A stretch of 64,000 nt of DNA from an uncultured Bacteroidales bacterium (GTDB lineage: Bacteria > Bacteroidota > Bacteroidia > Bacteroidales > Paludibacteraceae), in NCBI GenBank assembly GCA_900319035.1, contig ONMU01000005.1:1-64000 (forward strand), written 5' to 3'. Under the pieces are notes generated by a model that was given only the letters and a program-made list of their open reading frames with translations, was not told where the DNA came from and did no database searches. The position numbers and the translations under genes were made by a program. Below, piece by piece: positions 1-64,000 of this stretch; position 1 is the first letter of the stretch; each line of letters starts with the position of its first letter.

Positions 1-411
1 TTTCTTGAGAGCTGCATCGAAATGGAGGTGTTCGGAGTGCGTGAGCCAGATGAGGTTGGACGCGCGGTTGTCGGTGTGGTTGCCGTTCAGATGATGACAC
101 TCATGGTTGAAGCGACGGGGACCGATCCAAGCGATAGCGACAAGAAGATGACAATACGGATTGCCGATGAAGCCGCACATCCGAGGATAGTAGGAATGGA
201 CGTTGGGTTTGGCTTTGAAGTTCTTGACGTGGTAGCATTTGATCTGGTTCAGCCCTCTAGAAGAGAGGGAGAAGAAGATACCCATCGCGGAACAATAGAG
301 TTTCGCGTGCCCTTGTCTTGGTACTGCGCCTACACAAAGGCGGAGTTCTGTGCCGTCTGGGAGATAGATTTTCTCCGGGGGCGTTAAGCAATTAAATTGG
401 TTTTTAAACAT
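1..411 (-). CDS. HNH endonuclease, partial (3' end beyond the left edge)
   Basis: Read on the minus strand from an ATG at 411-409, the frame stays open to position 1, giving at least 137 residues. The visible C-terminal half holds an HNH-type motif: HHLNGNHTDNRASNL followed by IWLTHSEH, which is the arrangement seen in phage and intron-type HNH endonucleases (paired His, then N-H-x-D-N and a later Asn/His). The N-terminal part contains several Cys and His residues but no NUMOD domain that I can name with certainty. Such proteins nick or cut DNA and are typical of mobile or phage-derived DNA. It lies beyond the terminator of the dnd operon and so appears to be a separate unit. No TAnnTTTG promoter is visible just upstream. 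The C-terminus is missing, so intactness cannot be judged. Confidence 0.75.
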   Translation of the reverse strand, partial: MFKNQFNCLTPPEKIYLPDGTELRLCVGAVPRQGHAKLYCSAMGIFFSLSSRGLNQIKCYHVKNFKAKPNVHSYYPRMCGFIGNPYCHLLVAIAWIGPRRFNHECHHLNGNHTDNRASNLIWLTHSEHLHFDAALKK

Positions 412-484
412 AATGGTGTTTGGGCTGTGTTTTATCTGCAATCAACGCGATTGTCAGTTGGACAGCCTACACCCCTACTAAAAA

Positions 485-580
485 ATGGCTGATTTTTTCG
501 GTATGTTTTTCGGTAGTTTTTTCGGTAAAGGCGGGAAAAAGTTGAGGAATAGGCACAAAAAAAATATCGGAACTCCTTGA
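485..580 (+). CDS. candidate 31-aa hydrophobic/basic peptide
   Basis: A short open frame starts at ATG 485 and ends at TGA 578-580. The peptide begins MADFFGMFFGSFFGKGGKK and ends in a basic stretch (LRNRHKK). The N-terminal half is built from three 12-bp DNA repeats of the form TTTTTCGGTANN (about 493-528), which give the FFG periodicity. The stop lies inside the hairpin that terminates the convergent dnd operon, so the hairpin could serve both directions. There is no clear promoter or strong Shine-Dalgarno sequence. It may be a real small membrane-active peptide or only a translated simple repeat. Confidence 0.25.
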   Translation: MADFFGMFFGSFFGKGGKKLRNRHKKNIGTP

Positions 581-598
581 AAGATAAGGAATTCCGAT
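557..598 (-). terminator. intrinsic terminator of the dnd operon
   Basis: On the minus strand a 13-bp stem (ATCGGAATTCCTT paired with AAGGAGTTCCGAT, one G-T pair) with a 7-nt loop is followed by eight T residues. It lies about 55 bp after the stop codon of the last operon gene. Confidence 0.8.
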
Positions 599-624
599 AA
601 AAATGATAATTTTTGTATTTTTTT

Positions 625-651
625 CTTCGGTTGCCGAAAAAGTTACCGAAG
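625..651 (-). other. hairpin directly after the last dnd-operon stop codon
   Basis: CTTCGGT and ACCGAAG form a perfect 7-bp stem that begins two bases after the stop codon at 654-656. On the minus strand it is followed by an A-rich run, not a T-run. It could be an mRNA 3'-end stabiliser ahead of the true terminator at 557-598. Confidence 0.45.
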
Positions 652-653
652 AA

Positions 654-2063
654 TTAGTCGTTGTTGACCTCTAATTGGAGGATGTCAAGGCACTCTTTGA
701 CGATGGGGAAATGCTTCGAACTCTCCTTGCTGCTGTTGAGACCAGAGATGTAAATTCCGTGTTCATCGACGAAATGCGATTCAAGGATAGTTGTGATACT
801 ATGGTTGTCGGGCACAACTATTTCGCCCTGATCGACCATCTTTTGGAAGAGGAAGAGCAACATGCCTTTACCTACTGCTCCGGTCCATGTTATTTTGGTA
901 CTGTTGGTCTTGCCGGAGAAGAGTTTGTAGAAGTCGTCTGGGAGTGTGTCTTTGGCGATCCAGCCGACTTGGATGAGTTTTTGACGGAGCATGTCGATAT
1001 GACCGACGGTTATACCACTCATTGTGAAGGTGATATAGGTGCGGTCTTGCTGGGCAGGCTCTTTTGGTCTGCGTTCTGTTTTACCGGCAGCTACATATTG
1101 CAAGTGTTTGTTGACCAATTGGAAACCATGAAGGTAGGCAAAGAATTGATGGAGACAAGGGACGGGGAAATCGTGGCGTTGTTCAAATAGATAACGAGCG
1201 ATTTTTATCTTTGTGGCATCTTTTGAGAGGTCACCAAACTCGTCTACGGTAACAATGATGCGAGCGGATTCTTCTGGATATTCGTCTTTGTGCTCGTTCA
1301 TAAAGTCTTTCACATCGTAGTTATTACAATGCTCTAACTTCTCATCAAGAATCTTTGAACGAATGAGGTCCTTGATCAGTTCATCTCGATATGCTTTAAG
1401 ATTATTTTCTTTCTTTTTTTGAGGTAGGTCGCTTTTATGGATATCAGCTATTTTCCCTTCAATTGGATGCCATGCAGGATAACAATTCTGGTCGATAGCA
1501 TAATAATATCTCAATAGTTGCGTGTCGGAAGGATTTCTTAACAGACGGTCAATATTGCGTAAAGTTGAGCGTAGTTGTTCAATTGCATAATATACCATTT
1601 CTCCATAACTCAGCACGCTTTCCTTATCGGAAGTTAACGCTAAGTATGGTTCGAGTACCTCTTGCCAATTACCACTGAACGAACTCTTGAATACGGCTTT
1701 TAGGTTCTTGTTAAATCCCTTTTTGACAAACTTTGCAATATCGCCCGCATAATTGCCGTTACCAAGATCTACAGGAATGTTATCTATACAGATGTTTTGC
1801 CTTGCGGACGAGATTAAATCAGCCCAAGTCTGGTATCCTGCCCATTCCGCAAAATTTATGTCTTCATCTGCATCTACTCCCCATGGCAAATCTTCTTGCC
1901 ACTTGGCATAGAGTTGTTCAAAAAGGCATTGAACATTAAGAATCTCCATAACGATAGCCACCCGAAACAGTTTATTGGATGTTCCGAATGACATATCGAA
2001 ATTTTTCAGCATGAGCTGAAGTTTATCTAGTGCTTCTCTATGTGTTGATATATACGTATCCAA
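654..2063 (-). CDS. dnd-operon protein, 469 aa, with RteC-like C-terminal domain
   Basis: Last gene of the dnd-led operon, 3 bp after the 164-aa gene. No enzymatic motif is visible. The first 340 residues are mostly helical and unrecognised. The final region (about 345-469) runs ITVGHIDMLRQKL, then KITWTG followed by a hydrophobic LLFLF segment and a closing HFPIVKECLDIL. That spacing resembles the C-terminal domain of RteC and related Bacteroidota proteins (W-T-G, hydrophobic helix, basic helix). RteC regulates excision of conjugative elements, but many proteins carry the domain without that role. Its place in the operon suggests it is a sensor or assembly subunit of the restriction module. 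Function is otherwise unknown; the RteC comparison is inference. Confidence 0.7.
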   Translation of the reverse strand: MDTYISTHREALDKLQLMLKNFDMSFGTSNKLFRVAIVMEILNVQCLFEQLYAKWQEDLPWGVDADEDINFAEWAGYQTWADLISSARQNICIDNIPVDLGNGNYAGDIAKFVKKGFNKNLKAVFKSSFSGNWQEVLEPYLALTSDKESVLSYGEMVYYAIEQLRSTLRNIDRLLRNPSDTQLLRYYYAIDQNCYPAWHPIEGKIADIHKSDLPQKKKENNLKAYRDELIKDLIRSKILDEKLEHCNNYDVKDFMNEHKDEYPEESARIIVTVDEFGDLSKDATKIKIARYLFEQRHDFPVPCLHQFFAYLHGFQLVNKHLQYVAAGKTERRPKEPAQQDRTYITFTMSGITVGHIDMLRQKLIQVGWIAKDTLPDDFYKLFSGKTNSTKITWTGAVGKGMLLFLFQKMVDQGEIVVPDNHSITTILESHFVDEHGIYISGLNSSKESSKHFPIVKECLDILQLEVNND

Positions 2064-2066
2064 GGT

Positions 2067-2561
2067 TTATTCCGCCGGTTGTAGTTCCATCAAAAGGTTC
2101 ATAAAGACATTTGGGTCTTCGAAAAGGTACTTTTCGTTATCGAACTTATCTTGCAGGTATGCCAATCCACGATTAGCATAGCCTTCCATTTCTTTTTGGA
2201 ATACTCTTAGGAATTGCTCGATTTCTTCATGCTTAGCACCATCTAAGTCCATCCAACTATAACCCATCTCGCTGGTGCGATTAAATAATGTAAGTAGAAT
2301 AAAGTCTTTTAATGGACCTGGTTTCCACATTCCAATTTGAGCAAAATCTCTACCTTTGTGTTCTGCCAGTTTCTTTTCTCCAATACGAAGACCTAATAGG
2401 AAGGCATACATATATGTTTGATAAAAGGCACCAAATGTAGACACGTTACCTTTACCTGTAGAATCTCCCTTCTGTGAAATTTTCTCCATTAAGGGATTAT
2501 ATTGCTCGTCGTACATGGGGCGTAAAGCATTTATACGCTCTCTAAATTGAACAGCATTCAT
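2067..2561 (-). CDS. dnd-operon protein of unknown function, 164 aa
   Basis: A soluble, mostly helical protein of 164 residues lying 6 bp after the Rad50-like ATPase gene and 3 bp before the 469-aa gene. It has no signal peptide and no motif that I recognise. A conserved-looking stretch is STFGAFYQTYMYAFLLGLRIG near residues 41-61. The tight spacing on both sides implies co-translation, so a partner role with the ATPase or the 469-aa protein is the most economical idea. Small dnd-associated proteins of unknown role are known from other phosphorothioation clusters, but I cannot assign it to one of those families by eye. Confidence 0.75.
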   Translation of the reverse strand: MNAVQFRERINALRPMYDEQYNPLMEKISQKGDSTGKGNVSTFGAFYQTYMYAFLLGLRIGEKKLAEHKGRDFAQIGMWKPGPLKDFILLTLFNRTSEMGYSWMDLDGAKHEEIEQFLRVFQKEMEGYANRGLAYLQDKFDNEKYLFEDPNVFMNLLMELQPAE

Positions 2562-2567
2562 AAGCGA

Positions 2568-4715
2568 TTATTTATATTCAGTGTAGCAACGTTTTTTAGT
2601 TTCGATATCAGAAGCGTCTGGTCGATCAGTATCAGTATAATTGACATAGAACATACCTTTGACTTCTCCATTATTCATTCTCTCAACAATCTTATCTCCA
2701 TCGTGTGTCAAGAGAGTCGGTCGACTCGGGTCACAAAGATCTTTGATCATAATGATGCTCTGTGTGAATACGGTCGGAGCTAATTTGAGGAAATTATTGA
2801 TAAAGTTGAAACTAAACTCGGAGAATGGTGCATCCGAGATAAAGGGATAGTCGAAATGTCTATTTGCCGATTTAGACGATATGATGGACATGACCAAAGC
2901 TAATTGTTTCATTCTTTGGAAACCAGTACCATTACCCGTTAATTCTTCTCCAGAAGCTGCTAATACGCGTACTTTGACAGTGCCATCTTCTAAGCGTTGG
3001 AAATCAAGAGTTCCTCCACTCGTTTGATTGCCTTCCGTCAGACGCGCATACATCTCGTTAGCCTCAATTTGAAGGTTATCAACAATCTTATTGAAGATAC
3101 GTTCTTTTGTCGCTTCAAATAGTTTCTGGATATTCGCTAATCTCTCTGCGAAATCCCTTGCCTTCTCCACCTCTGAGTTATCTTGCTTTTTGGCAATTTC
3201 TCGTACGCATTTCTCATATTGCAATGTCCAGATTTCAATGTTGCTTTTGTTGTATCGGATACTACCTTCGAGATCTGTGATTTTTTTATCAGCTTGGGTA
3301 TATTTGCTAAGTAGAATAGCGTCACTCTCAGCAGAATGTTCTCCCACTCCGTACATCATAAGTTCATTCTTTTTGGCATCTACCAAAGATCTTTGTGCTT
3401 CAATCCGGTCATTGAGCTCATCGAGGGCTTCCATAAAATTATTAAAGTCCTCATCTATCATAGCAATAGAACGCACGTAACTACCCGTATTTTTTTGCAA
3501 ATAGCCAAAGAAATCGGATATAGATGCCTGATCTTCATGTACAGGTTTTTGTGGTCGTTCCAAAATACGTTTGACGTGCGCATAAGCCTCTGGATCGTCT
3601 TTCAGAGAACGGCCACATACCTCGCAAACCATTGTTTCCAACATTCTCTTCAAAGAAGGCGCATCCGGGGAACCTTCTGGAAGTAAGATATCCGGATTGT
3701 TTCTAATTTCAGCATCCCTTTTAGTGTTGAGGTAGGCAATACGGTTTGCGTCGAATTGGTCAATCTCATCTTTCAGGCCATACAGTACCCACGGACAGTT
3801 TTCGTCGAATAGGCGAGATGTTACGGATAGTTCCTTTGCATCTCTTTCTTTCTCCATTCGTTTTAATTTCTCATTCTCATTTTCGTATTCAGTACGCAAC
3901 TTAGCTCGTTTCGTTGTATTGGAGATTTCTCGACCACATTCTTCCTTTATAGTTTTGGCTTCTGCAAGTTCTTTATACCAGGTCTTAATTTTTTCCTCGG
4001 CTTCGTCTATCCACTTCTTATATTTATCTCTTTCTGCTTGCTTATCAGCTAAGTCCGATCCAGCCTTTGTATTCTTGCGTTCAATGTCATTGGCTTCTTT
4101 AGCAGCCCGCCCTGCCAATTTGCTTGCCAATTCACACATTTCAATCACATTTCTAATATCAGCCAAATCATTAATAGTTTCTTCTAGTCCATCGTTAGAA
4201 GAAAGATTCACCAGACCCTCAATAGACTCGCCTTGAAGGAGAGCGTATTTATTAATTTCACTCGGAATTAACAAGCGGAGTGTTTGTTGTTTCTTTTCCA
4301 CATCGAGGATAGGCATGTCGCTATTATCAACAAGATGGTATACATCAAGAATAGGAATCGTTTTCCAACTGCCATCTTCTTTTGTAAAATGCACTCTTCT
4401 TTCAATGGTGTATTCAACATCATCGTTCACAAAGACAATTCTCACACCCATACTAAACTCATCGTTTTCACGACGTGCTTTTGCAGATGCCATTTTCTCG
4501 TAAGAATCTTTGGCCGTGTGGATTGTTCTGTCATCCGAATCGTACACTTGGTCATGTAACACCCATAGGAATCCATTATAGAACTTGGATTTACCCATGT
4601 TGTTATCAGCACTGATAATGTTTATGCCTTCTGTAAACCGATACAGGTTGTTCTCGTAACTTCCATAGTAGTTATAGAAGTTTTGAAAGGCCACTGATTT
4701 AATGATAGCTCCCAT
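2568..4715 (-). CDS. Rad50/SMC-like ATPase with CxxC motif in the coiled coil
   Basis: A 715-aa protein with the split ATPase head of the Rad50/SMC/RecF class. The Walker A region is SADNNMGKSKF (residues 35-45), where the usual first Gly is Ala. Long coiled coils follow (about 190-300 and 430-540). Between them lies CEVCGRSL (364-371), a CxxC that recalls the Rad50 zinc hook. The C-terminal head has a signature-like segment LTGNGTGFQRMKQLALVMSI (593-612) and a Walker B-like PFISDAPFSEF (624-634). DNA-end binding or loading of a nuclease is the family role. It sits between a 69-aa gene (4 bp upstream) and the 164-aa gene. DndD, in the same operon, is a second ATPase of this class, so the two halves of the operon each have an SMC-like engine. 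Confidence 0.8.
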   Translation of the reverse strand: MGAIIKSVAFQNFYNYYGSYENNLYRFTEGINIISADNNMGKSKFYNGFLWVLHDQVYDSDDRTIHTAKDSYEKMASAKARRENDEFSMGVRIVFVNDDVEYTIERRVHFTKEDGSWKTIPILDVYHLVDNSDMPILDVEKKQQTLRLLIPSEINKYALLQGESIEGLVNLSSNDGLEETINDLADIRNVIEMCELASKLAGRAAKEANDIERKNTKAGSDLADKQAERDKYKKWIDEAEEKIKTWYKELAEAKTIKEECGREISNTTKRAKLRTEYENENEKLKRMEKERDAKELSVTSRLFDENCPWVLYGLKDEIDQFDANRIAYLNTKRDAEIRNNPDILLPEGSPDAPSLKRMLETMVCEVCGRSLKDDPEAYAHVKRILERPQKPVHEDQASISDFFGYLQKNTGSYVRSIAMIDEDFNNFMEALDELNDRIEAQRSLVDAKKNELMMYGVGEHSAESDAILLSKYTQADKKITDLEGSIRYNKSNIEIWTLQYEKCVREIAKKQDNSEVEKARDFAERLANIQKLFEATKERIFNKIVDNLQIEANEMYARLTEGNQTSGGTLDFQRLEDGTVKVRVLAASGEELTGNGTGFQRMKQLALVMSIISSKSANRHFDYPFISDAPFSEFSFNFINNFLKLAPTVFTQSIIMIKDLCDPSRPTLLTHDGDKIVERMNNGEVKGMFYVNYTDTDRPDASDIETKKRCYTEYK

Positions 4716-4719
4716 GGTG

Positions 4720-4929
4720 TTAATCTTTTAATTTCAGAATGTTTTGGTATACACGCGCTTCACCCTTCTTATCTTCAACGCCACGAATGACATCTTTGAT
4801 TATTTCGATAGTAGGGTTTTCGGATTCCCCAATGTAGGTTTCCGTAGCTACTTCTTCTTTAGGAATGCCGAGGTGAGTTAGCAACTCATCTGATTCCATT
4901 AAGTTTCTGAATACTTCTTCTGCTTTCAT
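4720..4929 (-). CDS. small acidic protein of unknown function, 69 aa
   Basis: A 69-residue acidic protein starting MKAEEVFRNLMESDEL, with no membrane segment or known motif. It lies 9 bp after the helicase gene and 4 bp before the Rad50-like ATPase gene, in the same direction, so it is probably translated as part of the module. Its size and position suit an adaptor or regulatory subunit between the helicase and the ATPase. No function can be given. Confidence 0.7.
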   Translation of the reverse strand: MKAEEVFRNLMESDELLTHLGIPKEEVATETYIGESENPTIEIIKDVIRGVEDKKGEARVYQNILKLKD

Positions 4930-4938
4930 ATTTGCGGG

Positions 4939-7644
4939 TTATTTATTCTTCTCGTCTTCAATAAGGACTAGTCCATCTAAGTCGATTTCGTAAAAGCCGA
5001 TTAACTCTTGAAGTTGGTTAATAGCACCAGTGTAGTAATTGTCGGCAAGACATGCAAAGTTGGCTACACGTCTCATTTCTCCCATGACCAAACTCTTCTC
5101 CATAGCCCACCATTTTCGGTCATATTGCGGAGAACGGAAGTTGGGTGCTACAATCATATCATATATATAGGCGTATCGTTTAGCGGGATGTGTACGAAGT
5201 AGACGTCCACGCCGTTGCACGAATTGTCTTGGGTTGCCAGAACTGGATGTAAAAATTCCATATTCTGCACGCGGTACATCTACTCCTTCGTCCAAGCAGT
5301 TCTTAGCAAATAGTACATCGATCTGACCAGCGGCAAAAGCATCGAGTTTCTGCTTGCGTAATTCCTTAGAATCGTTGCTGGTATAAGAGTTACAACGAAC
5401 AGATGGGAATATCTGCTTGGTTATTGCAAGCATTTGTTTGAGAATCTCCAAGTCATATTGTTCATTCTCATCTTTTGCTTGATCGTAACGTTTTCCAGAT
5501 GCCGAATAAACGAAACAATACTTTAGTTTATCTTCTCCTATCTCACGAATGATATCTACAAAGGCATTCATCTTGTTACGAGCCTTGTGCAGGATATTCT
5601 TACGGAGCATAAGTAATTGTTGCGCTTGATCTGGGTCGGAGAAAGAACCAGTTGATTCGTTATACATTTGCAGCAGTTGCTTGGTATAGCGAGCGTATTT
5701 TGTCATTTCATCTTCATCAAGATATACCACACGAGGATGATAGAAATAATGCATCAAACGACCTATCTTAATAGCCTTGCTCATCGAGAAGCTGTAGGTA
5801 TATGGGAATGAGTCGTTGAAGAAGGTCTCTATTTCCTTGGTGCCTTCCTCGTCATATACGCGTTGAAGTGTAGCGGACAGTGCTATTCTTCTGTCAATGG
5901 TTAATCTACGGAATGCCTCACGCACGAGGTTCGCTCCGATATTGTGCGCTTCATCTGCTATCAATATTGCATTTTCAGAGATAGAAGGAAGGATTTGTTG
6001 GAAATCCCTCATAGCAAACGAAGTGTAGGTGGAAATAACTACGTAGTTGGCACTCTTTCCTCTTGCAATTTTACCTTTTAGTGCCAATAGTTTTGCTCGC
6101 CATTGGCTATTAGTAGAGGACACCTTAATGATATTTCGGAAATTGAAGTTGGATGCCTCTTCTTCCCATTGCTCTACCAAAGCGATTGAAGGAACTAAGA
6201 CAATGAGCCGATAGAAACCATCGTTGTAGTATTCCTCTAAAGCACAATTGAGAGAGGTTATTGTCTTACCAGTACCGGTCGCCATCGCGAACACGCCACG
6301 TTTCCCTCTGTCACACCATGCCTGATATGCATCTTTCTGATATTGGAATGCCCCAGGGAACTTAGATGGGAAATGCGGTTCTTCGATTACCTGTTGAGCC
6401 GCTGCGGTTTCCAATTCCTTAATTGCCTCGTATTCGTCTTCTACAATCTCGTCAATCGTCTCCGTGTTATAACGAGTGACTATCTTTTTACAGAATTGCT
6501 TTGCGTCATAGATAATCACATCGCTGTTGGAACCATCCCAAACGGTTTCGAAATCATGATGATAGGTAGCAATGCGTTGCTTATTTTCTTCGTTATGCCA
6601 CGAGCAGATGCAATCAATGGATTCTATATTGCGTGTCAGCCCAGAAGCGGTCATGTTCATGGAACCATTGAATACAACTTCGTCACCCTTAGTGTCGGTG
6701 AATATGCCAAATTTCTCATGTGCAATACCACCTTCTTTGAGTACTGCGATACGAATTTCTATGCGTTCCTGCTGGATGAGATATGCCAAGCAGCGGAAGA
6801 ATAATTCGTCACGCTTGGATAGGATATTGAATAACTCGTCGTACGATTCAAGCAATCGCTGTTCAAAATCTTCGGGACGGTTTGCTTTAAGGAGCGCGTA
6901 ATCATCTTCTGTCAGGTTCGGATTGATATACATGCGCATGTTTCCTCCATTCTTGATAAAATGGGAGAAACCACAAGCCAACACGTTGAATGATGCACTA
7001 CTGAAATAGCCAAGTCCTAAATCAAGGTGGGAACTATTAGATAGTGCTTTCGTGAAGAAATCTGCCGGTTGGTGGTCACGTTTCGTAGAATATCGTAGTT
7101 CGTACGTTTGTGATTGCAAATCTGTTGGAACAATAGGATATGAACGAATGATGGCTTCCGGATATGTTATACTATTTAGTCCAAAACGGTCACCAGGAAA
7201 ACGACAGATGTTGGCGTCGCTATTTAGAGATGTACGTAGACTATTATCAGTCGCGATTGGCCTTGATCTGCGAGCGTTGACATAGTCTCGAATCGCTTCC
7301 AAAGCCATCGGAGCGTACGATTTCTCTAAGCATTCTTTATACAAGAACCGAATCGGAATATCCGTTTCTTTCGGCCTTGTCTTTTCAATTGGCGGGAATA
7401 GTACATAGTTTTCAGGATCCATACACACTTCATAACGCTGGAAAATCTCCATGTTCAGAATGGCAATGATATCCGGAATATATGTCGGTTGAAAATCGCC
7501 CCACAAATCCAAATCTTCCGCAATGAACTTACGCAGATTGATACACACTTCCTTTTTAGAAGACGTACAAAGCCTTCTAATCTTCTCATGGAATAAATCG
7601 AATTTGAATATTCCGTTATATGTATCTCTGCTTAGTTCGGGCAT
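4939..7644 (-). CDS. PLD-nuclease/SF2 DEAH helicase fusion, dnd-linked restriction candidate
   Basis: A 901-aa protein with two recognisable parts. At 309-332 a single phospholipase-D-type motif is present (HEKFGIF, a following Asp, then NGSMNMT), the catalytic pattern of PLD-superfamily nucleases, which usually work as dimers. A superfamily-2 helicase core follows: Walker A ATGTGKT (455-461), DEAH (564-567), SAT (589-591) and the motif VI region QRRGRLLR (810-817). The first 160 residues are unrecognised. The gene overlaps dndE by 13 bp, tying it to the modification genes. The natural reading is a translocase/nuclease that acts on DNA lacking phosphorothioates. I recall SF2-helicase proteins annotated as phosphorothioation-system restriction enzymes, but membership is untested. 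The tie to restriction is inference from context. Confidence 0.85.
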   Translation of the reverse strand: MPELSRDTYNGIFKFDLFHEKIRRLCTSSKKEVCINLRKFIAEDLDLWGDFQPTYIPDIIAILNMEIFQRYEVCMDPENYVLFPPIEKTRPKETDIPIRFLYKECLEKSYAPMALEAIRDYVNARRSRPIATDNSLRTSLNSDANICRFPGDRFGLNSITYPEAIIRSYPIVPTDLQSQTYELRYSTKRDHQPADFFTKALSNSSHLDLGLGYFSSASFNVLACGFSHFIKNGGNMRMYINPNLTEDDYALLKANRPEDFEQRLLESYDELFNILSKRDELFFRCLAYLIQQERIEIRIAVLKEGGIAHEKFGIFTDTKGDEVVFNGSMNMTASGLTRNIESIDCICSWHNEENKQRIATYHHDFETVWDGSNSDVIIYDAKQFCKKIVTRYNTETIDEIVEDEYEAIKELETAAAQQVIEEPHFPSKFPGAFQYQKDAYQAWCDRGKRGVFAMATGTGKTITSLNCALEEYYNDGFYRLIVLVPSIALVEQWEEEASNFNFRNIIKVSSTNSQWRAKLLALKGKIARGKSANYVVISTYTSFAMRDFQQILPSISENAILIADEAHNIGANLVREAFRRLTIDRRIALSATLQRVYDEEGTKEIETFFNDSFPYTYSFSMSKAIKIGRLMHYFYHPRVVYLDEDEMTKYARYTKQLLQMYNESTGSFSDPDQAQQLLMLRKNILHKARNKMNAFVDIIREIGEDKLKYCFVYSASGKRYDQAKDENEQYDLEILKQMLAITKQIFPSVRCNSYTSNDSKELRKQKLDAFAAGQIDVLFAKNCLDEGVDVPRAEYGIFTSSSGNPRQFVQRRGRLLRTHPAKRYAYIYDMIVAPNFRSPQYDRKWWAMEKSLVMGEMRRVANFACLADNYYTGAINQLQELIGFYEIDLDGLVLIEDEKNK

Positions 7645-8033
7645 ATTTCTACTAATCCTTCGTTTATTCTATCAAACAAATAGTCGAAACCAACTAAGTT
7701 GGGGTTGTTTTTAACGTCGTTGGCAATGCGTTCAAGACCATCGTCCAAGTGCATTTTGAAGTAACGCGCCATGTCCTTGTCGTTCTCAGAGATGCCGTAG
7801 TACGTACACATTAAGGCAGTATAGAGGAAATCGTTTCCTCCGAAAAGTACGGCACGTGAGTATTCTTTTCCTCCAGAATCTTTTGCGTCCATTGGGTTGA
7901 ACTTCACACCGGACTTTAGGGAATAAGCGATTGCGATACGAGCAATCACGTTCTCTGCTCCAAGATTAAACTTGCGAGTCAAGTCAACTACTATTTCGCG
8001 ATTCTTTGCGCTTGTCTTAATTTGTGAAAACAT
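7632..8033 (-). CDS. dndE: DNA sulfur modification protein DndE
   Basis: A 133-aa protein directly after dndD (11 bp) and overlapping the helicase gene by 13 bp. It has the compact helical character and length expected for DndE, including the ENVIARIAIAYSL segment near residues 27-39. DndE works with DndC and DndD in putting sulfur into the DNA backbone; work on the family describes binding to nicked DNA. The identification rests on size, sequence character and the dndC-dndD-dndE order, which is the standard one. Confidence 0.85.
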   Translation of the reverse strand: MFSQIKTSAKNREIVVDLTRKFNLGAENVIARIAIAYSLKSGVKFNPMDAKDSGGKEYSRAVLFGGNDFLYTALMCTYYGISENDKDMARYFKMHLDDGLERIANDVKNNPNLVGFDYLFDRINEGLVEICPN

Positions 8034-8044
8034 ATCTCGTTCGT

Positions 8045-10159
8045 TTAATCGTTCATTAACTTATCCACAGGTACTTGTTTGAAGTACGAGTGATCCACTT
8101 CATTCTTAATCAGGTATGCGCTCTGAACCAGCGGCATCATGATTCCAAGTTCATCTTCTGTCAACTCTTTGTGCAGCAGAGGGAATAGTACCACCTGCTT
8201 CGAGATAGAAGGATAGAACTCTGTGATGATTTTACTGGAATGGCTTTTATCGAACTTCTGCAACGGGCTGTCGATGAATACCGGGAACTCAATGCCGGAT
8301 TCTTCAACGAGTGCTTTGAGGAGCGAAGTCGCGTACAATTGTTGCTCACCCTTGGAGAGTGTTTCCTTGCGGATAACTTTGCCGGTGGGTGTATAGAGCA
8401 CGATATCGAGACCGTCTTCCTGTACGTCCACTGCTACATTGCCAATGAAGTCCTCTTTGTGCATGAGGGCATTCATGATACCTTTGAGACGACGCTCCAG
8501 CGATATCTTCTTCTCTGTTTTGAGATTGCGCAGGAAGGAGTCAAGGCTGCCAATAAGTTCATTGGCAAGTGCATCTTTCTTGACATCGCTATCATCAAGA
8601 CTCACTTTCTTGCTTAACTCGGAAATCTGTTTCTTGCAGATGTTGAGGTCTTGCGAGATAGAGCCGTGACGAACGTACAAACCGCGAATCTCTTCTTCGA
8701 GTTTCTTGATCTGCATTTCTATGCCGGACTTCTCTGCACGTATCTGCTTAATGATTTCGTCGGATTCGTTGGCTTGCATGGACGCAAGTTTCTGCTGAAC
8801 TCGACTCATCGTTTGTTTGTTCTTCTTGTTGTCGTCTGCCAAGTGCTCAAACTCCACACGATAAGTGGTCGTGAGGTTGGAGAAGATGGATTGGCTTTCG
8901 TTGTACTCGTCACGATTGACGCTAAGCAATGGTTCGTGCGTTATCTCTTCTTCTTTGAAGCTGTCGAGCACTCTGTGAACGGCTGCTTGCATCTTTGTGC
9001 CGTTTGTACCGGCAAGCGGGACGAGTTCTCCGACCAACTTGTCGTAGATCTCTTTCAGTAAACCATTCTGGTTGGCTATGTTTTGCGCGGCTTTGGCTGC
9101 GTTATAGTCCTTTCTGATTTCCTCCATCGTTTGCGTCAAGAGGTCACCGGCGATAGCAAACGGAGCAAACTCAATGAATCCACGGAGTTTCTCTTTGATG
9201 ATGGCATCGTTCTCGCGTGTCTTTTGCAACACTGCCTTCTGACGCTCGTACTCATCCATTGTCATTCCCTGACCTTCTCGAAGCAGTTTCTCTTGATACT
9301 CTTTGTCTTTCTGACGGAGAGCGGACAGGGTTTCATCTTTGCTTGCTATAGTGTCTTCAACCGCTTGCAAATCGGCTTGGAGTTTCTCGCTCTTATCGAG
9401 AAGTGCATTCAGTTTGTTTCGGCTCTCGATATCGGATGTACGCTTACGGAACTTAAGACGGAGGGCTTCCAGATTGTGCTTCAAGTCCTCGTATTTCTTC
9501 ACACCAAGCACCTCGTTGTATGCAGAAGCCAATCGGCGTCTATCTTCTGCAGTGTTGGTCTCCGCAAGTGCAACTATGCGCTCTGAGTCAAAGAAGAAGA
9601 AACGTGCGATGTCTTTGTTGAGAATGAAATCGTTAATGAAGACATCGTTGCCGATTGATTGCGCCAACTCGTTCTTCTGATTATCAATGAGCACTTCGAT
9701 ATTGTCGCTTTGCTTAATGAAATCGAACGAGCGAATGATGGTAATCTTCTGACACGGAATAGACGGAATCGATATGTCTGTAAAAGTTATTGCAATGGAA
9801 TAGACCGCGTTGGCTTGGATGTCCTCGTCTTCCGGAGTGTAGCCGGAGCGTTTGATGCGCGTAAGCGTGTCTGCTCCAATGGATTCGACGTACTGCTTGG
9901 CGTTGTTATTGAGGTTGCTGATAAGGAATGGTCCGTAGCCACCGCAATTGCTAATTTCCTTGCGTGCAGTATCGTCTATCTCAGCCATTAAGCGTCCATA
10001 CAAGCACCACAAAAGCGAATGCAAGAATGTGGTCTTGCCGAAGCCGTTTTCTCCGGAGATCAAATAGATGTTCCGACCCTCAGCATCCTGCGGGAAGGAA
10101 ATCTTATTGACGCCTCGGTATAGACGGAAATTAGTCAGTGTTATATCTTGTATGCGCAT
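8045..10159 (-). CDS. dndD: DNA sulfur modification protein DndD (SMC-like ATPase)
   Basis: A 704-aa ATPase that begins MRIQDITLTNFRLYRG, the usual N-terminus of DndD/RecF-type proteins. Walker A is GENGFGKTT (36-44). A long coiled-coil region fills about 200-560. The C-terminal head carries the signature LSKGEQQLYATSLLKAL and a Walker B-like FPVFIDSPLQKFD. DndD supplies ATP-dependent DNA remodelling or nicking during phosphorothioation together with DndC and DndE. The start follows the dndC stop by a single base, so translation is coupled. No CxxC hook is evident, unlike the second ATPase further down the operon. Base composition here looks somewhat more GC-rich than in the genes downstream of dndE, which could mean that the two halves have different histories. 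Confidence 0.9.
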   Translation of the reverse strand: MRIQDITLTNFRLYRGVNKISFPQDAEGRNIYLISGENGFGKTTFLHSLLWCLYGRLMAEIDDTARKEISNCGGYGPFLISNLNNNAKQYVESIGADTLTRIKRSGYTPEDEDIQANAVYSIAITFTDISIPSIPCQKITIIRSFDFIKQSDNIEVLIDNQKNELAQSIGNDVFINDFILNKDIARFFFFDSERIVALAETNTAEDRRRLASAYNEVLGVKKYEDLKHNLEALRLKFRKRTSDIESRNKLNALLDKSEKLQADLQAVEDTIASKDETLSALRQKDKEYQEKLLREGQGMTMDEYERQKAVLQKTRENDAIIKEKLRGFIEFAPFAIAGDLLTQTMEEIRKDYNAAKAAQNIANQNGLLKEIYDKLVGELVPLAGTNGTKMQAAVHRVLDSFKEEEITHEPLLSVNRDEYNESQSIFSNLTTTYRVEFEHLADDNKKNKQTMSRVQQKLASMQANESDEIIKQIRAEKSGIEMQIKKLEEEIRGLYVRHGSISQDLNICKKQISELSKKVSLDDSDVKKDALANELIGSLDSFLRNLKTEKKISLERRLKGIMNALMHKEDFIGNVAVDVQEDGLDIVLYTPTGKVIRKETLSKGEQQLYATSLLKALVEESGIEFPVFIDSPLQKFDKSHSSKIITEFYPSISKQVVLFPLLHKELTEDELGIMMPLVQSAYLIKNEVDHSYFKQVPVDKLMND

Positions 10160-10160
10160 G

Positions 10161-11495
10161 TTATTGCTCTTTTATGAAGGCATCAATACGAGCCTCTAAG
10201 TCATTTTGTAAACCTTGCTTTTTCATCAGCAGTACTTTGTTCTTTTGGAGTGCAAGGAGCTCTTGAATCAGTTTATAATGATCTTGCTTTTCTCCGCAGG
10301 CTTTCTCCAATAAAATACGTTCTTGCAGGCTGATATTATCGTTTGGTATATCGTAGCCGTAAACTTCATTATAGATGTCGTTTACTGTTGTTTCGAAATT
10401 ACCATCACGATACCAAATGATTTGGATAGCGATGAGTTCCTGACTGGAGATAAGGTTGATGCTGGAACGATATTGTTGTGTGTCACGTTGAATCTGGAGT
10501 AATTCTCGGAGCATTTGAATACGATACTCCATGGTATAGTTGCCCAAGTTGTGTCCGTTCTCATCAACAGCCGCTTGACCATTGCGACGAGTAGCGCAGC
10601 GAAGTTCTGACACATTGCGATTATCCGACAAACGATTACGGAACTCCAACAGCGGTTTCATCCATTCAATGCCATTCTTAATGAGTGAAGTCATGGATTT
10701 ATCTTCCTTAACAACAGTGCAAATCCAACAACCGAAACGGCTCTGCCCACATGAGCGGTGCGAATCGTCTGTGACAACTGTCGGGCACTCATAGTCATCT
10801 GCGGAAGCGTCCGCATAGATTTTGAAAAGGATTTGATTATCGAATCCCCATGGAGAAGGAATGGCATTAATAATCCACCAAACTTCTTCCAGCATCAGCG
10901 ACTTGATAGGCGCGTAGGTGAAAGTGTTGGCGTTTAGCGGGTGCTTGGAAAGACGGTGACCTTTGATCTCGTGGCGTTTGATAGAAAGCGAACGGCGTTG
11001 GCTCTCATCGTAACGAGTTCCCACCAACACAATAGCTTCTCCGTCGGCAGCAACTTGTGAAGTGATAAATGCCGAAGTCGGTTTTATCTTCATTTTCTCC
11101 GTACAGAAACGGAAGGAGTTGTTAGGAACCGGATAGCCCTTACCGATTACGCACGACCAGAACGTATCTTCCAATGCCGGAGTGGTTACTTTGACGGTTA
11201 CCGGCAGACCTTGCTCCTTTGCTGCATTGGAGATCATGTCTAGAACACCAGTAACGTATTCCTCAATAACAGGATTCTCCACCAAAGTATCGTTGTTCAC
11301 AACGTACACTTGGCGAGTCAATGGCGTTCCTTTCTCTTTAAGCCGTTGCAAAGCAAGCCATGTCAGAGTAAGAAGGACGGTAGAATCTTTACCGCCACTG
11401 AAACCAATAATCCAAGGACGATTGTAACGGTCATCCTCCATATATTGATCCATCAACTCCTCAATGATTTCTTCTATATTTTGTGGTATTTTCAT
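10161..11495 (-). CDS. dndC: DNA phosphorothioation sulfurtransferase DndC
   Basis: A 444-aa PAPS-reductase-like protein. The PP-loop SGGKDS lies at residues 33-38. Four cysteines typical of DndC are present: Cys237 (ECPT) and the cluster CGQSRFGCWIC (249-259), expected to hold a [4Fe-4S] centre. The FCTEKMK segment near residue 131 also fits. DndC activates the DNA backbone with ATP and delivers the sulfur. I chose the ATG at 11495 (MKIPQN) over the in-frame ATG at 11540 because the promoter's TAnnTTTG element is at 11558-11551 and would place the longer start at or before the transcription start. It is the first gene of the eight-gene operon. No dndA cysteine desulfurase is adjacent, so sulfur must come from a housekeeping enzyme or a gene outside the window. 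Confidence 0.9.
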   Translation of the reverse strand: MKIPQNIEEIIEELMDQYMEDDRYNRPWIIGFSGGKDSTVLLTLTWLALQRLKEKGTPLTRQVYVVNNDTLVENPVIEEYVTGVLDMISNAAKEQGLPVTVKVTTPALEDTFWSCVIGKGYPVPNNSFRFCTEKMKIKPTSAFITSQVAADGEAIVLVGTRYDESQRRSLSIKRHEIKGHRLSKHPLNANTFTYAPIKSLMLEEVWWIINAIPSPWGFDNQILFKIYADASADDYECPTVVTDDSHRSCGQSRFGCWICTVVKEDKSMTSLIKNGIEWMKPLLEFRNRLSDNRNVSELRCATRRNGQAAVDENGHNLGNYTMEYRIQMLRELLQIQRDTQQYRSSINLISSQELIAIQIIWYRDGNFETTVNDIYNEVYGYDIPNDNISLQERILLEKACGEKQDHYKLIQELLALQKNKVLLMKKQGLQNDLEARIDAFIKEQ

Positions 11496-11550
11496 TCTAT
11501 TAAATATGGTACTTTGTCTTCGTGTACGCGTCGCGCACAAAAAACGGGTG

Positions 11551-11582
11551 CAAAGATACTAAAATTTTCTGAGATATGCAAA
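11551..11582 (-). promoter_or_regulatory. dnd operon promoter
   Basis: On the minus strand TTTG (11582-11579), 20 nt, then TATCTTTG (11558-11551), matching the Bacteroidota TTTG/TAnnTTTG promoter form. It is the only such element upstream of dndC. Confidence 0.75.
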
Positions 11583-11620
11583 TAATTCCTAAAATATTGC
11601 AAAAATAATTGAGAATGGAC

Positions 11621-11810
11621 GCTGACTAATAGTCAGCACAAAAGAAGAATCTATTGATAGATGGGACTCTGACTAATAGTCAAAGTAATGGAAGAATCTT
11701 TTTGGGGATGGAACTTTGACTGATAGTCAAAGCAAAAGAAGAATCTATTGAAGGGATGAAACTCAGACTAATAGTCAGAGCAATGGAAGAATCTATTAAG
11801 GGAGGGTTGG
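11621..11810. repeat. tandem array of palindromes, 47-48 bp period (REP-like)
   Basis: Four units begin at GACT positions 11624, 11671, 11718 and 11766 (spacings 47, 47, 48). Each has a palindrome around GACTANTAGTC followed by a conserved GAAGAATCT about 15 bp later. Unit 1 (GCTGACTAATAGTCAGC) and unit 3 (CTTTGACTGATAGTCAAAG) have perfect arms with different bases, so the arms covary. Units 2 and 4 have one arm mismatch each. Units alternate: 1 and 3 carry AAAAGAAGAATC, 2 and 4 carry AATGGAAGAATC. A degenerate fifth partial unit reaches the stop codon of the HUH transposase gene. The array therefore lies directly 3' of that gene and ahead of the dnd promoter. Confidence 0.85.
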
Positions 11811-11816
11811 AAGAAG

Positions 11817-12836
11817 CTATTGGGCGCAGATATCTTCGGCCACGGCGTTGAGGGCGATGCAGTCGGCACGGGAGACGTGCTTGTGAGATGGGTCATAGGG
11901 CCACGGAGAGAGGATGAGAAGGCGATCGTTGGCAACGGCATCGAAGAGGAGCGCGGAGGGTTTATAGTAGTCCTTAAAGCCATTTTCAGCGAGGTAGATG
12001 ATCGGGCGTTTCTCTTGGAGGAGGGTACGGAGGATATCTTTCTCCCATGATGAGATGAAGGGCGAGACCATGACGGAGCCTTGGCGGGCAGCATCGTAGC
12101 ATGAGGCGATATAGTCATTGAGGGGTTGTGGGTTGCCAAGGCGGGCTGCTTCGGTCATGGTGTGGCGCACATGGACAGGGGTGCGTTGGGCGATGTGCAA
12201 GAGGCGCGAAGAGCCAATAGCTGCATAGACGCGGCCGTTGATCTCGACACGGGGCTGGACGCGGAAGAAGCCGGGCTTAAGGCGCTTGGTAGCGAGGCGC
12301 TGGGGGTTCATGTCGAGGTAGTCGATAGTAGCAGGGAGTTGAGAGTTATGCCCCATGGGTTGGATATGCGGCATTTGAGTGAAGATGGGATCGAGGGCAT
12401 AATAAGCATCGTTGCCAATTTGATCGCAGAGAGATTCTTGATAGTTATGCCGACTACTAGTCGGTACAAAAGAAGAATCATCATAAGAATATGCGCGACC
12501 GAGCTTCTTGGCACCCACCCAAAAGCCAGAGACAACCTCCCGGATACTCCGCGTAAGCGGGCGCTTCACGTACCAGATAAAATGAAGATGATCCGGCATC
12601 AGCGCGTAATGAAGCATCTGGATATCAGGCTGATACTTGGATATATCCCATAGGAGATTGGTGAGCGTACGACCGAAAGGGGAGACATCTACGCGAGCCT
12701 GAGCGGGGTCGTTATTAGGGATGACAAGGGTGCCGAGGAGAGGCTGGCGGGATGTGACCGTCAACGTGATATGATATAGACCGACGCCACGCCAAGCTGT
12801 GCCAGGCTCTTGCCATTGCCATTTGTTATGATCCAT
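11817..12836 (-). CDS. RAYT-type HUH (Y1/IS200-like) transposase
   Basis: A 339-aa protein related to REP-associated tyrosine transposases. The core HUH motif is LMPDHLHFIWYV, with His83 and His85 coordinating the metal. The N-terminal GVGLYHITLTV strand and the following segment match the Y1-transposase fold. It is longer than typical RAYTs (about 150-220 aa); the extra C-terminal region (about 160-339) is unrecognised. The catalytic tyrosine cannot be fixed by eye; Tyr132 is a candidate. A copy of the adjacent palindromic repeat lies inside the gene in frame (12444-12480) and encodes residues of about 120-131. I took ATG 12836 as start because the -7 element at 12862-12855 overlaps the longer TTG-initiated frame. 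RAYTs normally process REP palindromes, and the array at the 3' end of this gene is the obvious substrate. Confidence 0.8.
   Translation of the reverse strand: MDHNKWQWQEPGTAWRGVGLYHITLTVTSRQPLLGTLVIPNNDPAQARVDVSPFGRTLTNLLWDISKYQPDIQMLHYALMPDHLHFIWYVKRPLTRSIREVVSGFWVGAKKLGRAYSYDDSSFVPTSSRHNYQESLCDQIGNDAYYALDPIFTQMPHIQPMGHNSQLPATIDYLDMNPQRLATKRLKPGFFRVQPRVEINGRVYAAIGSSRLLHIAQRTPVHVRHTMTEAARLGNPQPLNDYIASCYDAARQGSVMVSPFISSWEKDILRTLLQEKRPIIYLAENGFKDYYKPSALLFDAVANDRLLILSPWPYDPSHKHVSRADCIALNAVAEDICAQ
12444..12480. repeat. copy of the palindromic repeat inside the HUH transposase gene
   Basis: The palindrome CCGACTACTAGTCGG (12450-12464) is followed by TACAAAAGAAGAATCA, the same tail as array units 1 and 3. 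It keeps the reading frame and encodes part of DSSFVPTSSRHN. Confidence 0.8.
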
Positions 12837-12854
12837 AGTCTGAAATTTTGCGTG

Positions 12855-12885
12855 CAAAGGTACTAAAATTTTCTGATATATGCAA
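12855..12885 (-). promoter_or_regulatory. promoter of the HUH transposase gene
   Basis: TTG (12885-12883), 20 nt, TACCTTTG (12862-12855) on the minus strand. The spacer is nearly identical to those of the dndC and AlbA_2 promoters. The implied leader before ATG 12836 is only about 12 nt. Confidence 0.7.
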
Positions 12886-12970
12886 GTTTATTCCTTATTC
12901 TCTTTCTCTTGTTGTTTGATGTATTGCCGACCTGCTTATTATTTATCAGTCTGCCCCTGTTGTTCGTTTG

Positions 12971-14632
12971 TTATTGGATATTCAGTGATTGTGGATCGGT
13001 AATGTAGTCCGGTGTTTTCAGTAACGATTGGCTCAATTCCGTCAGTTGATAAGTTTGAGTAGGACTGCTAAGAGACTCTGCCATCGCGGGAGCAATAAAT
13101 CCTTCCCTAATAAGCGGAGTAACAATATTTTTACGAACTCGACTTCTGTTACTATCGCCCACGAGTTTCATAAGAGCTTGCATAGACATAGCTCCATCTG
13201 CGAGAGCCAAAATCATAGTTAGCGCTTTACCTTGGTAGGTGTCAGTCATCGTCGGTATAGCCAAAGATAATCGTAGTGAAATTCGAGATAAATCGGGTAA
13301 TTTACCTGGGACATTACCTGGGACATTACCTGGGACATTACTTGGGACATTACCTGGGACATTCAGCTCATTTGACACCATCTTTACATGGAATTGTCCC
13401 ATCATCATGGACAATGTTGTTTCTTCCGGATGAACGGATTCTTGTATAGTGGGTTGTTCCCATCCATAGGACATCCAGCCCTTAACAATGATGTCCGCTC
13501 CACTGCCGGCATGTTCGCCATATCCCAACAAAGCAAACATATTCTGGATCAACGGATTTCGGCACGTGCTGTGGCTCCCGGCGTAGAAATCTTCCACAGA
13601 GACAAGCATTCGTCCCGGGTTCCTCATGATGAAACCGTTGCTGATTCGCTTAATAAGTATATTGCCTTGAATAGCATAATTACAATGTACCAAAGTATTA
13701 ACCAAAGCTTCACGCAGAGCCACATGTGCAGAGGTGTCATCAATGCGCTCTATTCCCTTGAGTGCGAACTTTGTAGGAAGCGATTGGGCTGCTTGCGTAT
13801 ATACGCGATGGAAGAACTGATACAAATTCGGCTCCCATGTGCTATCTGGATATATGCGATCTGTCCATCTTTGCGAAGCGCCATCTCCGAGCCATTCTTG
13901 ATAATCAGGGAAATACCATGGTGCACAATAACGGTCTGTGATACTTGCATATTTACCGAACATCAGTATTCCTGCACGTGTGAAACCTTCTTCTTTAGTG
14001 TTCCGGTCGCTACAATACGCTTTTATCTTCATCAAGAAAGCCATGTCATCAATTTCGTTCCAAGGATGAGTCGGTTTGCGAAGTGAGAATCGTTGGCGAT
14101 ACGCTCGTACAGAAGCGATATCAATATCATTCATTGTGAAGTTCGGCAAAATGTCGGCGTCGTGCGGGTGTTGCAATGCTTGCGCGTCGGCAAACATAAT
14201 GCGCACCTCTTCGTCAGAACAAAGGTAGTCTCCCTCATTGTTCCGGATATATGTGTTGCCGAAGGGATTGTGATTCAAAAAAACAGGGCGATCTGTAAAT
14301 TGAGCACGTGGAACGTTAATAATGAGGATGGGCGAGCCTTGCCAATGCTCGATAGTAACATCGTTTTCGGTGACGAGGGTTGCGCTGACTTTGGCACGAT
14401 TATGGACAATATCCCAGAAGTTCTTCTTATAGGCGAGTAGTTGGTCTTCGGTAAGGTTATCGGAGGTCAGGTGACCATTCTTCTCCTTGATTCCGAGCAC
14501 GATAATACCACCGTTCGAGTTGGCGAAGGATGAGTAGGTTTCCCATAGGCTTGCAGGTAGTCCGCCTTTGGCAGACTTGTACTCAATGACTGCATTTTCC
14601 GGCAATCCGATAAGTTGTTTGATATTGTCCAT
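12971..14632 (-). CDS. AlbA_2 (Schlafen-type) DNA-binding / GHKL-like regulator
   Basis: A 553-aa protein with the layout often annotated as a putative RecG-like helicase or transcriptional regulator, although it has no helicase motifs. Residues 1-130 form the AlbA_2 domain (IEYKSAKGGLP, SFANSNGGIIVLGI). An ATP-binding GHKL-like region follows (REALVNTLVHCNY, RNPGRML, GYGEHAGSGADI). A linker of NVPG repeats comes next, and the C-terminus looks like a winged helix. Such proteins occur in defence islands and mobile elements and may bind DNA or nucleic acid ends. The start is ATG 14632 (MDNIKQ) because the promoter -7 element lies at 14677-14670, upstream of it and too close to the alternative start at 14659. 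It is a single-gene unit. Confidence 0.8.
   Translation of the reverse strand: MDNIKQLIGLPENAVIEYKSAKGGLPASLWETYSSFANSNGGIIVLGIKEKNGHLTSDNLTEDQLLAYKKNFWDIVHNRAKVSATLVTENDVTIEHWQGSPILIINVPRAQFTDRPVFLNHNPFGNTYIRNNEGDYLCSDEEVRIMFADAQALQHPHDADILPNFTMNDIDIASVRAYRQRFSLRKPTHPWNEIDDMAFLMKIKAYCSDRNTKEEGFTRAGILMFGKYASITDRYCAPWYFPDYQEWLGDGASQRWTDRIYPDSTWEPNLYQFFHRVYTQAAQSLPTKFALKGIERIDDTSAHVALREALVNTLVHCNYAIQGNILIKRISNGFIMRNPGRMLVSVEDFYAGSHSTCRNPLIQNMFALLGYGEHAGSGADIIVKGWMSYGWEQPTIQESVHPEETTLSMMMGQFHVKMVSNELNVPGNVPSNVPGNVPGNVPGKLPDLSRISLRLSLAIPTMTDTYQGKALTMILALADGAMSMQALMKLVGDSNRSRVRKNIVTPLIREGFIAPAMAESLSSPTQTYQLTELSQSLLKTPDYITDPQSLNIQ
13302..13361 (-). repeat. 12-bp tandem repeat encoding the NVPG linker
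   Basis: Five consecutive units of TTACCTGGGACA (plus-strand reading; the fourth has one C-to-T change) encode NVPG/NVPS repeats in the AlbA_2 protein. The copy number is in frame, so slippage would lengthen or shorten the linker without breaking the gene. Confidence 0.9.
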
Positions 14633-14669
14633 TGTCGTTTCTGTTATCGCGTGACACACAAAAAGTGTG

Positions 14670-14700
14670 CAAAGATACTAAAAATTTTTGAGATATGCAA
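14670..14700 (-). promoter_or_regulatory. promoter of the AlbA_2 gene
   Basis: TTG (14700-14698), 20 nt, TATCTTTG (14677-14670) on the minus strand, about 35 bp ahead of the chosen start. Confidence 0.7.
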
Positions 14701-14784
14701 GAAAAATCAAAGATTTTTGGTTCGGATGGCGATTTTTATGGGTAAATTTTTGCGTTTTGTGGAGAAAATCGTCTGTTTTTTGCA

Positions 14785-14810
14785 CAAAAAAGACGAGCCG
14801 GAGCCCGTCT
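14785..14810 (-). terminator. intrinsic terminator after the metallophosphoesterase gene
   Basis: On the minus strand AGACGGGC-TCCG-GCTCGTCT forms an 8-bp stem (one G-T pair) with a 4-nt loop, followed by six T residues. It lies 78 bp after the stop of the gene at 14888-15679. Confidence 0.85.
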
Positions 14811-14887
14811 GGAGGGAACTATCCGGAAATACCAGATGGTTGCAGTCTCTCGGTCATCTCTCGGTGGTGAGGCGGTCAAGAGGGTGG

Positions 14888-15679
14888 TTAGGTAGTTACG
14901 ATTCTTGGTACTTCCAGCAATTCCTTTATATCCAGCATCTTGTACCACACACCATCTCTTTCGCTGTGCCACGAGTTATGAAAATGCCCATAGTACCACC
15001 GCTCCAACGGATGCCCGTCTCGCTTCAGATGTGCCAAGATAGCATCCATGGTATGCCGCTCTGCGTCACATTCTTCGAGCAAAGTCGGGTCGTTCTGCGC
15101 CCAAGAGGAGAGTCCGCTTTTCGTTTGAAACTCACAGAACGAAGGAGCGGTGTGCGTCACTACAATGTCTATCTTTAGACCTGCATCACGGATGGCGTCC
15201 AAAGAGGAAGCATCGTATTTAGGTGCTTCGTCCGGCCAGTAATAGACCTTACCCGGATGGCGAGCCATCTCTTGTTGGCGGATCTGCCGATCCACGCTGA
15301 TAGCCCCTCCGACGCAGAGCACCGTTCGTCCGCAGGATTGGATCACGGCATAATCCGGCACGGTGCGCCAGCGTTTGTGCTCAATCGCGGTATGTCCGGC
15401 GGTGTCCGTTGCGAAATACGCAGGGTCGTCATGATTGCCCCGCACCATCGCTATCCAGCAGTTGTTCTGCGCCAGACGTTTCTCAATACGCCGAAACACT
15501 TGGTCATACGCACCCGGTTTCTCAAACCCGAATCCGCAATCTCCGGCAACAATAACCAGCGTATCCCGCATCCCGTAGCGGACACACATTTCGTACACCA
15601 GCGGCACAAAATCACCATGTATATCCCCGCAGATAACCAGCGACTTCGCTTCCGGATATGTCACCACAAACGGCTTCAT
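14888..15679 (-). CDS. calcineurin-like metallophosphoesterase
   Basis: A 263-aa soluble phosphoesterase with the full motif set: GDIHGD (18-23), GDCGFGFE (46-53), GNHDD (81-85), a later VVTHTAPS and a GHFHNS near the C-terminus. These residues bind two metals and hydrolyse phosphate esters, which may include nucleotides or nucleic acid ends; the substrate is unknown. The start codon overlaps the stop of the nucleotidyltransferase gene by 4 bp, so it is the third gene of the AbiE-like operon. A terminator follows at 14785-14810. An extra phosphoesterase in such a cassette is unusual and suggests that it reverses or modifies the nucleotidyl transfer made by its neighbour. That idea is inference. 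Confidence 0.9.
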   Translation of the reverse strand: MKPFVVTYPEAKSLVICGDIHGDFVPLVYEMCVRYGMRDTLVIVAGDCGFGFEKPGAYDQVFRRIEKRLAQNNCWIAMVRGNHDDPAYFATDTAGHTAIEHKRWRTVPDYAVIQSCGRTVLCVGGAISVDRQIRQQEMARHPGKVYYWPDEAPKYDASSLDAIRDAGLKIDIVVTHTAPSFCEFQTKSGLSSWAQNDPTLLEECDAERHTMDAILAHLKRDGHPLERWYYGHFHNSWHSERDGVWYKMLDIKELLEVPRIVTT

Positions 15680-16440
15680 TGTAAATATGCTCTCTTCACT
15701 ACATCCAGCAATCCTTCAACGCGTTGCGCACCAAGTCCAGCTGCACGCAGAAAATTCTCATTCGGCAGTTCATCTGCTACTCGCGTTACAAACTCCTGCA
15801 TATCAGCCTCCATCTCTTCCGGCAACGCATAACGCGTTCCTTCTGTCAACATCGGTGCCAATCGGAAGACATCTTTCTTATGCTTCTCTATATCATCCGA
15901 GTCCACATCGTCCCCTTGCTCTTTGCGTGCGCACAAATCGTTATACGCTTTCGCCTTTAGACAAATCAGAGCTTCTGTATTTGCCAAATGCAGTCCAGCC
16001 TCCAACCTACTATGCTCAATCGTGTAGTGATAATAACTGTCATTCATAAGTATAGCCGACAAACTCGACAATTCATCCCCCAATGGTATAGGTTCCAAAT
16101 GGGCATCATCCGGAATATCTATCACGCCTATATCACGTGCAAATAACTCAATTTGCTTTGGATATCGCTTGTCTTTGGGCTTTAGGAACCTAAAACACTC
16201 ATGCTTGTCTGCTCCTCGCTGACGTTGTTCATATTCTCCGTCACGAACAAAGTTCCAAAATTCGCGACCAAACTCAGGGGCTAATACCTCTACTACCAAA
16301 ATAATGTCAAGATCCTTTGTGGCACGAGGAACCTGAGCATTTATATCTTCATAAATATAGCAGGCAGCACCACCTATCAAGACATAGTTGCTTGTAAACT
16401 TAGCGAACCGCTCCTTAAACAAGTCCAATCCCGTCACCAT
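15676..16440 (-). CDS. AbiEii-like nucleotidyltransferase (type IV toxin candidate)
   Basis: A 254-aa nucleotidyltransferase-fold protein. The active-site pattern is LIGGAA (21-26) followed by TKDLDIIL, where Asp43 and Asp45 are the expected metal ligands. Length and pattern suit the AbiEii / MNT-type family, in which the enzyme is the toxin of an abortive-infection system and acts by nucleotidylating a target such as tRNA. It overlaps the upstream regulator gene by 7 bp and the phosphoesterase gene by 4 bp. The paired upstream winged-helix protein is the usual AbiEi-type arrangement. Function as a toxin here is inferred from that pairing. Confidence 0.75.
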   Translation of the reverse strand: MVTGLDLFKERFAKFTSNYVLIGGAACYIYEDINAQVPRATKDLDIILVVEVLAPEFGREFWNFVRDGEYEQRQRGADKHECFRFLKPKDKRYPKQIELFARDIGVIDIPDDAHLEPIPLGDELSSLSAILMNDSYYHYTIEHSRLEAGLHLANTEALICLKAKAYNDLCARKEQGDDVDSDDIEKHKKDVFRLAPMLTEGTRYALPEEMEADMQEFVTRVADELPNENFLRAAGLGAQRVEGLLDVVKRAYLQ

Positions 16441-17390
16441 TGTTTATCTTTCATTAATTGATTTATTTCTTTATGTACGCGTTCATCACTCGTATCGCGT
16501 AATGACAAATATAGGGATAGTACATCTACTATGTTATTGTTCCCTAGCAATTTCGGATCATATCGCCAAACCTCCACCACATGCTCGCCAAACTCCTTAT
16601 CCAAATCCCTTCCCAAGTGCTGCGCTTCCTGTTTCGAGATCGCCCAATGTCGTTCTTGCGGTTCAGCTAACATCGTCCATTCAGCCAATGCCTCTTCTCC
16701 AGATATCGGGGCATCCAGTATTCTGTCCGTTCGCATTACGCGCTCTATCGGGTTCTGCAGCACCGGCAACGCTTGCTCCCATAGTTCCTTGCCTTCACGG
16801 ATGAACCTCATCCGTTTCTCATGCCCCGGAGTCAATTCCACGAAATGATTGTCCGCCAACCATTTCACAGCACGGTTGATGTTCGGATACGAAACGCCCA
16901 TCAACTCCGCAATAGGCTGAGCCGACATCCCGTTCAGATTCTGTTTCTGCAGATGGCAAAGCAACACCACTTGTGCCATCACCGGCATCGGCTTGCCATG
17001 CATGTCCACCGGATTACGTTGTACGCGCAAATCCATCAGCAGCGAAGGCATGAACAACTGACGTCCAGGAACAATCGTGTTCACTCGTGCTTCCACCAAC
17101 CGCTTCATGTTGTACGGCTTCACTTCCGGCAACACCACAGCAGCATGCATCTCCAACGCCCTTTCCACAATCGCGCAATGTTTCTTCAACTGCATCGGTG
17201 TCGCATCCGCATCCTTGCAAACCATCAGACACACCTCGGCGCCCAGCAACTGACATTGCAGCAACTGATAGGCATTCGTAATAAGAATCGGTAGTGCTTG
17301 TTTTTTTGCCTTATCCAATGGATAGATCTGCACTTCAGCACCCACCATCTTCTCGATGTATTCGCTGATATTTTGCACGTTAACATTCAT
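16434..17390 (-). CDS. AbiEi-like winged-helix antitoxin/regulator
   Basis: A 318-aa protein (from ATG 17390; an in-frame ATG at 17405 is also possible). Residues of about 145-215 hold a winged-helix DNA-binding domain: MSAQPIAELMGVSYPNINRAVKWL is a recognition-helix region of the MarR/AbiEi type. The N-terminal half (TNAYQLLQCQLLGAEVCLM) resembles the part of AbiEi-type proteins outside the wing. It is the first gene of a three-gene operon with the nucleotidyltransferase and the phosphoesterase. The family represses its own promoter and neutralises the paired nucleotidyltransferase. A TAnnTTTG promoter lies at 17441-17434, directly upstream, and would be the autoregulated site. No clear operator repeat is seen. 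Confidence 0.7.
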   Translation of the reverse strand: MNVNVQNISEYIEKMVGAEVQIYPLDKAKKQALPILITNAYQLLQCQLLGAEVCLMVCKDADATPMQLKKHCAIVERALEMHAAVVLPEVKPYNMKRLVEARVNTIVPGRQLFMPSLLMDLRVQRNPVDMHGKPMPVMAQVVLLCHLQKQNLNGMSAQPIAELMGVSYPNINRAVKWLADNHFVELTPGHEKRMRFIREGKELWEQALPVLQNPIERVMRTDRILDAPISGEEALAEWTMLAEPQERHWAISKQEAQHLGRDLDKEFGEHVVEVWRYDPKLLGNNNIVDVLSLYLSLRDTSDERVHKEINQLMKDKQW

Positions 17391-17433
17391 TTTGCTATTT
17401 ATCATACATTAATTATAAATTGCAAATCCGCTG

Positions 17434-17465
17434 CAAAGATATACAAAAAATCTGAATCCTGCAAA
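17434..17465 (-). promoter_or_regulatory. promoter of the AbiE-like operon
   Basis: TTTG (17465-17462), 20 nt, TATCTTTG (17441-17434) on the minus strand, about 45 bp before the chosen start. Confidence 0.7.
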
Positions 17466-17514
17466 TATTTTTATGAAATTTTTCAGATTTTCTGATTTTC
17501 AAGTATTATTCGGC

Positions 17515-19935
17515 CTATTTTGTACCACTCAAGATACCATTTTCTTTATCTTCGTTGTTGATTCGCTTGCCGGAATCGCGGCGTTGGGTACCGAAATCGA
17601 GGTTGCAATGGAAGTTGAGAATGAGCATCTGGCGGAAGTCGCGCATCTCTGCGTGCTGCGTGTTCGGCGCAAGGGCAGAGAGGTCTTTGGTCTCGATGCT
17701 GTAGCCCTTGACGGAGAAGGGGTTCATCAGCATCGCACGGAAGCCCCATTTGTCGGCATTGTAACCGACACCGATATGGTGGTAGAACTCGCCGTACTCC
17801 AGCGTCTCACCCCAGAGGTTATTGTAGCGCGTGGTCACCTCGCCGAAGAACTGCCAACCGTTGTACACACCCATGAAACTGGCGCGGACACCAGGGTTGA
17901 AATGCTTGTGCGTGTAGGAATTGCCAAGCGAGACGTAATAATTGGCGAACGGCGCAACCGTGAAGATCAGTTTGTTTTGCAGCAAGCGCACCTGCACACT
18001 CGGAGCCACTTGTAGACGATGGAAGCCGCGGTGGTTGGCGTAGGTGCGTATCGCGTACGATTGACCATCAATCAGTTGCTCGTACGTCTCGTCCATAATC
18101 GGTTTGTGGTCGTACGAGTAGTTCGCCCATATATTCAGATTGACATGCTTGGACTGCCACGACAGCTGCATCTCATTGGCGACAAACATAACCGGCTTCA
18201 AGTCCGGATTACCTTGCCGGATCTGGTATTTGTCAATCTGTTGCGCCACGTCCGACATCGCCGAAAGAGACGGTTGGTAACCGGACACGTAGCCTTTGTA
18301 TTTCCAGAACACACCTTTTCCGAAGTCATAACTCAGCGTCAGTTGCGGACGGGCAATCCAATTCGACTGTTTCTGTCCTGCTTGCTCGATATACGTGTGC
18401 ATGGCTCCGATACCCACGGCGTAGGAGAACTGCTTGACGCGTTGCTGCACTTCCGCAAAAGCGTAGGTCTCGGCGGTGGTCATATTAACGGTTGCACTGG
18501 CACTGCCGAGATAGGTATTCTCCATCCATTGCTGGTTGTGGCGTACGCCGACCGTCAGGGCGATGTTCTCCCAATCCTTTTCATAGATAGCTTCGCCGAT
18601 GAGTGAGTACTTATTACCGCGCACGCGAGAGGTCACATCCGTTCGTCGGAGGCGACGATCAACGATTAAGTTGCTTTGCAACAAATGTGGTTGTCGTGCC
18701 TCCTCCTCTCCCCAAAAATTAAAATTTTCGGGGACCCCATTTAGTGAGTCCGTTTCGCCCAGTGGTGTTTGCTCAAAACGGCGGTCGTTGCTACTGTTGA
18801 TATACGTACCTACCACGTCAAAATACAAGTGGTTGTCGTCCGGCAGATTGTGTTCGTAGTAAATGTCCAACGAGGGTGAAATGGACTTGCTGCTTTCGTG
18901 GTCGTGGATGGCAAAACTGTCCGTGCCCTGGTATAGATACGTGTCTCGATTGCTTTGTGCGTACGGGGTAAAGTTCATATTATCACGCAGCGAGATCTGC
19001 AACATGTTTTTCTCGCCGTTCGTCCAGTTGTAAGTCAAAGCGATGTTCATCGGATTCATCTTGAAACGTGTCGGTTCACCCACTTCACGGTTCTCTATCG
19101 TGCCCGTTGAAAAATTGTACGTCTCTGCGTTCGTGCGCGTCCAATAGATGTCACGCGGCGAATAATGCGTCATGAGGCTGAACGACGATTTGCCAAAGTT
19201 GACCTTACCCGACAGATGGTACTCGCCCCAACCGGGCATGGTCACGCCGTTGGAAGCGTTGAGCATCAGATTGCCGCCCGTGTCGCGGTGCTTGACGATG
19301 TAGTTGATGACCGCCGCCGCGCCGTTATAGCGCACACCCGGCTGGTCGTGGTACTCGATGCGGATGACATCTTTCGGGTTGATTGCCATGACCTCAGAAT
19401 TGCTTGCTTCGATGCCGTTGATACGCAACTGCACCTCTTGGTTCGCGAGGGTCTTGACGGTGTTGTCCGCAGGGTTCACCACGATACGCGGAATCTGCAA
19501 GTTCTGGAGCAGCGACATACCATCCGAAGAAGCGCCCAACTGCTCTTTGTTTGGCAGAAGAATCTGGCGATCCACTTTCTGAATCACCGCGTCACCTTCC
19601 ACCACCACTTCGCTCAGTTCCGTCGAAGCCTCGTTCATTTCAATCGTGCCGAGGTGGATGTTACCGCTTACCGCTAAACTCATGCCGATAGCCTCGTAGC
19701 CGATGTATGAACACTCCAACACGAACTCGCCCGTTTCGGCTTCCAAACTGAACTTACCGTGCGCGTCTGTGACCGTGCCGGAAACTTGTTGGTCGCCCTG
19801 TTTCAAACTGACATTGACACCGACGAGCGCACTTTTGTCCGCTGCGTCCTTGATTACTCCGCTAACTTTGTTGTTAGCTGCCATTGACACGGCGCAAATC
19901 ATCGCCGCTGCCAATACGAAAATTCTTGCTTGCAT
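17515..19935 (-). CDS. outer membrane beta-barrel / TonB-receptor-like protein
   Basis: An 806-aa outer membrane protein. A signal peptide (MQARIFVLAAAMICAVSMA) is followed by a carboxypeptidase-regulatory-like domain (VSGVIKDAADKSALVGVNV, about 24-105), a plug-like region and a long C-terminal barrel of alternating aromatic strands. The order matches the Bacteroidota family often annotated as outer membrane beta-barrel or TonB-dependent receptor-like. The substrate is unknown; no SusD partner lies next to it. It follows a small lipoprotein gene by 26 bp and is probably co-transcribed. A palindromic element (18699-18738) lies inside the gene in frame and encodes a segment containing VPENFNFWGEEEARQ. 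Confidence 0.8.
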   Translation of the reverse strand: MQARIFVLAAAMICAVSMAANNKVSGVIKDAADKSALVGVNVSLKQGDQQVSGTVTDAHGKFSLEAETGEFVLECSYIGYEAIGMSLAVSGNIHLGTIEMNEASTELSEVVVEGDAVIQKVDRQILLPNKEQLGASSDGMSLLQNLQIPRIVVNPADNTVKTLANQEVQLRINGIEASNSEVMAINPKDVIRIEYHDQPGVRYNGAAAVINYIVKHRDTGGNLMLNASNGVTMPGWGEYHLSGKVNFGKSSFSLMTHYSPRDIYWTRTNAETYNFSTGTIENREVGEPTRFKMNPMNIALTYNWTNGEKNMLQISLRDNMNFTPYAQSNRDTYLYQGTDSFAIHDHESSKSISPSLDIYYEHNLPDDNHLYFDVVGTYINSSNDRRFEQTPLGETDSLNGVPENFNFWGEEEARQPHLLQSNLIVDRRLRRTDVTSRVRGNKYSLIGEAIYEKDWENIALTVGVRHNQQWMENTYLGSASATVNMTTAETYAFAEVQQRVKQFSYAVGIGAMHTYIEQAGQKQSNWIARPQLTLSYDFGKGVFWKYKGYVSGYQPSLSAMSDVAQQIDKYQIRQGNPDLKPVMFVANEMQLSWQSKHVNLNIWANYSYDHKPIMDETYEQLIDGQSYAIRTYANHRGFHRLQVAPSVQVRLLQNKLIFTVAPFANYYVSLGNSYTHKHFNPGVRASFMGVYNGWQFFGEVTTRYNNLWGETLEYGEFYHHIGVGYNADKWGFRAMLMNPFSVKGYSIETKDLSALAPNTQHAEMRDFRQMLILNFHCNLDFGTQRRDSGKRINNEDKENGILSGTK
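18699..18738. repeat. GGGGACCCC hairpin element, copy 1 (in frame in the barrel gene)
   Basis: CCTCCTCCTCTCCCC, an AT-rich palindromic loop (AAAAATTAAAATTTT), then CGGGGACCCC. TCCCC/GGGGA plus the A/T arms form an uninterrupted stem. The same flanks recur in reverse orientation in the intergenic region at 51892-51918. Confidence 0.55.
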
Positions 19936-19961
19936 ATTATTATATATTATAAGGTGTTACA

Positions 19962-20363
19962 CTATCGTTCGCCGCCGAAGACACCATGCGGAAAGATATC
20001 CCGCAGCATCATCAGATCATTGTCATTGACCCATTCCGCTTTGCCGTCGTAACTGCAGTCAACGATGCTGTCGCAATGTTCGGTCATCAGCAGATGAATG
20101 AGACGTTGGTCCAGATTGCCATTCGCTTTGCGGAAAGTGTACTTAACCGCCACATATTTACACATTTGCCCTTGCCATTCACGCAAGCACTTGCGCTGAA
20201 TACCATTGACAAAAATCAGTTTCTCACCTTCTTGCAGTCCACCGCCTTTGATGTAACAATGTGCCGCAATGTGGATGTTCCACTTCTCACTTCCGGGCAT
20301 ACACCCGCTCATCGAAAGTACTGCTGCGAGTACCAGTCCGATAATAAAAATTTTCTTTGTCAT
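19962..20363 (-). CDS. small lipoprotein of unknown function
   Basis: A 133-aa protein with a lipoprotein signal: MTKKIFIIGLVLAAVLSMSGC, the Cys being the lipidation site. The mature part contains several cysteines and no known domain. I chose ATG 20363 because the longer frame upstream runs through the promoter region. It is the first gene of a two-gene unit with the outer membrane barrel gene 26 bp downstream, so it may be a periplasmic or surface partner of that barrel. Confidence 0.75.
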   Translation of the reverse strand: MTKKIFIIGLVLAAVLSMSGCMPGSEKWNIHIAAHCYIKGGGLQEGEKLIFVNGIQRKCLREWQGQMCKYVAVKYTFRKANGNLDQRLIHLLMTEHCDSIVDCSYDGKAEWVNDNDLMMLRDIFPHGVFGGER

Positions 20364-20404
20364 AATAGTGTTTTTTGAGTTGTTAAACGTTTCAAATTTT
20401 GCTG

Positions 20405-20437
20405 CAAAGTTACTACAAAAACCCATTTATATCCAAA
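20405..20437 (-). promoter_or_regulatory. promoter of the lipoprotein-barrel unit
   Basis: TTTG (20437-20434), 21 nt, TAACTTTG (20412-20405) on the minus strand. It is divergent from the promoter at 20532-20562. Confidence 0.6.
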
Positions 20438-20531
20438 TTTTGTGATTTATATTTGCCCTGCGTAAGTTGCTGATATATAGCATTTTAGTAAAACAAAAAT
20501 TTATATATGGCCTTTATGGGTTTATATCAAC

Positions 20532-20562
20532 TTGCGTATGTCAGGAATTTTTTGTAATTTTG
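20532..20562 (+). promoter_or_regulatory. promoter of the CPBP protease gene
   Basis: TTG (20532-20534), 20 nt, TAATTTTG (20555-20562). It fixes the start of the downstream gene at 20590, since the longer frame from 20467 begins before it. Confidence 0.7.
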
Positions 20563-20589
20563 CACCGTTTTTTGAAAAAAGAGGTAAAA

Positions 20590-21270
20590 ATGGCAGCCAA
20601 CGAAACAAGAACAAAATGGATAGCTATAGCATCATTTTATGTCATATCAGTTGCAACGCGTGCATTAGCATTAAAATATGAGGACCTTGACGCTAGTCCA
20701 ATCGTTGTTTGGCTATGGAATTGGGCAAGAGGTATCGGACCATGTTTGGGCGCACTTGTTGCTGTTCTTACTTTCAAACGGGAATTCCATTGCACTATCA
20801 CAGGCACATCTATTTGGAAATCAGTCTTGACCGTTGCAATACCGTTCTTTGTTTGTTTCTTTTTTGACCGCGGATTGAGTTTTACGCTATTAGGTTTTAT
20901 CTTCTATTCCTTCCTCGAAGAAGTTGGCTGGCGAGGCTATCTGCAAGGCGAACTGAAAGAAATGAAGACCATTTGGCGTGTGCTTGTTGTCGGACTGATG
21001 TGGTTCTTCTGGCATATAACTATCGGCTTTAATCTCGGAAGTTTGATATTTTTGGCTATATTGTTGCTCGGCACATGGGGAATCGGCTGTATTGCCCGAG
21101 ACACGAAAAGTCTTATTGCTTGTGCATGCTTTCATACTTTATGGAATTTCTCTAGTCAAGGAGGAATCACCTTTACCCACAAAGTCATTGCTCTTTACGT
21201 AATAATCATAGCCAGTTGGTTTGTTATATGGTATGTGCCGTGGGAAAGACTTCTTGCGCGAAAGAAATAG
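20590..21270 (+). CDS. CPBP-family intramembrane metalloprotease
   Basis: A 226-aa polytopic membrane protein. It carries the CPBP (Abi/CAAX-protease-like) motifs: EEVGWRGYLQG (motif 1, EExxxR), FFWH (motif 2) and CFHTLWN (motif 3). These place glutamates and histidines for an intramembrane metalloprotease. The ATG at 20590 (MAANETR) is preceded by GAGGT at a good distance and lies 28 bp after the promoter. The role may be prenyl-protein-like processing or peptide self-immunity; the target is unknown. The TPR regulator gene starts 10 bp after its stop, so the two form an operon. Confidence 0.85.
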   Translation: MAANETRTKWIAIASFYVISVATRALALKYEDLDASPIVVWLWNWARGIGPCLGALVAVLTFKREFHCTITGTSIWKSVLTVAIPFFVCFFFDRGLSFTLLGFIFYSFLEEVGWRGYLQGELKEMKTIWRVLVVGLMWFFWHITIGFNLGSLIFLAILLLGTWGIGCIARDTKSLIACACFHTLWNFSSQGGITFTHKVIALYVIIIASWFVIWYVPWERLLARKK

Positions 21271-21280
21271 TTTATAGATT

Positions 21281-22972
21281 ATGACAATTAAAATAGGTAC
21301 AGCGAAATTTGGATGGTTCGGCATCCTTGGAATGGCTCTTTGCCTCATGGTGAGCTGCAGTGTGCGGAGGGATAGGGAACGGATTGATACTGCGGAAGAG
21401 TTATTATATAGCAGCAGGGATACCGCAGAGTTGCTGATACGACAAGTCGAGCGTCTTGAACGGTTGGACGATGAGCATTTGGCTAAGTATTGGTTCGTTA
21501 TTTGCGACCTACATGCCAATTCCATGCAATCGCTATCCGAAGACTCCATGATATGTTGGGCAGCGGAGTATTATCGCAAGCAATGGGAAGAAGAGCACGG
21601 AGATGCACGCCATATGATATTGTCCGGTTTGGACGAGGCTATGTATTACTGGTGGAACGGTGACAAAGCGCGGACACAGGAAGTGCTGCAACGGCAAAAA
21701 AACTATGCCGACGAGGTCGCAGAACTGACGGGAGAACATCTATGGCAAGTGATTATATTGCGTGTGTCGGCGGAGATAGCCATGCGCGATTATGACTACG
21801 AGCGTGTGCGCGAATATACGGAGACGCTCATCGGTCTCGATGACGGCAAGGCGATTCACTTGGACGAGGTGGAGCGTGTGTACAACGCGCTGGCGATCGT
21901 CTATTTCTCGCTTGGCGATTATGACAAAATGGAAGCGTGCTTTGAGAAAGCGATTGCGCAGGCTGCGGACTCCGCGTTTATTGTCAATGTGGTTCGTCGT
22001 AATTACGCAGACTTGTTAGGCGAGATCGGACAGACCGACCGTGCTATCCAAATGCTCGAAGAACTGACAGCACAATACCGCGAGGCGGGCAACTGGCTGC
22101 AGGTGGAGAGCCTTTATTCGCTCTCGCGTCTGTGGTTGAACAAAGGTGACAAACAGCGTGCCGAGCGGTATATGCGCGAGGCGGATGAGTTATTTGCCGG
22201 TTACAAGGAGTCTTCGGAGTTCGACCCTGCTACAGAGGCATCGTTGTTGGCGCATAGGCAAGTGTTAGAATATGCCGAGAACGGGAAATACCATATCATG
22301 GACTTGGTGCAGTTCCATAATCGCTGGTCGGAGACGGACTATGTGCGTTACCGCGTAGCGGAAGCCAAAGAGCGTTCTATCCGTGACTTGCGTGAACGTA
22401 ATCTGTACCTGACCATCAGCCGCCAACGGCAGATGATTGTGATAATTATGCTGTTCTTTGTAACTTTGGGCGGAATCCTACTGTTCGTCTACCTGTACCG
22501 CCGTCGTCAACGGATGCTGTTGGAGAAAGAAGAAGAGATTGAGACCCTGCGAAACATGTTGGCTTCTGCGGATAAATCGGACGATAAGGAGAGTGTGCGC
22601 AAACTGATGTTGCAGCAATTGGGTGTCATCAAAACGATTGCAGGGACCCCCACCGAAGCTAACCAACAGCTGCTTGCACGCCTCATGGCATTGAATGAGA
22701 CTACAGCTAATGCCCTTATAGATTGGCCAAGCATTTACCAAACCATTGATTTGGTTTATGATGGCTTCTACACCCGTCTTAGGAACAAATACAAAGATGT
22801 GCTGAACGAAAAGGAGTTGCAACTCTGTTGTTTGCTCAAAGCCGATTTCTCCACCAAGGAGATCAACATGCTCACTCGTCAAAGTCTCCAAACCATCTAC
22901 CAGCGCAAGACCCAAGTCCGTCAGAAACTTTCCCTTGCCGAAGCCGAAGACATCACAATGGCTATATTATAA
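21281..22972 (+). CDS. TPR / membrane-anchored HTH regulator
   Basis: A 563-aa protein of a type common in Bacteroidota. The N-terminus carries a lipobox-like signal (ALCLMVSCS). Tetratricopeptide-type helical repeats fill about 40-350. A membrane span lies at about 386-408 (MIVIIMLFFVTLGGILLFVYLY), then a coiled coil, and a C-terminal helix-turn-helix (LNEKELQLCCLLKADFSTKE, then TIYQRKTQVRQKL) related to the LuxR-like fold. It probably senses a periplasmic signal through the TPR part and regulates transcription from the membrane. It follows the CPBP protease gene by 10 bp and ends at a hairpin, so the protease and sensor may act on one signal. Confidence 0.8.
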   Translation: MTIKIGTAKFGWFGILGMALCLMVSCSVRRDRERIDTAEELLYSSRDTAELLIRQVERLERLDDEHLAKYWFVICDLHANSMQSLSEDSMICWAAEYYRKQWEEEHGDARHMILSGLDEAMYYWWNGDKARTQEVLQRQKNYADEVAELTGEHLWQVIILRVSAEIAMRDYDYERVREYTETLIGLDDGKAIHLDEVERVYNALAIVYFSLGDYDKMEACFEKAIAQAADSAFIVNVVRRNYADLLGEIGQTDRAIQMLEELTAQYREAGNWLQVESLYSLSRLWLNKGDKQRAERYMREADELFAGYKESSEFDPATEASLLAHRQVLEYAENGKYHIMDLVQFHNRWSETDYVRYRVAEAKERSIRDLRERNLYLTISRQRQMIVIIMLFFVTLGGILLFVYLYRRRQRMLLEKEEEIETLRNMLASADKSDDKESVRKLMLQQLGVIKTIAGTPTEANQQLLARLMALNETTANALIDWPSIYQTIDLVYDGFYTRLRNKYKDVLNEKELQLCCLLKADFSTKEINMLTRQSLQTIYQRKTQVRQKLSLAEAEDITMAIL

Positions 22973-22973
22973 G

Positions 22974-23004
22974 AAGAACAACGCCCTTTGTGAGCGTTGT
23001 TCTT
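22974..23004 (+). terminator. hairpin terminator after the TPR-HTH gene
   Basis: AAGAACAACGC and GCGTTGTTCTT form a perfect 11-bp stem with a 9-nt loop, starting directly after the stop codon. The following tract is T-rich but not an uninterrupted T-run. Confidence 0.6.
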
Positions 23005-23178
23005 GTATATCTCTTTCACCCCGCACTCCCTACTGTAAAAGTTACAATAATTCGTCTTAGCCACGAGGGCACGATTGTTGCGAGATATGCTAATAAAATT
23101 TTGATTTTGATAGGGAATATGTTGCTATTTGCGTTCTTACACAATTGTTACTTTTCTCCATAATCCCGTTTATTGGCC

Positions 23179-23490
23179 TTACCTTAAAATGTCTTGGAAT
23201 TCGTCCGTACGGGTGAGGAAGGCTTGGGCGTAGGAGCAGAGAGGGATGATTTGGCGGTTGTTGGAGCGGGCAAAATCCACTGCGGCAAGAACCATCTGAC
23301 GGGCAATGCCGCGACCTTCAAAGCCTTCAAAGACACGGGTGTGGTCAATGACCATCCGTTGTGGAGTGGGGCGCTGGTACGTCATTTCTCCCACTTGCAC
23401 GGGGTCGGTACATGCTCCTTCTTCGGTGGATTGCATCCACGCCTCGAAAATACCGCTTTTCTCGGTCTCTTGGTGTTGAATTGTTATCAT
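23179..23490 (-). CDS. GNAT-family N-acetyltransferase, short form
   Basis: A 103-aa protein with the small YjdJ-type GNAT fold. The acetyl-CoA-binding segment FEGRGIARQMVLAAV (about 57-71) and the C-terminal IIPLCSYAQAF are typical of that family. The substrate is unknown. It starts 36 bp after the S37 peptidase gene stop and is probably read from the same promoter. Confidence 0.8.
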   Translation of the reverse strand: MITIQHQETEKSGIFEAWMQSTEEGACTDPVQVGEMTYQRPTPQRMVIDHTRVFEGFEGRGIARQMVLAAVDFARSNNRQIIPLCSYAQAFLTRTDEFQDILR

Positions 23491-23525
23491 AGTTGCTCTA
23501 ATTTGGCGAATAGTTTGTTCATTGT

Positions 23526-25247
23526 TTATTGTACTTCGATGCCGGTGAGGGTGAAGGTCTTGTTGCCACGGAGGATGAGGAGCTGACCGTTGCGGAGGAG
23601 CTTAGAAGCCTCACCCCAGCCCTCCCCTGAAGGGAAGGGAGTGTTTTGGAGGTCTTGCGGAGCGGCAAGGACGGCGTCTAACATGGAACGGATGGCGTCA
23701 CATTGGGTTTGGTCTGTGTTGGACGAGAAACTGACGGAATGGTTTTGCGCCGGCAGGATGAATTTCTTTACGTTCGAACCATTGATGAACTCATCTTTTA
23801 CTGCTGCTCCGGTCCAAGTGTCATCTTCTCCGTAGATGAGGATGATCGGTTTGGTGGCATTCTGCGTAGCCGCCATCGCGCGGTCGTAGAGGCTGCGGTT
23901 GAAGGTAAGGGCTGCACTCCATGGATTCTCGAACTCGCGCAGACAGCCTACGTATTTCTTATAGGTGGCATTCCATGCCGGGGCTGCCTGTTCACCTACA
24001 ATCAGGTCGTACCGCAGGTCATAATAGCCCAGTTCGCATTTGGATTGATACGAATAGGCATGGCAAGAGACAATCTTTCCGTTCTCACGCACCCACCATT
24101 CATTCTCAGTGATACCGAAAGGCTCATATGTCTTCCGTGCTACTTTTCTGCGGGGCATCTGGTCGGCGTCCGGATAGGCGCGGAGGGTGTCTATCCAGCG
24201 ACCAAAACTATCCAAGGAGAAAGAGCATTTCTCGAACATATAGGCGTAGATGGTGTCGCAATACCCGTTAAAGCCGTATTGCTGCATGATTTGCGTGTTC
24301 TTGTAGAGCTGTTTGCGGAGCGAAGCGGTGTCCGAATAGGTATGTTCATCATAGCCGAAGAGGGCTACATTGACCAAGTAACCGGCATAGAGAGAGTCGG
24401 CATGTTCCTTGGACGTATTGGCTCCACAGTTCATTTTATAGAAGATAGAGTAGATATTATCCATTTGTTCGGAGACGCCTGTCTGACGAATGCCCATGAA
24501 CATATCGAGGTACTCCTGATTCCAACCGTTTTGATACCAGTAGTTCTGCATCGTTGTGTCGCGGTCAGAGTCAAAGAAAGGTGCCGAATATGGGACATAG
24601 ACATCCATGTCTTCGGGGTGGAAGGTGTGTTGCAGCAAGGTGGTGATACCGCCTTTGCTGACACCGCTCATGACCCATTTGCCTTTGAGCACTTTCTTGA
24701 GCGCAACCACGAGGTCATGGAAATCCTCTGCCGCTTCTTCTGCACGCAGGTCATCGAGGTTGGTCCAACATTGAGAGGGCGCAGAGTAATCAAAATAGCG
24801 ATGCTCGACAGAGATATAGTTGGCGTGATAACGGTTGGCGATCTCTTCGACACAGGAGTTGGTTTCGTTCTTGAAGGTGAGATCCGGATTATTGACAAAG
24901 GTCTGATAGAGCGCATATCCGGTGCAATAGACATGATTGACGGCGGTAGTGGGATCCATCCGGTTATCGACCGTGATCAGCGCGCGCATCGGGAAGGAAG
25001 GACCATCGGGCACAGCGTGTTTCATCGGTTGGTGGAAATAGATGACGTACGTGCGTGTGTTCGGCGCCTCGGGATCCTGCGGATAATACAAGACAGAATC
25101 GATAAAACCTTGGTTTTGGCTTTGTAGATCCAGCAGCCACTGAGGAACGGTCTCGTTTTGTGCTACTCCGTGCATCGCCATTAACAGGGTTATGGCAAGA
25201 AACTTGATTTTAATGAATAATGAATAATGATTCATGAATATCTTCAT
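23526..25247 (-). CDS. secreted S37-family peptidase with T9SS C-terminal signal
   Basis: A 573-aa secreted serine peptidase of the S37 (PS-10) type. After the signal peptide (ending AMHGVAQ) comes the catalytic domain: EHRYFDYSAPS, the nucleophile elbow GVSKGG, and later IYGEDDTWTG and QNHSVSF supplying the Asp/His positions. Family members are tripeptidyl aminopeptidase-like. The last 25 residues (LLRNGQLLILRGNKTFTLTG) match the short sorting signal of T9SS cargo in this genome. A palindromic repeat (23609-23641) is inserted in frame just before that signal. Either Met1 or Met5 (MNHYSLF) may be the start; the NHYSLFI codons come from the short repeat ATTATTCATT. Confidence 0.85.
   Translation of the reverse strand: MKIFMNHYSLFIKIKFLAITLLMAMHGVAQNETVPQWLLDLQSQNQGFIDSVLYYPQDPEAPNTRTYVIYFHQPMKHAVPDGPSFPMRALITVDNRMDPTTAVNHVYCTGYALYQTFVNNPDLTFKNETNSCVEEIANRYHANYISVEHRYFDYSAPSQCWTNLDDLRAEEAAEDFHDLVVALKKVLKGKWVMSGVSKGGITTLLQHTFHPEDMDVYVPYSAPFFDSDRDTTMQNYWYQNGWNQEYLDMFMGIRQTGVSEQMDNIYSIFYKMNCGANTSKEHADSLYAGYLVNVALFGYDEHTYSDTASLRKQLYKNTQIMQQYGFNGYCDTIYAYMFEKCSFSLDSFGRWIDTLRAYPDADQMPRRKVARKTYEPFGITENEWWVRENGKIVSCHAYSYQSKCELGYYDLRYDLIVGEQAAPAWNATYKKYVGCLREFENPWSAALTFNRSLYDRAMAATQNATKPIILIYGEDDTWTGAAVKDEFINGSNVKKFILPAQNHSVSFSSNTDQTQCDAIRSMLDAVLAAPQDLQNTPFPSGEGWGEASKLLRNGQLLILRGNKTFTLTGIEVQ
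23609..23641. repeat. CTCACCCC/GGGAAGGG palindromic element, in frame
   Basis: The element CCTCACCCCAGCC then CTCCCCTGAAGGGAAGGGA forms a small hairpin around TGAA. On the coding strand it is read as PFPSGEGWGEASK. I know this kind of translated repeat from other Bacteroidota genomes. It sits exactly between catalytic domain and sorting signal. Confidence 0.6.
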
Positions 25248-25283
25248 TGTTATCTAGTTTTTAATGTTACGCCAATTAGCGTG

Positions 25284-25314
25284 CAAAATTACTGCTTTTT
25301 TCTGACATGTGCAA
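25284..25314 (-). promoter_or_regulatory. promoter of the S37 peptidase gene
   Basis: TTG (25314-25312), 20 nt, TAATTTTG (25291-25284) on the minus strand. Confidence 0.7.
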
Positions 25315-25329
25315 GTTTTTCAGGCATTT

Positions 25330-25611
25330 TTATAAGAAATAATACACCGCTGCTACGGCTAATACGAGGTGGAGAAAGAGGATGAGAGGAAGACCGTAAC
25401 GAAATTTGGGGTGTTGTGTTTTGTGACGCCACGTTTTCATGCCCAGATAAGCTCCGAGACTGCCACCAAGAAGGGAGATGGTGATCAGACGAGCTTCGGT
25501 AACCCGCCATTTATCGTGGCGGGCTTTCCATTTATCAATGCCGTAGAGAAAGAAGGCAATGATGTTGATTGCCACGAGATAGAGCAAAAGGGCAAGGATT
25601 ATTTTAGTCAT
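25330..25611 (-). CDS. DUF1294 membrane protein
   Basis: A 93-aa membrane protein with the DUF1294 signature: LYGIDKWKARHDKWRVTE, then LLGGSLGAYLGM and HKTQHPKFRYGLP. Three hydrophobic segments are visible. The function is unknown. The start at 25611 (MTKIIL) is preferred to an in-frame ATG at 25641, which lies only about 10 bp after the promoter -7 element. It is a single gene transcribed from the left half of a divergent promoter cassette. Confidence 0.85.
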   Translation of the reverse strand: MTKIILALLLYLVAINIIAFFLYGIDKWKARHDKWRVTEARLITISLLGGSLGAYLGMKTWRHKTQHPKFRYGLPLILFLHLVLAVAAVYYFL

Positions 25612-25651
25612 TGAGGATGGTGATGTTTCGTTGTTAATCAAGAAAAGCGTA

Positions 25652-25682
25652 CAAAATTACTGCTTTTTTTTGAATTATGCAA
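25652..25682 (-). promoter_or_regulatory. promoter of the DUF1294 gene
   Basis: TTG, 20 nt, TAATTTTG on the minus strand; left half of the divergent cassette. Confidence 0.65.
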
Positions 25683-25717
25683 TTTTTTGATAAAAAAGAC
25701 TTATTTTTCTTGAATAT

Positions 25718-25749
25718 TTTGCATATATGAGATTTTTTTTGTAATTTTG
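25718..25749 (+). promoter_or_regulatory. promoter of gltS
   Basis: TTTG (25718-25721), 20 nt, TAATTTTG (25742-25749); right half of the divergent cassette, 24 bp before the gltS start. Confidence 0.7.
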
Positions 25750-25772
25750 CGGCGATTTATCGGAGGCTGCTT

Positions 25773-27041
25773 ATGATCACTGTTGAATTGGATATGCTTC
25801 AGACAGCCGGAATAGGAGCTTTAGCTCTCATGGTCGGCATGTATCTAACGCGCAAAATCTCCATTTTGCAGAAATGCTGTGTCCCCTCACCGGTAAGCGG
25901 CGGTATCATCTTCTCCTTGCTTGCTTTAGCGTTGTACGGTTGGTTCGATGTGGAGGTGTCTTTTGACGATACGTTAATGAAGATCTTCATGTTGGCTTTC
26001 TTTACGTGTGTGGGTTTTCAGTGTGATCTGAGAGTGATCAAGCAGGGCGGTAAACCCTTGCTGATTATGTTGGTTTTGCTGGTAATGATGATCGTTATGC
26101 AAAATCTGATGCCGTTGGGAATCACGAAACTGATGGGTGTGGATCCGTTGTTGGGCATCACAGCCGGCAGTGTGTCCATGACCGGAGGACACGGCACAGC
26201 AGGTGGTTTTGCGGATATATTAATAGAGAAGGGGTTAGATGGCGCCGATTCGATAGGCATGGCTGCGGCTACATTTGGTCTGATAACGGGTTCGATGCTT
26301 GGTGGACCTTTAGCCGATTTGATTATCCGTAAGAGGCTCAAAGATGAGCAGAGACAGCCGCAAGACGAGGCGATTGACCCTGCTATGGCGGGTATTGAGA
26401 GCGATGAGGCGTCTCCGGAAGGTCGTGAGAAACACGTGAGTACGAACGAGCAGGAGTTCCAGCAATATGCGAAAGCGAGTTATTGGATTTTGCTGGTCAT
26501 GGGCGGCGGCACGGTGTTGCGATGGCTGTTGGCTAAAACCGGTGTGGCGTTTCCTCAATATTTCGGGGCGTTGATCTTAGCTGCTATCGTGCGGAATGTG
26601 ATGGGTGTGTTTCGTTATCGGAAAGACGGTCAATGGGTGAAAGCGGAAGGATTACTCGATATGGAGCGTATTATCAGTGTGGGCAACATCTGTTTGTCTC
26701 TGTTCCTCGGTATGGCGATGATCTCCCTAAAGTTATGGGAGTTGCAGAGTCTGGCTCTTCCGCTGATCATCATTTTAGTGGCTCAAGTGTTATTGATGGG
26801 GTTGTTTGCCTATTTCGTGACCTTCCCGATGTTGGGTAGCAACTACGATGCAGCGGTATTGTGTGCAGGTCTGTGCGGTTTTGGATTAGGCGCTACGCCC
26901 AATGCCATGGCAAACATGAGTGCTATCTGCTATAAATACCACTATTCCGCCAAACCGTTTATCATCGTACCGATTATCGGTTCGATGTTTACAGACCTGA
27001 TCAATACGGGAATTATTACTTTTTTCCTGAGTCTATTTTAG
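25773..27041 (+). CDS. gltS: sodium/glutamate symporter GltS
   Basis: A 422-aa inner membrane transporter with about ten hydrophobic segments. The family's inverted glycine-rich repeats are present: PVSGGIIFSLLAL in the first half, MTGGHGTAGGFADIL (about 136-150), and GFGLGATPNAMANM near the C-terminus. GltS takes up glutamate with sodium. The central loop (about 190-225) is charged and cytoplasmic. The start lies 24 bp after its own promoter. The convergent yqeY gene ends 22 bp downstream. Confidence 0.9.
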   Translation: MITVELDMLQTAGIGALALMVGMYLTRKISILQKCCVPSPVSGGIIFSLLALALYGWFDVEVSFDDTLMKIFMLAFFTCVGFQCDLRVIKQGGKPLLIMLVLLVMMIVMQNLMPLGITKLMGVDPLLGITAGSVSMTGGHGTAGGFADILIEKGLDGADSIGMAAATFGLITGSMLGGPLADLIIRKRLKDEQRQPQDEAIDPAMAGIESDEASPEGREKHVSTNEQEFQQYAKASYWILLVMGGGTVLRWLLAKTGVAFPQYFGALILAAIVRNVMGVFRYRKDGQWVKAEGLLDMERIISVGNICLSLFLGMAMISLKLWELQSLALPLIIILVAQVLLMGLFAYFVTFPMLGSNYDAAVLCAGLCGFGLGATPNAMANMSAICYKYHYSAKPFIIVPIIGSMFTDLINTGIITFFLSLF

Positions 27042-27062
27042 GGTTTCGTAAACGTGAGCAGA

Positions 27063-27509
27063 TCACGCCAATTGGCTCTGAACGACCTGTGCAACCATCT
27101 TGCCATCTGCATTGGGAAGAGCTGCTTTGATAGCTTTGACAAAGAGTCCCATGTTTTTCTTTTCAGCGGTCCAACCGTTCGCTTCTTTGGCTTGGTTGAA
27201 GGCACGAACGATGTCCTCTTCCGAAGCCGCTTTGGGCAGGAAGGTCTCCAAAACGTTGATCTGTGCCTGTTCGGCGTCGGCTAACTCCTGACGACCAGCA
27301 GCAAGGTATTGCTCAACCGACTCCTGACGCTGTTTGACCATCTTTTTGATGACTTGGATCTCATCGGCTTCGGTCAGTTCTTTACCTGCATTCTCCTTAC
27401 TGGTTTGCCAGTTGAGGAATGCACTTTTGATGGCACGCAGGGTCTCTGTGCGCACGGAATCATGGTTTTTCATTGCCTCCATGATCAAGGCATTTAACTC
27501 ATTTTTCAT
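27063..27509 (-). CDS. GatB/YqeY-domain protein
   Basis: A 148-aa protein matching the YqeY family: RTETLRAIKSAF near the start, IQVIKKMVKQRQES in the middle, and the C-terminal DGKMVAQVV helix of the GatB tail domain. These proteins resemble the tRNA-binding tail of GatB; their role is not established. It starts 14 bp after the small yqaE-like gene and is likely co-transcribed with it from 27776-27746. Confidence 0.9.
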   Translation of the reverse strand: MKNELNALIMEAMKNHDSVRTETLRAIKSAFLNWQTSKENAGKELTEADEIQVIKKMVKQRQESVEQYLAAGRQELADAEQAQINVLETFLPKAASEEDIVRAFNQAKEANGWTAEKKNMGLFVKAIKAALPNADGKMVAQVVQSQLA

Positions 27510-27523
27510 ATCGTATTATTTTG

Positions 27524-27679
27524 TTATTCGTTCTTATTGAGGATGATAAGGGCACCGATGACCCCCGGAATCCAACCGAAGAGGGTCAAGATGAAGACAA
27601 TAGTCACGGATCCGCAACCGCGGTCAAGAACCGCTAAAGGCGGAAAAATGATGGCTAATAAGACTTGTAAACAGGACAT
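27524..27679 (-). CDS. YqaE/Pmp3-family small membrane protein, 51 aa
   Basis: A 51-residue protein from ATG 27679 to the stop at 27526-27524. The sequence has the Pmp3/YqaE pattern: MSCLQVLLAIIFPPLAVLDR, a GCGS turn, and a second hydrophobic helix ending WIPGVIGALIIL. Two membrane helices form the whole protein. Family members modulate membrane potential and respond to stress. It lies between the divergent cassette and yqeY on the minus strand. Confidence 0.9.
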   Translation of the reverse strand: MSCLQVLLAIIFPPLAVLDRGCGSVTIVFILTLFGWIPGVIGALIILNKNE

Positions 27680-27745
27680 TGTATGGGTACTTTAAAGGGG
27701 TGTTATTTTGGGTTCATCTATCCTTGTCGTGTTCAGAATAGGCTG

Positions 27746-27776
27746 CAAAATTACTGCTTTTTTTTGAATTATGCAA
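27746..27776 (-). promoter_or_regulatory. promoter of the yqaE-yqeY unit
   Basis: TTG (27776-27774), 20 nt, TAATTTTG (27753-27746) on the minus strand. Confidence 0.65.
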
Positions 27777-27811
27777 TTTTTTGACAAAAAAGACGTATTT
27801 TTCTTGAATAT

Positions 27812-27843
27812 TTTGCATATATGGGATTTTTTTTGTAATTTTG
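27812..27843 (+). promoter_or_regulatory. promoter of the cytidylate-kinase-like gene
   Basis: TTTG (27812-27815), 20 nt, TAATTTTG (27836-27843), 38 bp ahead of the start. Confidence 0.7.
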
Positions 27844-27880
27844 CACGCAAAATCGAATACGAACAAAAGACAAACGCAAT

Positions 27881-28447
27881 ATGGCAAAAGGATTTATTGT
27901 GACGATAGGCCGTGAGTTCGGAACCGGCGGTCGTAAGATAGCCACCGAGTTGGCAGAGATGTTGGGCGTGAAGTTGTATGACCGCCAAGTGTTGGAACCT
28001 ATCCGTGAGGAGCGTAACCTGACTCAGGAAGAGGTGGATCATATCAAATCGGTGAAGCCCAGTTGGTGGTACGAGAATGTGTCGCAGGAGTTGTATGACG
28101 AGGAGGAGAAACTGGTTCTTGAGTTGGCTCAAAAAGAGTCGTGCGTGATACTCGGTCGCACGGGTTTTCATATTTTCCGTGAGGACGAGCGTGCGTTTAA
28201 GGTCTTTTTGATGGCAGACAAACCTTTCCGTCGTGAGAAAGTAGCTCGTCGATTGAATATCAACGAAGGTAGTGCCGATCTGCTGATTGACGAGGTGGAC
28301 AATGCGCGTGAGAACTTCACGAAGACCTTCAGCGGCAAGAGTCGTTACGATGCACGCAACTATGATTTAGTGCTGAACGTAACGGGTTTGGAGCCCAAAG
28401 AGGTAGCGCGGTTTATCGCGGAGTGTGTGCAACGCGCCAAGATGTAA
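27881..28447 (+). CDS. cytidylate kinase-like protein
   Basis: A 188-aa protein of the cytidylate-kinase-like family. The P-loop variant is GREFGTGGRKIA (residues 10-21). A LILGR-type core strand is seen as CVILGRTGFHIF (87-98), and DNARENF and KTFSGKSRYDARNYDL follow the family pattern. These proteins resemble CMP kinase but are separate from the housekeeping enzyme; the substrate is not known. It is a single gene with its own promoter. grpE follows 129 bp later and has a different promoter type. Confidence 0.85.
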   Translation: MAKGFIVTIGREFGTGGRKIATELAEMLGVKLYDRQVLEPIREERNLTQEEVDHIKSVKPSWWYENVSQELYDEEEKLVLELAQKESCVILGRTGFHIFREDERAFKVFLMADKPFRREKVARRLNINEGSADLLIDEVDNARENFTKTFSGKSRYDARNYDLVLNVTGLEPKEVARFIAECVQRAKM

Positions 28448-28505
28448 GAGGATCGTTTGATCACCGAAAATAGAAGCAGGACACGGTTGTTCTGCGGCAT
28501 TTATA

Positions 28506-28522
28506 TCTGCCAAAATGGCAGA
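28506..28522. promoter_or_regulatory. palindrome upstream of grpE, possible operator
   Basis: TCTGCCA-AAA-TGGCAGA is a perfect 7-bp inverted repeat. It lies 11 bp upstream of a sigma-54-like element, where an activator or repressor could bind. Confidence 0.45.
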
Positions 28523-28533
28523 GAGGGAGTCTG

Positions 28534-28549
28534 TGGCACGGGATTTGAC
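28534..28549 (+). promoter_or_regulatory. sigma-54-like -24/-12 element upstream of grpE
   Basis: TGGCAC, 5 nt, TTGAC. The -24 half is perfect; the -12 half has GA where GC is expected. No TAnnTTTG promoter is visible between the previous gene and grpE. Confidence 0.4.
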
Positions 28550-28576
28550 CATGCCAAGATGTAAAACTATGCAGTT

Positions 28577-29161
28577 ATGAAAAAAGAAGAAAAGATAGAC
28601 ATTGAAAAAGAAACCCCGCTTCAAGAGGCGGAAGAAATGAACAGCTCGCAAAGCGAGGGTAATGAAGAATCATCGGCTCTGAATGACGAGCAAGAGAATC
28701 CGAATGAAGAGGCTGACGAGACGGAGGCGCTCAAGGAACGTATTGCTGAGTTGGAGGACAAGAACCTGCGAATGATGGCAGAGTTTGATAACTACCGCCG
28801 TCGTACCAACAAGGAGAAATTGGAACTGATGGCGACAGCCGGAGAGCGTATCTTCACGGAGATGTTGCCGTTGGTGGATGATTTTGAGCGTGCCGTAGCC
28901 GTCATGGACAAGACGAATGATATTGATGCTGTGCGTGAGGGTATTCACCTCATTCAGCAGAAGTTCATTGCCTTCCTTGACAAACAGGACGTACACGCCA
29001 TCGAGACCGAAGGCGTGGATTTCAACACGGACGAGCACGAGGCAGTGACGACTTTTGCAGCAGGCGAGGACCAGAAAGGCAAAGTGATCGATTGCACGCA
29101 AAAGGGATATAAGTTAGGCGAGAAAGTGATCCGGTTTGCTAAAGTGGTGGTCGGCGAATGA
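28577..29161 (+). CDS. grpE: nucleotide exchange factor GrpE
   Basis: A 194-aa cochaperone. The first 55 residues are acidic and disordered, followed by the long dimer helix (ALKERIAELEDKNLRMMAEF) with DNYRRRTNKE, then MLPLVDDFERAV and the C-terminal beta domain (GVDFNTDEHEAV, KVIRFAKVVVGE). GrpE drives ADP release from DnaK. dnaJ follows 95 bp downstream, the common Bacteroidota pairing; dnaK is not in the window. Confidence 0.95.
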   Translation: MKKEEKIDIEKETPLQEAEEMNSSQSEGNEESSALNDEQENPNEEADETEALKERIAELEDKNLRMMAEFDNYRRRTNKEKLELMATAGERIFTEMLPLVDDFERAVAVMDKTNDIDAVREGIHLIQQKFIAFLDKQDVHAIETEGVDFNTDEHEAVTTFAAGEDQKGKVIDCTQKGYKLGEKVIRFAKVVVGE

Positions 29162-29162
29162 A

Positions 29163-29254
29163 TAATTAACAATGAACAATGAACAATGAATATCTCGTAG
29201 CGACAGCCCTTGCCCAAAAAAATTCATTATTCATTAATCATTAATCATTGAATA
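29163..29254. repeat. short tandem repeats between grpE and dnaJ
   Basis: AACAATG is repeated three times with small changes (about 29167-29187), and ATTCATTA/ATCATTA units fill about 29222-29250. The repeats end just before the dnaJ start. Confidence 0.6.
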
Positions 29255-29256
29255 GT

Positions 29257-30420
29257 ATGGCAGATAAAAGAGATTATTATGAGGTGTTGGAGGTCTCAAA
29301 GACCGCTACCCCCGAGGAAATAAAAAAAGCTTACCGCAAGAAAGCTATCCAATATCATCCGGACAAGAACCCGGGGGACAAGGAAGCCGAGGAGAAATTC
29401 AAAGAGGCGGCTGAGGCTTATGAAGTGCTGTCTGATCCGCAGAAGAGACAGCGTTATGACCAATACGGCTTTGCCGGTATGGGCGGCGCAAGCGGATTCA
29501 GCGGCGGTGGTATGTCTATGGAGGATATCTTCACCCATTTCGGTGATATCTTCCAAGGCGCAGGTTTCGACATCGGTGACATCGGTGAGATGTTTATGGG
29601 CGGCGGTCGCAGTCGCGGTCCGCGTGTCCGCCGAGGGAGTGACATGCGTGTCAAAGTGCGTCTGACGCTGGAGGAGATAGCGAAAGGCTGCGAGAAGAAG
29701 ATCAAAGTGCGTAAGTTAGTGCAATGCAAGGACTGTAACGGTTCGGGTAGTGCGGACGGTCGCACGGAGACCTGTCCGACCTGTAAGGGTTCAGGACGCG
29801 TCATTCGTCAGCAGCGCGGTATCTTCGGAATGATGCAGGTTCAATCGGAGTGTGAAACCTGCGGCGGCGAAGGAACGGTAGTTAAGAACAAATGTCCGAA
29901 ATGCGGTGGTCAGGGTGTTATCCGTGACGAAGAGGTGATCACGATCACGATACCGGCAGGAGTCATGGGCGGTATGCAACTGACTGTGCCCGGCAAGGGA
30001 AATGCAGCGCCTCGCGGCGGTGTGAACGGCGACCTGCTGGTACTCATCGAAGAAGAGGAACACAAGGATTTTATCCGTCAGGACAGCGATCTGGTGTATA
30101 ACTTACTGTTGGATATGCCGACGGCGGTATTGGGCGGACAAGTGCAGATCCCGACCCTCACTGGCGATGTGAAGATCACGATCACCCCGGGTACACAACC
30201 GGGTAAGGTGTTGCGAATGAGAGGCAAAGGTCTGCCGCGTATTGACCAATACGGACGTAACTATGGTGTGGGCGACTTGCTGATCAATGTGGGAGTTTAT
30301 ATCCCCGAGCACCTCGACAAAGACGAGCGTAAGTTGATCGAACAGCTGCAGGACAGTAAGAATATCGCACCGGGTTCGGCGGACAAGAAGAATTTCTTTA
30401 GAAACCTATTTGGAATATAG
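29257..30420 (+). CDS. dnaJ: chaperone DnaJ
   Basis: A 387-aa type I J-protein. The J domain (5-70) has the HPD motif in YHPDKNPG. A Gly/Phe-rich region follows, then four zinc-binding CxxCxGxG repeats ([32 protein letters not shown]) and the C-terminal substrate-binding domains. It stimulates DnaK ATPase and delivers clients. The start is ATG 29257; an in-frame TTG nine bases earlier is not needed. The next gene's longest frame overlaps its stop by 11 bp. Confidence 0.95.
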
Positions 30421-31381
30421 ACCGCTCACTATGTTCGTTAAAAGACAAAAGACCGCGGCTACGCCGCTAAAAGACAATAGACTAAACACTATTGTTCGAT
30501 ACATTTTTATCCTTTGTCTATTGTCCATTGTCCATCGTCCTTTATTAGCGGAAGTGCCGATAGAGAAAGCGGATTTGAGTGAGCCGACGGGTATAGCGCC
30601 GGCTTACTTTGGTCCTAACGCCTTGCCTATTATCGACATGTTAGACGGCGAGACGCAACGCGATCTGCGTGTCGAATTGGCAGGAGAAGGGTATATCGGC
30701 TACGGACATCATAATAACACGGCGGATCTTTTTGCGCGCGTGTGCGTGCCCCTGTTCGCGCGCTGGGCGAACCTGACGGTTTGGATGCCGGTTTTCGGGT
30801 GGTATGACCAGTATGACGGTAAGGGTTCCGGCGCCGGAGATGCCTATGTGTCGGCAGACATACAGGTGTTGCATAATGAGTGGTTCAAGACCGAGAAAGC
30901 GAGATATATTCCGCAGATGACCGTTCGTGCGGGTATCAAATCGGCGAGCGGTGAGCAGTTTGAGCGTCGCCGTCATTTCGATTGCCCGGGATATTTCTTC
31001 GACCTCTCGATCGGTCAATCCATACCGATTAAACAAGTGACGTTGCGTTTAGCCGGAAGTGCCGGTTTCCTTTGCTGGCAGACCGATAACGCACGGCAGA
31101 ACGATGCAATCATGTACGGTTTGCAGGCTCAGTTACGGCATGAGTATTTCTCCTTGCAGGCTACATGGGGCGGTTATGTCGGCTGGGAAAAACATGGCGA
31201 TGCCCCGATGAGTATCAAAGCTCGTGCGGCAGGGCACGTCAAGGGATTTGAGCCGTACGTACAATACCAATACGGTATCAAAGACTACCCGTATCACCAG
31301 ATACGCGTTGGTTTGGTCTATAATATCTCGATTTTAGACCGCTTTGCTAAAAGACAAAAGACCGCTACGCTAAACGAATAA
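30410..31381 (+). CDS. secreted, barrel-like outer membrane protein of unknown function
   Basis: Up to 323 aa; the start may be ATG 30410 (overlapping dnaJ) or ATG 30431 (MFVKRQ). An N-terminal hydrophobic segment ([15 protein letters not shown]) acts as signal peptide. The rest has alternating aromatic strands, such as [16 protein letters not shown], and a closing [20 protein letters not shown], which fits a small beta barrel. No family is recognised. The CLLSIV codons come from the short repeat TGTCTATTGTCCATTGTCC, and the C-terminal KRQKTA codons repeat an 18-bp sequence also present at its own 5' end. It precedes another outer membrane protein gene by 2 bp, so the pair probably work together. 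Confidence 0.65.
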
Positions 31382-31383
31382 AG

Positions 31384-33822
31384 ATGAAAATGAACCGTAT
31401 CATACAAATATGTCTATTGTCCATTGTCCTATGTCCATGGTCTTTGCAGGCTTTGGAAGTGAGCCACACAGCGATGGACGGTAGTGACAGCGTACCTGCG
31501 GAGTATTTCCGCAAGTGGTATCACCGAACCGACCTCATCTATTATCTGGAGGCGCTCAATGATCATGTGATCGTGGAGAACACGACTATCGGTCAATGGT
31601 GGCATCCTGATCGTCTGAACCTCGCGGTGGCAGGTCTGCCGTGTACGACTACCGGCTATATGATTGACGGTATGCGTGTAGATGACCGTTTTGATCCGGG
31701 TAACACGTTCTTTGTGCCGAACATGCAGCAGTACAACCTGTTGATCAATACCCATACCGGTCTGTTGGAGTTTACGTACGACACCTTAGCGCGTGATTAT
31801 GTCCGTGCGCAGTACAACGTGGGGCAAGTGGGCAACGGCGAACCTGCGCCCGGTACAGCTGCTATCGTGAATATCACCCATCGTACGGCGCAGCAGAGTG
31901 CGGAGTTTTTCAAACATGTATCCGCCCGTCGTCACCTGCGTGGAGCAGGGAATATCGATGCAGCTTATACCTTCCGTGACAAAGAAGGCAACCCCTATCG
32001 TCAGCATCTCTATGCCGAATACGGTCAGCGGCTTATCACCCGTGAGAACCAGCAGGGATTGATTGACGATGATCCCTATTATACAGCGGGCTACTACAAA
32101 GTGCAGGCAGATGGTCTACTGCCCATGAAACCGAACCGCTTCTTCAACCGGCTTGGTTACCGCCTCAATTTCTCCGGTAAGGAAGACGGCGGTAGTGAGT
32201 ACCTCTATAACTACAACGAGGTGTTTGACCATAAGAACTACACCGCGCAGCTCTATGTCCAACGGCAATATCTGACCACCGGTTTGACTTGGTCTACGAA
32301 TACGATTCACCATTCCGACCAAGAGTTCAGCCGCAATATACTCGATATAGACGGTGAGAGTTTCTCTCCTTGGGTAGCGGACGGAAAGACGCACGAGTTG
32401 AGTTGGGCGGTGAACTACGAGCAACCGGTGTTGTCTTGGCTTTCCGTACATGTGAAATCACTTAACTCGGTGGTGTTCTTCCGTCCTGAGAAAACCCATT
32501 TCCACAACGATATCTATTTTCAGTCTCCGATAGCTACCGTGGACACAGCGCTCTACCGCTACGAATGGACGAGCCGCGCGTTCACCGGCGGACTGTTGGA
32601 GAACACCTTCGGTCTCAATGCCGATTATACGATCTGCCGTCAGTTGGATATGCATGCCCATCTGGATTTCACGCTGGACGGTATGTTGTTAGGCGGCGGT
32701 AAAAGCAAGGTATCGCCTAACTGGCAGGCAGGTATCAGTTTTGACCTGCATCCCTGCAAGTGGTTTGAGATGGGACTGAGTATTGCCCATGAGCGGCTAC
32801 CGTATAACATGGATTATCTGCGTTATTTCTCGGATGATTACATGAATGCCGATATCTATTTAGCGAACAGCAACACGCTCTTTGCTACCACCGGCGGTAA
32901 GTATCATCATTACAAGAAGAACCTGCAGCAGACCTCCTATCTCGAACTGCATCTTCCGATTCGTTTTGTCTTCCGCGACAAGCAAGGAGGCAAGCATGAG
33001 ATTGTCCTGCAAAACGCGTACCGTAAGTTCTTCAATGTGTGGCATACCTATTACGAAGGAGGAGAAGCGGCAAATGGTTATTGGCAGGACTTCAACGGTT
33101 ATCCGGTCTATATGACGAACCTTGGCGAGAAGCAGTACGAGGTGGGTACGACACCCGGGTTTGGCGGAAATATTCTCATGAACAGCCCGTATTATTTCTC
33201 GCAGTTGTCGCGTTATACCTATACGGGTAAGAAAGTGACGGTCGGACTCAGTTGGCAGTCAATGCAGGCTGCGGGATATACCGGTCTGGGTAACGGCGCC
33301 AACAGCAACACGATGGGTGTGCTCTCTGAGACGACTGCGAATCCGAATACCCTTCGTGCGGTCTGCAATCCCGAAGGACCTCACCAAGGCGTGGGACGAA
33401 TGGATCTGGACAAAGGATTTGTGGCACGGCTCTATTTAGGGTATAACATCTGCAAATGGGTGCAAGCCGGTCTGACGCTCAAGTGGACAGACGGTAAGCC
33501 GGTCAACTCCTATCGTTATTACTATGACGCGGCATCCAAACAGATGGCGTTGGTTCCGTGGACTTCGCGAGGCACGAATCCGACAGACGGGCATTTCGGT
33601 CGTCGGCACGGGGCGATCTATAATGTGGATCTGCATGTGCAGGGTAACTGGACCGTGAAGGGCGTGCCGATGCACCTCAATGTGGAGTGCTTTAACCTCT
33701 GGGATTTCTGTCATGACTTGGCAGAGCTCTCCTTCGAACAAAATACCCCTCAAGCCGTTCGGTCGTCTATTATCATGACCGTGCCGACGGGATTGTTAAT
33801 CACTTATGGCGTAGATTTATAA
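31384..33822 (+). CDS. TonB-receptor-like outer membrane protein
   Basis: An 812-aa outer membrane protein with signal peptide (ending PWSLQA). The first 150 residues hold a plug-like part (GYMIDGMRVDDRFDPGN). The remaining 650 residues are rich in aromatic alternating strands typical of a 22-strand barrel and end in MTVPTGLLITYGVDL. No TonB box or carboxypeptidase-like domain is clear, so it may be a plug-barrel of an unusual type. The gene lies 2 bp after the barrel-like gene, and its stop overlaps the next start (TAATG). Its position ahead of LTA-synthase-like genes suggests an envelope or glycan-linked role, which is inference. Confidence 0.65.
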   Translation: MKMNRIIQICLLSIVLCPWSLQALEVSHTAMDGSDSVPAEYFRKWYHRTDLIYYLEALNDHVIVENTTIGQWWHPDRLNLAVAGLPCTTTGYMIDGMRVDDRFDPGNTFFVPNMQQYNLLINTHTGLLEFTYDTLARDYVRAQYNVGQVGNGEPAPGTAAIVNITHRTAQQSAEFFKHVSARRHLRGAGNIDAAYTFRDKEGNPYRQHLYAEYGQRLITRENQQGLIDDDPYYTAGYYKVQADGLLPMKPNRFFNRLGYRLNFSGKEDGGSEYLYNYNEVFDHKNYTAQLYVQRQYLTTGLTWSTNTIHHSDQEFSRNILDIDGESFSPWVADGKTHELSWAVNYEQPVLSWLSVHVKSLNSVVFFRPEKTHFHNDIYFQSPIATVDTALYRYEWTSRAFTGGLLENTFGLNADYTICRQLDMHAHLDFTLDGMLLGGGKSKVSPNWQAGISFDLHPCKWFEMGLSIAHERLPYNMDYLRYFSDDYMNADIYLANSNTLFATTGGKYHHYKKNLQQTSYLELHLPIRFVFRDKQGGKHEIVLQNAYRKFFNVWHTYYEGGEAANGYWQDFNGYPVYMTNLGEKQYEVGTTPGFGGNILMNSPYYFSQLSRYTYTGKKVTVGLSWQSMQAAGYTGLGNGANSNTMGVLSETTANPNTLRAVCNPEGPHQGVGRMDLDKGFVARLYLGYNICKWVQAGLTLKWTDGKPVNSYRYYYDAASKQMALVPWTSRGTNPTDGHFGRRHGAIYNVDLHVQGNWTVKGVPMHLNVECFNLWDFCHDLAELSFEQNTPQAVRSSIIMTVPTGLLITYGVDL

Positions 33823-35618
33823 TGAAGGCTTTTATTAAATATTACCTCTTTTGGATCGTTTTCTTCTTAGTCCAGAAACCGCTCTTTATGTTGTTTAACC
33901 TGCCTCTGATGACGGGTGTGACTTGGCAGGAGTGGTTGCTGGTTCCGGTACATTCTTTTCCGCTCGATCTGAGTGTAGCTTCGTATGTGACGGCGGTTTT
34001 CGGACTACTGACTGCGATCTATCCCTTATGGCCTTCGCGTGTCTTGGGACGCATAGCAGATGGTTTTACGGCGCTTATCCTGTTCATCGGATTAGTTGTT
34101 TTTATCGGTGACTGCGGCGTGTTCCCGTCTTGGGGTTTTCACTTGGATAAGTCGGTGCTCTTCTATCTCAGTTCACCCAAAGAGGTCTTGGCTTGTGCCG
34201 AATGGTGGGTCTGGTTGCTCGGTTTGGTGGCTTTGGTTATCAGTTGGACGGTCTGCTGGATCGCTTACCGCCGTTGGATGAGAAATTGGGAAGAGGCTCC
34301 GGTGCCTCAGAAATGGTCACAGAGAGGCGCTTATGCCTTCGGTATGTTGCTCCTGACGGGTTTGCTGTTCCTGCCTATTCGTGGCAGTGTGACTACCTCT
34401 ACGATGAATACCGGAAGGGTCTATTTCTCGGATAAACAGATCCTCAACCTCTCTGCTATCAATCCGGTGTTTAACATCGTGGAGTCGCTTAGCGAGAATA
34501 CCTTCGATGCCCGCCGATACACGTATATGTCTGCCGAGGAAGCACAGCGTTTGGTAGCGGATCTGTTGCCTCAAACGCCCTCAGCTGCTTCGCAGCAACT
34601 ATTGAAGACCAAGCGCCCGAATATCATTCTCTTCATCTTGGAGAGTTTCTCGCTCAATGCTTGGGAGGCAATGCCTCGGTTGAGAGGTTTGGCGGAAGAG
34701 GGCGTGTTCTTTTCCCGTATTGCCGCTTCCAGTTTTCGTACCGACCGAGGGGTCGTAGCCGTCATGAGCGGTTTTCCCGGACAGCCCACTTCCTCGTTGA
34801 TGGTACAACCTGCCAAATCGCAACACTTACCGCAGTTGGGCAAAGACCTCTCTGCAGCGGGTTATCGGTTGAAGTTCTGGTATGGTGGAGACGAAGATTT
34901 CACGAATATGCGTTCGTACCTCATTAGTGGTGGTTTCCTCGATCGCGTGAACGATCACTCGTTCCCCGTCAAGGAGCGTTTGTCCAAATGGGGGGTACAT
35001 GATCATCTCCTCTTTGACCGTGCCTGCAAGGAGATAACTTCCCGCACAGACACCACACCGACTTTGGATGTTATCCTGAGTCTCAGTAGTCACGAACCCT
35101 TCGAAGTGCCGGCTCTTCGTCGGTACGAAGATATATACCTCAATTCGATCGCTTATACAGACAGTTGTATCGGAGCTTTCACGGACTCAATACGGACTCA
35201 AGACGCATGGGATCGTACCCTGTTGGTCTTTGTGGCGGATCATGGTTACCCTCATCCGGCAGGAGTGCAGAATCATGAACCGAGGCGGTATGCTATTCCG
35301 ATCGTTTGGGCAGGAGGAGCTATCCAAACGCCTTCTGAGATCCACACCTTGGGTTCGCAGATTGACCTTGTGCCGACGCTTCTCTCGCAGATGGGACTTG
35401 ATCACTCGTCTTATCTCTTTGGCAAGGATATACTCGATACTACCCGTACACCTTTTGCTTTCTATAGTTTCAGCGACGGCTTTGCCTTGCTCACTGAGCA
35501 AGACACAGTGGTTATTGATGCAAAAGCGAACCGACCTGTCATCGGACAAGAAGGCGAAACGGAGCAGCGTGCGCGAGCTTTTGTACAACGAATCATGGAG
35601 GAGATTGAACAATTATGA
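33822..35618 (+). CDS. LTA synthase-family phosphotransferase (sulfatase fold), copy 1
   Basis: A 598-aa inner membrane enzyme with five N-terminal membrane segments (about 1-200) and a periplasmic sulfatase-fold domain. Metal and nucleophile residues are visible: ILFILESFS (Glu ligand), SSFRTDRG (Thr nucleophile) and VFVADHGYPHP (Asp-His). The family transfers phosphoglycerol or phosphoethanolamine from a lipid to a glycan or lipid. True lipoteichoic acid is not expected in a Gram-negative cell, so LPS or surface-glycan decoration is likely. A second copy follows with a 4-bp overlap. Confidence 0.85.
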   Translation: MKAFIKYYLFWIVFFLVQKPLFMLFNLPLMTGVTWQEWLLVPVHSFPLDLSVASYVTAVFGLLTAIYPLWPSRVLGRIADGFTALILFIGLVVFIGDCGVFPSWGFHLDKSVLFYLSSPKEVLACAEWWVWLLGLVALVISWTVCWIAYRRWMRNWEEAPVPQKWSQRGAYAFGMLLLTGLLFLPIRGSVTTSTMNTGRVYFSDKQILNLSAINPVFNIVESLSENTFDARRYTYMSAEEAQRLVADLLPQTPSAASQQLLKTKRPNIILFILESFSLNAWEAMPRLRGLAEEGVFFSRIAASSFRTDRGVVAVMSGFPGQPTSSLMVQPAKSQHLPQLGKDLSAAGYRLKFWYGGDEDFTNMRSYLISGGFLDRVNDHSFPVKERLSKWGVHDHLLFDRACKEITSRTDTTPTLDVILSLSSHEPFEVPALRRYEDIYLNSIAYTDSCIGAFTDSIRTQDAWDRTLLVFVADHGYPHPAGVQNHEPRRYAIPIVWAGGAIQTPSEIHTLGSQIDLVPTLLSQMGLDHSSYLFGKDILDTTRTPFAFYSFSDGFALLTEQDTVVIDAKANRPVIGQEGETEQRARAFVQRIMEEIEQL

Positions 35619-37585
35619 GAAGGAATATACTCACATCTTTTCTGCGTGCAGCAGGCTACGTCATAGCGATTCATCTGCTTTGCCTGCTGGCATTGACACT
35701 GTGCCGGATCGTATTGTTTGTAGCGAACATGCCCGAGGAGGGCGTCAACTGGTCGTTGCTGCCAACAGCGCTGCTCATCGGCGTTAAGTTTGATAATCTC
35801 ATTGCGTGTTATGTCTCCGCCTTGCCTGCGGTGGTGGTACCGGTATATGCCCTTTGTACGATGCATCGTCCCGACTACAGCCGTTGGATGAAAAACCTGA
35901 CCTGCGGCGTAGTGTGGTACTACAGTGTGCTCTATACATTGCTGCTCATGGTTCATGTGGCAAACGCACGGTATTTTCATTTCTTTGAAAACCACCTGAA
36001 TATAGGTGTTACGGCGTGGTTCGGTTTTGTGGGCGACACCGCGGGCTTGATCTTCGGCGATGCTACGAACTGGTGGTTCGTGCTGATAGCCCTTGTGCTT
36101 AGTGTACTATATATATGGGCTTTGGTGGCACTCAACAAGTGTTTTGCTCCCTCTTGGCAGACCGCAGACCCTTCGCCTTGGAAGCAGTACTTCGTTTCGG
36201 GTGTGCTGACCCTGTTGTTATGGGGAGCCGCGTTCTGCGGTATGCGCGGTAGTTTTCAGCGCTATCCGCTACGCGTCAGTTTCGCCTATTTCAGCAACGA
36301 TCCGTTCTATAACAAATTAGGCGTCAATCCCGTTTTCAATATTATCAAGAGTGCCGAGTACGGCAAGGTGCAGATCCCCAAGGAGATAGCGGCTCTCGAC
36401 GAGCAGGAAGCCGTCGCTTACGTGCAGCACGAGCTGTCCATCGTACCTTCCGACACCCTTCGGCCTATCGTGCGTCACGGCTCGGTGCAACGCTCCATAG
36501 AGGGTACGCCTAACGTGGTGTTGATCTTCATGGAGTCCATGACTTCCGAGAACTTGGAACGCAAAGAGAACGGGCAATACCTCACTCCCTATCTGCGTAG
36601 TTTGCGGGATAAGTCGCTCTATTGGGCGAACTGCTATTCCACCGGTATTCATACCAACAACGGCATCGTGGGTGTTCATTACGGTTTTGTGCCTAATTTT
36701 GCCAAACCGATCATGGACGTCAATGCGGATCTGTACACGGGTCTGCCGTATTATCTGTTCAAGAGCGGCTATCAGACCATGTGTTTCATTACCGGTAACC
36801 CGCAGTACGATAACATGAACTCTTTCTGGCGCGATAATCATATATCGGATATCTATTCCCTCTACGACTACGATGCTTCGGCGGTGGTGAATAACTTCGG
36901 TGTGTCGGATAGTTATATGTTCGATTTCGGTCTTCGCAAACTGGAGGAACGTGCGGCGGAAGACAAGCCTTTCTTCGCTTCGTTCCTCACGGTCAGCAAT
37001 CATGGTCCATTCATCGTTCCGGAAGCCTATCGTAACAGAGCGGCGAACCCGCAGGAACAGATCATCGCTTATGCTGACGATGCCTTGCGGCAGTTCATCG
37101 AATCGGCGCAGCAGACAAAATGGGGTCAGAACACCCTCTTCGTCTTAGTGGCGGATCATGGTACGAACCTGCCTTGCCCCTATGAGATGGTGTTGTCCTA
37201 TAATCGTATTCCGGTCTTTATGTTCGGCGCAGGACTTGCACCTCAGACCATCGACCGTCCTGCTTCTCAGATAGATATCTGGCCCACCGTGCTCAGTATA
37301 TTAGGTATCGATTATGACAATAATAGTTTGGGTATCGACCTCCTCAACGAGCAACGCCGGTATGCGTTCTTCGTGAGCGATGACCATCTGGGCGTCTCGG
37401 ACGGAGAGTATTTCTGGTGTTATGGTCTGCACACACAGCGTGAGTGTCTCTACCGCATCGGCAGCGGAGACGATCTGCGTACCCTCGAACCCGAACGGGC
37501 TGCCGACATGCGCGCCTTCGGTATGAACATGCAGCGCGTTAACCTCATGGCAATTGATAAGAAATGGACAGAACCTTGCGAATAG
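35615..37585 (+). CDS. LTA synthase-family phosphotransferase (sulfatase fold), copy 2
   Basis: A 656-aa paralogue of the preceding enzyme with the same plan: N-terminal membrane helices, then a periplasmic phosphotransferase domain. Key segments are VVLIFMESMTSE, STGIHTNNGIVG (Thr nucleophile), FASFLTVSNHGPF and LVADHGTNLP. It overlaps the upstream gene by 4 bp and the glycosyltransferase gene by 22 bp. Two adjacent copies suggest two different acceptor positions or head groups. The two sequences have diverged well outside the motifs, so this is not a recent duplication. Confidence 0.85.
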   Translation: MRRNILTSFLRAAGYVIAIHLLCLLALTLCRIVLFVANMPEEGVNWSLLPTALLIGVKFDNLIACYVSALPAVVVPVYALCTMHRPDYSRWMKNLTCGVVWYYSVLYTLLLMVHVANARYFHFFENHLNIGVTAWFGFVGDTAGLIFGDATNWWFVLIALVLSVLYIWALVALNKCFAPSWQTADPSPWKQYFVSGVLTLLLWGAAFCGMRGSFQRYPLRVSFAYFSNDPFYNKLGVNPVFNIIKSAEYGKVQIPKEIAALDEQEAVAYVQHELSIVPSDTLRPIVRHGSVQRSIEGTPNVVLIFMESMTSENLERKENGQYLTPYLRSLRDKSLYWANCYSTGIHTNNGIVGVHYGFVPNFAKPIMDVNADLYTGLPYYLFKSGYQTMCFITGNPQYDNMNSFWRDNHISDIYSLYDYDASAVVNNFGVSDSYMFDFGLRKLEERAAEDKPFFASFLTVSNHGPFIVPEAYRNRAANPQEQIIAYADDALRQFIESAQQTKWGQNTLFVLVADHGTNLPCPYEMVLSYNRIPVFMFGAGLAPQTIDRPASQIDIWPTVLSILGIDYDNNSLGIDLLNEQRRYAFFVSDDHLGVSDGEYFWCYGLHTQRECLYRIGSGDDLRTLEPERAADMRAFGMNMQRVNLMAIDKKWTEPCE

Positions 37586-38658
37586 CTTTAGATGCCAAAC
37601 GGGCGTACCATAACCATCGTGGTTTGGGTAACTACAGCCGGGATATGATTCGGCTGTTGACTACCTTTGCGCCGGAACATGAGTACCTGCTCTTTGCCAA
37701 ACCCACCGACCGCTACTCTTTCCCGCACACCCTAACGGTAGCTCCGAAAGGGCTGTGGGCATTGCTGCCTTCTCTTTGGCGCAGTTATGGTTGCCTAAAG
37801 GACTTGAACGGTGTGGATATCTACTGGGGTCTCTCGGGCGAACTGCCTTTCGGTATTCATCGTAAACCGCTTAAGAAAGTGGTTACTATCCACGATGCTA
37901 TCTTCCTGCGTTACCCGGAGCTGTACAGTGCTTCTTACCGACGTCTGTTCACCCGCAAGGTGCAGTACGCTTGTGATCATGCCGATCTGATCATTGCTAT
38001 CTCCGAGCAAACCAAACGCGACATCATCGATTTCTTCCATGCCGACGAGCGCAAGATACAGGTGGTCTATCAGGGCTGTAACAACCGTTTCCGCGAACCT
38101 GTCACTTCCGACCAAATGGCACAAGTAAAAGCGCAGTATAACCTGCCTCAACGCTATATCCTGACCGTCGGAGCGATCGAGCCGCGTAAGAACCTCTCCC
38201 GCCTCATTGAGGCAATGAGCCTTGCGCATATCGACCTGCCGCTGGTGGCGATCGGCGGTCAGAGTGCCTATGCGCTCCAGATGGCACAATGGGCGCAGGA
38301 GAAAGGCGTCCACCTGCAGATGATTCACAACCTGCCCTTCGATGCCCTGCCTGCGGTGTACAAGGCAGCGGAGGTGTTCTGCTATCCTTCTATCTTCGAG
38401 GGTTTCGGGATCCCGATCTTGGAAGCCATGTGTATCGGCACACCCGTCCTCACCTCAACCGGTAGTTGTTTTGCGGAGACAGGCGGAGACGCAGCGCTCT
38501 ATGCCGATCCCTATCAACCGGCTGAGATAGGCGAGCAGTTAAAGCACATCCTTTCCGACACGGCGTTGCAGGAGACGATGCGATCCAAGGGCTTTGCGCA
38601 AGCTCAGAAATTCACCGATGAACAAGTAGCGAAAAACCTGATAAATGTATTGATATAA
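37564..38658 (+). CDS. GT4-type glycosyltransferase (glycosyltransferase family 1 domain), copy 1
   Basis: A 364-aa glycosyltransferase of the GT-B fold. The N-terminal DAKRAYHNHRGLGNYSRD holds the acceptor/donor loop; the donor-binding half has YILTVGAIEPRKNLSRLIEA and the EX7E motif in SIFEGFGIPILEAMCIGTPV. It uses a nucleotide sugar with retention. The gene overlaps the phosphotransferase gene by 22 bp. Donor and acceptor are unknown, but the neighbours point to LPS or surface polysaccharide. Confidence 0.9.
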   Translation: MDRTLRIALDAKRAYHNHRGLGNYSRDMIRLLTTFAPEHEYLLFAKPTDRYSFPHTLTVAPKGLWALLPSLWRSYGCLKDLNGVDIYWGLSGELPFGIHRKPLKKVVTIHDAIFLRYPELYSASYRRLFTRKVQYACDHADLIIAISEQTKRDIIDFFHADERKIQVVYQGCNNRFREPVTSDQMAQVKAQYNLPQRYILTVGAIEPRKNLSRLIEAMSLAHIDLPLVAIGGQSAYALQMAQWAQEKGVHLQMIHNLPFDALPAVYKAAEVFCYPSIFEGFGIPILEAMCIGTPVLTSTGSCFAETGGDAALYADPYQPAEIGEQLKHILSDTALQETMRSKGFAQAQKFTDEQVAKNLINVLI

Positions 38659-38665
38659 CTTACAA

Positions 38666-39946
38666 ATGCATACAAAAATAATGAAAAGTATCTTCAGTGG
38701 GATTCAGTGGCGAGAATTGGTAGCGTGGCTGCCGGTACTCGGTCTGCTCATGGTACTTAGTGCCTTGCCCTTCGGCTGGTCAGATTACCAACGTATCGGT
38801 ATATACGTCTTGGGAATCGGATATGTGGCGGATTATAGTTGTAACCAACGCTGGAAACAGTTCTCTTGGTCCCGCGGCAAGTGGATCTATGTGGTCATGT
38901 TGATGATAGTGGCTATGTTCTTCATCCGAGAGTGGTTTGATCCGACTGCGCTAACCGACTATGCCTACTCGCAGTTCCACCTCCATGATTGGTTCCTCTA
39001 TATTGGCATCGCAGGACTGCTGGGCTTCTCCGATAAGTTGCAGCTACGTCATGTGACCTATGTTATGCTCGCCACCTCGGTGGTAATGATGCTGGTGGCA
39101 TTGGGCTATTATTTCTTCACGGACGAGTGGTCCACGATGCCTCCCTTTTATCGTTTTAACAAGCTCCGTGCACTGCATGTGAACTCGCATATGGTGGTAA
39201 ACCTCTATATCAATACCGCCATCATCCTCTGTTTTAGTATCCTTCGTTGCGAATCTCGTTGGCGCAGAGGTGTACTCATTGCGGTAATGTTGTTCCTTTG
39301 GGGCATGATCATGATCTCAGACGGGCGTATAGGTCAGGCTACTTCGCTGCTTATTATGCTGGGATGCACTATACATGCCTTGCCGCGTAAACACTGGTAT
39401 ATCGGCTTCATCGTAAGCGCACTCTTTGCTGTATCCGCTGCTTGGTTCATCTCCCATAACCCGCGTGCTTCCCTCGAAAAGGCTACTAACGACCCTCGTT
39501 TTGCTGTTTATGACTATTCATGGCGAATGATAGAGCAAAAACCGATCGAAGGCTACGGCTTGTCCACACTCAGTGTCCAGTTTGTGGAGGGTGCTTATCA
39601 GGACTCTGTGATGTACAACGGCTTTGTGGTACGTATCATGGAGATGGATGTTTTTGCACAGCTTGGTAAAACGATGAGAACCCACCATGCGCATAATGCC
39701 TTCCTGCATTATTGGTTAGCTTTTGGCATCGCCGGACCGCTTTTGTTATTGGCGCTTTTCGGTACCGCTGCCTCCTTGCCTGTTGACAAACACTATCGGT
39801 TCTATCTCTGGCTCTTCCTGCTGGCGGTTTTCATACAATGTATAACCGAACCGGTCGGGCAACATATCAAACCTCAGTTTATTTCTATCTTGCTTCTGAT
39901 TTGGCAGTGTGCTGCGCTGCCGAATAAGAGCCTTAAATCCGAATGA
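38666..39946 (+). CDS. O-antigen ligase/polymerase-like membrane protein (Wzy_C type)
   Basis: A 426-aa polytopic protein with about ten membrane segments. A large periplasmic loop contains YDYSWRMIEQKPIEGYGLST and THHAHNAFLHYWLAFGIAGP, the pattern of the Wzy_C/O-antigen ligase family, where the conserved His and Arg transfer the glycan. The start could be 38666 or the in-frame ATG at 38681 (MKSIFSG). It stands between two glycosyltransferase genes, overlapping the second by 4 bp, so it most likely ligates or polymerises the product of this locus. Confidence 0.8.
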   Translation: MHTKIMKSIFSGIQWRELVAWLPVLGLLMVLSALPFGWSDYQRIGIYVLGIGYVADYSCNQRWKQFSWSRGKWIYVVMLMIVAMFFIREWFDPTALTDYAYSQFHLHDWFLYIGIAGLLGFSDKLQLRHVTYVMLATSVVMMLVALGYYFFTDEWSTMPPFYRFNKLRALHVNSHMVVNLYINTAIILCFSILRCESRWRRGVLIAVMLFLWGMIMISDGRIGQATSLLIMLGCTIHALPRKHWYIGFIVSALFAVSAAWFISHNPRASLEKATNDPRFAVYDYSWRMIEQKPIEGYGLSTLSVQFVEGAYQDSVMYNGFVVRIMEMDVFAQLGKTMRTHHAHNAFLHYWLAFGIAGPLLLLALFGTAASLPVDKHYRFYLWLFLLAVFIQCITEPVGQHIKPQFISILLLIWQCAALPNKSLKSE

Positions 39947-40986
39947 CTATGCGAATCCTAATTGACCTTTCTATTCTCAAGAATGTCCACTGCGGCTTAG
40001 GGCAGGTGGCGCTTAACTACGGGTATTTCTTTCGGGATCATTATACACCCCTTCCTGACGAGCAGATTTATCTGCTGGTTCCCAAAGCGTTTGTAGGGGC
40101 GTTTGGAAACAAAGTGAACTATATCCCTGCTCGTAAGATTTATCGCTTGTTCCCATGGCTCATTGGAATGCGCTTCGACGTCTGGCACGCTATACACCAG
40201 CTTTCTCGCTATCAACCGTTCGCACGCCATTATGTGCTGACGATACATGATTTCAATTTTATGTATGAGAAGACCGGACCGAAGACGCAGAAATACCTCC
40301 GCATGGTACAAAGCAAGGTCGATAGGGCAGAGCGTATATTGGCGATTTCGCAGTTCGCAAAAGCTGAAACGGAGCGTTTTATGCACTTGGGCGATCGAAA
40401 AGTAGAGGTCATCTATAATGGCATCGAGCGCATTGACCTCAAGCCTGAAGAAGCCCTGTCTCAAGTGCAGCAGCCTTACCTTTTCTCTATCGGGGAAATC
40501 AAGGAAAAGAAGAATTTCCATGTACTCTTGGATATGATGAGCCGCCTTCCGAACCTGCAACTGTACATCGCCGGTAAGAATGATACTCCTTATGCCGACC
40601 GTATTCGTTCGGAGATTGCTTCACGCGGATTAACGAACGTCCATTTGTTAGGGTTGGTGAGCGAAGCGCAGAAGACTTGGCTCTACCGTCATTGCCGGAC
40701 TTTTGTCTTCCCTTCGCTCTTTGAGGGCTTCGGACTGCCGGTGGTGGAGGCGATGCTCTTTGGCAAACCTGTGGTCTGCAGTAATGAGACCAGCCTCACC
40801 GAGATAGGCGGCGACCATGTTACCTTCTTTCCAAAAGGTTACCCTGCTGAAGAATCAGCACAACTCATCGCTGCTTCGGCATTGACTCCCGAGCAGGCAG
40901 AGAGGAACCAAGAATATGCACGCTCTTTCACATGGGAACGGCATATGAACTCGTACCTCGCTATTTATCGTGAGTTAGGCGCTTGA
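39943..40986 (+). CDS. GT4-type glycosyltransferase, copy 2
   Basis: A 347-aa GT-B glycosyltransferase (start 39943 or the adjacent ATG 39949, MRILID). The donor half has LFSIGEIKEKKNFHVLLDM and FPSLFEGFGLPVVEAMLFGK, with the EX7E motif. It is the last plus-strand gene of the locus. Its 3' end overlaps the convergent GT2 gene by 26 bp, so the two operons meet tail to tail with no room for a separate terminator. Confidence 0.9.
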   Translation: MTMRILIDLSILKNVHCGLGQVALNYGYFFRDHYTPLPDEQIYLLVPKAFVGAFGNKVNYIPARKIYRLFPWLIGMRFDVWHAIHQLSRYQPFARHYVLTIHDFNFMYEKTGPKTQKYLRMVQSKVDRAERILAISQFAKAETERFMHLGDRKVEVIYNGIERIDLKPEEALSQVQQPYLFSIGEIKEKKNFHVLLDMMSRLPNLQLYIAGKNDTPYADRIRSEIASRGLTNVHLLGLVSEAQKTWLYRHCRTFVFPSLFEGFGLPVVEAMLFGKPVVCSNETSLTEIGGDHVTFFPKGYPAEESAQLIAASALTPEQAERNQEYARSFTWERHMNSYLAIYRELGA

Positions 40987-41806
40987 GCGCTTCTGAATAA
41001 GGGCGGTACTTTGCCCCTGTTAGTTGCTCTTTTAGAGCATGGAAAGCCGCGTTGCAGAAAATACGTACGCGGCGTTGAGGCATAAATCGCCACGAGATAA
41101 GTACACGGTTGCGGATAAAAACCGCTTTTACCTCATCTTTGGTATAATGACTTCCGATGGTTGCCGAGTGTTGGTGGATCGCTCTCGTGGCAGAGGTGTA
41201 CCAACTAATCCAGCCTTTCTCCGCCGCGCGAAGACTCAGATCCATATCCTCGTAGTAGAAAGGTGCGTATCGGCAGTCATAGCCGCCTAATGACAGGAGT
41301 TTCTCGCGATCCATAAGCGCCAAACCACCGCATAAATACATGGTCTCGCCTTCCGCATCATTGCTCAGCTCATCGCTATAACCGATCTTACTGCTGCGTA
41401 TCAGCGGCTTCTTCAATCCCTCTTGTATATGACCGTCATGAGGATCGCAGATAGCGCAACTGATACCAAAGAATCCGTCCTTCAAATGGGCTATCAGCAC
41501 GCCGATCGTGTCTTCCATCAGCTCCATATCCGTATTAAGCATCAGCACCGTCTCCATCTTGGCGCGGAAGATACCACGGTTAGCCGTGGGGGCAAAGCCC
41601 ATGTTCTTAGGACTCTCCACCACAATGACTTCCGGATAATTCTTTTGAAGAAATGCCACAGAGTCGTCCGAAGAAGCATCATCGGATACGATGATCTCAC
41701 TCGCACTCACCGATGGATGATGCAGCGCTTTCTGTACGGACGGTAAAAAACGCTCCAACAACGCCCGTCCGTTGTAATTAGGGATGACTACACTGACACT
41801 TTTCAT
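40961..41806 (-). CDS. GT2-family glycosyltransferase
   Basis: A 281-aa GT-A enzyme. MKSVSVVIPNYNGRALLERF opens the nucleotide-sugar fold; IIVSDDASSDDSV and MLNTDMEL supply the DxD-type metal site; ENMGF-like NMGFAPTANRG and the EDMDLSLRA segment are classic for rhamnosyl- or related transferases. The start ATG 41806 gives a clean N-terminus and overlaps the kinase stop by 4 bp; a longer frame from 41857 adds only unlikely residues. It is the last gene of the minus-strand LPS operon. Confidence 0.9.
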   Translation of the reverse strand: MKSVSVVIPNYNGRALLERFLPSVQKALHHPSVSASEIIVSDDASSDDSVAFLQKNYPEVIVVESPKNMGFAPTANRGIFRAKMETVLMLNTDMELMEDTIGVLIAHLKDGFFGISCAICDPHDGHIQEGLKKPLIRSSKIGYSDELSNDAEGETMYLCGGLALMDREKLLSLGGYDCRYAPFYYEDMDLSLRAAEKGWISWYTSATRAIHQHSATIGSHYTKDEVKAVFIRNRVLISWRFMPQRRVRIFCNAAFHALKEQLTGAKYRPYSEALKRLTHDK

Positions 41807-42522
41807 TTCCTGAATCTCCAAAAACGTTTCCAGTATTTGATGGTAAGACGCGTGCATTCGGCTTCGTCAAAACCGCGCGCCTTCGCGTATTCCTTTGCTA
41901 ATAAACGGAAGAAATCTTCCTTTCCCCACAACCGGCAGAAATTACGACAAGCCCTCTCTAATCCTACCGGCTTGTCAAACACCATTCGGTTGATATCCAC
42001 TATCTCAAAATGTACTTGCCCCTTTTTATCTACGTCAAACAAGATGTTCCCGGGTGAATAATCACGATGAAGAATCCCCTCTTCGTGCATATGTGCCGTA
42101 AACTGCGCAAAAGCTTGCACGATCGGCTCGTATCCCTCTAACGGATGATGCCGGAACTCGTACATGTTCCTCTTCAATCCGCTTTTCAGACTGATGAGGT
42201 ACGACTCCCGCAAACGACCGCCCTCTTCTTCTAAGATATACGCTACCGGCTCAGGGGTCGAGATACCTGCCTCGCAGAGCCGAACCGCGTTCTCATATGC
42301 CCGTACCGCCTTAGGTGTGCGCCAAAACTTATAAATCCATCCGTTCAAACCTCTCGGTGCATGGAATCGTTTGACGCACAACTCTTTGCCGTCAGGAGCC
42401 GTGATAAGTCGGATCTGATTGCGGGCATCGTAAATCACTTCGCCTTGCTCAGCGAAGATACGAGGCACGGATTCAACCCACACCCTCAACGATTCATATG
42501 CAGGATTAAGCACGGTCATCAT
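41803..42522 (-). CDS. Kdo/InaA-type lipopolysaccharide kinase
   Basis: A 239-aa eukaryotic-like kinase of the LPS core kinase family. The catalytic loop is ILHRDYSPGNILFD (HxD...N) and the metal-binding region FEIVDINRM (D after the strand). The Lys of the N-lobe is probably in ELCVKRFHA. It phosphorylates Kdo or heptose in the inner core. It overlaps the GT9 gene by 17 bp and the GT2 gene by 4 bp, which is the expected operon for inner-core assembly. Confidence 0.85.
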   Translation of the reverse strand: MMTVLNPAYESLRVWVESVPRIFAEQGEVIYDARNQIRLITAPDGKELCVKRFHAPRGLNGWIYKFWRTPKAVRAYENAVRLCEAGISTPEPVAYILEEEGGRLRESYLISLKSGLKRNMYEFRHHPLEGYEPIVQAFAQFTAHMHEEGILHRDYSPGNILFDVDKKGQVHFEIVDINRMVFDKPVGLERACRNFCRLWGKEDFFRLLAKEYAKARGFDEAECTRLTIKYWKRFWRFRK

Positions 42523-43507
42523 AAGCTTTCAAAATCGTTTCTGCTACCTCTTCCGGTGCAATATCCATACATCGGTAGTCGCCGAACTTGCAAGGTTTGT
42601 TACCATAGATAGAGCAGGGACGGCATTCCAAATCCCTTTGGATACAATCACTCTCCTTCTGTCCGTAGCCCAAGAACCCCGCAAAAGGATGCGTAGCACC
42701 CCAGATCGAGATTACCCGTGTACCCACGAGCGAAGCTAAATGCATGTTACCCGAATCCATCGTCACCATCAACTTCAATCCACGGATCCGTTCTAACTCC
42801 TGAGCCATTCGGTACTTACCGGCTACAGACTCCACACCCTTGTAACGTCCTGCCCACGAGCCTAATAGCTCCATCTCGTTCTTACCGCCTCCGAAAAGGG
42901 TAACCGGCACACCTCTCTCGCTCAGCATCGCTACCACGCGCTCCATCTTCTCAATCGGATAAATCTTCCCTTGGTGTGCCGCAAAAGGAGCAATACCGAC
43001 CCCCGTTTTTGGCAATTTTTCCTCGAGACAAACGGGTCGTTCTCGGTCCAACATCGGTCCATTATCGGTCCATTCTCGGTCCGATATCGGAAGATAAAGG
43101 GTTTTGAACACCTCCGCGTAGCGTTCGGTGGTGTGTTTGAGAGGGCTATGAATCTTACCGCTCGTCAACTTGCGTTTGTCGCTGCGGCCTTTGTCAATCG
43201 AAGCCACGCGAGCTCCTTTCAGCAGCATTGCCGAACGGATATAGAACGATCTCAGCACGCTGTGCATGTCGGCTACGGCATCGAACTTGCCTAAACCCTT
43301 CACGATCTCGTGCAACGACTGTTTCTTGAGGTCCACACCGTGGAAGGTCACGTTCTCCGGCATATCCCCAAACAGGTCAGCAAACCTCTGCTGACTCAGC
43401 ATCGTAAATGCCACATCGGGATACTGCTCCGCTGCCTTACGAACAATCGGGGCAAGCATCGCTACATCCCCCAACGCCGAAAACCGTATAACCAAAACCC
43501 TCTTCAC
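42506..43507 (-). CDS. GT9-family glycosyltransferase (heptosyltransferase-like)
   Basis: A 333-aa GT-B enzyme of the ADP-heptose:LPS heptosyltransferase family. The N-terminal RFSALGDVAMLAPI is the family hallmark; VGIAPFAAHQGKIYP and VTMDSGNMHLASLVG shape the donor site. A Cys-rich C-terminus (CRPCSIYGNKPCKFGDYRCM) is common in this branch. It transfers heptose or a related sugar to the inner core. It is followed by the kinase gene with a 17-bp overlap. Confidence 0.9.
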   Translation of the reverse strand: MKRVLVIRFSALGDVAMLAPIVRKAAEQYPDVAFTMLSQQRFADLFGDMPENVTFHGVDLKKQSLHEIVKGLGKFDAVADMHSVLRSFYIRSAMLLKGARVASIDKGRSDKRKLTSGKIHSPLKHTTERYAEVFKTLYLPISDREWTDNGPMLDRERPVCLEEKLPKTGVGIAPFAAHQGKIYPIEKMERVVAMLSERGVPVTLFGGGKNEMELLGSWAGRYKGVESVAGKYRMAQELERIRGLKLMVTMDSGNMHLASLVGTRVISIWGATHPFAGFLGYGQKESDCIQRDLECRPCSIYGNKPCKFGDYRCMDIAPEEVAETILKAYDDRA

Positions 43508-43524
43508 CTCTCAACTCTAAACTC

Positions 43525-44133
43525 TCAACGCCCCTTCCCGTACAATACCGGATTGAGGTTCGGGTCATTGTACATCTTCATCTGACGATATACCTTCATG
43601 ATACGAACTCCTGCCTCGTAGTCTGCCAAAAGCTGACTGATAGACGTCGTCATATCCGCCAACTGCTCTTTGAGAACCGCCATCTTCGCTACGCATTTCT
43701 CGTGCTGCTCAGCGCTCACGTCCGCACGGTCCACCTGTTCCTGCATATGCCATAATTTGACATGCAAGATACTCAGACGGTCAATAGCCCAGGCCGGACT
43801 CTCCGTGTTGATACGAGCATCGGCTTGCGGCTTCACGTTATGGAACTGCTCCCAGAAATAGCTGTCAATACGCTCTACCAAGTCCGTACGATCCTGATTG
43901 CTGTGGTCAATACGGCGCTTGAGAGCTAACGCCTCCAACGGATCGATATTCGGATCACGGATAATATCCTCCAAGTGCCACTGAACGGTGTCGATCCAGT
44001 TCTTCAGGTACAAATCGTGCTCTATCGTTCCCGCCTTATACGGGTTGTTGATCGGAGCATCTACATCGTCCGTACGATGATAATCTTTCACAGCCTGCGC
44101 AAAAATGCGGTTGCTTTCTTCTACAAAATTCAT
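43525..44133 (-). CDS. DUF4254 protein
   Basis: A 202-aa soluble helical protein of the DUF4254 family (KNWIDTVQWHLEDIIRDP, LALKRRIDHSNQDRTDLVE). The family is found beside LPS glycosyltransferases in Bacteroidota, as here. Its role is unknown; co-occurrence suggests sugar-nucleotide or core biosynthesis. It stands 17 bp before the GT9 gene and 4 bp after the Wzi-like gene. The last codons (YGKGR) and stop lie in a short repeat-like stretch, CAACGCCCCTTCCC on the plus strand, which also occurs at the end of the M6 protease gene (48137-49708). Confidence 0.85.
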   Translation of the reverse strand: MNFVEESNRIFAQAVKDYHRTDDVDAPINNPYKAGTIEHDLYLKNWIDTVQWHLEDIIRDPNIDPLEALALKRRIDHSNQDRTDLVERIDSYFWEQFHNVKPQADARINTESPAWAIDRLSILHVKLWHMQEQVDRADVSAEQHEKCVAKMAVLKEQLADMTTSISQLLADYEAGVRIMKVYRQMKMYNDPNLNPVLYGKGR

Positions 44134-44137
44134 ATGT

Positions 44138-45568
44138 TTACCAATTATTAATTATTCCTTGTTTACGAACGGTAATCATTCCTCCGAACTGATTGCCGTA
44201 TTGTGTTCCGAAATCGCCGGCCAAGGCGATGCCGAATTCCAAGCCCCATGCCTGAGGTACGATCTTCGTTACTTCTAACAGCGCTGCAGTGTTGTGGCTG
44301 CGGACGGGATGACGATACGTTCCGTAGTTGTCCGCATAAGTGACCATCGCGCGGTAACGGAAACCGTAAATATCTCCTTTCACACCCCCGTGGTATGCCC
44401 ACACGCGGCTGTTGTCAGGCCTCATCAACGCATTGCCTATCGTGCGACCAAAATACGTCCAGCCCTGCCCGTAAATGCTATTCCAATAGTAGGTGTCATT
44501 TCCTCCAAAGACCATGCCGTCCCGATCATGCCATGGACCGCTCTGATCCGTCGTTTGCAGTACCTCGAACGTTACACCGCTGATAAACGGCCATCTGTTC
44601 TGCTCCGCACTCACTCCCCAAAGACCGTCTTTCTTGTTCTGACCTGTTCCGATGAACCGTACCGGACCGTCTTCATTGATATTTTGCCAATATGCATCTA
44701 CATGCCAGCTTTCGCCTTTGACGGTGAGGCATAGTGTTTGGCTGAACAGATGATTGCCTTGCGCGTTCTGCATCTCATTACGCGTGTTGCCTCCGCCTTG
44801 ACCCAACGCTACGCGCCATAAAGTACGTAGGTCATTCCCTAAATTGCCATAAGCGTCCGAATAACCGCCCCATTGCGCCGCGTGGTGGAACTCATAACTG
44901 ATGTTCACCGGCAACTTACCGCCCACACGACCGCCTATGTACTTATGATGCAGCTTCGTCTTCCTCACATATCCGTTCTTGTCGCCTAACCAGCCCTGAC
45001 TCAAACCGCCTTTGACCTCCAAATAACCGAACAAACCCGGAAAAGCCGTCCAGCGGTCTATACCGATGCTGATCTGCGGAATAGGGTGAGCGTTGTTCGA
45101 GAACAACAGTCCGCCGCTACTCAGTTCCGGATCACCGGGACCGAACGTCTTCGGCTGAATACCCACACTTATATCTAAAATGTACAGGCGCACGTGCGCG
45201 TATAGCGCGCTAAAGAACCCCGCACCTTCTATCTCTTTCGGATCACCGGACTGCCCCCCTGCTACTCGTCCGCTCAGTACCACAGCTCCGTCATAATCGA
45301 ACCATCGGTTCGGACGAGTAGCGGGTTTGATGATGCCGATCCGCATGTTTCCGCTGTGGGGCAACGAGGAGATCTCGCCGTTTCTATTCGCCTGTAGCCA
45401 AGTAGGAGCATTCTTGCCGCTCGAACTTAGCGCACGTATCTCGCCTATATAAAGCAAGGTGTCGCGACAAGTGTCCGGCTCTGCCATCGGTAACGGCCAC
45501 CAGTTCCATGCTTCTGCGCTCAGCGTAAACGCAAGCAGTAATCCTGTCCAAACAATCTTATTCTTCAA
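44138..45568 (-). CDS. Wzi-like capsule assembly outer membrane protein
   Basis: A 476-aa outer membrane protein with a signal peptide (ending LSAEA). The barrel is made of alternating strands with many Trp and Gly residues; the WLQANRNGEISSLPHSGN segment near the start and the WTAFPGLFGYLEVKGG region match Wzi-family proteins, which bind and organise capsule at the surface. It overlaps the Kelch lipoprotein gene by 11 bp. It ends in VRKQGIINNW. Confidence 0.8.
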   Translation of the reverse strand: MKNKIVWTGLLLAFTLSAEAWNWWPLPMAEPDTCRDTLLYIGEIRALSSSGKNAPTWLQANRNGEISSLPHSGNMRIGIIKPATRPNRWFDYDGAVVLSGRVAGGQSGDPKEIEGAGFFSALYAHVRLYILDISVGIQPKTFGPGDPELSSGGLLFSNNAHPIPQISIGIDRWTAFPGLFGYLEVKGGLSQGWLGDKNGYVRKTKLHHKYIGGRVGGKLPVNISYEFHHAAQWGGYSDAYGNLGNDLRTLWRVALGQGGGNTRNEMQNAQGNHLFSQTLCLTVKGESWHVDAYWQNINEDGPVRFIGTGQNKKDGLWGVSAEQNRWPFISGVTFEVLQTTDQSGPWHDRDGMVFGGNDTYYWNSIYGQGWTYFGRTIGNALMRPDNSRVWAYHGGVKGDIYGFRYRAMVTYADNYGTYRHPVRSHNTAALLEVTKIVPQAWGLEFGIALAGDFGTQYGNQFGGMITVRKQGIINNW

Positions 45569-46535
45569 TGCAGTATAGTTTATTGATGGTCCGTCCTTCT
45601 TCGTCTTCGCCTAAACCGAAATACACTTTGTTGCCGATCGCAAAAGCAATCTGGTTCTCTGCTTTGCCGCAAGGCATCGCTCCGCCGCGTGACCATTCGT
45701 CATCGCTCGGATCGTATCGCCATATATCGCCAAAAACCTCGCCTCCGGTCATCTCTCCTGCGAAATAACGACCTCCGAAAACGTACATATACGCATCGTT
45801 GGCGCAACCGGCGCTGCACGTCCTGCCTTTGCTCGGCAGGCTCTTACATTTCGTCCAATCATCTTTTTCTAAATCTACCCGCCACCATTGACTGAGATTT
45901 GTACTATTATACCCTAAACCGTAATAGTACCTGTCTTGCACTTGTGCGCCGACGCCCTTGAAAGCCGAAAGCGCCCGATAGTGGCTGTCTTCCTCCCGTT
46001 GCCATGTGTTCGTAGCTACTTCGTACCAAGTCATATGCCGTGTGAAGCAATCGGCTGCACCGTAGATAGCATAAATACGCCCGTCTGTTGCATAAGGAAT
46101 AGGACAAATCGTCGTGTTATCAGGGTACGGAGCCAACGAATCCCATTGATGACTCGTCTCGTTCCATCGCCACCAATCGCGTAGATGCGTCTCTTCTTCA
46201 TATGCACCGCCTTTCGCAAAACCCAAACCGGCATACAAACAACCCTTGTAAGCAATGATAATCGCATTCACACGTCCCTTACCCGGCACACTTCCCATGG
46301 CTGTCCAACTGTCCGTCGTCGGGTCGTACTGCCACAAATCATTCAAATACGTACCTTTCTCATCCCTTCCGCCGAACACGTACCCTTTGCCGTTCATGCT
46401 ACAGGCACAAGCGGACGCTCTGCCGCCCACAGGCAACGCTGCGCACTCTCTTGCACGCACCTCCACCTCCGGCACGTGGTGACAACCCATCATCGCCACC
46501 ACCATCAGAATCAAGATGACCTTTTCCCCTTTCAT
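45558..46535 (-). CDS. Kelch-repeat lipoprotein
   Basis: A 325-aa lipoprotein (signal MVVAMMGC, Cys18 lipidated). Six Kelch-type blades follow, recognisable by repeated GG, Y and W positions such as GYVFGGRDEKGTYLNDLWQY and YMYVFGGRYFAGE. The propeller is a binding scaffold; a similar architecture is used by N-acetylneuraminate epimerase (NanM), but I see no proof of that activity. It lies between lptB and the Wzi-like gene. Confidence 0.85.
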   Translation of the reverse strand: MKGEKVILILMVVAMMGCHHVPEVEVRARECAALPVGGRASACACSMNGKGYVFGGRDEKGTYLNDLWQYDPTTDSWTAMGSVPGKGRVNAIIIAYKGCLYAGLGFAKGGAYEEETHLRDWWRWNETSHQWDSLAPYPDNTTICPIPYATDGRIYAIYGAADCFTRHMTWYEVATNTWQREEDSHYRALSAFKGVGAQVQDRYYYGLGYNSTNLSQWWRVDLEKDDWTKCKSLPSKGRTCSAGCANDAYMYVFGGRYFAGEMTGGEVFGDIWRYDPSDDEWSRGGAMPCGKAENQIAFAIGNKVYFGLGEDEEGRTINKLYCIEE

Positions 46536-46556
46536 TGTTTGTCTATCGACTAACGA

Positions 46557-47309
46557 CTAATCCCCTTCCGTCGGTCTCGATTTGCGTTTCAACTCAAAGT
46601 CGCGTCCTAAGTAGTTCTGTCGTACAATCGGGTTCGCCGCTAACTCCTCCGGCGTGCCGTGGAATAGGATCTTACCCTCGAACAGCAGGTACGCGCGGTC
46701 GGTGATCATCAGCGTCTCATCCACGTTGTGGTCGGTGATCAGGATGCCGATATTCCTGTCCTTCAGCTTCCAAACAACATCTTGGATCTCTTGCACCGCA
46801 ATCGGATCCACGCCGGCGAACGGCTCGTCCAGCATCACAAACTTCGGCTCGATAGCCAAACAGCGGGCGATCTCCGTACGACGACGCTCACCACCGCTCA
46901 AACGGTCACCTAAGTTCTTACGCACGTGCGCTAAGTTGAACTCCTTGATCAGTTGCTCTAATTTCTCTGCCTGATATTCCTTGCTGAAATTCGTCAACTC
47001 CAATACCGAACGGATGTTGTCCTCTACGGTCATCTTACGGAACACGCTCGCTTCCTGCGGCAGGTAACCGATGCCCAACTTCGCACGTTTGTACATAGGG
47101 TAGTTGGTAATGTCCTTGTCGTTCAAGAAAATCTTACCGTTGTTGGCAGTCACCAAACCCGTCGTCATATAGAACGTCGTCGTCTTTCCGGCACCGTTAG
47201 GACCGAGCAAACCGACAATCTCGCCTTGCTCCAACTGGATCGACACGTCATTAACAACGGTTCTCTTTCCGTATTTCTTAATCAGATGTTCTGTTCTCAG
47301 TTTATCCAT
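46557..47309 (-). CDS. lptB: LPS export ABC transporter ATP-binding protein LptB
   Basis: A 250-aa ATPase with Walker [10 protein letters not shown], signature [13 protein letters not shown], Walker [14 protein letters not shown] and the H-loop [19 protein letters not shown] and IRSVLEL are typical of LptB rather than of generic importers. It powers LPS transport from the inner membrane with LptFG (not in the window). Its 3' end codes PTEGD within a short repeat-like sequence. It heads the run of LPS genes that continues to 40961. Confidence 0.95.
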
Positions 47310-47341
47310 AAAATGTCAAATGTCAAATGTCAAATGTCAAA
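47308..47341. repeat. 7-bp tandem repeat before lptB
   Basis: ATGTCAA is repeated four times between xthA and the lptB start, then degenerates to ATCGTCAATT. The unit overlaps the lptB ribosome-binding region. Confidence 0.8.
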
Positions 47342-47344
47342 TCG

Positions 47345-48106
47345 TCAATTAAGTTCTACCATCACCGGACAGTGATCACTATGTACCGCGTCCGTTAATA
47401 TCTTCGCATCTTTCAGTCTTTCTCTCAAACTCTCGCTTACCCAATGATAATCTATTCTCCAGCCTACATTACGTGCGCGAGCACCGGCTCTCCAGCTCCA
47501 CCAGCTATACCGCTCCGCACTCTGGTCGAACACGCGGAACGAGTCCACCATGCCGCTCGCTTCCCATCGATCCATCCATTCTCGCTCTTCCGGCAAGAAA
47601 CCCGATACACCGATCTGACGCTCAGGATGATTGATGTCGATAGGTTTATGACAGATGTTATAATCTCCGCAAACGATGACGTTCGGCCGCTCTTTGCGCA
47701 GCTCCTTCACCCACGGCAACAGATCCTCCAAGAATGCCATCTTGAAATCCTGTCTCTCGCCGCCGGTCGTGCCGCTCGGGATATAAGCATCCACCACGGT
47801 AATGTCTCCGAAATCGGCACGCAGCACGCGCCCCTCTCGGTCATACTCGGGGATTCCCATACCTACTACCACCTTCTCCGGCTCTTGTTTCGAGAAGATA
47901 CACACACCCGAGTAGCCTTTCTTCTCCGCCGAATGAATATAACTATGGTAACCCAACTCCTGAAAAGCGATCACATCGATCTGTTCGGGCTGCGCTTTGC
48001 TCTCTTGTATGCAAAACACATCCGGATTCTCGACCCGTAACCAATCCAAGAGTCCCTTGTTTATCGCCGAACGTATTCCGTTCAAATTATAACTGATGAT
48101 CTTCAT
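47345..48106 (-). CDS. xthA: exodeoxyribonuclease III
   Basis: A 253-aa EEP-family nuclease with the full set: [43 protein letters not shown] and the final [10 protein letters not shown]. It works in base excision repair as AP endonuclease and 3'-exonuclease. It lies 30 bp after the M6 protease gene and 35 bp before lptB, both gaps being filled with short repeats. Confidence 0.95.
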
Positions 48107-48120
48107 ATCTATTATTTTTG

Positions 48121-48146
48121 GACTATCGACTAACGACTATCGACCA
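48121..48146. repeat. short repeats between the M6 protease gene and xthA
   Basis: ACTATCGACTAACGACTATCG units; the same ATCGACTAACGACTA occurs at about 46545-46559 at the lptB end. Confidence 0.6.
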
Positions 48147-49708
48147 ACGCCCCTTCCCATCGCATCGTACATGGTTCCTTTGTGCAGGATATAGAGTTTT
48201 CCGTCTTTCAGCACTTTCTGGCAGCTGTCATCGGATGTCTGAACACTTTCTACGTCCAGCCTGATAGGATCTCCTCCTCCATTGACGTCAAAGACGATGA
48301 TCTTATTGCTCATCTGGATATTCGTCACTTGGAACTTGGCTACATCGGTGAACTCTGTTGCCCCTTTTGGGTACAGGTCGGTATTCCTGTCGTAATATCT
48401 GGAGGTGTTCTTTTTCGCCTCGATGATATCCACACCCATACTCGTGGATGTGTTATTGACGGAATTGTTAATCCATTTGTTCTCATTCCATTGTATTTTG
48501 GTCACCATCATTCCGCTTCCCGCAATGTACTTATCCCAGCCTGCCTGCTGACGGTTCTCGATCAGATAGAAAGTGCTCGGACTTGGTTTCAAAATATTAC
48601 TGATGGAGGTGCCATTAGCGGTAATCAGACAAGCCGCTTTGGTGTCCTGCAATGCCGGCAACTCGATCCGGCATGCCTTATGAATAAGGGTCGGTTCAAT
48701 CCAACCCATGAACCAACGCTCATATGCAGAGTAGTTGGGAGGAGTATTGCCTCCGTTGTTGTATGGCCCATAGTCCATAATGTCCCAGCTACCCAAAGTA
48801 CGGTGCGTTGCACCTTCTGTGGTCGCATAGAAATCCGGCAAACCCATCACGTGGCTGAACTCATGGCAGAAAGTGCCGATGCCGCAACGATCATTGCTCT
48901 GACCATCAATCTCATTCAGACAGCAGTAGTGGTTCACCCATTTACCGTCTAACATAAAACTCATGCCCGTATAACTCAGATCATACTGATGCGGCCAAAT
49001 GGTGTTTTCAGCCCCGCCATCCGCCTCGCCCTTACCGGCATAGAGGATAACAACCCAATCTACCTCGCCGTCGTTGTTGCTGTCGTATTGGCTGAAATCC
49101 GCTCCGCATTGGTCATGCGCCAATTTACACGCTTCTTTCACCAACTCATCTGGATGCTGGTCATTATCCCAAAAATCGTTTGAACCGTAGTACGAGGCGT
49201 TCTTGCTGACCGTCACAGGACCATACACGTCTATCTGCATATCGTATTGTCCCCAACTCTGGTCGTAAAAATACTGATGAATCGAACCCGTAGCACCGTT
49301 ATAGGTGTAGTCTTCGCCCATCGCCCAATCGGTCATATCTTCATTGGTTTGCTGGAATGCCTCATTTTTATAGCTCACCAAGATAACCGCTCCGCGTGGA
49401 GCCAAGAGACGATCCGAACCGGTCTGCGCTTTCGCTCTGCGCCTGTTCTCTTTCGCCTTCATCCTTTCGCCTCTAACCTTTAGCCTTTCGCCTTTCACCT
49501 CTTCACTCATCGGCATCAAGGTCGTCTCGTCTAACCAATTACCTTCCTCATCGGTCAAGTAATGGAAAGTTTCATCACCGTTTAGGAACACGATCTTCTC
49601 TGTTCCGTCTTCCGCTGTCCGGAGCGTACCTTCACGGCGTGCCGGAACCGCCGTCGCACTCACTGCGACTGCGCATACAAATAATATACAAATAATCTTT
49701 TTCATCAT
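48137..49708 (-). CDS. secreted M6-family metalloprotease with T9SS signal, copy 1
   Basis: A 523-aa secreted metalloprotease. Signal peptide (to VSATA), a propeptide with VPARREG and FLNGDETFHYL, then the M6 catalytic domain: zinc motif HEFSHVMGLPDFY (HExxHxxGxxD) and the later DIMDYG Met-turn-like segment. The C-terminus (VLKDGKLYILHKGTMYDAMG) is the T9SS-type signal. The propeptide carries an in-frame 7-bp tandem repeat (49451-49503) giving KGERLKVRGERMKAK. An orphan propeptide-like gene lies upstream at 49828. No TAnnTTTG promoter is seen just upstream. Confidence 0.9.
   Translation of the reverse strand: MMKKIICILFVCAVAVSATAVPARREGTLRTAEDGTEKIVFLNGDETFHYLTDEEGNWLDETTLMPMSEEVKGERLKVRGERMKAKENRRRAKAQTGSDRLLAPRGAVILVSYKNEAFQQTNEDMTDWAMGEDYTYNGATGSIHQYFYDQSWGQYDMQIDVYGPVTVSKNASYYGSNDFWDNDQHPDELVKEACKLAHDQCGADFSQYDSNNDGEVDWVVILYAGKGEADGGAENTIWPHQYDLSYTGMSFMLDGKWVNHYCCLNEIDGQSNDRCGIGTFCHEFSHVMGLPDFYATTEGATHRTLGSWDIMDYGPYNNGGNTPPNYSAYERWFMGWIEPTLIHKACRIELPALQDTKAACLITANGTSISNILKPSPSTFYLIENRQQAGWDKYIAGSGMMVTKIQWNENKWINNSVNNTSTSMGVDIIEAKKNTSRYYDRNTDLYPKGATEFTDVAKFQVTNIQMSNKIIVFDVNGGGDPIRLDVESVQTSDDSCQKVLKDGKLYILHKGTMYDAMGRGVGR
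49451..49503. repeat. 7-bp repeat in the M6 propeptide coding sequence
   Basis: CTTTCGC-type units (plus-strand reading) repeat about six times with changes. They stay in frame and give a basic, charged linker between the propeptide and the protease domain. Confidence 0.6.
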
Positions 49709-49766
49709 AAATAAATTTCAATCATCCTTACATTTTTCATCTTTCGCGCATATTTGCGTGAACTCA

Positions 49767-49829
49767 ACTGTCAATCGTCAATAATTTACAATCGTCAATC
49801 AATCGTACCTCGTCAATCGTCCAATCGTC
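49767..49829. repeat. CGTCAAT-type repeats upstream of the M6 gene
   Basis: GTCAATC/CGTCAAT units repeat about six times with interruptions between the orphan propeptide gene and the M6 gene. The last one reaches the stop of the orphan propeptide gene. Confidence 0.65.
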
Positions 49830-50163
49830 AATTCCTCTTCACTCCTTTCTTCTCCAACCATTTCTTCTCGCATTTGCTTCGTTTCTCGGCATTATGCGCT
49901 TTTCTGCAACTGGTTACAACTTCTCCTTTGCGGTTCTTCTTGGCATATTTGTACCATCCGCGTTTACTCTCTTTGATCTGCCATCCGTCCTCGGTCATCA
50001 TCCAGTGCTTATGCTCGTCCCCGCGCAGGTACGTACGCAGTGTATCTCCGTTCGGCTGTACACGCTCAATCAATCCCTTGTAAGCCGGTACTTTCGCCGG
50101 ACCCTGAGCCCATACTCCAATACTCATCAAACCCATTAGGGCTACTACTAAAATCTTCTTCAT
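49828..50163 (-). CDS. orphan M6-protease-propeptide-like secreted protein
   Basis: A 111-aa secreted protein. Its signal peptide ends at VWAQ. The mature start VPAYKGLIERVQPNGDTL, then LRGDEHKHWMMTEDGW aligns with the propeptides of the two M6 proteases (VPAxxG, DG, GDExxH, DG). No catalytic domain follows; the chain ends in a Lys-rich tail (KCEKKWLEKKGVKRN). It may be a remnant of a third M6 protease or a free inhibitor/chaperone acting in trans on the neighbouring enzyme. It is in the same direction as that gene, 119 bp upstream, and 44 bp after mlaF. Confidence 0.75.
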   Translation of the reverse strand: MKKILVVALMGLMSIGVWAQGPAKVPAYKGLIERVQPNGDTLRTYLRGDEHKHWMMTEDGWQIKESKRGWYKYAKKNRKGEVVTSCRKAHNAEKRSKCEKKWLEKKGVKRN

Positions 50164-50207
50164 ATTGTTTAAATTTTCTATTTTGTCTTTCAGTCCGTAG
50201 GACGGTC

Positions 50208-50966
50208 TTACAGCGCAGCGGTCTTTATTTTCTTAAACAACTCACTCGCGAACACAAAATCGTTCAACGCCTCATTATCGCTCGTCATAATATCAAACCG
50301 GCTGCCTTGCCATTCTTTCTGACCGCCTTTGAGGAAGATGATGTTATCGCCGATCTCCATGATCGAGTTCATATCATGGCTGTTCACGATCGTGCAGATG
50401 TTATACTCCCTTGTAATATCCTGTATCAGCGTGTCGATGACAATACTGGTCTTCGGATCCAGACCCGAGTTCGGCTCGTCGCAGAACAAGTACTTCGGCT
50501 CCAACACGATCGCACGAGCGATAGCTACACGTTTCTGCTGACCACCGGAGATCTCGCTCGGCATCAGGTTCCATACGCGCTCGGGCATCTCCACGCGCCT
50601 AAGACAAAACTCCGCACGTGCTTTCATCTCCGCCCTGCTCTTGGTACTGAACATCTCCATCGGAAACAGCACGTTCTCCATCACCGTCATCGAGTCAAAC
50701 AGTGCCGATCCTTGGAACAGCATTCCTACTTGACGATGCAGCATTCGGATGTCTTTACCTCTCATCACAGCAATATCCGTGCCATCATATAAGATCTGTC
50801 CGCTGTCTATAGGATGAAGACCGATCAGGCTCTTCATCAGTACGGTCTTACCCGAACCCGACTGACCGATGATCATATTCACCTCTCCGTCCCGCAACTC
50901 GGTACTCACATGGTTCAACACCACGTTCCCGTCAAAACTCTTTACTATATCTTTTACTTCTATCAT
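50208..50966 (-). CDS. mlaF: MlaF-like ABC transporter ATP-binding protein
   Basis: A 252-aa ATPase with Walker A GQSGSGKTV, signature ISGGQQKRVAIARA, Walker B YLFCDEPNSGLDP and a NSHDM H-loop. The sequence and pairing with an MlaE permease fit the Mla-type phospholipid transport system that keeps outer membrane lipid asymmetry. The mlaD-type substrate-binding gene is not adjacent. It starts 30 bp after mlaE. Confidence 0.9.
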   Translation of the reverse strand: MIEVKDIVKSFDGNVVLNHVSTELRDGEVNMIIGQSGSGKTVLMKSLIGLHPIDSGQILYDGTDIAVMRGKDIRMLHRQVGMLFQGSALFDSMTVMENVLFPMEMFSTKSRAEMKARAEFCLRRVEMPERVWNLMPSEISGGQQKRVAIARAIVLEPKYLFCDEPNSGLDPKTSIVIDTLIQDITREYNICTIVNSHDMNSIMEIGDNIIFLKGGQKEWQGSRFDIMTSDNEALNDFVFASELFKKIKTAAL

Positions 50967-50996
50967 TTTCTTCTTCTATCGACCAATCTTGGGCGA

Positions 50997-51734
50997 TTAT
51001 AGTAATAGTTTACTCAATATTAAATCTAAAAACAATATCATGATGTTCGAGTTGACTACGGCATTGGTCGAAGCCCGTCCAACGTCCAGCGCACCGCCGC
51101 GCGCATAGTAACCATAATAACTCGCCATACTCGTGATCACAAACGCAAACACTAACGCCTTAATAATAGCGTACCAAACGAAATACGGGTTAAACGAATA
51201 CTGCACGCCCAACAGGTAATCATGGATCGTAATGATGTCCGTAAAGAAACCGACACCCCATCCGCCTAACAAACCTGCTGCTGTGGAGATAATAAACAAG
51301 AACGGCATCATGCTCATGAAAGCGATGATCTTCGGAAGAATCAGATAATTGGCGCTGTTCACACCCATGATCTCCATCGCATCAATCTGCTCCGTGATGC
51401 GCATTGTGCCTATCTCCGAAGCGATATTACTACCTACTTTACCTGCTAAGATAAGACACAAGATCGTACTGGAGAACTCCAACAGCAATGTGTCACGGGT
51501 CAGCAGACCCACGGTATAAGTCGGCAACAACGGGTTCTCGGTGTTCGTCTTTGCCTGAATGGTCAGAATAGCACCGATAAACACAGAAATAATCAGCACA
51601 ATCGGCAAACTCTGCAAACCCTGCTTCTCTAACTCTCGGCTGTACTGACGCCAAAACATCCGCTGCCTGTCCGGCAAACGAAGCACCTTGCCCATCAACA
51701 GCGTGTACTCTCCTATATGTTGGATAATATTCAT
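50997..51734 (-). CDS. mlaE: MlaE-family permease
   Basis: A 245-aa inner membrane permease (MlaE / DUF140) with five membrane segments. Family motifs are VLIISVFIGAILTIQ, VGSNIASEIGTMRITEQIDAMEIMG (EIGTM...EQIDA) and a C-terminal GYYARGGALDVG. The start at ATG 51734 (MNIIQHIGEY) is chosen because the promoter at 51797-51767 lies inside the longer frame. It pairs with mlaF directly downstream. Confidence 0.9.
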   Translation of the reverse strand: MNIIQHIGEYTLLMGKVLRLPDRQRMFWRQYSRELEKQGLQSLPIVLIISVFIGAILTIQAKTNTENPLLPTYTVGLLTRDTLLLEFSSTILCLILAGKVGSNIASEIGTMRITEQIDAMEIMGVNSANYLILPKIIAFMSMMPFLFIISTAAGLLGGWGVGFFTDIITIHDYLLGVQYSFNPYFVWYAIIKALVFAFVITSMASYYGYYARGGALDVGRASTNAVVNSNIMILFLDLILSKLLL

Positions 51735-51766
51735 GTGATTTTTATAAATCTTTATAAAAAAGTCTG

Positions 51767-51797
51767 CAAAGGTACAACAAATTTTGCACATATGCAA
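51767..51797 (-). promoter_or_regulatory. promoter of mlaE
   Basis: TTG (51797-51795), 20 nt, TACCTTTG (51774-51767) on the minus strand, 33 bp before ATG 51734. Confidence 0.75.
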
Positions 51798-51880
51798 GCG
51801 TTCGGGCATTTTTCGTCCAATAAAATGAAATTTTTGGATTAAAATGCCCGCCTTTGCCTTTATGTTCCGCAAAATGCGAA

Positions 51881-51927
51881 CGTACTTTCGAAGGGGTCCC
51901 CATTTATGGGGGAGGAGGTCGAAGTAC
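51881..51927. repeat. GGGGACCCC hairpin element, copy 2
   Basis: AGGGGTCCCCAT-TT-ATGGGGGAGGAGG, with CCCCAT/ATGGGG forming a perfect stem. Outer arms GTACTTTCGA and TCGAAGTAC pair with one bulge. Read on the other strand it gives CCTCCTCCCCC...GGGGACCCCT, like the element at 18699-18738. Confidence 0.55.
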
Positions 51928-51983
51928 TACAAAAATACCAAAACAAGAAAAAAACGCCAAATGACGCTTTTTTCTCTCAAAAT

Positions 51984-52000
51984 CACTTTGTTATAAAGTG
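51984..52000 (-). terminator. possible terminator of the Ig-like protein gene
   Basis: CACTTT-GTTAT-AAAGTG forms a 6-bp stem; on the minus strand it is followed by ATTTTGAG. The T-run is short, so the call is weak. Confidence 0.35.
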
Positions 52001-52062
52001 CTTAACGGGGGCAATACGTGATCGGAACCTATGCGGAACGGAGGTAACACGTATGTGTTTAC

Positions 52063-54489
52063 TTATTTTACAATAGTACCTTGTGCATCGTAGAGCACGC
52101 CGTTCTTCTCGATGAACAGCTTGCCGTCACGGATCACTTTCACTGCCTTTACAGCAGCGTCAGCATTGTCAATACCGGTAGCCCAGGATGCCTCAAGTTG
52201 CATCTTCGTGAAACCTGCATCACCGCTGTTCTTATCGCTCTCAATGACGAGGAAGTTGTCTTTCGAACCATCCAACGGAATCTGAATACTTTCGTTCTTG
52301 GCAGCTGTCTTCGTGATGCTCGATACGATAGAACCGTTTACCCATACCTTAACAGGGCGACTAGCTCCGGAGCCACTGGTCAAAGAGATCGAAAGTGCTC
52401 TCGGCAGAGCCATGCAGATACGATCTTTTCCTTCGGAAATACGATGGTTAGAAGCCTCTTCTACGTCTTTCGAGAACTTAATACCCTTTTCAGCATCCCA
52501 TCCGTAAACGGAGTAGATGTACTGACCGATCTCGTTGCCGTCGAAGGTGATCTCCTCGTAGATCGGCTCCATCGGGGTAACAGGAATATAGGTGATGGTA
52601 TATGTGTCGCTCTGACCGTCAATACCGGTAACAACGAGGTTGCCCTCTACTACGGCTGCGGTCGGCTCACCGTCTGCATTCCAGAATGTAGCGCTCTCAA
52701 ATACAGGCTCAGCTTCGCCCTCGAGGTACGGTACGTTGATGTTGCCGTTAGCGATATAGCCGTGTACATTGTTGCTGAAACGAACCTCCAACAGGTCTTT
52801 CTTAGCAGCTGCTTCTACGATAGTGATGGTGTAGTACTTGTGGGTAGAACCATCTTCAGCCGTTACGTCAATGCTGAATCCATTCTCAATTTGAGTGATA
52901 TATGCGTGTGCATTTGCATCATTCGGAGTAGCGCTAACAGCAGAGAGTTCCGGATCAGCAGCGCCATAAGCCTTGGTGATAGTGTATGCATAAACCTCTG
53001 CTGCAAAAGCCGGATCAAGCGTATAACCGTCAACGCTTAATGCGCTTAATGTAGCATCGTGGCTCAGTTCAGAGCTCTTTGCTACAGAAACGGTATAGGT
53101 AGCTTGAGTTCCATCCTCTGCGGTAACAGTGATTACCTGGGTGTTAGCGGGATCACCAGCGTTCGGAACGTCAACGGTGAAACCGCTTGCAGGAGTAGCC
53201 GAAGCCTTCGGGTGAGCAAGGGTATAATTAACGGTAACAGCTGCCAGTTCTACGCTTGCACCTACGGTGTAGCTATATACGTTTTCAACTGCCTCGATAG
53301 CTTCACCATTGATGGTCAAGCTCTTGATGCTATTGTTGCTGCTTGCTTCGCAAGAACGGTTCACCGTAATCGATTCGATATTCGGGTTGCAAGCCGAGGA
53401 TGTACGATATACATAGATCCATTCGGCGCTCTCTTCCAGTGTATAAACAGCAGTCAGGCTCTCTGTGTCAAAATCAGCAGAACCGAGCAAGTTGTTACCC
53501 TTGTCGGAATAGATAGTAGCGACGTTACCGCCGTTGAGAACGGAAGCTACGATAGTTACAACGTCACCTGCCATAAAGTTGCCGGTAGCCAGCTTTACGC
53601 CAAAATAGTGATCGTTCGAACCGAGTTTACCGTTATCCTGCGTGTTCTTGTCAGCGGTACCGCCGAGAACACCGGTAACGGTAGCCGTATTTTTGTTTAC
53701 GTGGGTAGCAATGATCAAATCGCCACAAGCGCTGGCGGGATCAACTACGGTTACAACGAATGCCTCTGCAACTACCGGCGAGAGGTTGTATTCGTTCGAA
53801 GCCGCACAAGTGAAGCTATATTCGCCTGCTGCAGTCGGAGTGAAAGTATATTTCTTAGCGGTAGCGCCTTCGATCTCTGCACCGTTCATACTCCATTGAT
53901 ATACAGTAGCTTTCGGAGCGTTGCAAGTCAGCTCTACAGAACTGCCTACTGCGCAAGCATTTTCACCGCTGATCACTGCTGATTCAACAGGATCCTCCGA
54001 AGGAGTAACGCCCTCTCGGTCAACGGCGATAGAACCGAATTTGATATCGCTATCGTTACGCTTTACGGTAATTGTTGTTTGACCGGCAATGGCATCGCCT
54101 TCTTGTACAGTGTAGGTGATGGTATTAGCAGTGTTGGCGGGGAAATCGCCGGTAACAACGATGTCGTTCAATTTAACGCCTTTTCCGCTTTTGGCGGAGC
54201 TTGCGTTACAAGCAGCAGTAATGGAAATTACGTCACCTACAGCAAATGTACCTTCGTCAGCAAGTGTAAACTCCCATGCGGAACTGGAATTGAATTTGTA
54301 GAAAGTCTGAGTACCGATGGTGATTTCGTTAGAACCGGAAGAAGCCATGGCGGTTGTACACTTTGCAGTACCTCCGACTGCCTCATATGTGCCGGCAGCA
54401 GGGTTCACAACAGTGTACGAAAAAATTACCTCAGCGCTCATTGCCAAACTTGCCATCACGGCAGCTGCTAATGTGAAAATCTTTTTCAT
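52063..54489 (-). CDS. large secreted Ig-like surface protein with T9SS signal
   Basis: An 808-aa secreted protein. Signal peptide MKKIFTLAAAVMASLAMSA, then a carbohydrate-binding-like or jelly-roll domain (to about 170), an Ig-like domain (GSSVELTCNAPKATVYQWSM), and tandem bacterial Ig-like units of the type STLSALSVDGYTLDPAFAAEV and TVSVAKSSELSHDATLSALS. The C-terminus (KVIRDGKLFIEKNGVLYDAQ) is the T9SS-type signal. It is probably surface-anchored and binds sugar or protein; no enzyme site is visible. The start ATG 54489 follows the promoter at 54600-54569; the longer frame from 54843 crosses the divergent promoters. Confidence 0.8.
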   Translation of the reverse strand: MKKIFTLAAAVMASLAMSAEVIFSYTVVNPAAGTYEAVGGTAKCTTAMASSGSNEITIGTQTFYKFNSSSAWEFTLADEGTFAVGDVISITAACNASSAKSGKGVKLNDIVVTGDFPANTANTITYTVQEGDAIAGQTTITVKRNDSDIKFGSIAVDREGVTPSEDPVESAVISGENACAVGSSVELTCNAPKATVYQWSMNGAEIEGATAKKYTFTPTAAGEYSFTCAASNEYNLSPVVAEAFVVTVVDPASACGDLIIATHVNKNTATVTGVLGGTADKNTQDNGKLGSNDHYFGVKLATGNFMAGDVVTIVASVLNGGNVATIYSDKGNNLLGSADFDTESLTAVYTLEESAEWIYVYRTSSACNPNIESITVNRSCEASSNNSIKSLTINGEAIEAVENVYSYTVGASVELAAVTVNYTLAHPKASATPASGFTVDVPNAGDPANTQVITVTAEDGTQATYTVSVAKSSELSHDATLSALSVDGYTLDPAFAAEVYAYTITKAYGAADPELSAVSATPNDANAHAYITQIENGFSIDVTAEDGSTHKYYTITIVEAAAKKDLLEVRFSNNVHGYIANGNINVPYLEGEAEPVFESATFWNADGEPTAAVVEGNLVVTGIDGQSDTYTITYIPVTPMEPIYEEITFDGNEIGQYIYSVYGWDAEKGIKFSKDVEEASNHRISEGKDRICMALPRALSISLTSGSGASRPVKVWVNGSIVSSITKTAAKNESIQIPLDGSKDNFLVIESDKNSGDAGFTKMQLEASWATGIDNADAAVKAVKVIRDGKLFIEKNGVLYDAQGTIVK

Positions 54490-54568
54490 GTTTTTTTGTG
54501 TTTTTAAGTTAAACGAAAAAATTGGTTTTTTATTGTGTTTTGCTAAGTTCATTTTGCAAAATCGAATG

Positions 54569-54600
54569 CAAAGGTACAACTTTTCACGCATATACGCAAA
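54569..54600 (-). promoter_or_regulatory. promoter of the Ig-like surface protein gene
   Basis: TTTG (54600-54597), 20 nt, TACCTTTG (54576-54569) on the minus strand, divergent from the M6 promoter. Confidence 0.75.
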
Positions 54601-54744
54601 TAAATTAAGGAAAAAGACGTTTTTTCTACAATTTGCGTCAATTTGTGCACCCGTGGCATAGTCCTTGTTACTTGTTCGTAATACAACACAGAGTGTCCTA
54701 AATGGCTGCAAAATGCAACATATTTGCTTTTTTCTTTGAAAAAA

Positions 54745-54776
54745 TTTGGACACATCAAAAAAAAGCAGTACCTTTG
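54745..54776 (+). promoter_or_regulatory. promoter of the M6-S26-PqqD operon
   Basis: TTTG (54745-54748), 20 nt, TACCTTTG (54769-54776), about 68 bp before the M6 start. Confidence 0.75.
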
Positions 54777-54843
54777 CGCACTTTTTCCTCTCTCGGAAAA
54801 ATAGCAGATGAATATATAGAGTATTGAATCTAACAAAAAACAC

Positions 54844-57159
54844 ATGATGAAAAAAGTTGTAACAATGATGCTGCTCTGCGGCTTATCTCTCGCCGCTTAT
54901 GCAGTTCCCGCTAAACGCGGATGGCAAACACGTACACAAGCTGATGGCACTACGATTGAAGTGCAGCAGTTTGGCGATGAGTTCTACCACTACATGCTGA
55001 ACCGTGACGGCAAGCAGGTACGTGAAGTGAACGGAATGTACGTAGAAGTAGGCGACGCTCCTTCCCAAGAAGTAGCTCGTGCGCGCAGAGCTAAAGGTGT
55101 AGCTCGCCGTCAACGCAAAGATGTCGGCACAGAGCCGAACCTTGCTCCCAAAGGAGTGGTGATCTTGGCGAATTTCTCCAACAAATCCATGCAATCCGGT
55201 CATACGCAGGCTACTTTTGATGAGCTTTGCAACTCGCTCAACTGTACCGTTAACGACGGGTATCCTTCGGCAGGTCAGTATTTCGCGGATCAGTCCAATG
55301 GTACTTATCGTCCGCAGTTTGATGTCTTCGGACCGGTGAACCTTAGCCGCAATGTGGCATATTATGGTACCGATAAACCCGGTCAAGATGAAGGTGATGA
55401 CCAGCACGCTACTGACGCTGTCGTAGAGGCTTGTATCCTCGCCAACGAGCAGTTCACCATCAACTGGGCGGACTATGACTCTGATTCCGATGGCTATGTC
55501 GATTTCGTCTATGTCATCTATGCCGGTAAGGGACAGGCAGATGGCGGAACCTCTGAGACCATCTGGCCGCACAACTGGTCGGTGGAGTCGGCACGTCAGT
55601 CTGGTTACTGTACCTATACGGCTACTCAGTGCAAAGTAGGCGGTAAGAAACTCGATAACTATGCTATGTCGGGTGAGATATCCGGTAGTTCGCTCGGTGG
55701 TATCGGAACCCTCTGCCATGAGTTTGGACACGTAATGGGTCTGCCCGATCTGTACGATACCGACTATGGTACCAACTACGAAAACAATCTCACTCCTAAT
55801 GATTGGAATATCATGGACGGTGGTAGCTACAACGGCGACGGACACTGCCCGCCTAACTACGACCCGTGGGAGAAAGATTTCTTCGGCTGGTTAACCCCGA
55901 TTAACTTGGGAAACACCGGTCAGAACGTAACGCTCTATGCGAACGGCACAGAGAACCAACAGACTTATCAGATCAATGCTTCCGGCTCGTATGTCGGCCC
56001 GACCACTTCCGGTCTGCGCTATTATATCGAGAACCGTCAGGCAGTGGGCTGGGATGCACCGCTTACAGGTCACGGTCTGCTCATCTGGAAGGTGAACTTC
56101 AATGCATCGGCTTGGGAAAATAACGCGCCGAATAATTCAAATACCAGTGGGGCTCCGCTCTATACCGTTGTTTCCGCTACAGGAACTAAGATCGGATGGG
56201 ACGGCTCTACGGATAACTGTCCGAAGAACACCTTCCCCGGATCCGGCAAAAAGACTTCGTGGACAGGCGTTTCCGGCAAACCGCTCTTGAATATCACGGA
56301 GAGCAACCAAATCGTGACCCTCACCTATATCGAGGAACCCGCTCCGGTGGTAGATCCGTTCACGCTCACCTTCATGGCTAACGGTCGCGAGTTTGCTACA
56401 AAGACCTCTACCGGTACAGTCGTTCTTCCGGATACCAATCCTTTGGATTGTCCGTGCGGTAAGGTCTTCCTCGGTTGGACCAAGACCGCAGGTTACGAGA
56501 GCGAGACTACCGCTCCGACTTTTGTCAAAGCAGGTGAAGCGATCACAGAGGCTACTACCCTCTATGCCGTTTATGCAGAGCAGTCCGGCGAAGGTGGAGA
56601 ACCGCAAAGTACTACGTACACCTTTACCTCTAAAGCGTGGGCGGATGCTACAAATAGTTGGACCAGCAATCAGGACGGTAATTCCTATGACACCTCAAAA
56701 GAAGGAGTTCAAATAACGGCAAATACCTCCGGAGCTAAGGCTACAACGAAAGAAGCATTGAACGATGTGAGCAAGGTTGTAGTTACCTATTGTACGAATG
56801 CGTCAAAGGGTGCCGGTTCAATAGAGATCTCTGTCGGCAGCTCGAAAGTGTCGAAAGAGATTACAAAAACAGGAGGCGCTGCTTTGCGTGATTTGGAATA
56901 TACATTCAGCAATGCTTCCGGAAACGTGGCAATAGAGGTGACTTGTACTACCAATTCGATCTACGTGAACTCGATTGCTATTACTGCCGGTAGTGGCGCT
57001 TCGTATAGCGGTTATAGTACCGCTTGCGGATGCTGGTATACCGGTGTAGAGCAGGCTGAGGAGGCATCTTCCGCTACACGTAAGATCGTTGAGAACGGAC
57101 AAGTACTCATCCTCCGTGACGGCGTTAAATATACGCTCTTCGGACAGCCGGTTAAGTAA
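54844..57159 (+). CDS. secreted M6-family metalloprotease with T9SS signal, copy 2
   Basis: A 771-aa secreted protease (start 54844 or the next ATG, 54847). Signal peptide to SLAAYA, propeptide (VPAKRGWQ, QFGDEFYHYM), M6 catalytic domain with HEFGHVMGLPDLYD, and NIMDGGSYNGDG. An InlB-type repeat follows (about 505-580: FTLTFMANGREFATK, FLGWTK, LYAVYAE), then a beta-sandwich domain, and the T9SS signal ENGQVLILRDGVKYTLFG. It is the first gene of an operon with the small secreted, S24/S26 and PqqD-like genes. Its role may be processing of secreted proteins or nutrition. Confidence 0.9.
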   Translation: MMKKVVTMMLLCGLSLAAYAVPAKRGWQTRTQADGTTIEVQQFGDEFYHYMLNRDGKQVREVNGMYVEVGDAPSQEVARARRAKGVARRQRKDVGTEPNLAPKGVVILANFSNKSMQSGHTQATFDELCNSLNCTVNDGYPSAGQYFADQSNGTYRPQFDVFGPVNLSRNVAYYGTDKPGQDEGDDQHATDAVVEACILANEQFTINWADYDSDSDGYVDFVYVIYAGKGQADGGTSETIWPHNWSVESARQSGYCTYTATQCKVGGKKLDNYAMSGEISGSSLGGIGTLCHEFGHVMGLPDLYDTDYGTNYENNLTPNDWNIMDGGSYNGDGHCPPNYDPWEKDFFGWLTPINLGNTGQNVTLYANGTENQQTYQINASGSYVGPTTSGLRYYIENRQAVGWDAPLTGHGLLIWKVNFNASAWENNAPNNSNTSGAPLYTVVSATGTKIGWDGSTDNCPKNTFPGSGKKTSWTGVSGKPLLNITESNQIVTLTYIEEPAPVVDPFTLTFMANGREFATKTSTGTVVLPDTNPLDCPCGKVFLGWTKTAGYESETTAPTFVKAGEAITEATTLYAVYAEQSGEGGEPQSTTYTFTSKAWADATNSWTSNQDGNSYDTSKEGVQITANTSGAKATTKEALNDVSKVVVTYCTNASKGAGSIEISVGSSKVSKEITKTGGAALRDLEYTFSNASGNVAIEVTCTTNSIYVNSIAITAGSGASYSGYSTACGCWYTGVEQAEEASSATRKIVENGQVLILRDGVKYTLFGQPVK

Positions 57160-57169
57160 GGCGCTCTAA

Positions 57170-57706
57170 ATGAAATATCTCTTACGGATAGTGTTACTTA
57201 CAATGCTTCTCAGTCCTGCGATCGGCAGGGCTGAGAAACCGCCTGTAACACACGATTTTAATTTAGACGCAGCTTATCCTACAAAACTGAGGTTCTCCAA
57301 TTCTAACTATACAGGTACAACGCCCCTCTTGACCTATACCTGTACAGGCGGAGCTATTTTCGGTATGGATCTGATCAACCCGAGTGCCTCTAAGGAAATT
57401 GCTATCAACTTACCCTCTTCCGGCAGTATGGTTACCACTACAGCAGCGGATAGTATTGCGGTCATCGATATCTATCATTTTCCCACATCGAAATGTAAGA
57501 ATATCAAGATACAACTCTCCCGAGACAGCGTTCATTGGACGGGTTATATGGATGCGGAATACGGGGACGGCCAGATTTGGTTGCGTACCATCCCCGGGAA
57601 GTATCATATACGGATCACCAATACCACCTCAACCAAGGTCTCTATCCGTAAGATCAGTTATTCGTTCGATGGTTGTGATTGTTTCCTGTATATACCCGAA
57701 GACTAA
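57170..57706 (+). CDS. small secreted protein, 178 aa, beta-sandwich-like
   Basis: A secreted protein with signal peptide (LLTMLLSPAIGRA). The mature part ends with a pattern common in Bacteroidota surface modules: IQLSRDSVHWTGYMDAE, a short loop, YHIRITNTTSTKVSIRKISY. That suggests a galactose-binding-like sandwich. It has a CDC motif near the end (GCDCFLYI). It starts 11 bp after the M6 stop and ends just before the S24/S26 gene. It might be a substrate or partner of the protease. The function is unknown. Confidence 0.7.
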   Translation: MKYLLRIVLLTMLLSPAIGRAEKPPVTHDFNLDAAYPTKLRFSNSNYTGTTPLLTYTCTGGAIFGMDLINPSASKEIAINLPSSGSMVTTTAADSIAVIDIYHFPTSKCKNIKIQLSRDSVHWTGYMDAEYGDGQIWLRTIPGKYHIRITNTTSTKVSIRKISYSFDGCDCFLYIPED

Positions 57707-57714
57707 GAGAACGA

Positions 57715-58176
57715 ATGAAGATAGCGAATGATATATTGATTCCGGAGATTGAGCGTTTGCTCAAGGACGGCAAAGAGGTGCGTTTCACGCCTTCTGGCGT
57801 CAGTATGCGCCCCTTCATCGAAGGCGATCAGGATAGTGTGATTCTGGCAGCGGTGACTGCTTCGCCGCGAATAGGAGATGTCCTTTTGGCAAGTGTCCAA
57901 ACACAGGTCGGAACACAGACGTATGTGCTTCATCGGCTTGTGCGGATAGAGAAGGGGACGCAAGGTGAAGCGGTTTATGTGCTGCAAGGCGATGGAAATA
58001 TATCGGGCGAAGAGCGATGCGTTTATGCGGATATTATCGGACGAGTGATCCGTATAGAAGGACCTTCCGGTCGTCGCAAACCGCTGGTGAGAGGGCGATT
58101 TTGGTACGCTGTTCGGAGATGGAGACCGTTCTTGCTAAAGGTCTATCGTCACTCGATCCTTAAATGGTATTATTAA
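57715..58176 (+). CDS. S24/S26-family signal peptidase-like protein
   Basis: A 153-aa protease of the S24/S26 type. Residues 26-36 (FTPSGVSMRPF) hold the Ser nucleophile in the SxMxPF motif, and VLHRLVRIE the following lysine/arginine region of the fold. It has a short hydrophobic C-terminus and no clear N-terminal membrane helix, unlike LepB. The start at 57715 (MKIAND) avoids an overlap with the upstream gene. Proteins of this type next to PqqD-like genes are known in Bacteroidota peptide-modification loci, but no radical SAM or transporter gene is here. Confidence 0.8.
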   Translation: MKIANDILIPEIERLLKDGKEVRFTPSGVSMRPFIEGDQDSVILAAVTASPRIGDVLLASVQTQVGTQTYVLHRLVRIEKGTQGEAVYVLQGDGNISGEERCVYADIIGRVIRIEGPSGRRKPLVRGRFWYAVRRWRPFLLKVYRHSILKWYY

Positions 58177-58236
58177 ATCGTACATAATTACATCGTACAT
58201 AAATCGTACATCGTACATCTTTAAATCGTACATATA
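58174..58236. repeat. CGTACAT-type repeats before the PqqD gene
   Basis: AATCGTACAT units repeat five times with small changes up to the start of the PqqD-like gene. Confidence 0.75.
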
Positions 58237-58240
58237 TTTT

Positions 58241-58525
58241 ATGAACACAATTTCAGGTTTTAAGTTGCGCAAATTAGGCAACGAGTATATTCTGGTGGGT
58301 GAGTCCATGGAACTGATCAATTTCAACAAGATGATCACCCTTAACGAGACAGCAGCTTTTCTGTGGGAGAAGGCCGCAGAGCTAACGGCTGATCGTGGTT
58401 CGTTTGATGTACAGACTCTCTGCAAAGCCCTTTGCGCCGAGTACGAAGTCGCGCCCGAACAAGCGATGACCGATGTGACCGCTACCGTGCAGTCTTGGCT
58501 CGATGCAGGAGTTGTGGAAGGTTGA
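58241..58525 (+). CDS. PqqD-like peptide-binding protein
   Basis: A 94-aa protein of the PqqD family: GFKLRKLGNEYILV, the MELINFNKMITLNETAAFLWE core and the C-terminal WLDAGVVEG winged-helix. PqqD proteins bind leader peptides and present them to radical SAM or cyclase enzymes. None of those enzymes is next to it here. It follows the S24/S26 gene by 64 bp of short repeats and is followed by a terminator. In other Bacteroidota it appears with an S26-type peptidase, as here. Confidence 0.85.
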   Translation: MNTISGFKLRKLGNEYILVGESMELINFNKMITLNETAAFLWEKAAELTADRGSFDVQTLCKALCAEYEVAPEQAMTDVTATVQSWLDAGVVEG

Positions 58526-58635
58526 AAGGCGAAAGACTTTACTAAGACTTTACAAAGAGTTTTCAAAGACTTTTTAAGGACTTTTTTGAGTGAAATGAAA
58601 AGGTAGAAAGGAAATTCCTTCACCTTATTTATAAC

Positions 58636-58665
58636 CGCGCACGTACGTGTGCGATTATTTTTATG
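58636..58665 (+). terminator. terminator of the M6-S26-PqqD operon
   Basis: CGCGCAC-GTAC-GTGTGCG forms a 7-bp stem (one G-T pair), followed by ATTATTTTTAT. It stands 110 bp after the PqqD stop. Confidence 0.6.
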
Positions 58666-58776
58666 CTGTTTCTTAATGTAACTGTATAATAATGTATGTT
58701 ATATAGCATAAAAAGAGGTTAAATTTTAAGAAACAACTATATTCTATTATTATTCGCACGCGCGAAAGGGTAAAAA

Positions 58777-58808
58777 TTTGCGTATGTCAATTGAAAATAT
58801 TAATTTTG
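58777..58808 (+). promoter_or_regulatory. promoter of the ORF6N gene
   Basis: TTTG (58777-58780), 20 nt, TAATTTTG (58801-58808), giving a leader of about 170 nt. Confidence 0.7.
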
Positions 58809-58987
58809 CACCCGATTTTGGTAACTGTGGCTCAGAAAATACGCATTAAATCTTAAAAATCGTATATTTTGCAAAACACACTTAGCAAAACGGCCCAAAT
58901 GGACAAATGGACAAAATGGACATGCAAAATATAATAACGACACAACGACATAGAAAAATATAAACAATAGATATTTTCGTATAGCAA

Positions 58988-59647
58988 ATGACCAAGAAAA
59001 GTGAAATAGCAAATACAGAACTTGTGATAGTGAACTCTGCGCAAGTACAGCAGATGATTCATGTTATTCGCGGAGAGCGTGTTATTTTGGATCGTGACTT
59101 GGCACGGTTATATGGAGTAGAGGTTGCTCAGCTGAATAGGCAAGTGAGACGAAACATAGATAGATTCCCTGAAGATTTTATGTTTTGGCTTACAAATCAA
59201 GAACTTACAAACTTGAAATGCCAAAATGGCACATCGAGTTGGGGCGGAGATAGACATCTGCCACATGCATTTACGGAGGAGGGTGTTGCTATGCTTTCGG
59301 GTTTGTTGCGAAGTCCAGTTGCTATACAGATAAATATACAAATCATGCGTGCTTTTGTGTATATGAAAAATACACTTTCAGCAATCGCAGAAACTACTAT
59401 TCGCCAAGATCATTTGGAATTAGAAGTAGAAAAACTGAAGAATTATGTAGAAGATGTCTTGCGCGACCAAAATGATACGAATGAGATAGTAGGTGCACAG
59501 ATGGCGGCCATTAATGAATCGCTTGCTGAATTGGCAGTGAAGGTAGATTCATTAACTCAAAAGAAACGAGAACCTCTTCCGGCTGTAGGTTTTGCAGCAA
59601 CGGCGGCAAGGTACGAAGAAGAGGCGAAAAAGAAAGCAAATAAGTAA
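58988..59647 (+). CDS. ORF6N-domain DNA-binding protein
   Basis: A 219-aa protein. Residues of about 20-115 hold the ORF6N (KilA-N-related) domain: VILDRDLARLYGVEVAQLNR, the RFPEDFMFWLT stretch and HAFTEEGVAMLSG. A coiled coil follows. Such proteins are common in phages and mobile elements but also occur as single genes in Bacteroidota. The domain may be regulatory; its target is unknown. The giant surface-protein gene starts 93 bp downstream in the same direction and has no TAnnTTTG promoter of its own, so both may be co-transcribed. Both starts are preceded by the same AACAATAGATATTT. Confidence 0.85.
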   Translation: MTKKSEIANTELVIVNSAQVQQMIHVIRGERVILDRDLARLYGVEVAQLNRQVRRNIDRFPEDFMFWLTNQELTNLKCQNGTSSWGGDRHLPHAFTEEGVAMLSGLLRSPVAIQINIQIMRAFVYMKNTLSAIAETTIRQDHLELEVEKLKNYVEDVLRDQNDTNEIVGAQMAAINESLAELAVKVDSLTQKKREPLPAVGFAATAARYEEEAKKKANK

Positions 59648-59740
59648 TTTGAAATAGCAAAAATACAAACAAACAATAGATATTTACGCTACCGGCGGTT
59701 GTTCGGACGCAAAAAATCGAAAATTTAAGGAGAAAAAGAT

Positions 59741-62700
59741 ATGAAAAAGATGATAAACTATCAACGTTATTTTTTGATTTGCATGCTTATGCTATGTTGC
59801 GGCGTAAGTGTGTATGGTAGCAGTTCGGATCATTTTAGTAAAGGCCAGGCTGTAGCCGTTCCTGCTGGAAAAGGATCGGTCTATGTTCATTATGGATCTA
59901 CAGCGTCTACGAGTGATGCTGCATCGGCAACAAAGAAAGAAAATACCAAGGATAGCGATGGTGCCCCTACTCATAGGTATTACTTTTTGGCTGGTGCCGA
60001 CCCAACAGGTTATACTTGGAAAGGTTGGTACGATACAAATTCTAATGCTAATACGGGCGGCTCTAATGGTAGGAAATCTACTGATAAGTCGTATGATACT
60101 ACTATAAAAGCAGAATCGACAACAGAGAGCAGTCCTTCAACTCTTACTCTTTATGCTCGTTGGATGCCGAATACGTATTATGTGGTATTTAACGGCAACG
60201 AAAATACCGGTGGAAGTATGGATAAGCAGACGTTTACCTATGATGAAGGAAAAAAGGCGCTTACATCAAATGGTTTTAATCGTGCATATACTGTAACCTA
60301 TGATGCAAATGAAGGAACGACTGCAACAACTACAGACGAGAACACAAAAGTTACGTACAATTTTGCTGGTTGGAATACGCAGAGTAATGGTAGTGGAACC
60401 TCTTATACAGATGGCCAAAAGGTTAGTAATCTTTCTTCTACTCAGGGGGCAGAATTTAATTTGCATGCACAATGGACTACTTCCAGAAATTATGTGACAC
60501 TTCCTTCTGCTTCAAAAGATAAGAAGGTTTTTTCCGGTTGGTATTTGGGGGCCAAAAAGATAGGAGATGCAGGAAAAACATATGAACTGACTTCGAGCGT
60601 GACATTAACTGCTCTTTGGACTGATAAGAACACTCCGGAGTTTAAGTTGTATATCAATGGTGTGGAGACCGACGCTACGAGTGCGAACTTGAAGGTAGGA
60701 GAAACGGTGGAGATTCATTACAAGAATGCGCCTCACTTAGGAGTTGCAGGTGGAACGCCGACGACCTTTACACATACGGAAGATACTGAGAATAAAATTG
60801 TGACCGTAACAGCTACCGGCGAATGTACGAATGGTGAATTGACGGTATCTGAGAGCGGTGGTGGTGCCTATGAGGCAGGATCACAAGTTTTCACCTTCAA
60901 TATTACCAAGAACGAGACCAGTTTGTCCAGTTTGCTGGATGTGGATAATATTTACGTTGGGAATAGTGTTTATGCCGCTACCACATATAATTTTGTGAAC
61001 GGCACAGCATATAACACTAATAATACGGACGAAACGGTAAAATTCTCTTCAACAAATGAGAATGCGATTAAGTTAGTGGACGGTCAGATTAAAGCGTTAG
61101 CAGCGGGAACAGCGACAATTCGCATTGAGCAGGAGGCAACCAACAAATGGACCGGTGCTTCTGTCGAGCAGACGATTACGGTGAAGAAGCATGAGGCAAC
61201 GTTTGATTGGAAGGTAGGTACTAACTATACCTGGAATCAGTCGATCTCGAATCCGTTCACGACGGACAACAATGATACGGAGATTACCTGTGTATCGGAT
61301 GATACGAATGTAGCAGACTACGTAGATGGTAAGGTCATTATCTATAACGTGACCGGCACTGCACATTTTACGCTGACACAAGCAGAGAATGATGTGTGGG
61401 CAAAGACGTCAAAGGAGTATACGGTAAATGTGACGAAAGTAAATAAGCACGTGCCGTTTACAATCGACGAGACCTTGTACAATGCACTTAAAGATGACAG
61501 TAAATCGTCAGGAGAGCGTGCTTGGGACGGAGGTATCCGCGTAGGTAAAGCCAGTGATGGATTCGACTGGGATGATAAATATGTTGTAATTGGTCCGTTT
61601 GAGGGTGTTCCCTATCAAATTTCTTGTACTTATACATGCTCTGATGCTGCAACCGGAAGAACTTGGAAGATATACCAAAGTGCGGATGGTGATAGTTGGG
61701 GATCAAACGTTGTTTTGGATGTAGACAGTAAAGGTACATTAACTAGTAAGGAATTACAACCTTCTACCCGTTACTTGAAATTCCTTTGGAGTGGTAACTG
61801 TGCCGGTTATTTCAAAAATATCTCTATAACGGAGCGTCGTGAGGTTAAACCCCACGAGTCGGCAGATGTGGATTGTGGAACGGCTAACCATGGATCAGAT
61901 CCGACGGAGGTAAAAGCAATCTTAGAATGGTACAATGTGAAACCGTTGACATGTTCAATTACTTCGGAGCATCCGGAGGCATTTGAGTTGGTAACAACGA
62001 GCATCGATTCTAAACTGGATACGTACAAGAAGAACCAGGAGATTACTATTCGCGGTAAACACGATGTAACTGCAGGAAAGTATACGGGTACATTGCATGT
62101 GACGAATGGAACAGAATCAACTACATTTAACTTGACGACCACGACGACTAAGAAGACTCCGGTTATCACGTGGAAGAATGACTTGTCGCCGCTCTCTGTA
62201 GGTGATATTGTGTCGGATGCAGCGAGTGCTGGTAGTGCAACAATTAAATATACGGTAGATGGCACATATTTGACACTGGATGAGAATGGTGCTGTTGTGG
62301 CGGAAAATGCAACGGGCGAAGAAGGTGTAGATTTGATTGCTTATGTAGAAGAGGACGAAACATGGAAAGCTGCTTCGGAGACAATTAAAGTAGTAGTTAC
62401 TAATCTGCAGAAACAAACCATCACATGGACTGATAAGTTGTCCTTTAAGTTCACGGGAACGAAAGTGATTGATTTGACAGCAACCTCTTCCAGCGGAGTA
62501 GAGATTACGTACGAGTTGAGCGGAACGGGTAATTATGCTACTTTGGATAATGCGAATAAAAAACTGACGGTCACCGGTATTGGTAGTACATTATACTTGA
62601 CTGCGAAGACGGTAGATAACGCCGAGTATTATCCTGCTGCCCGTACGAAGACTATCAATAGTCGTGATCCGAATGCAAGTTGTGCGTCGCATGTTTTGTA

Positions 62701-64000
62701 TGAAGATAAAGAAGAGAAGACTTTGCATACTATCGACTGGGAAGAGATTTCATGGGATTTAGAAGAGGGAGCACCAGGTGTCATTTCTTTCCGTATCAAG
62801 CGTATGATTGCTGCTGCAGGAAATATGGCATTAGAAGAGTGGTATGATAACGATTGGCATCGTGTAGAGACATATAGTGTTTCCACTACTTATGCTACGA
62901 AGACCGAGACGCTTAGTCGTAAAGCAACGAAAGCACGTATTGGTGCTCCATTGGGTGCAACATTACAGCATTATGTGGATGATATAGTATTGTATCAAGC
63001 TAAGTATTGTGAGTTATCAAAAACGGAACTTGATTTTGGAACAGTAACCATGGGTACTGCGCCTACGATGAGTTTTACGGTTCATTATTCGAACTTAGAG
63101 AAATCACTGGATATAGAGTTGGAGAATGAGAATACGCAGTTTGGTGTGGACAAGACATATATCGGAGATGATTGCGGTGAGCATGGAACAGTAACCGTGA
63201 CGGTGACATATAATGCTGCTAATTATGTAGAGAGTGAGAGTACTAACTTAGTTATCTCTAATACAGAATATAACAAAACAGTAAGTCTGAAGGCTCTGAT
63301 TAAGAAAGCATCGCAGGCAATTACTTGGAATCCTGCATCGTTGGATTTGAAGACGACGGATGATGTGACATTTGATGCTGTAACGACGGATGCTGCTGCG
63401 GCTACAGGCATCGTGGTAACATATGCTGTTAAGGGAACGAGCGATGTGGCTACTGTAACAAGTGATGGTCACTTGACTATTTTGAAAGACGGTTCAGTAA
63501 CGATTGTTGCATCTGCAGAGGGTAATAGTCAATACGAAGACGCTACACCGGTTGAGAAGATCTTTACGATCTCGAAGGTAACTCCGACGATTACCAATAA
63601 TCCGACGATTAATTCGATTACTTTGCCCGCAACCTTAGCGGATGTGACGATAGGCACGGATGGTACAGCAAAAGATGATAAGAATACGGTTGTTACTGGT
63701 ACGTTCGCATGGCAAACATCCGGTACTAAAGTTTTGTCTGGAGCAAATGACTATACGATTGTCTTCACTCCGGATCAACCGGCCGGTAAGGATTGGTATA
63801 ATACGAAGACTTATAACATCTCCGTAACCGGTATTAAGGATAGTCAAGAGATTACATGGACGCGTGCTGATGAAACGACTCAACCGTGTTCTACGCCTAC
63901 GACGTTTGATGCTTCTTCTAACAGAGGTCTGACGATTAGTTACTCCAGTAGTGATGAGTCTGTCGCTCGTGTAGAAAAAGTTGGAGAGGAGTATCGTTTG
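59741..64000 (+). CDS. giant InlB/Ig-repeat surface protein, partial (continues beyond the right edge)
   Basis: Translation from ATG 59741 is open for 1420 codons to the window end. A good ribosome-binding site (AAGGAG) lies about 9 bp upstream. Signal peptide: LICMLMLCCGVSVYG. Three InlB-type repeats (about residues 75-295: YTWKGWYDTN, LTLYARWMP, YNFAGWNTQS, LHAQWT, VFSGWYLG, LTALWTD) are followed by many bacterial Ig-like (BIG2) units with the ITW and GTATIRI patterns, and a choice-of-anchor-type domain near 1090-1187 (LSKTELDFGTVTMGTAP). These are cell-surface, probably adhesive or glycan-binding modules. A T9SS signal would be expected at the missing C-terminus. Confidence 0.85.
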   Translation, partial: MKKMINYQRYFLICMLMLCCGVSVYGSSSDHFSKGQAVAVPAGKGSVYVHYGSTASTSDAASATKKENTKDSDGAPTHRYYFLAGADPTGYTWKGWYDTNSNANTGGSNGRKSTDKSYDTTIKAESTTESSPSTLTLYARWMPNTYYVVFNGNENTGGSMDKQTFTYDEGKKALTSNGFNRAYTVTYDANEGTTATTTDENTKVTYNFAGWNTQSNGSGTSYTDGQKVSNLSSTQGAEFNLHAQWTTSRNYVTLPSASKDKKVFSGWYLGAKKIGDAGKTYELTSSVTLTALWTDKNTPEFKLYINGVETDATSANLKVGETVEIHYKNAPHLGVAGGTPTTFTHTEDTENKIVTVTATGECTNGELTVSESGGGAYEAGSQVFTFNITKNETSLSSLLDVDNIYVGNSVYAATTYNFVNGTAYNTNNTDETVKFSSTNENAIKLVDGQIKALAAGTATIRIEQEATNKWTGASVEQTITVKKHEATFDWKVGTNYTWNQSISNPFTTDNNDTEITCVSDDTNVADYVDGKVIIYNVTGTAHFTLTQAENDVWAKTSKEYTVNVTKVNKHVPFTIDETLYNALKDDSKSSGERAWDGGIRVGKASDGFDWDDKYVVIGPFEGVPYQISCTYTCSDAATGRTWKIYQSADGDSWGSNVVLDVDSKGTLTSKELQPSTRYLKFLWSGNCAGYFKNISITERREVKPHESADVDCGTANHGSDPTEVKAILEWYNVKPLTCSITSEHPEAFELVTTSIDSKLDTYKKNQEITIRGKHDVTAGKYTGTLHVTNGTESTTFNLTTTTTKKTPVITWKNDLSPLSVGDIVSDAASAGSATIKYTVDGTYLTLDENGAVVAENATGEEGVDLIAYVEEDETWKAASETIKVVVTNLQKQTITWTDKLSFKFTGTKVIDLTATSSSGVEITYELSGTGNYATLDNANKKLTVTGIGSTLYLTAKTVDNAEYYPAARTKTINSRDPNASCASHVLYEDKEEKTLHTIDWEEISWDLEEGAPGVISFRIKRMIAAAGNMALEEWYDNDWHRVETYSVSTTYATKTETLSRKATKARIGAPLGATLQHYVDDIVLYQAKYCELSKTELDFGTVTMGTAPTMSFTVHYSNLEKSLDIELENENTQFGVDKTYIGDDCGEHGTVTVTVTYNAANYVESESTNLVISNTEYNKTVSLKALIKKASQAITWNPASLDLKTTDDVTFDAVTTDAAAATGIVVTYAVKGTSDVATVTSDGHLTILKDGSVTIVASAEGNSQYEDATPVEKIFTISKVTPTITNNPTINSITLPATLADVTIGTDGTAKDDKNTVVTGTFAWQTSGTKVLSGANDYTIVFTPDQPAGKDWYNTKTYNISVTGIKDSQEITWTRADETTQPCSTPTTFDASSNRGLTISYSSSDESVARVEKVGEEYRL

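Follow-up and report, generated by a model that had tools for sequence, protein, structure and literature searches.

Downstream of the phosphorothioation genes dndCDE in an uncultured Bacteroidales bacterium, five further genes run on without a break, and the question that this locus raises is whether they form a distinct five-gene effector, as an earlier note on this DNA had proposed, or a partner module that has already been described. Within the window, which is the whole stretch of 64,000 nucleotides that was analysed, the reading of open reading frames yielded an eight-gene run, all on the minus strand and lacking internal stops, with intergenic gaps from dndC to the last gene of 1, 11, − 13, 9, 4, 6, and 3 bp, exactly as had been claimed. 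The reading that we favor, with a probability of about 0.72, is that the operon is a DndCDE-PbeABCD defence set plus one extra 3′-terminal gene, termed X here, that is likely a swappable restriction accessory. Its features, in the direction of transcription, are:

11551..11582, minus strand: promoter-like element TTTG-N20-TATCTTTG, 55 bp ahead of the dndC ATG
10161..11495, minus strand: dndC, PP-loop sulfurtransferase, 444 aa (TIGR03183)
8045..10159, minus strand: dndD, ABC-type ATPase without zinc hook, 704 aa (TIGR03185)
7632..8033, minus strand: dndE, 133 aa (PF08870)
4939..7644, minus strand: pbeA, PLD (HKD) nuclease-like domain and SF2 helicase, 901 aa
4720..4929, minus strand: pbeB, small protein, 69 aa (size and position)
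2568..4715, minus strand: pbeC, Rad50-like ATPase with zinc hook, 715 aa (PADLOC PbeC)
2067..2561, minus strand: pbeD, predicted DndE-fold protein, 164 aa (structure and profile)
654..2063, minus strand: X, modular protein, 469 aa
565..599, minus strand: intrinsic terminator, 14-pair stem (599-565) followed by T8

The layout bore out the single promoter and single terminator of the earlier note. The sequence TTTG-N20-TATCTTTG, which we take to be the Bacteroidota − 33/− 7 type promoter motif, was matched 11 times in the window against 0.57 matches expected, and the element at 11551–11582 was its only minus-strand match below position 12000; a scan of the window for sigma-70-type promoters remained at chance (24 found, 24.3 expected). 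The terminator lies 54 bp past the stop codon of X.

The sulfur-marking genes were assigned by family models. DndC scored 414 bits against TIGR03183 (cut-off 290) and contains the SGGKDS motif, and DndE scored 86 bits against PF08870 (cut-off 25) and 55 bits against TIGR03184, below the cut-off of 72. DndD matched TIGR03185 over residues 1–685 (E 5.8e-64) with 217 bits, below the cut-off of 246, and PADLOC models of PbeC and of DndD alike matched it, the top one being a PbeC model; its Walker A motif is GENGFGKT, and it has neither CxC nor CxxC. The scores for TIGR03185, TIGR03184, and TIGR04095 in the TIGR scan of the operon were all below their cut-offs. The operon contains no cysteine desulfurase gene. 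Eight PF00266 matches were found in the host genome, three of them named, comprising a SufS-family protein above its cut-off (TIGR01979, 505 bits), a partial SufS just below cut-off, and a phosphoserine transaminase; a predicted cysteine desulfurase is available, then, in the genome outside the operon.

For the partner module, DndFGH and SspE were rejected, as the earlier note had anticipated, since no DndF, DndG, DndH, or SspE model appeared among the PADLOC matches listed for the eight proteins at E ≤ 1 (the best 25 in the case of DndD and PbeA). A TIGR03237 search of the host genome returned no match, its controls being silent as well. PbeABCD, which had been suspected as a relative, was recovered in its published order: PbeA, PbeC, and PbeD were recognised from sequence or structure, and PbeB was assigned from its size and position. 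In the window, dndCDE-pbeABCD stands as one continuous run. PbeA has three domains above the Pfam cut-off (PF13091, PF04851, and PF00271), scored 763 bits against the PADLOC PbeA model across residues 185–882, and bears the motifs H309xK, GTGKT, DEAH, and QRRGRLLR. PbeC matched the PADLOC PbeC model at E 1.6e-29, and its zinc hook, CEVC at residue 364, is of the CxxC rather than the CxC kind, a form also found in five other Bacteroidota PbeCs examined (L006, L007, L011, L014, and L023); the PbeCs of L002, L003, and L005 have a CxC hook. PbeD matched neither the DndE sequence profile nor anything credible in a sequence search of the PDB, and its assignment to DndE by sequence alone was therefore rejected. 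A plain Foldseek search with its structural model listed DndE (4lrv) second, at an E of only 2.6, and a VIA re-examination ranked three DndE structures at the top; by its modelled fold PbeD is a DndE cognate. PbeC and PbeD are shown, by sequence and model together, to be built like DndD and DndE, as a zinc-hook ATPase with a predicted DndE-fold protein. The 69-aa protein had no family match in the Pfam, TIGR, or PADLOC model scans, and is a putative PbeB by its size and position, which agree with the published PbeB and with the small proteins of L002 (67 aa) and L003 (63 aa); homologues occupy the same position in named Bacteroidota loci.

On the PbeA and PbeC models, the modelled PbeD fold, and the published order and sizes, a categorically new five-gene effector was rejected, since PbeA, PbeC, and PbeD are recognisable and the 69-aa protein is a putative PbeB. 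The description of that module as archaeal was right in that archaea have it and too narrow in that it had already been reported in bacteria (PMC6459918).

PbeA begins with an extension of about 180 residues. Ahead of pbeA in 12 related loci lies a separate gene, Y, for a predicted DNA-binding-type protein, and the extension matched the C-terminal region of Y in hhalign at E 5.3e-15 with a score of 112, against a top score of 19.9 among 20 shuffled controls. In a midpoint-rooted tree the fused PbeAs, 7 rows in all, grouped as a single clade (support 100/100) among the Y-bearing loci. By homology and tree the extension is a gene fusion with the C-terminal part of Y, and the joining of part of Y to the front of PbeA suggests that the two proteins act together in a complex. 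Our literature search found neither this fusion nor X described, and the available sections of PMC10853773 contain no mention of either.

The earlier note would have been refuted also by genes that occur as often away from dndCDE as beside it, and for the cassette as a whole wider sampling gave that outcome. Among 24 named relatives, which were chosen by similarity to the PbeD of the window and so lean towards window-like loci, dnd genes are neighbours in 18 of the 19 with a readable flank; the exception (L029) has a shortened PbeD and no recognised Pbe or Dnd neighbours, and the other five end at a contig edge before the dnd side (L008, L015, L020, L021, and L022). In L002–L005 the custom DndD profile picked up PbeC as well, and labels there were taken from gene order and annotation. 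A less biased draw of 393 Bacteroidales genomes gave PbeD-type matches in 13, the window's own included, of which two have dndCDE as neighbours, three have ssp genes (3/12 of the genomes other than the window's own), two have neither recognised by custom profiles and inspection of the ORF list (L061 and L065), and six are left unassigned. The last six comprise four with the flank cut off (L057, L058, L062, and L066), one in which a short piece of PbeC is seen but PbeA is not (L063), and a 95-aa fragment without Pbe neighbours (L067). The PbeB profile recognised nothing in L059, L060, and L064, and L060 has its PbeC split into two pieces. A scan of viral contigs with PbeD flagged 60 stretches, none of which was confirmed.

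The 469-aa product of the last gene had been described as RteC-like, a label that was dropped: X matched no Pfam family at E ≤ 1, and membership in RteC (PF09357) was rejected on that ground (a search for the RteC family in 31 genomes gave one match). X is composed of a helical N-domain (residues 1–325), a linker (about 326–337), and an exchangeable C-domain (338–469), which in the model mixes helix and strand and by appearance is compatible with a winged helix. Its start codon is TTG, and the close homologue P0004 begins at X residue 18, leaving a small doubt over the annotated start. Across 29 rows of the family the N-domain is constant and the C-termini fall into six groups, a grouping that left out C-domain-only homologues and in which one group, made up of nine short C-termini, may cohere partly through the end of the N-domain. 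Sequence searches of the PDB with X profiles returned nothing credible, the whole-protein model had no clear fold match among solved structures in the PDB, and its best match in BFVD was an uncharacterised podovirus protein (E 0.007). Nothing below E 0.05 was found in PHROGs, no match in phage and plasmid records, and no confirmed case among the 21 stretches from a genome-contig scan with the single X protein. X occurred in 1/395 genomes of a phylum sample, which was the window's own, and in 2/393 of an order sample, one of these being a weak match (G207, E 4e-4) that was set aside by eye as a radical-SAM-type ORF. X belongs to a rare, modular family.

Relatives of the X N-domain stand directly after pbeD in five loci (L006, L007, L009, L010, and the window), with gaps of 3–21 bp. 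Distant homologues, drawn from 300 genomes of the taxonomic family with the query's own genome included, stand behind hsdR in all three cases with readable context (L068, L072, and L073), at gaps of 133–235 bp across which a single transcript joining hsdR and X is putative at most. The pbeD-linked and hsdR-linked N-domains matched each other by profile (E 2.1e-8, 290 columns), and the motors of PbeA and HsdR are themselves related: the Dnd restriction helicase model was matched by HsdR from L073 (E 1.5e-5). X is likely a swappable accessory common to these unlike restriction machines. The window holds the fused form, and relatives hold a tail-matched form: when the tails of unfused X proteins were compared with 995 ORF starts, the best match was a downstream gene of the same locus in three of four loci (paired scores 75, 74, and 60; best unrelated score 42), and in L009 the best score of 43 also fell on an own-locus ORF, not above unrelated matches elsewhere. 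In L006 the paired downstream gene encodes the very C-domain that X carries as a fusion in the window. We tentatively extend this to a universal plug-in whose N-domain would dock on SF2 restriction subunits (PbeA and HsdR) and whose C-terminal socket would take payloads, fused or held by the tail; if so, the second weapon of a defence could be changed with its core left as it is.

X might, though this is doubtful, be no more than a passenger in a plain DndCDE-PbeABCD unit, some mobile or regulatory gene of Bacteroidales with no role in defence. Besides being rare, X is missing from most of the DndCDE-PbeABCD loci seen, including L012 and L013, which have the same fused PbeA and so mark X as dispensable, and its C-domain is also borne by proteins with unrelated N-termini. 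Such a passenger would not be expected behind a restriction operon wherever the context can be read (five dnd-pbe and three hsd loci), nor so close to pbeD, nor with an N-domain that is kept while the C-terminus changes. An unlikely alternative makes X a sensor, with phage proteins triggering its C-terminal module as an abortive back-up when the main system is inhibited. The genes downstream of X would suit this, encoding a YhcG-type PDDEXK nuclease in L009 and a Fic/Bro-N protein in L006, as would the tails matched in three of four loci, which resemble the motifs that adjacent genes share in bacterial amyloid signalling, their amyloid nature being putative; in X itself, however, the Pfam, TIGR, PADLOC, and PHROGs scans recognised no family of nucleases or toxins. 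That X is an immunity factor or brake keeping PbeA or HsdR off the unmarked host chromosome, with the C-domain as a DNA-binding reader, is likewise improbable, for although in both restriction types X comes last, behind the genes for motor or effector, and its modelled C-domain has a winged-helix-compatible appearance, a brake seems unneeded when archaeal pbeABCD without marks is reported as non-toxic (PMC6459918), and a C-terminus that is exchanged is more in keeping with an effector or recruiter than with a fixed brake.

Taking X as a swappable accessory, we propose the following mechanism. DndC, with a desulfurase from elsewhere in the genome and the DndD-DndE scanner, would by family resemblance place phosphorothioates at a short host motif, and PbeC-PbeD would act as a second scanner that surveys DNA for sites without sulfur. 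Following proposals in the literature, PbeA, which joins an HKD nuclease-like domain to an SF2 motor, would be brought to unmarked sites and stall or cut invading DNA, and PbeB would restrain it; the part of Y fused to PbeA in this lineage would place both in one complex. Going by its anatomy, X may use the constant N-domain to dock on the restriction machine, its C-terminus providing a changeable second function, either fused as here or recruited by a short matching tail. The predicted outcome is sulfur marking of the host and a block of unmarked phage DNA. The antiviral action of PbeABCD is disputed between two papers, PMC6459918 reporting no cleavage of viral DNA and PMC10853773 arguing for cleavage by the HKD domain.

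Three consequences follow for work on such systems. Going by the fusion, Y is probably a protein that PbeA physically contacts. With X there is an approach by way of the type I enzymes, which are much better understood: if X touches HsdR, its role could be tested in a tractable system and the result transferred to Pbe. Where pbe genes lie beside ssp genes, the latter would be candidates for the sulfur-marking partner of some Pbe cassettes that have been called solitary, a matter raised in 2019.

The closest published counterpart is the DndCDEA-PbeABCD set of Haloterrigena jeotgali A29 (Xiong et al. 2019, PMC6459918), with which the window shares dndC-D-E followed by pbeA-B-C-D in the same order, dndB being absent, a PbeA made of PLD, ResIII, and helicase C domains, and similar sizes of PbeB (69 against 66 aa) and PbeD (164 against 152 aa). 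Unlike that set, the window operon has no dndA, has the N-terminal extension of PbeA, has a CxxC in place of a CxC zinc hook in PbeC, and has the extra gene X. It also resembles the CxC ABC-ATPase/DndE systems, reported in tandem with DndD-DndE in 936 bacterial taxa (Rakesh, Aravind, and Krishnan 2024, PMC10853773), in joining an HKD-SF2 protein, a small protein, a zinc-hook ATPase, and a DndE cognate beside a DndD-DndE set. The same source proposes nucleases at the edges of Dnd loci as a back-up, and its one mention of a sigma factor, in the sections available, concerns DndH. DndFGH and SspE are likewise partner modules of phosphorothioation. The hsdM-hsdS-hsdR operons of L068, L072, and L073 share with the window an X homologue directly 3′ of an SF2-type restriction subunit and differ from it in having a DNA methyltransferase in place of the sulfur genes, the wider gap before X, and no Pbe genes. 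Measured against the published cassette, what the window adds is only X and the PbeA fusion.

The operon on the minus strand of the window runs dndC-dndD-dndE-pbeA-pbeB-pbeC-pbeD and ends in a further gene, here called X; its eight genes are without internal stops, and the intergenic gaps are exactly those reported in the earlier note. The promoter and terminator proposed there were likewise recovered, as a Bacteroidota-type element 55 bp upstream of dndC and a 14-pair stem 54 bp past the last gene. The features discussed here are as follows.

654-11495, minus strand: the eight-gene operon
654-2063, minus strand: X, encoding a modular protein of 469 aa
2067-2561, minus strand: pbeD, encoding a DndE-fold protein
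4939-7644, minus strand: pbeA, encoding a PLD (HKD) nuclease-like domain and SF2 helicase with an N-terminal extension
11608-11803: a set of four variable 47-bp repeats bearing a CTGACTATTAGTCAG-type palindrome, immediately downstream of the next ORF
11817-12857: ORF resembling, by eye, a REP-associated (Y1-type) transposase, with no Pfam match at E ≤ 0.01
12971-14659: ORF containing the next repeat
13302-13363: 12-bp tandem repeat (5.2 copies) encoding GNVP-type repeats

A PbeD-based search yielded 24 named loci, five of which end at a contig edge before the flank; dnd genes adjoin pbe in 18 of the 19 with a readable flank. The exception, L029, is a relic, a shortened PbeD copy (9020-9322) that lacks its middle, residues 1-51 being joined to 114-163, with no Pbe or Dnd neighbours recognised within 17.6 kb. 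Among 393 Bacteroidales genomes, PbeD-type matches were found in 13, counting the window's own, and the context of six of these cannot be judged for dnd or ssp. The dndCDE genes are adjacent in two (the window's own and L056), neither dnd nor ssp was recognised in two (L061, L065), and Ssp genes lie beside pbeA, pbeC, and pbeD in three: sspB, sspC, and sspD in L060, the same genes with an SspA/DndA-type desulfurase in L059, and sspC and sspD in L064, where sspD, in the same orientation as pbeA, precedes it by 7 bp. PbeABCD may work with either type of sulfur marking; in the portions of the literature searched, one paper names the systems in parallel, and no description of Pbe next to Ssp was found.

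Directly upstream of pbeA, 12 named loci (L011, L014-L019, L023-L027) carry a separate gene, Y, of 730-870 aa (715 aa in L015, where the contig end truncates it), preceded by dndE in 11 of the 12. The three Bacteroidota Ys scanned (L016, L011, L023) all gave RNA-polymerase-alpha-CTD-like matches and two of them sigma-70-region-4-like matches, both of DNA-binding type and some of them falling under their cut-offs. A Ruegeria plasmid encodes a 1026-aa protein before pbeA with the same kinds of match, scoring 47 bits against the Y profile. Y is missing from the window and six relatives, in which PbeA has 181-208 residues before the conserved ELRYS motif. Profile alignment shows homology between this extension and the C-terminal region of Y (hhalign E 5.3e-15; score 112, against a maximum of 19.9 in 20 column-shuffled controls). 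In a midpoint-rooted tree, the seven fused PbeAs group as a single clade (support 100/100) within a starred group that also takes in eight Y-bearing loci. The part of Y that became fused to PbeA in the window is its C-terminal region, and their union in one protein suggests, without proving, that the two products meet. The L016 contig is filed under a Methanobrevibacter MAG and its PbeA groups with Bacteroidales PbeAs, probably reflecting a binning error or transfer.

In the model of X, residues 1-325 form a helical N-domain, joined through a linker of low confidence to a C-domain of alpha/beta type. Its 44 homologues include some sharing both domains, some with the N-domain only (P0011-P0017 and others), and some with the C-domain only, up to 98.5% identical (P0018); with this last class left out, the C-termini of 29 family rows fall into six groups of 14, 9, 3, 1, 1, and 1. 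The N-domain is rare, being found only in the window's own genome in a phylum sample of 395 genomes, and there plus one weak match, set aside, in 393 Bacteroidales genomes. The top viral structural match to the model was an uncharacterised podovirus protein (BFVD A0A8S5R9Q9; probability 0.98, E 0.007, low TM-score).

N-domain relatives lie directly 3' of pbeD in L006, L007, L009, and L010, all of the fused-PbeA clade. No such relative is present at L012 or L013 of that clade; at the position of X, these carry another gene run (10510-13759 and 10502-13785, respectively), beginning, by eye, with a GHKL-ATPase-like protein and perhaps representing another defence system. A distant full-length homologue of X in the same genus, used as a query, retrieved two more from 300 family genomes, and an order-wide search with all three found no further genome. 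Each of these three homologues is encoded immediately 3' of hsdR in a type I hsdM-hsdS-hsdR operon (hsdM is short in L072, and L073 has an additional gene between hsdS and hsdR), and the N-domains of the two groups match in profile comparison (E 2.1e-8, probability 95, 290 columns). X thus stands behind a restriction operon in 8/8 loci with readable context, a count whose independent part is the three hsd loci, since the window was the starting point and the other four dnd-pbe loci came from the PbeD search, leaving X no freedom of position in these five.

X is unfused in L006, L007, and L010, and the short tail at its end is repeated at the beginning of a gene downstream in the same locus, in each case the best match among the 995 ORF starts compared (scores 75, 74, and 60, versus ≤42 for unrelated ORFs); the tail of the L009 X had no match above background in the same comparison. 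In L006, a Fic/Bro-N gene separates X from the matched gene, and the matched gene encodes the same C-domain that X itself has in fused form in the window. The tails and their matched genes look like a case of tag-and-partner docking, amyloid-type signalling being one possible form. Such pairing is more general than pbe loci: L034 (1018-1962) has a 108-aa gene whose end bears the tail motif, followed by one that combines the matching motif with an X-type C-domain, and no Pbe gene was seen by eye in its 3.4-kb stretch.

Neither the Y-PbeA fusion nor X was found described in the literature searched, including the parts seen of PMC10853773 and PMC6459918, a scope that left aside preprints and most subscription journals. 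The operon, which would provide sulfur modification and phage exclusion, is a known system, already known in bacteria and Archaea, to which the window adds the Y-PbeA fusion and a probable modular accessory, X, which it has in common with type I restriction and which would dock and carry a payload.
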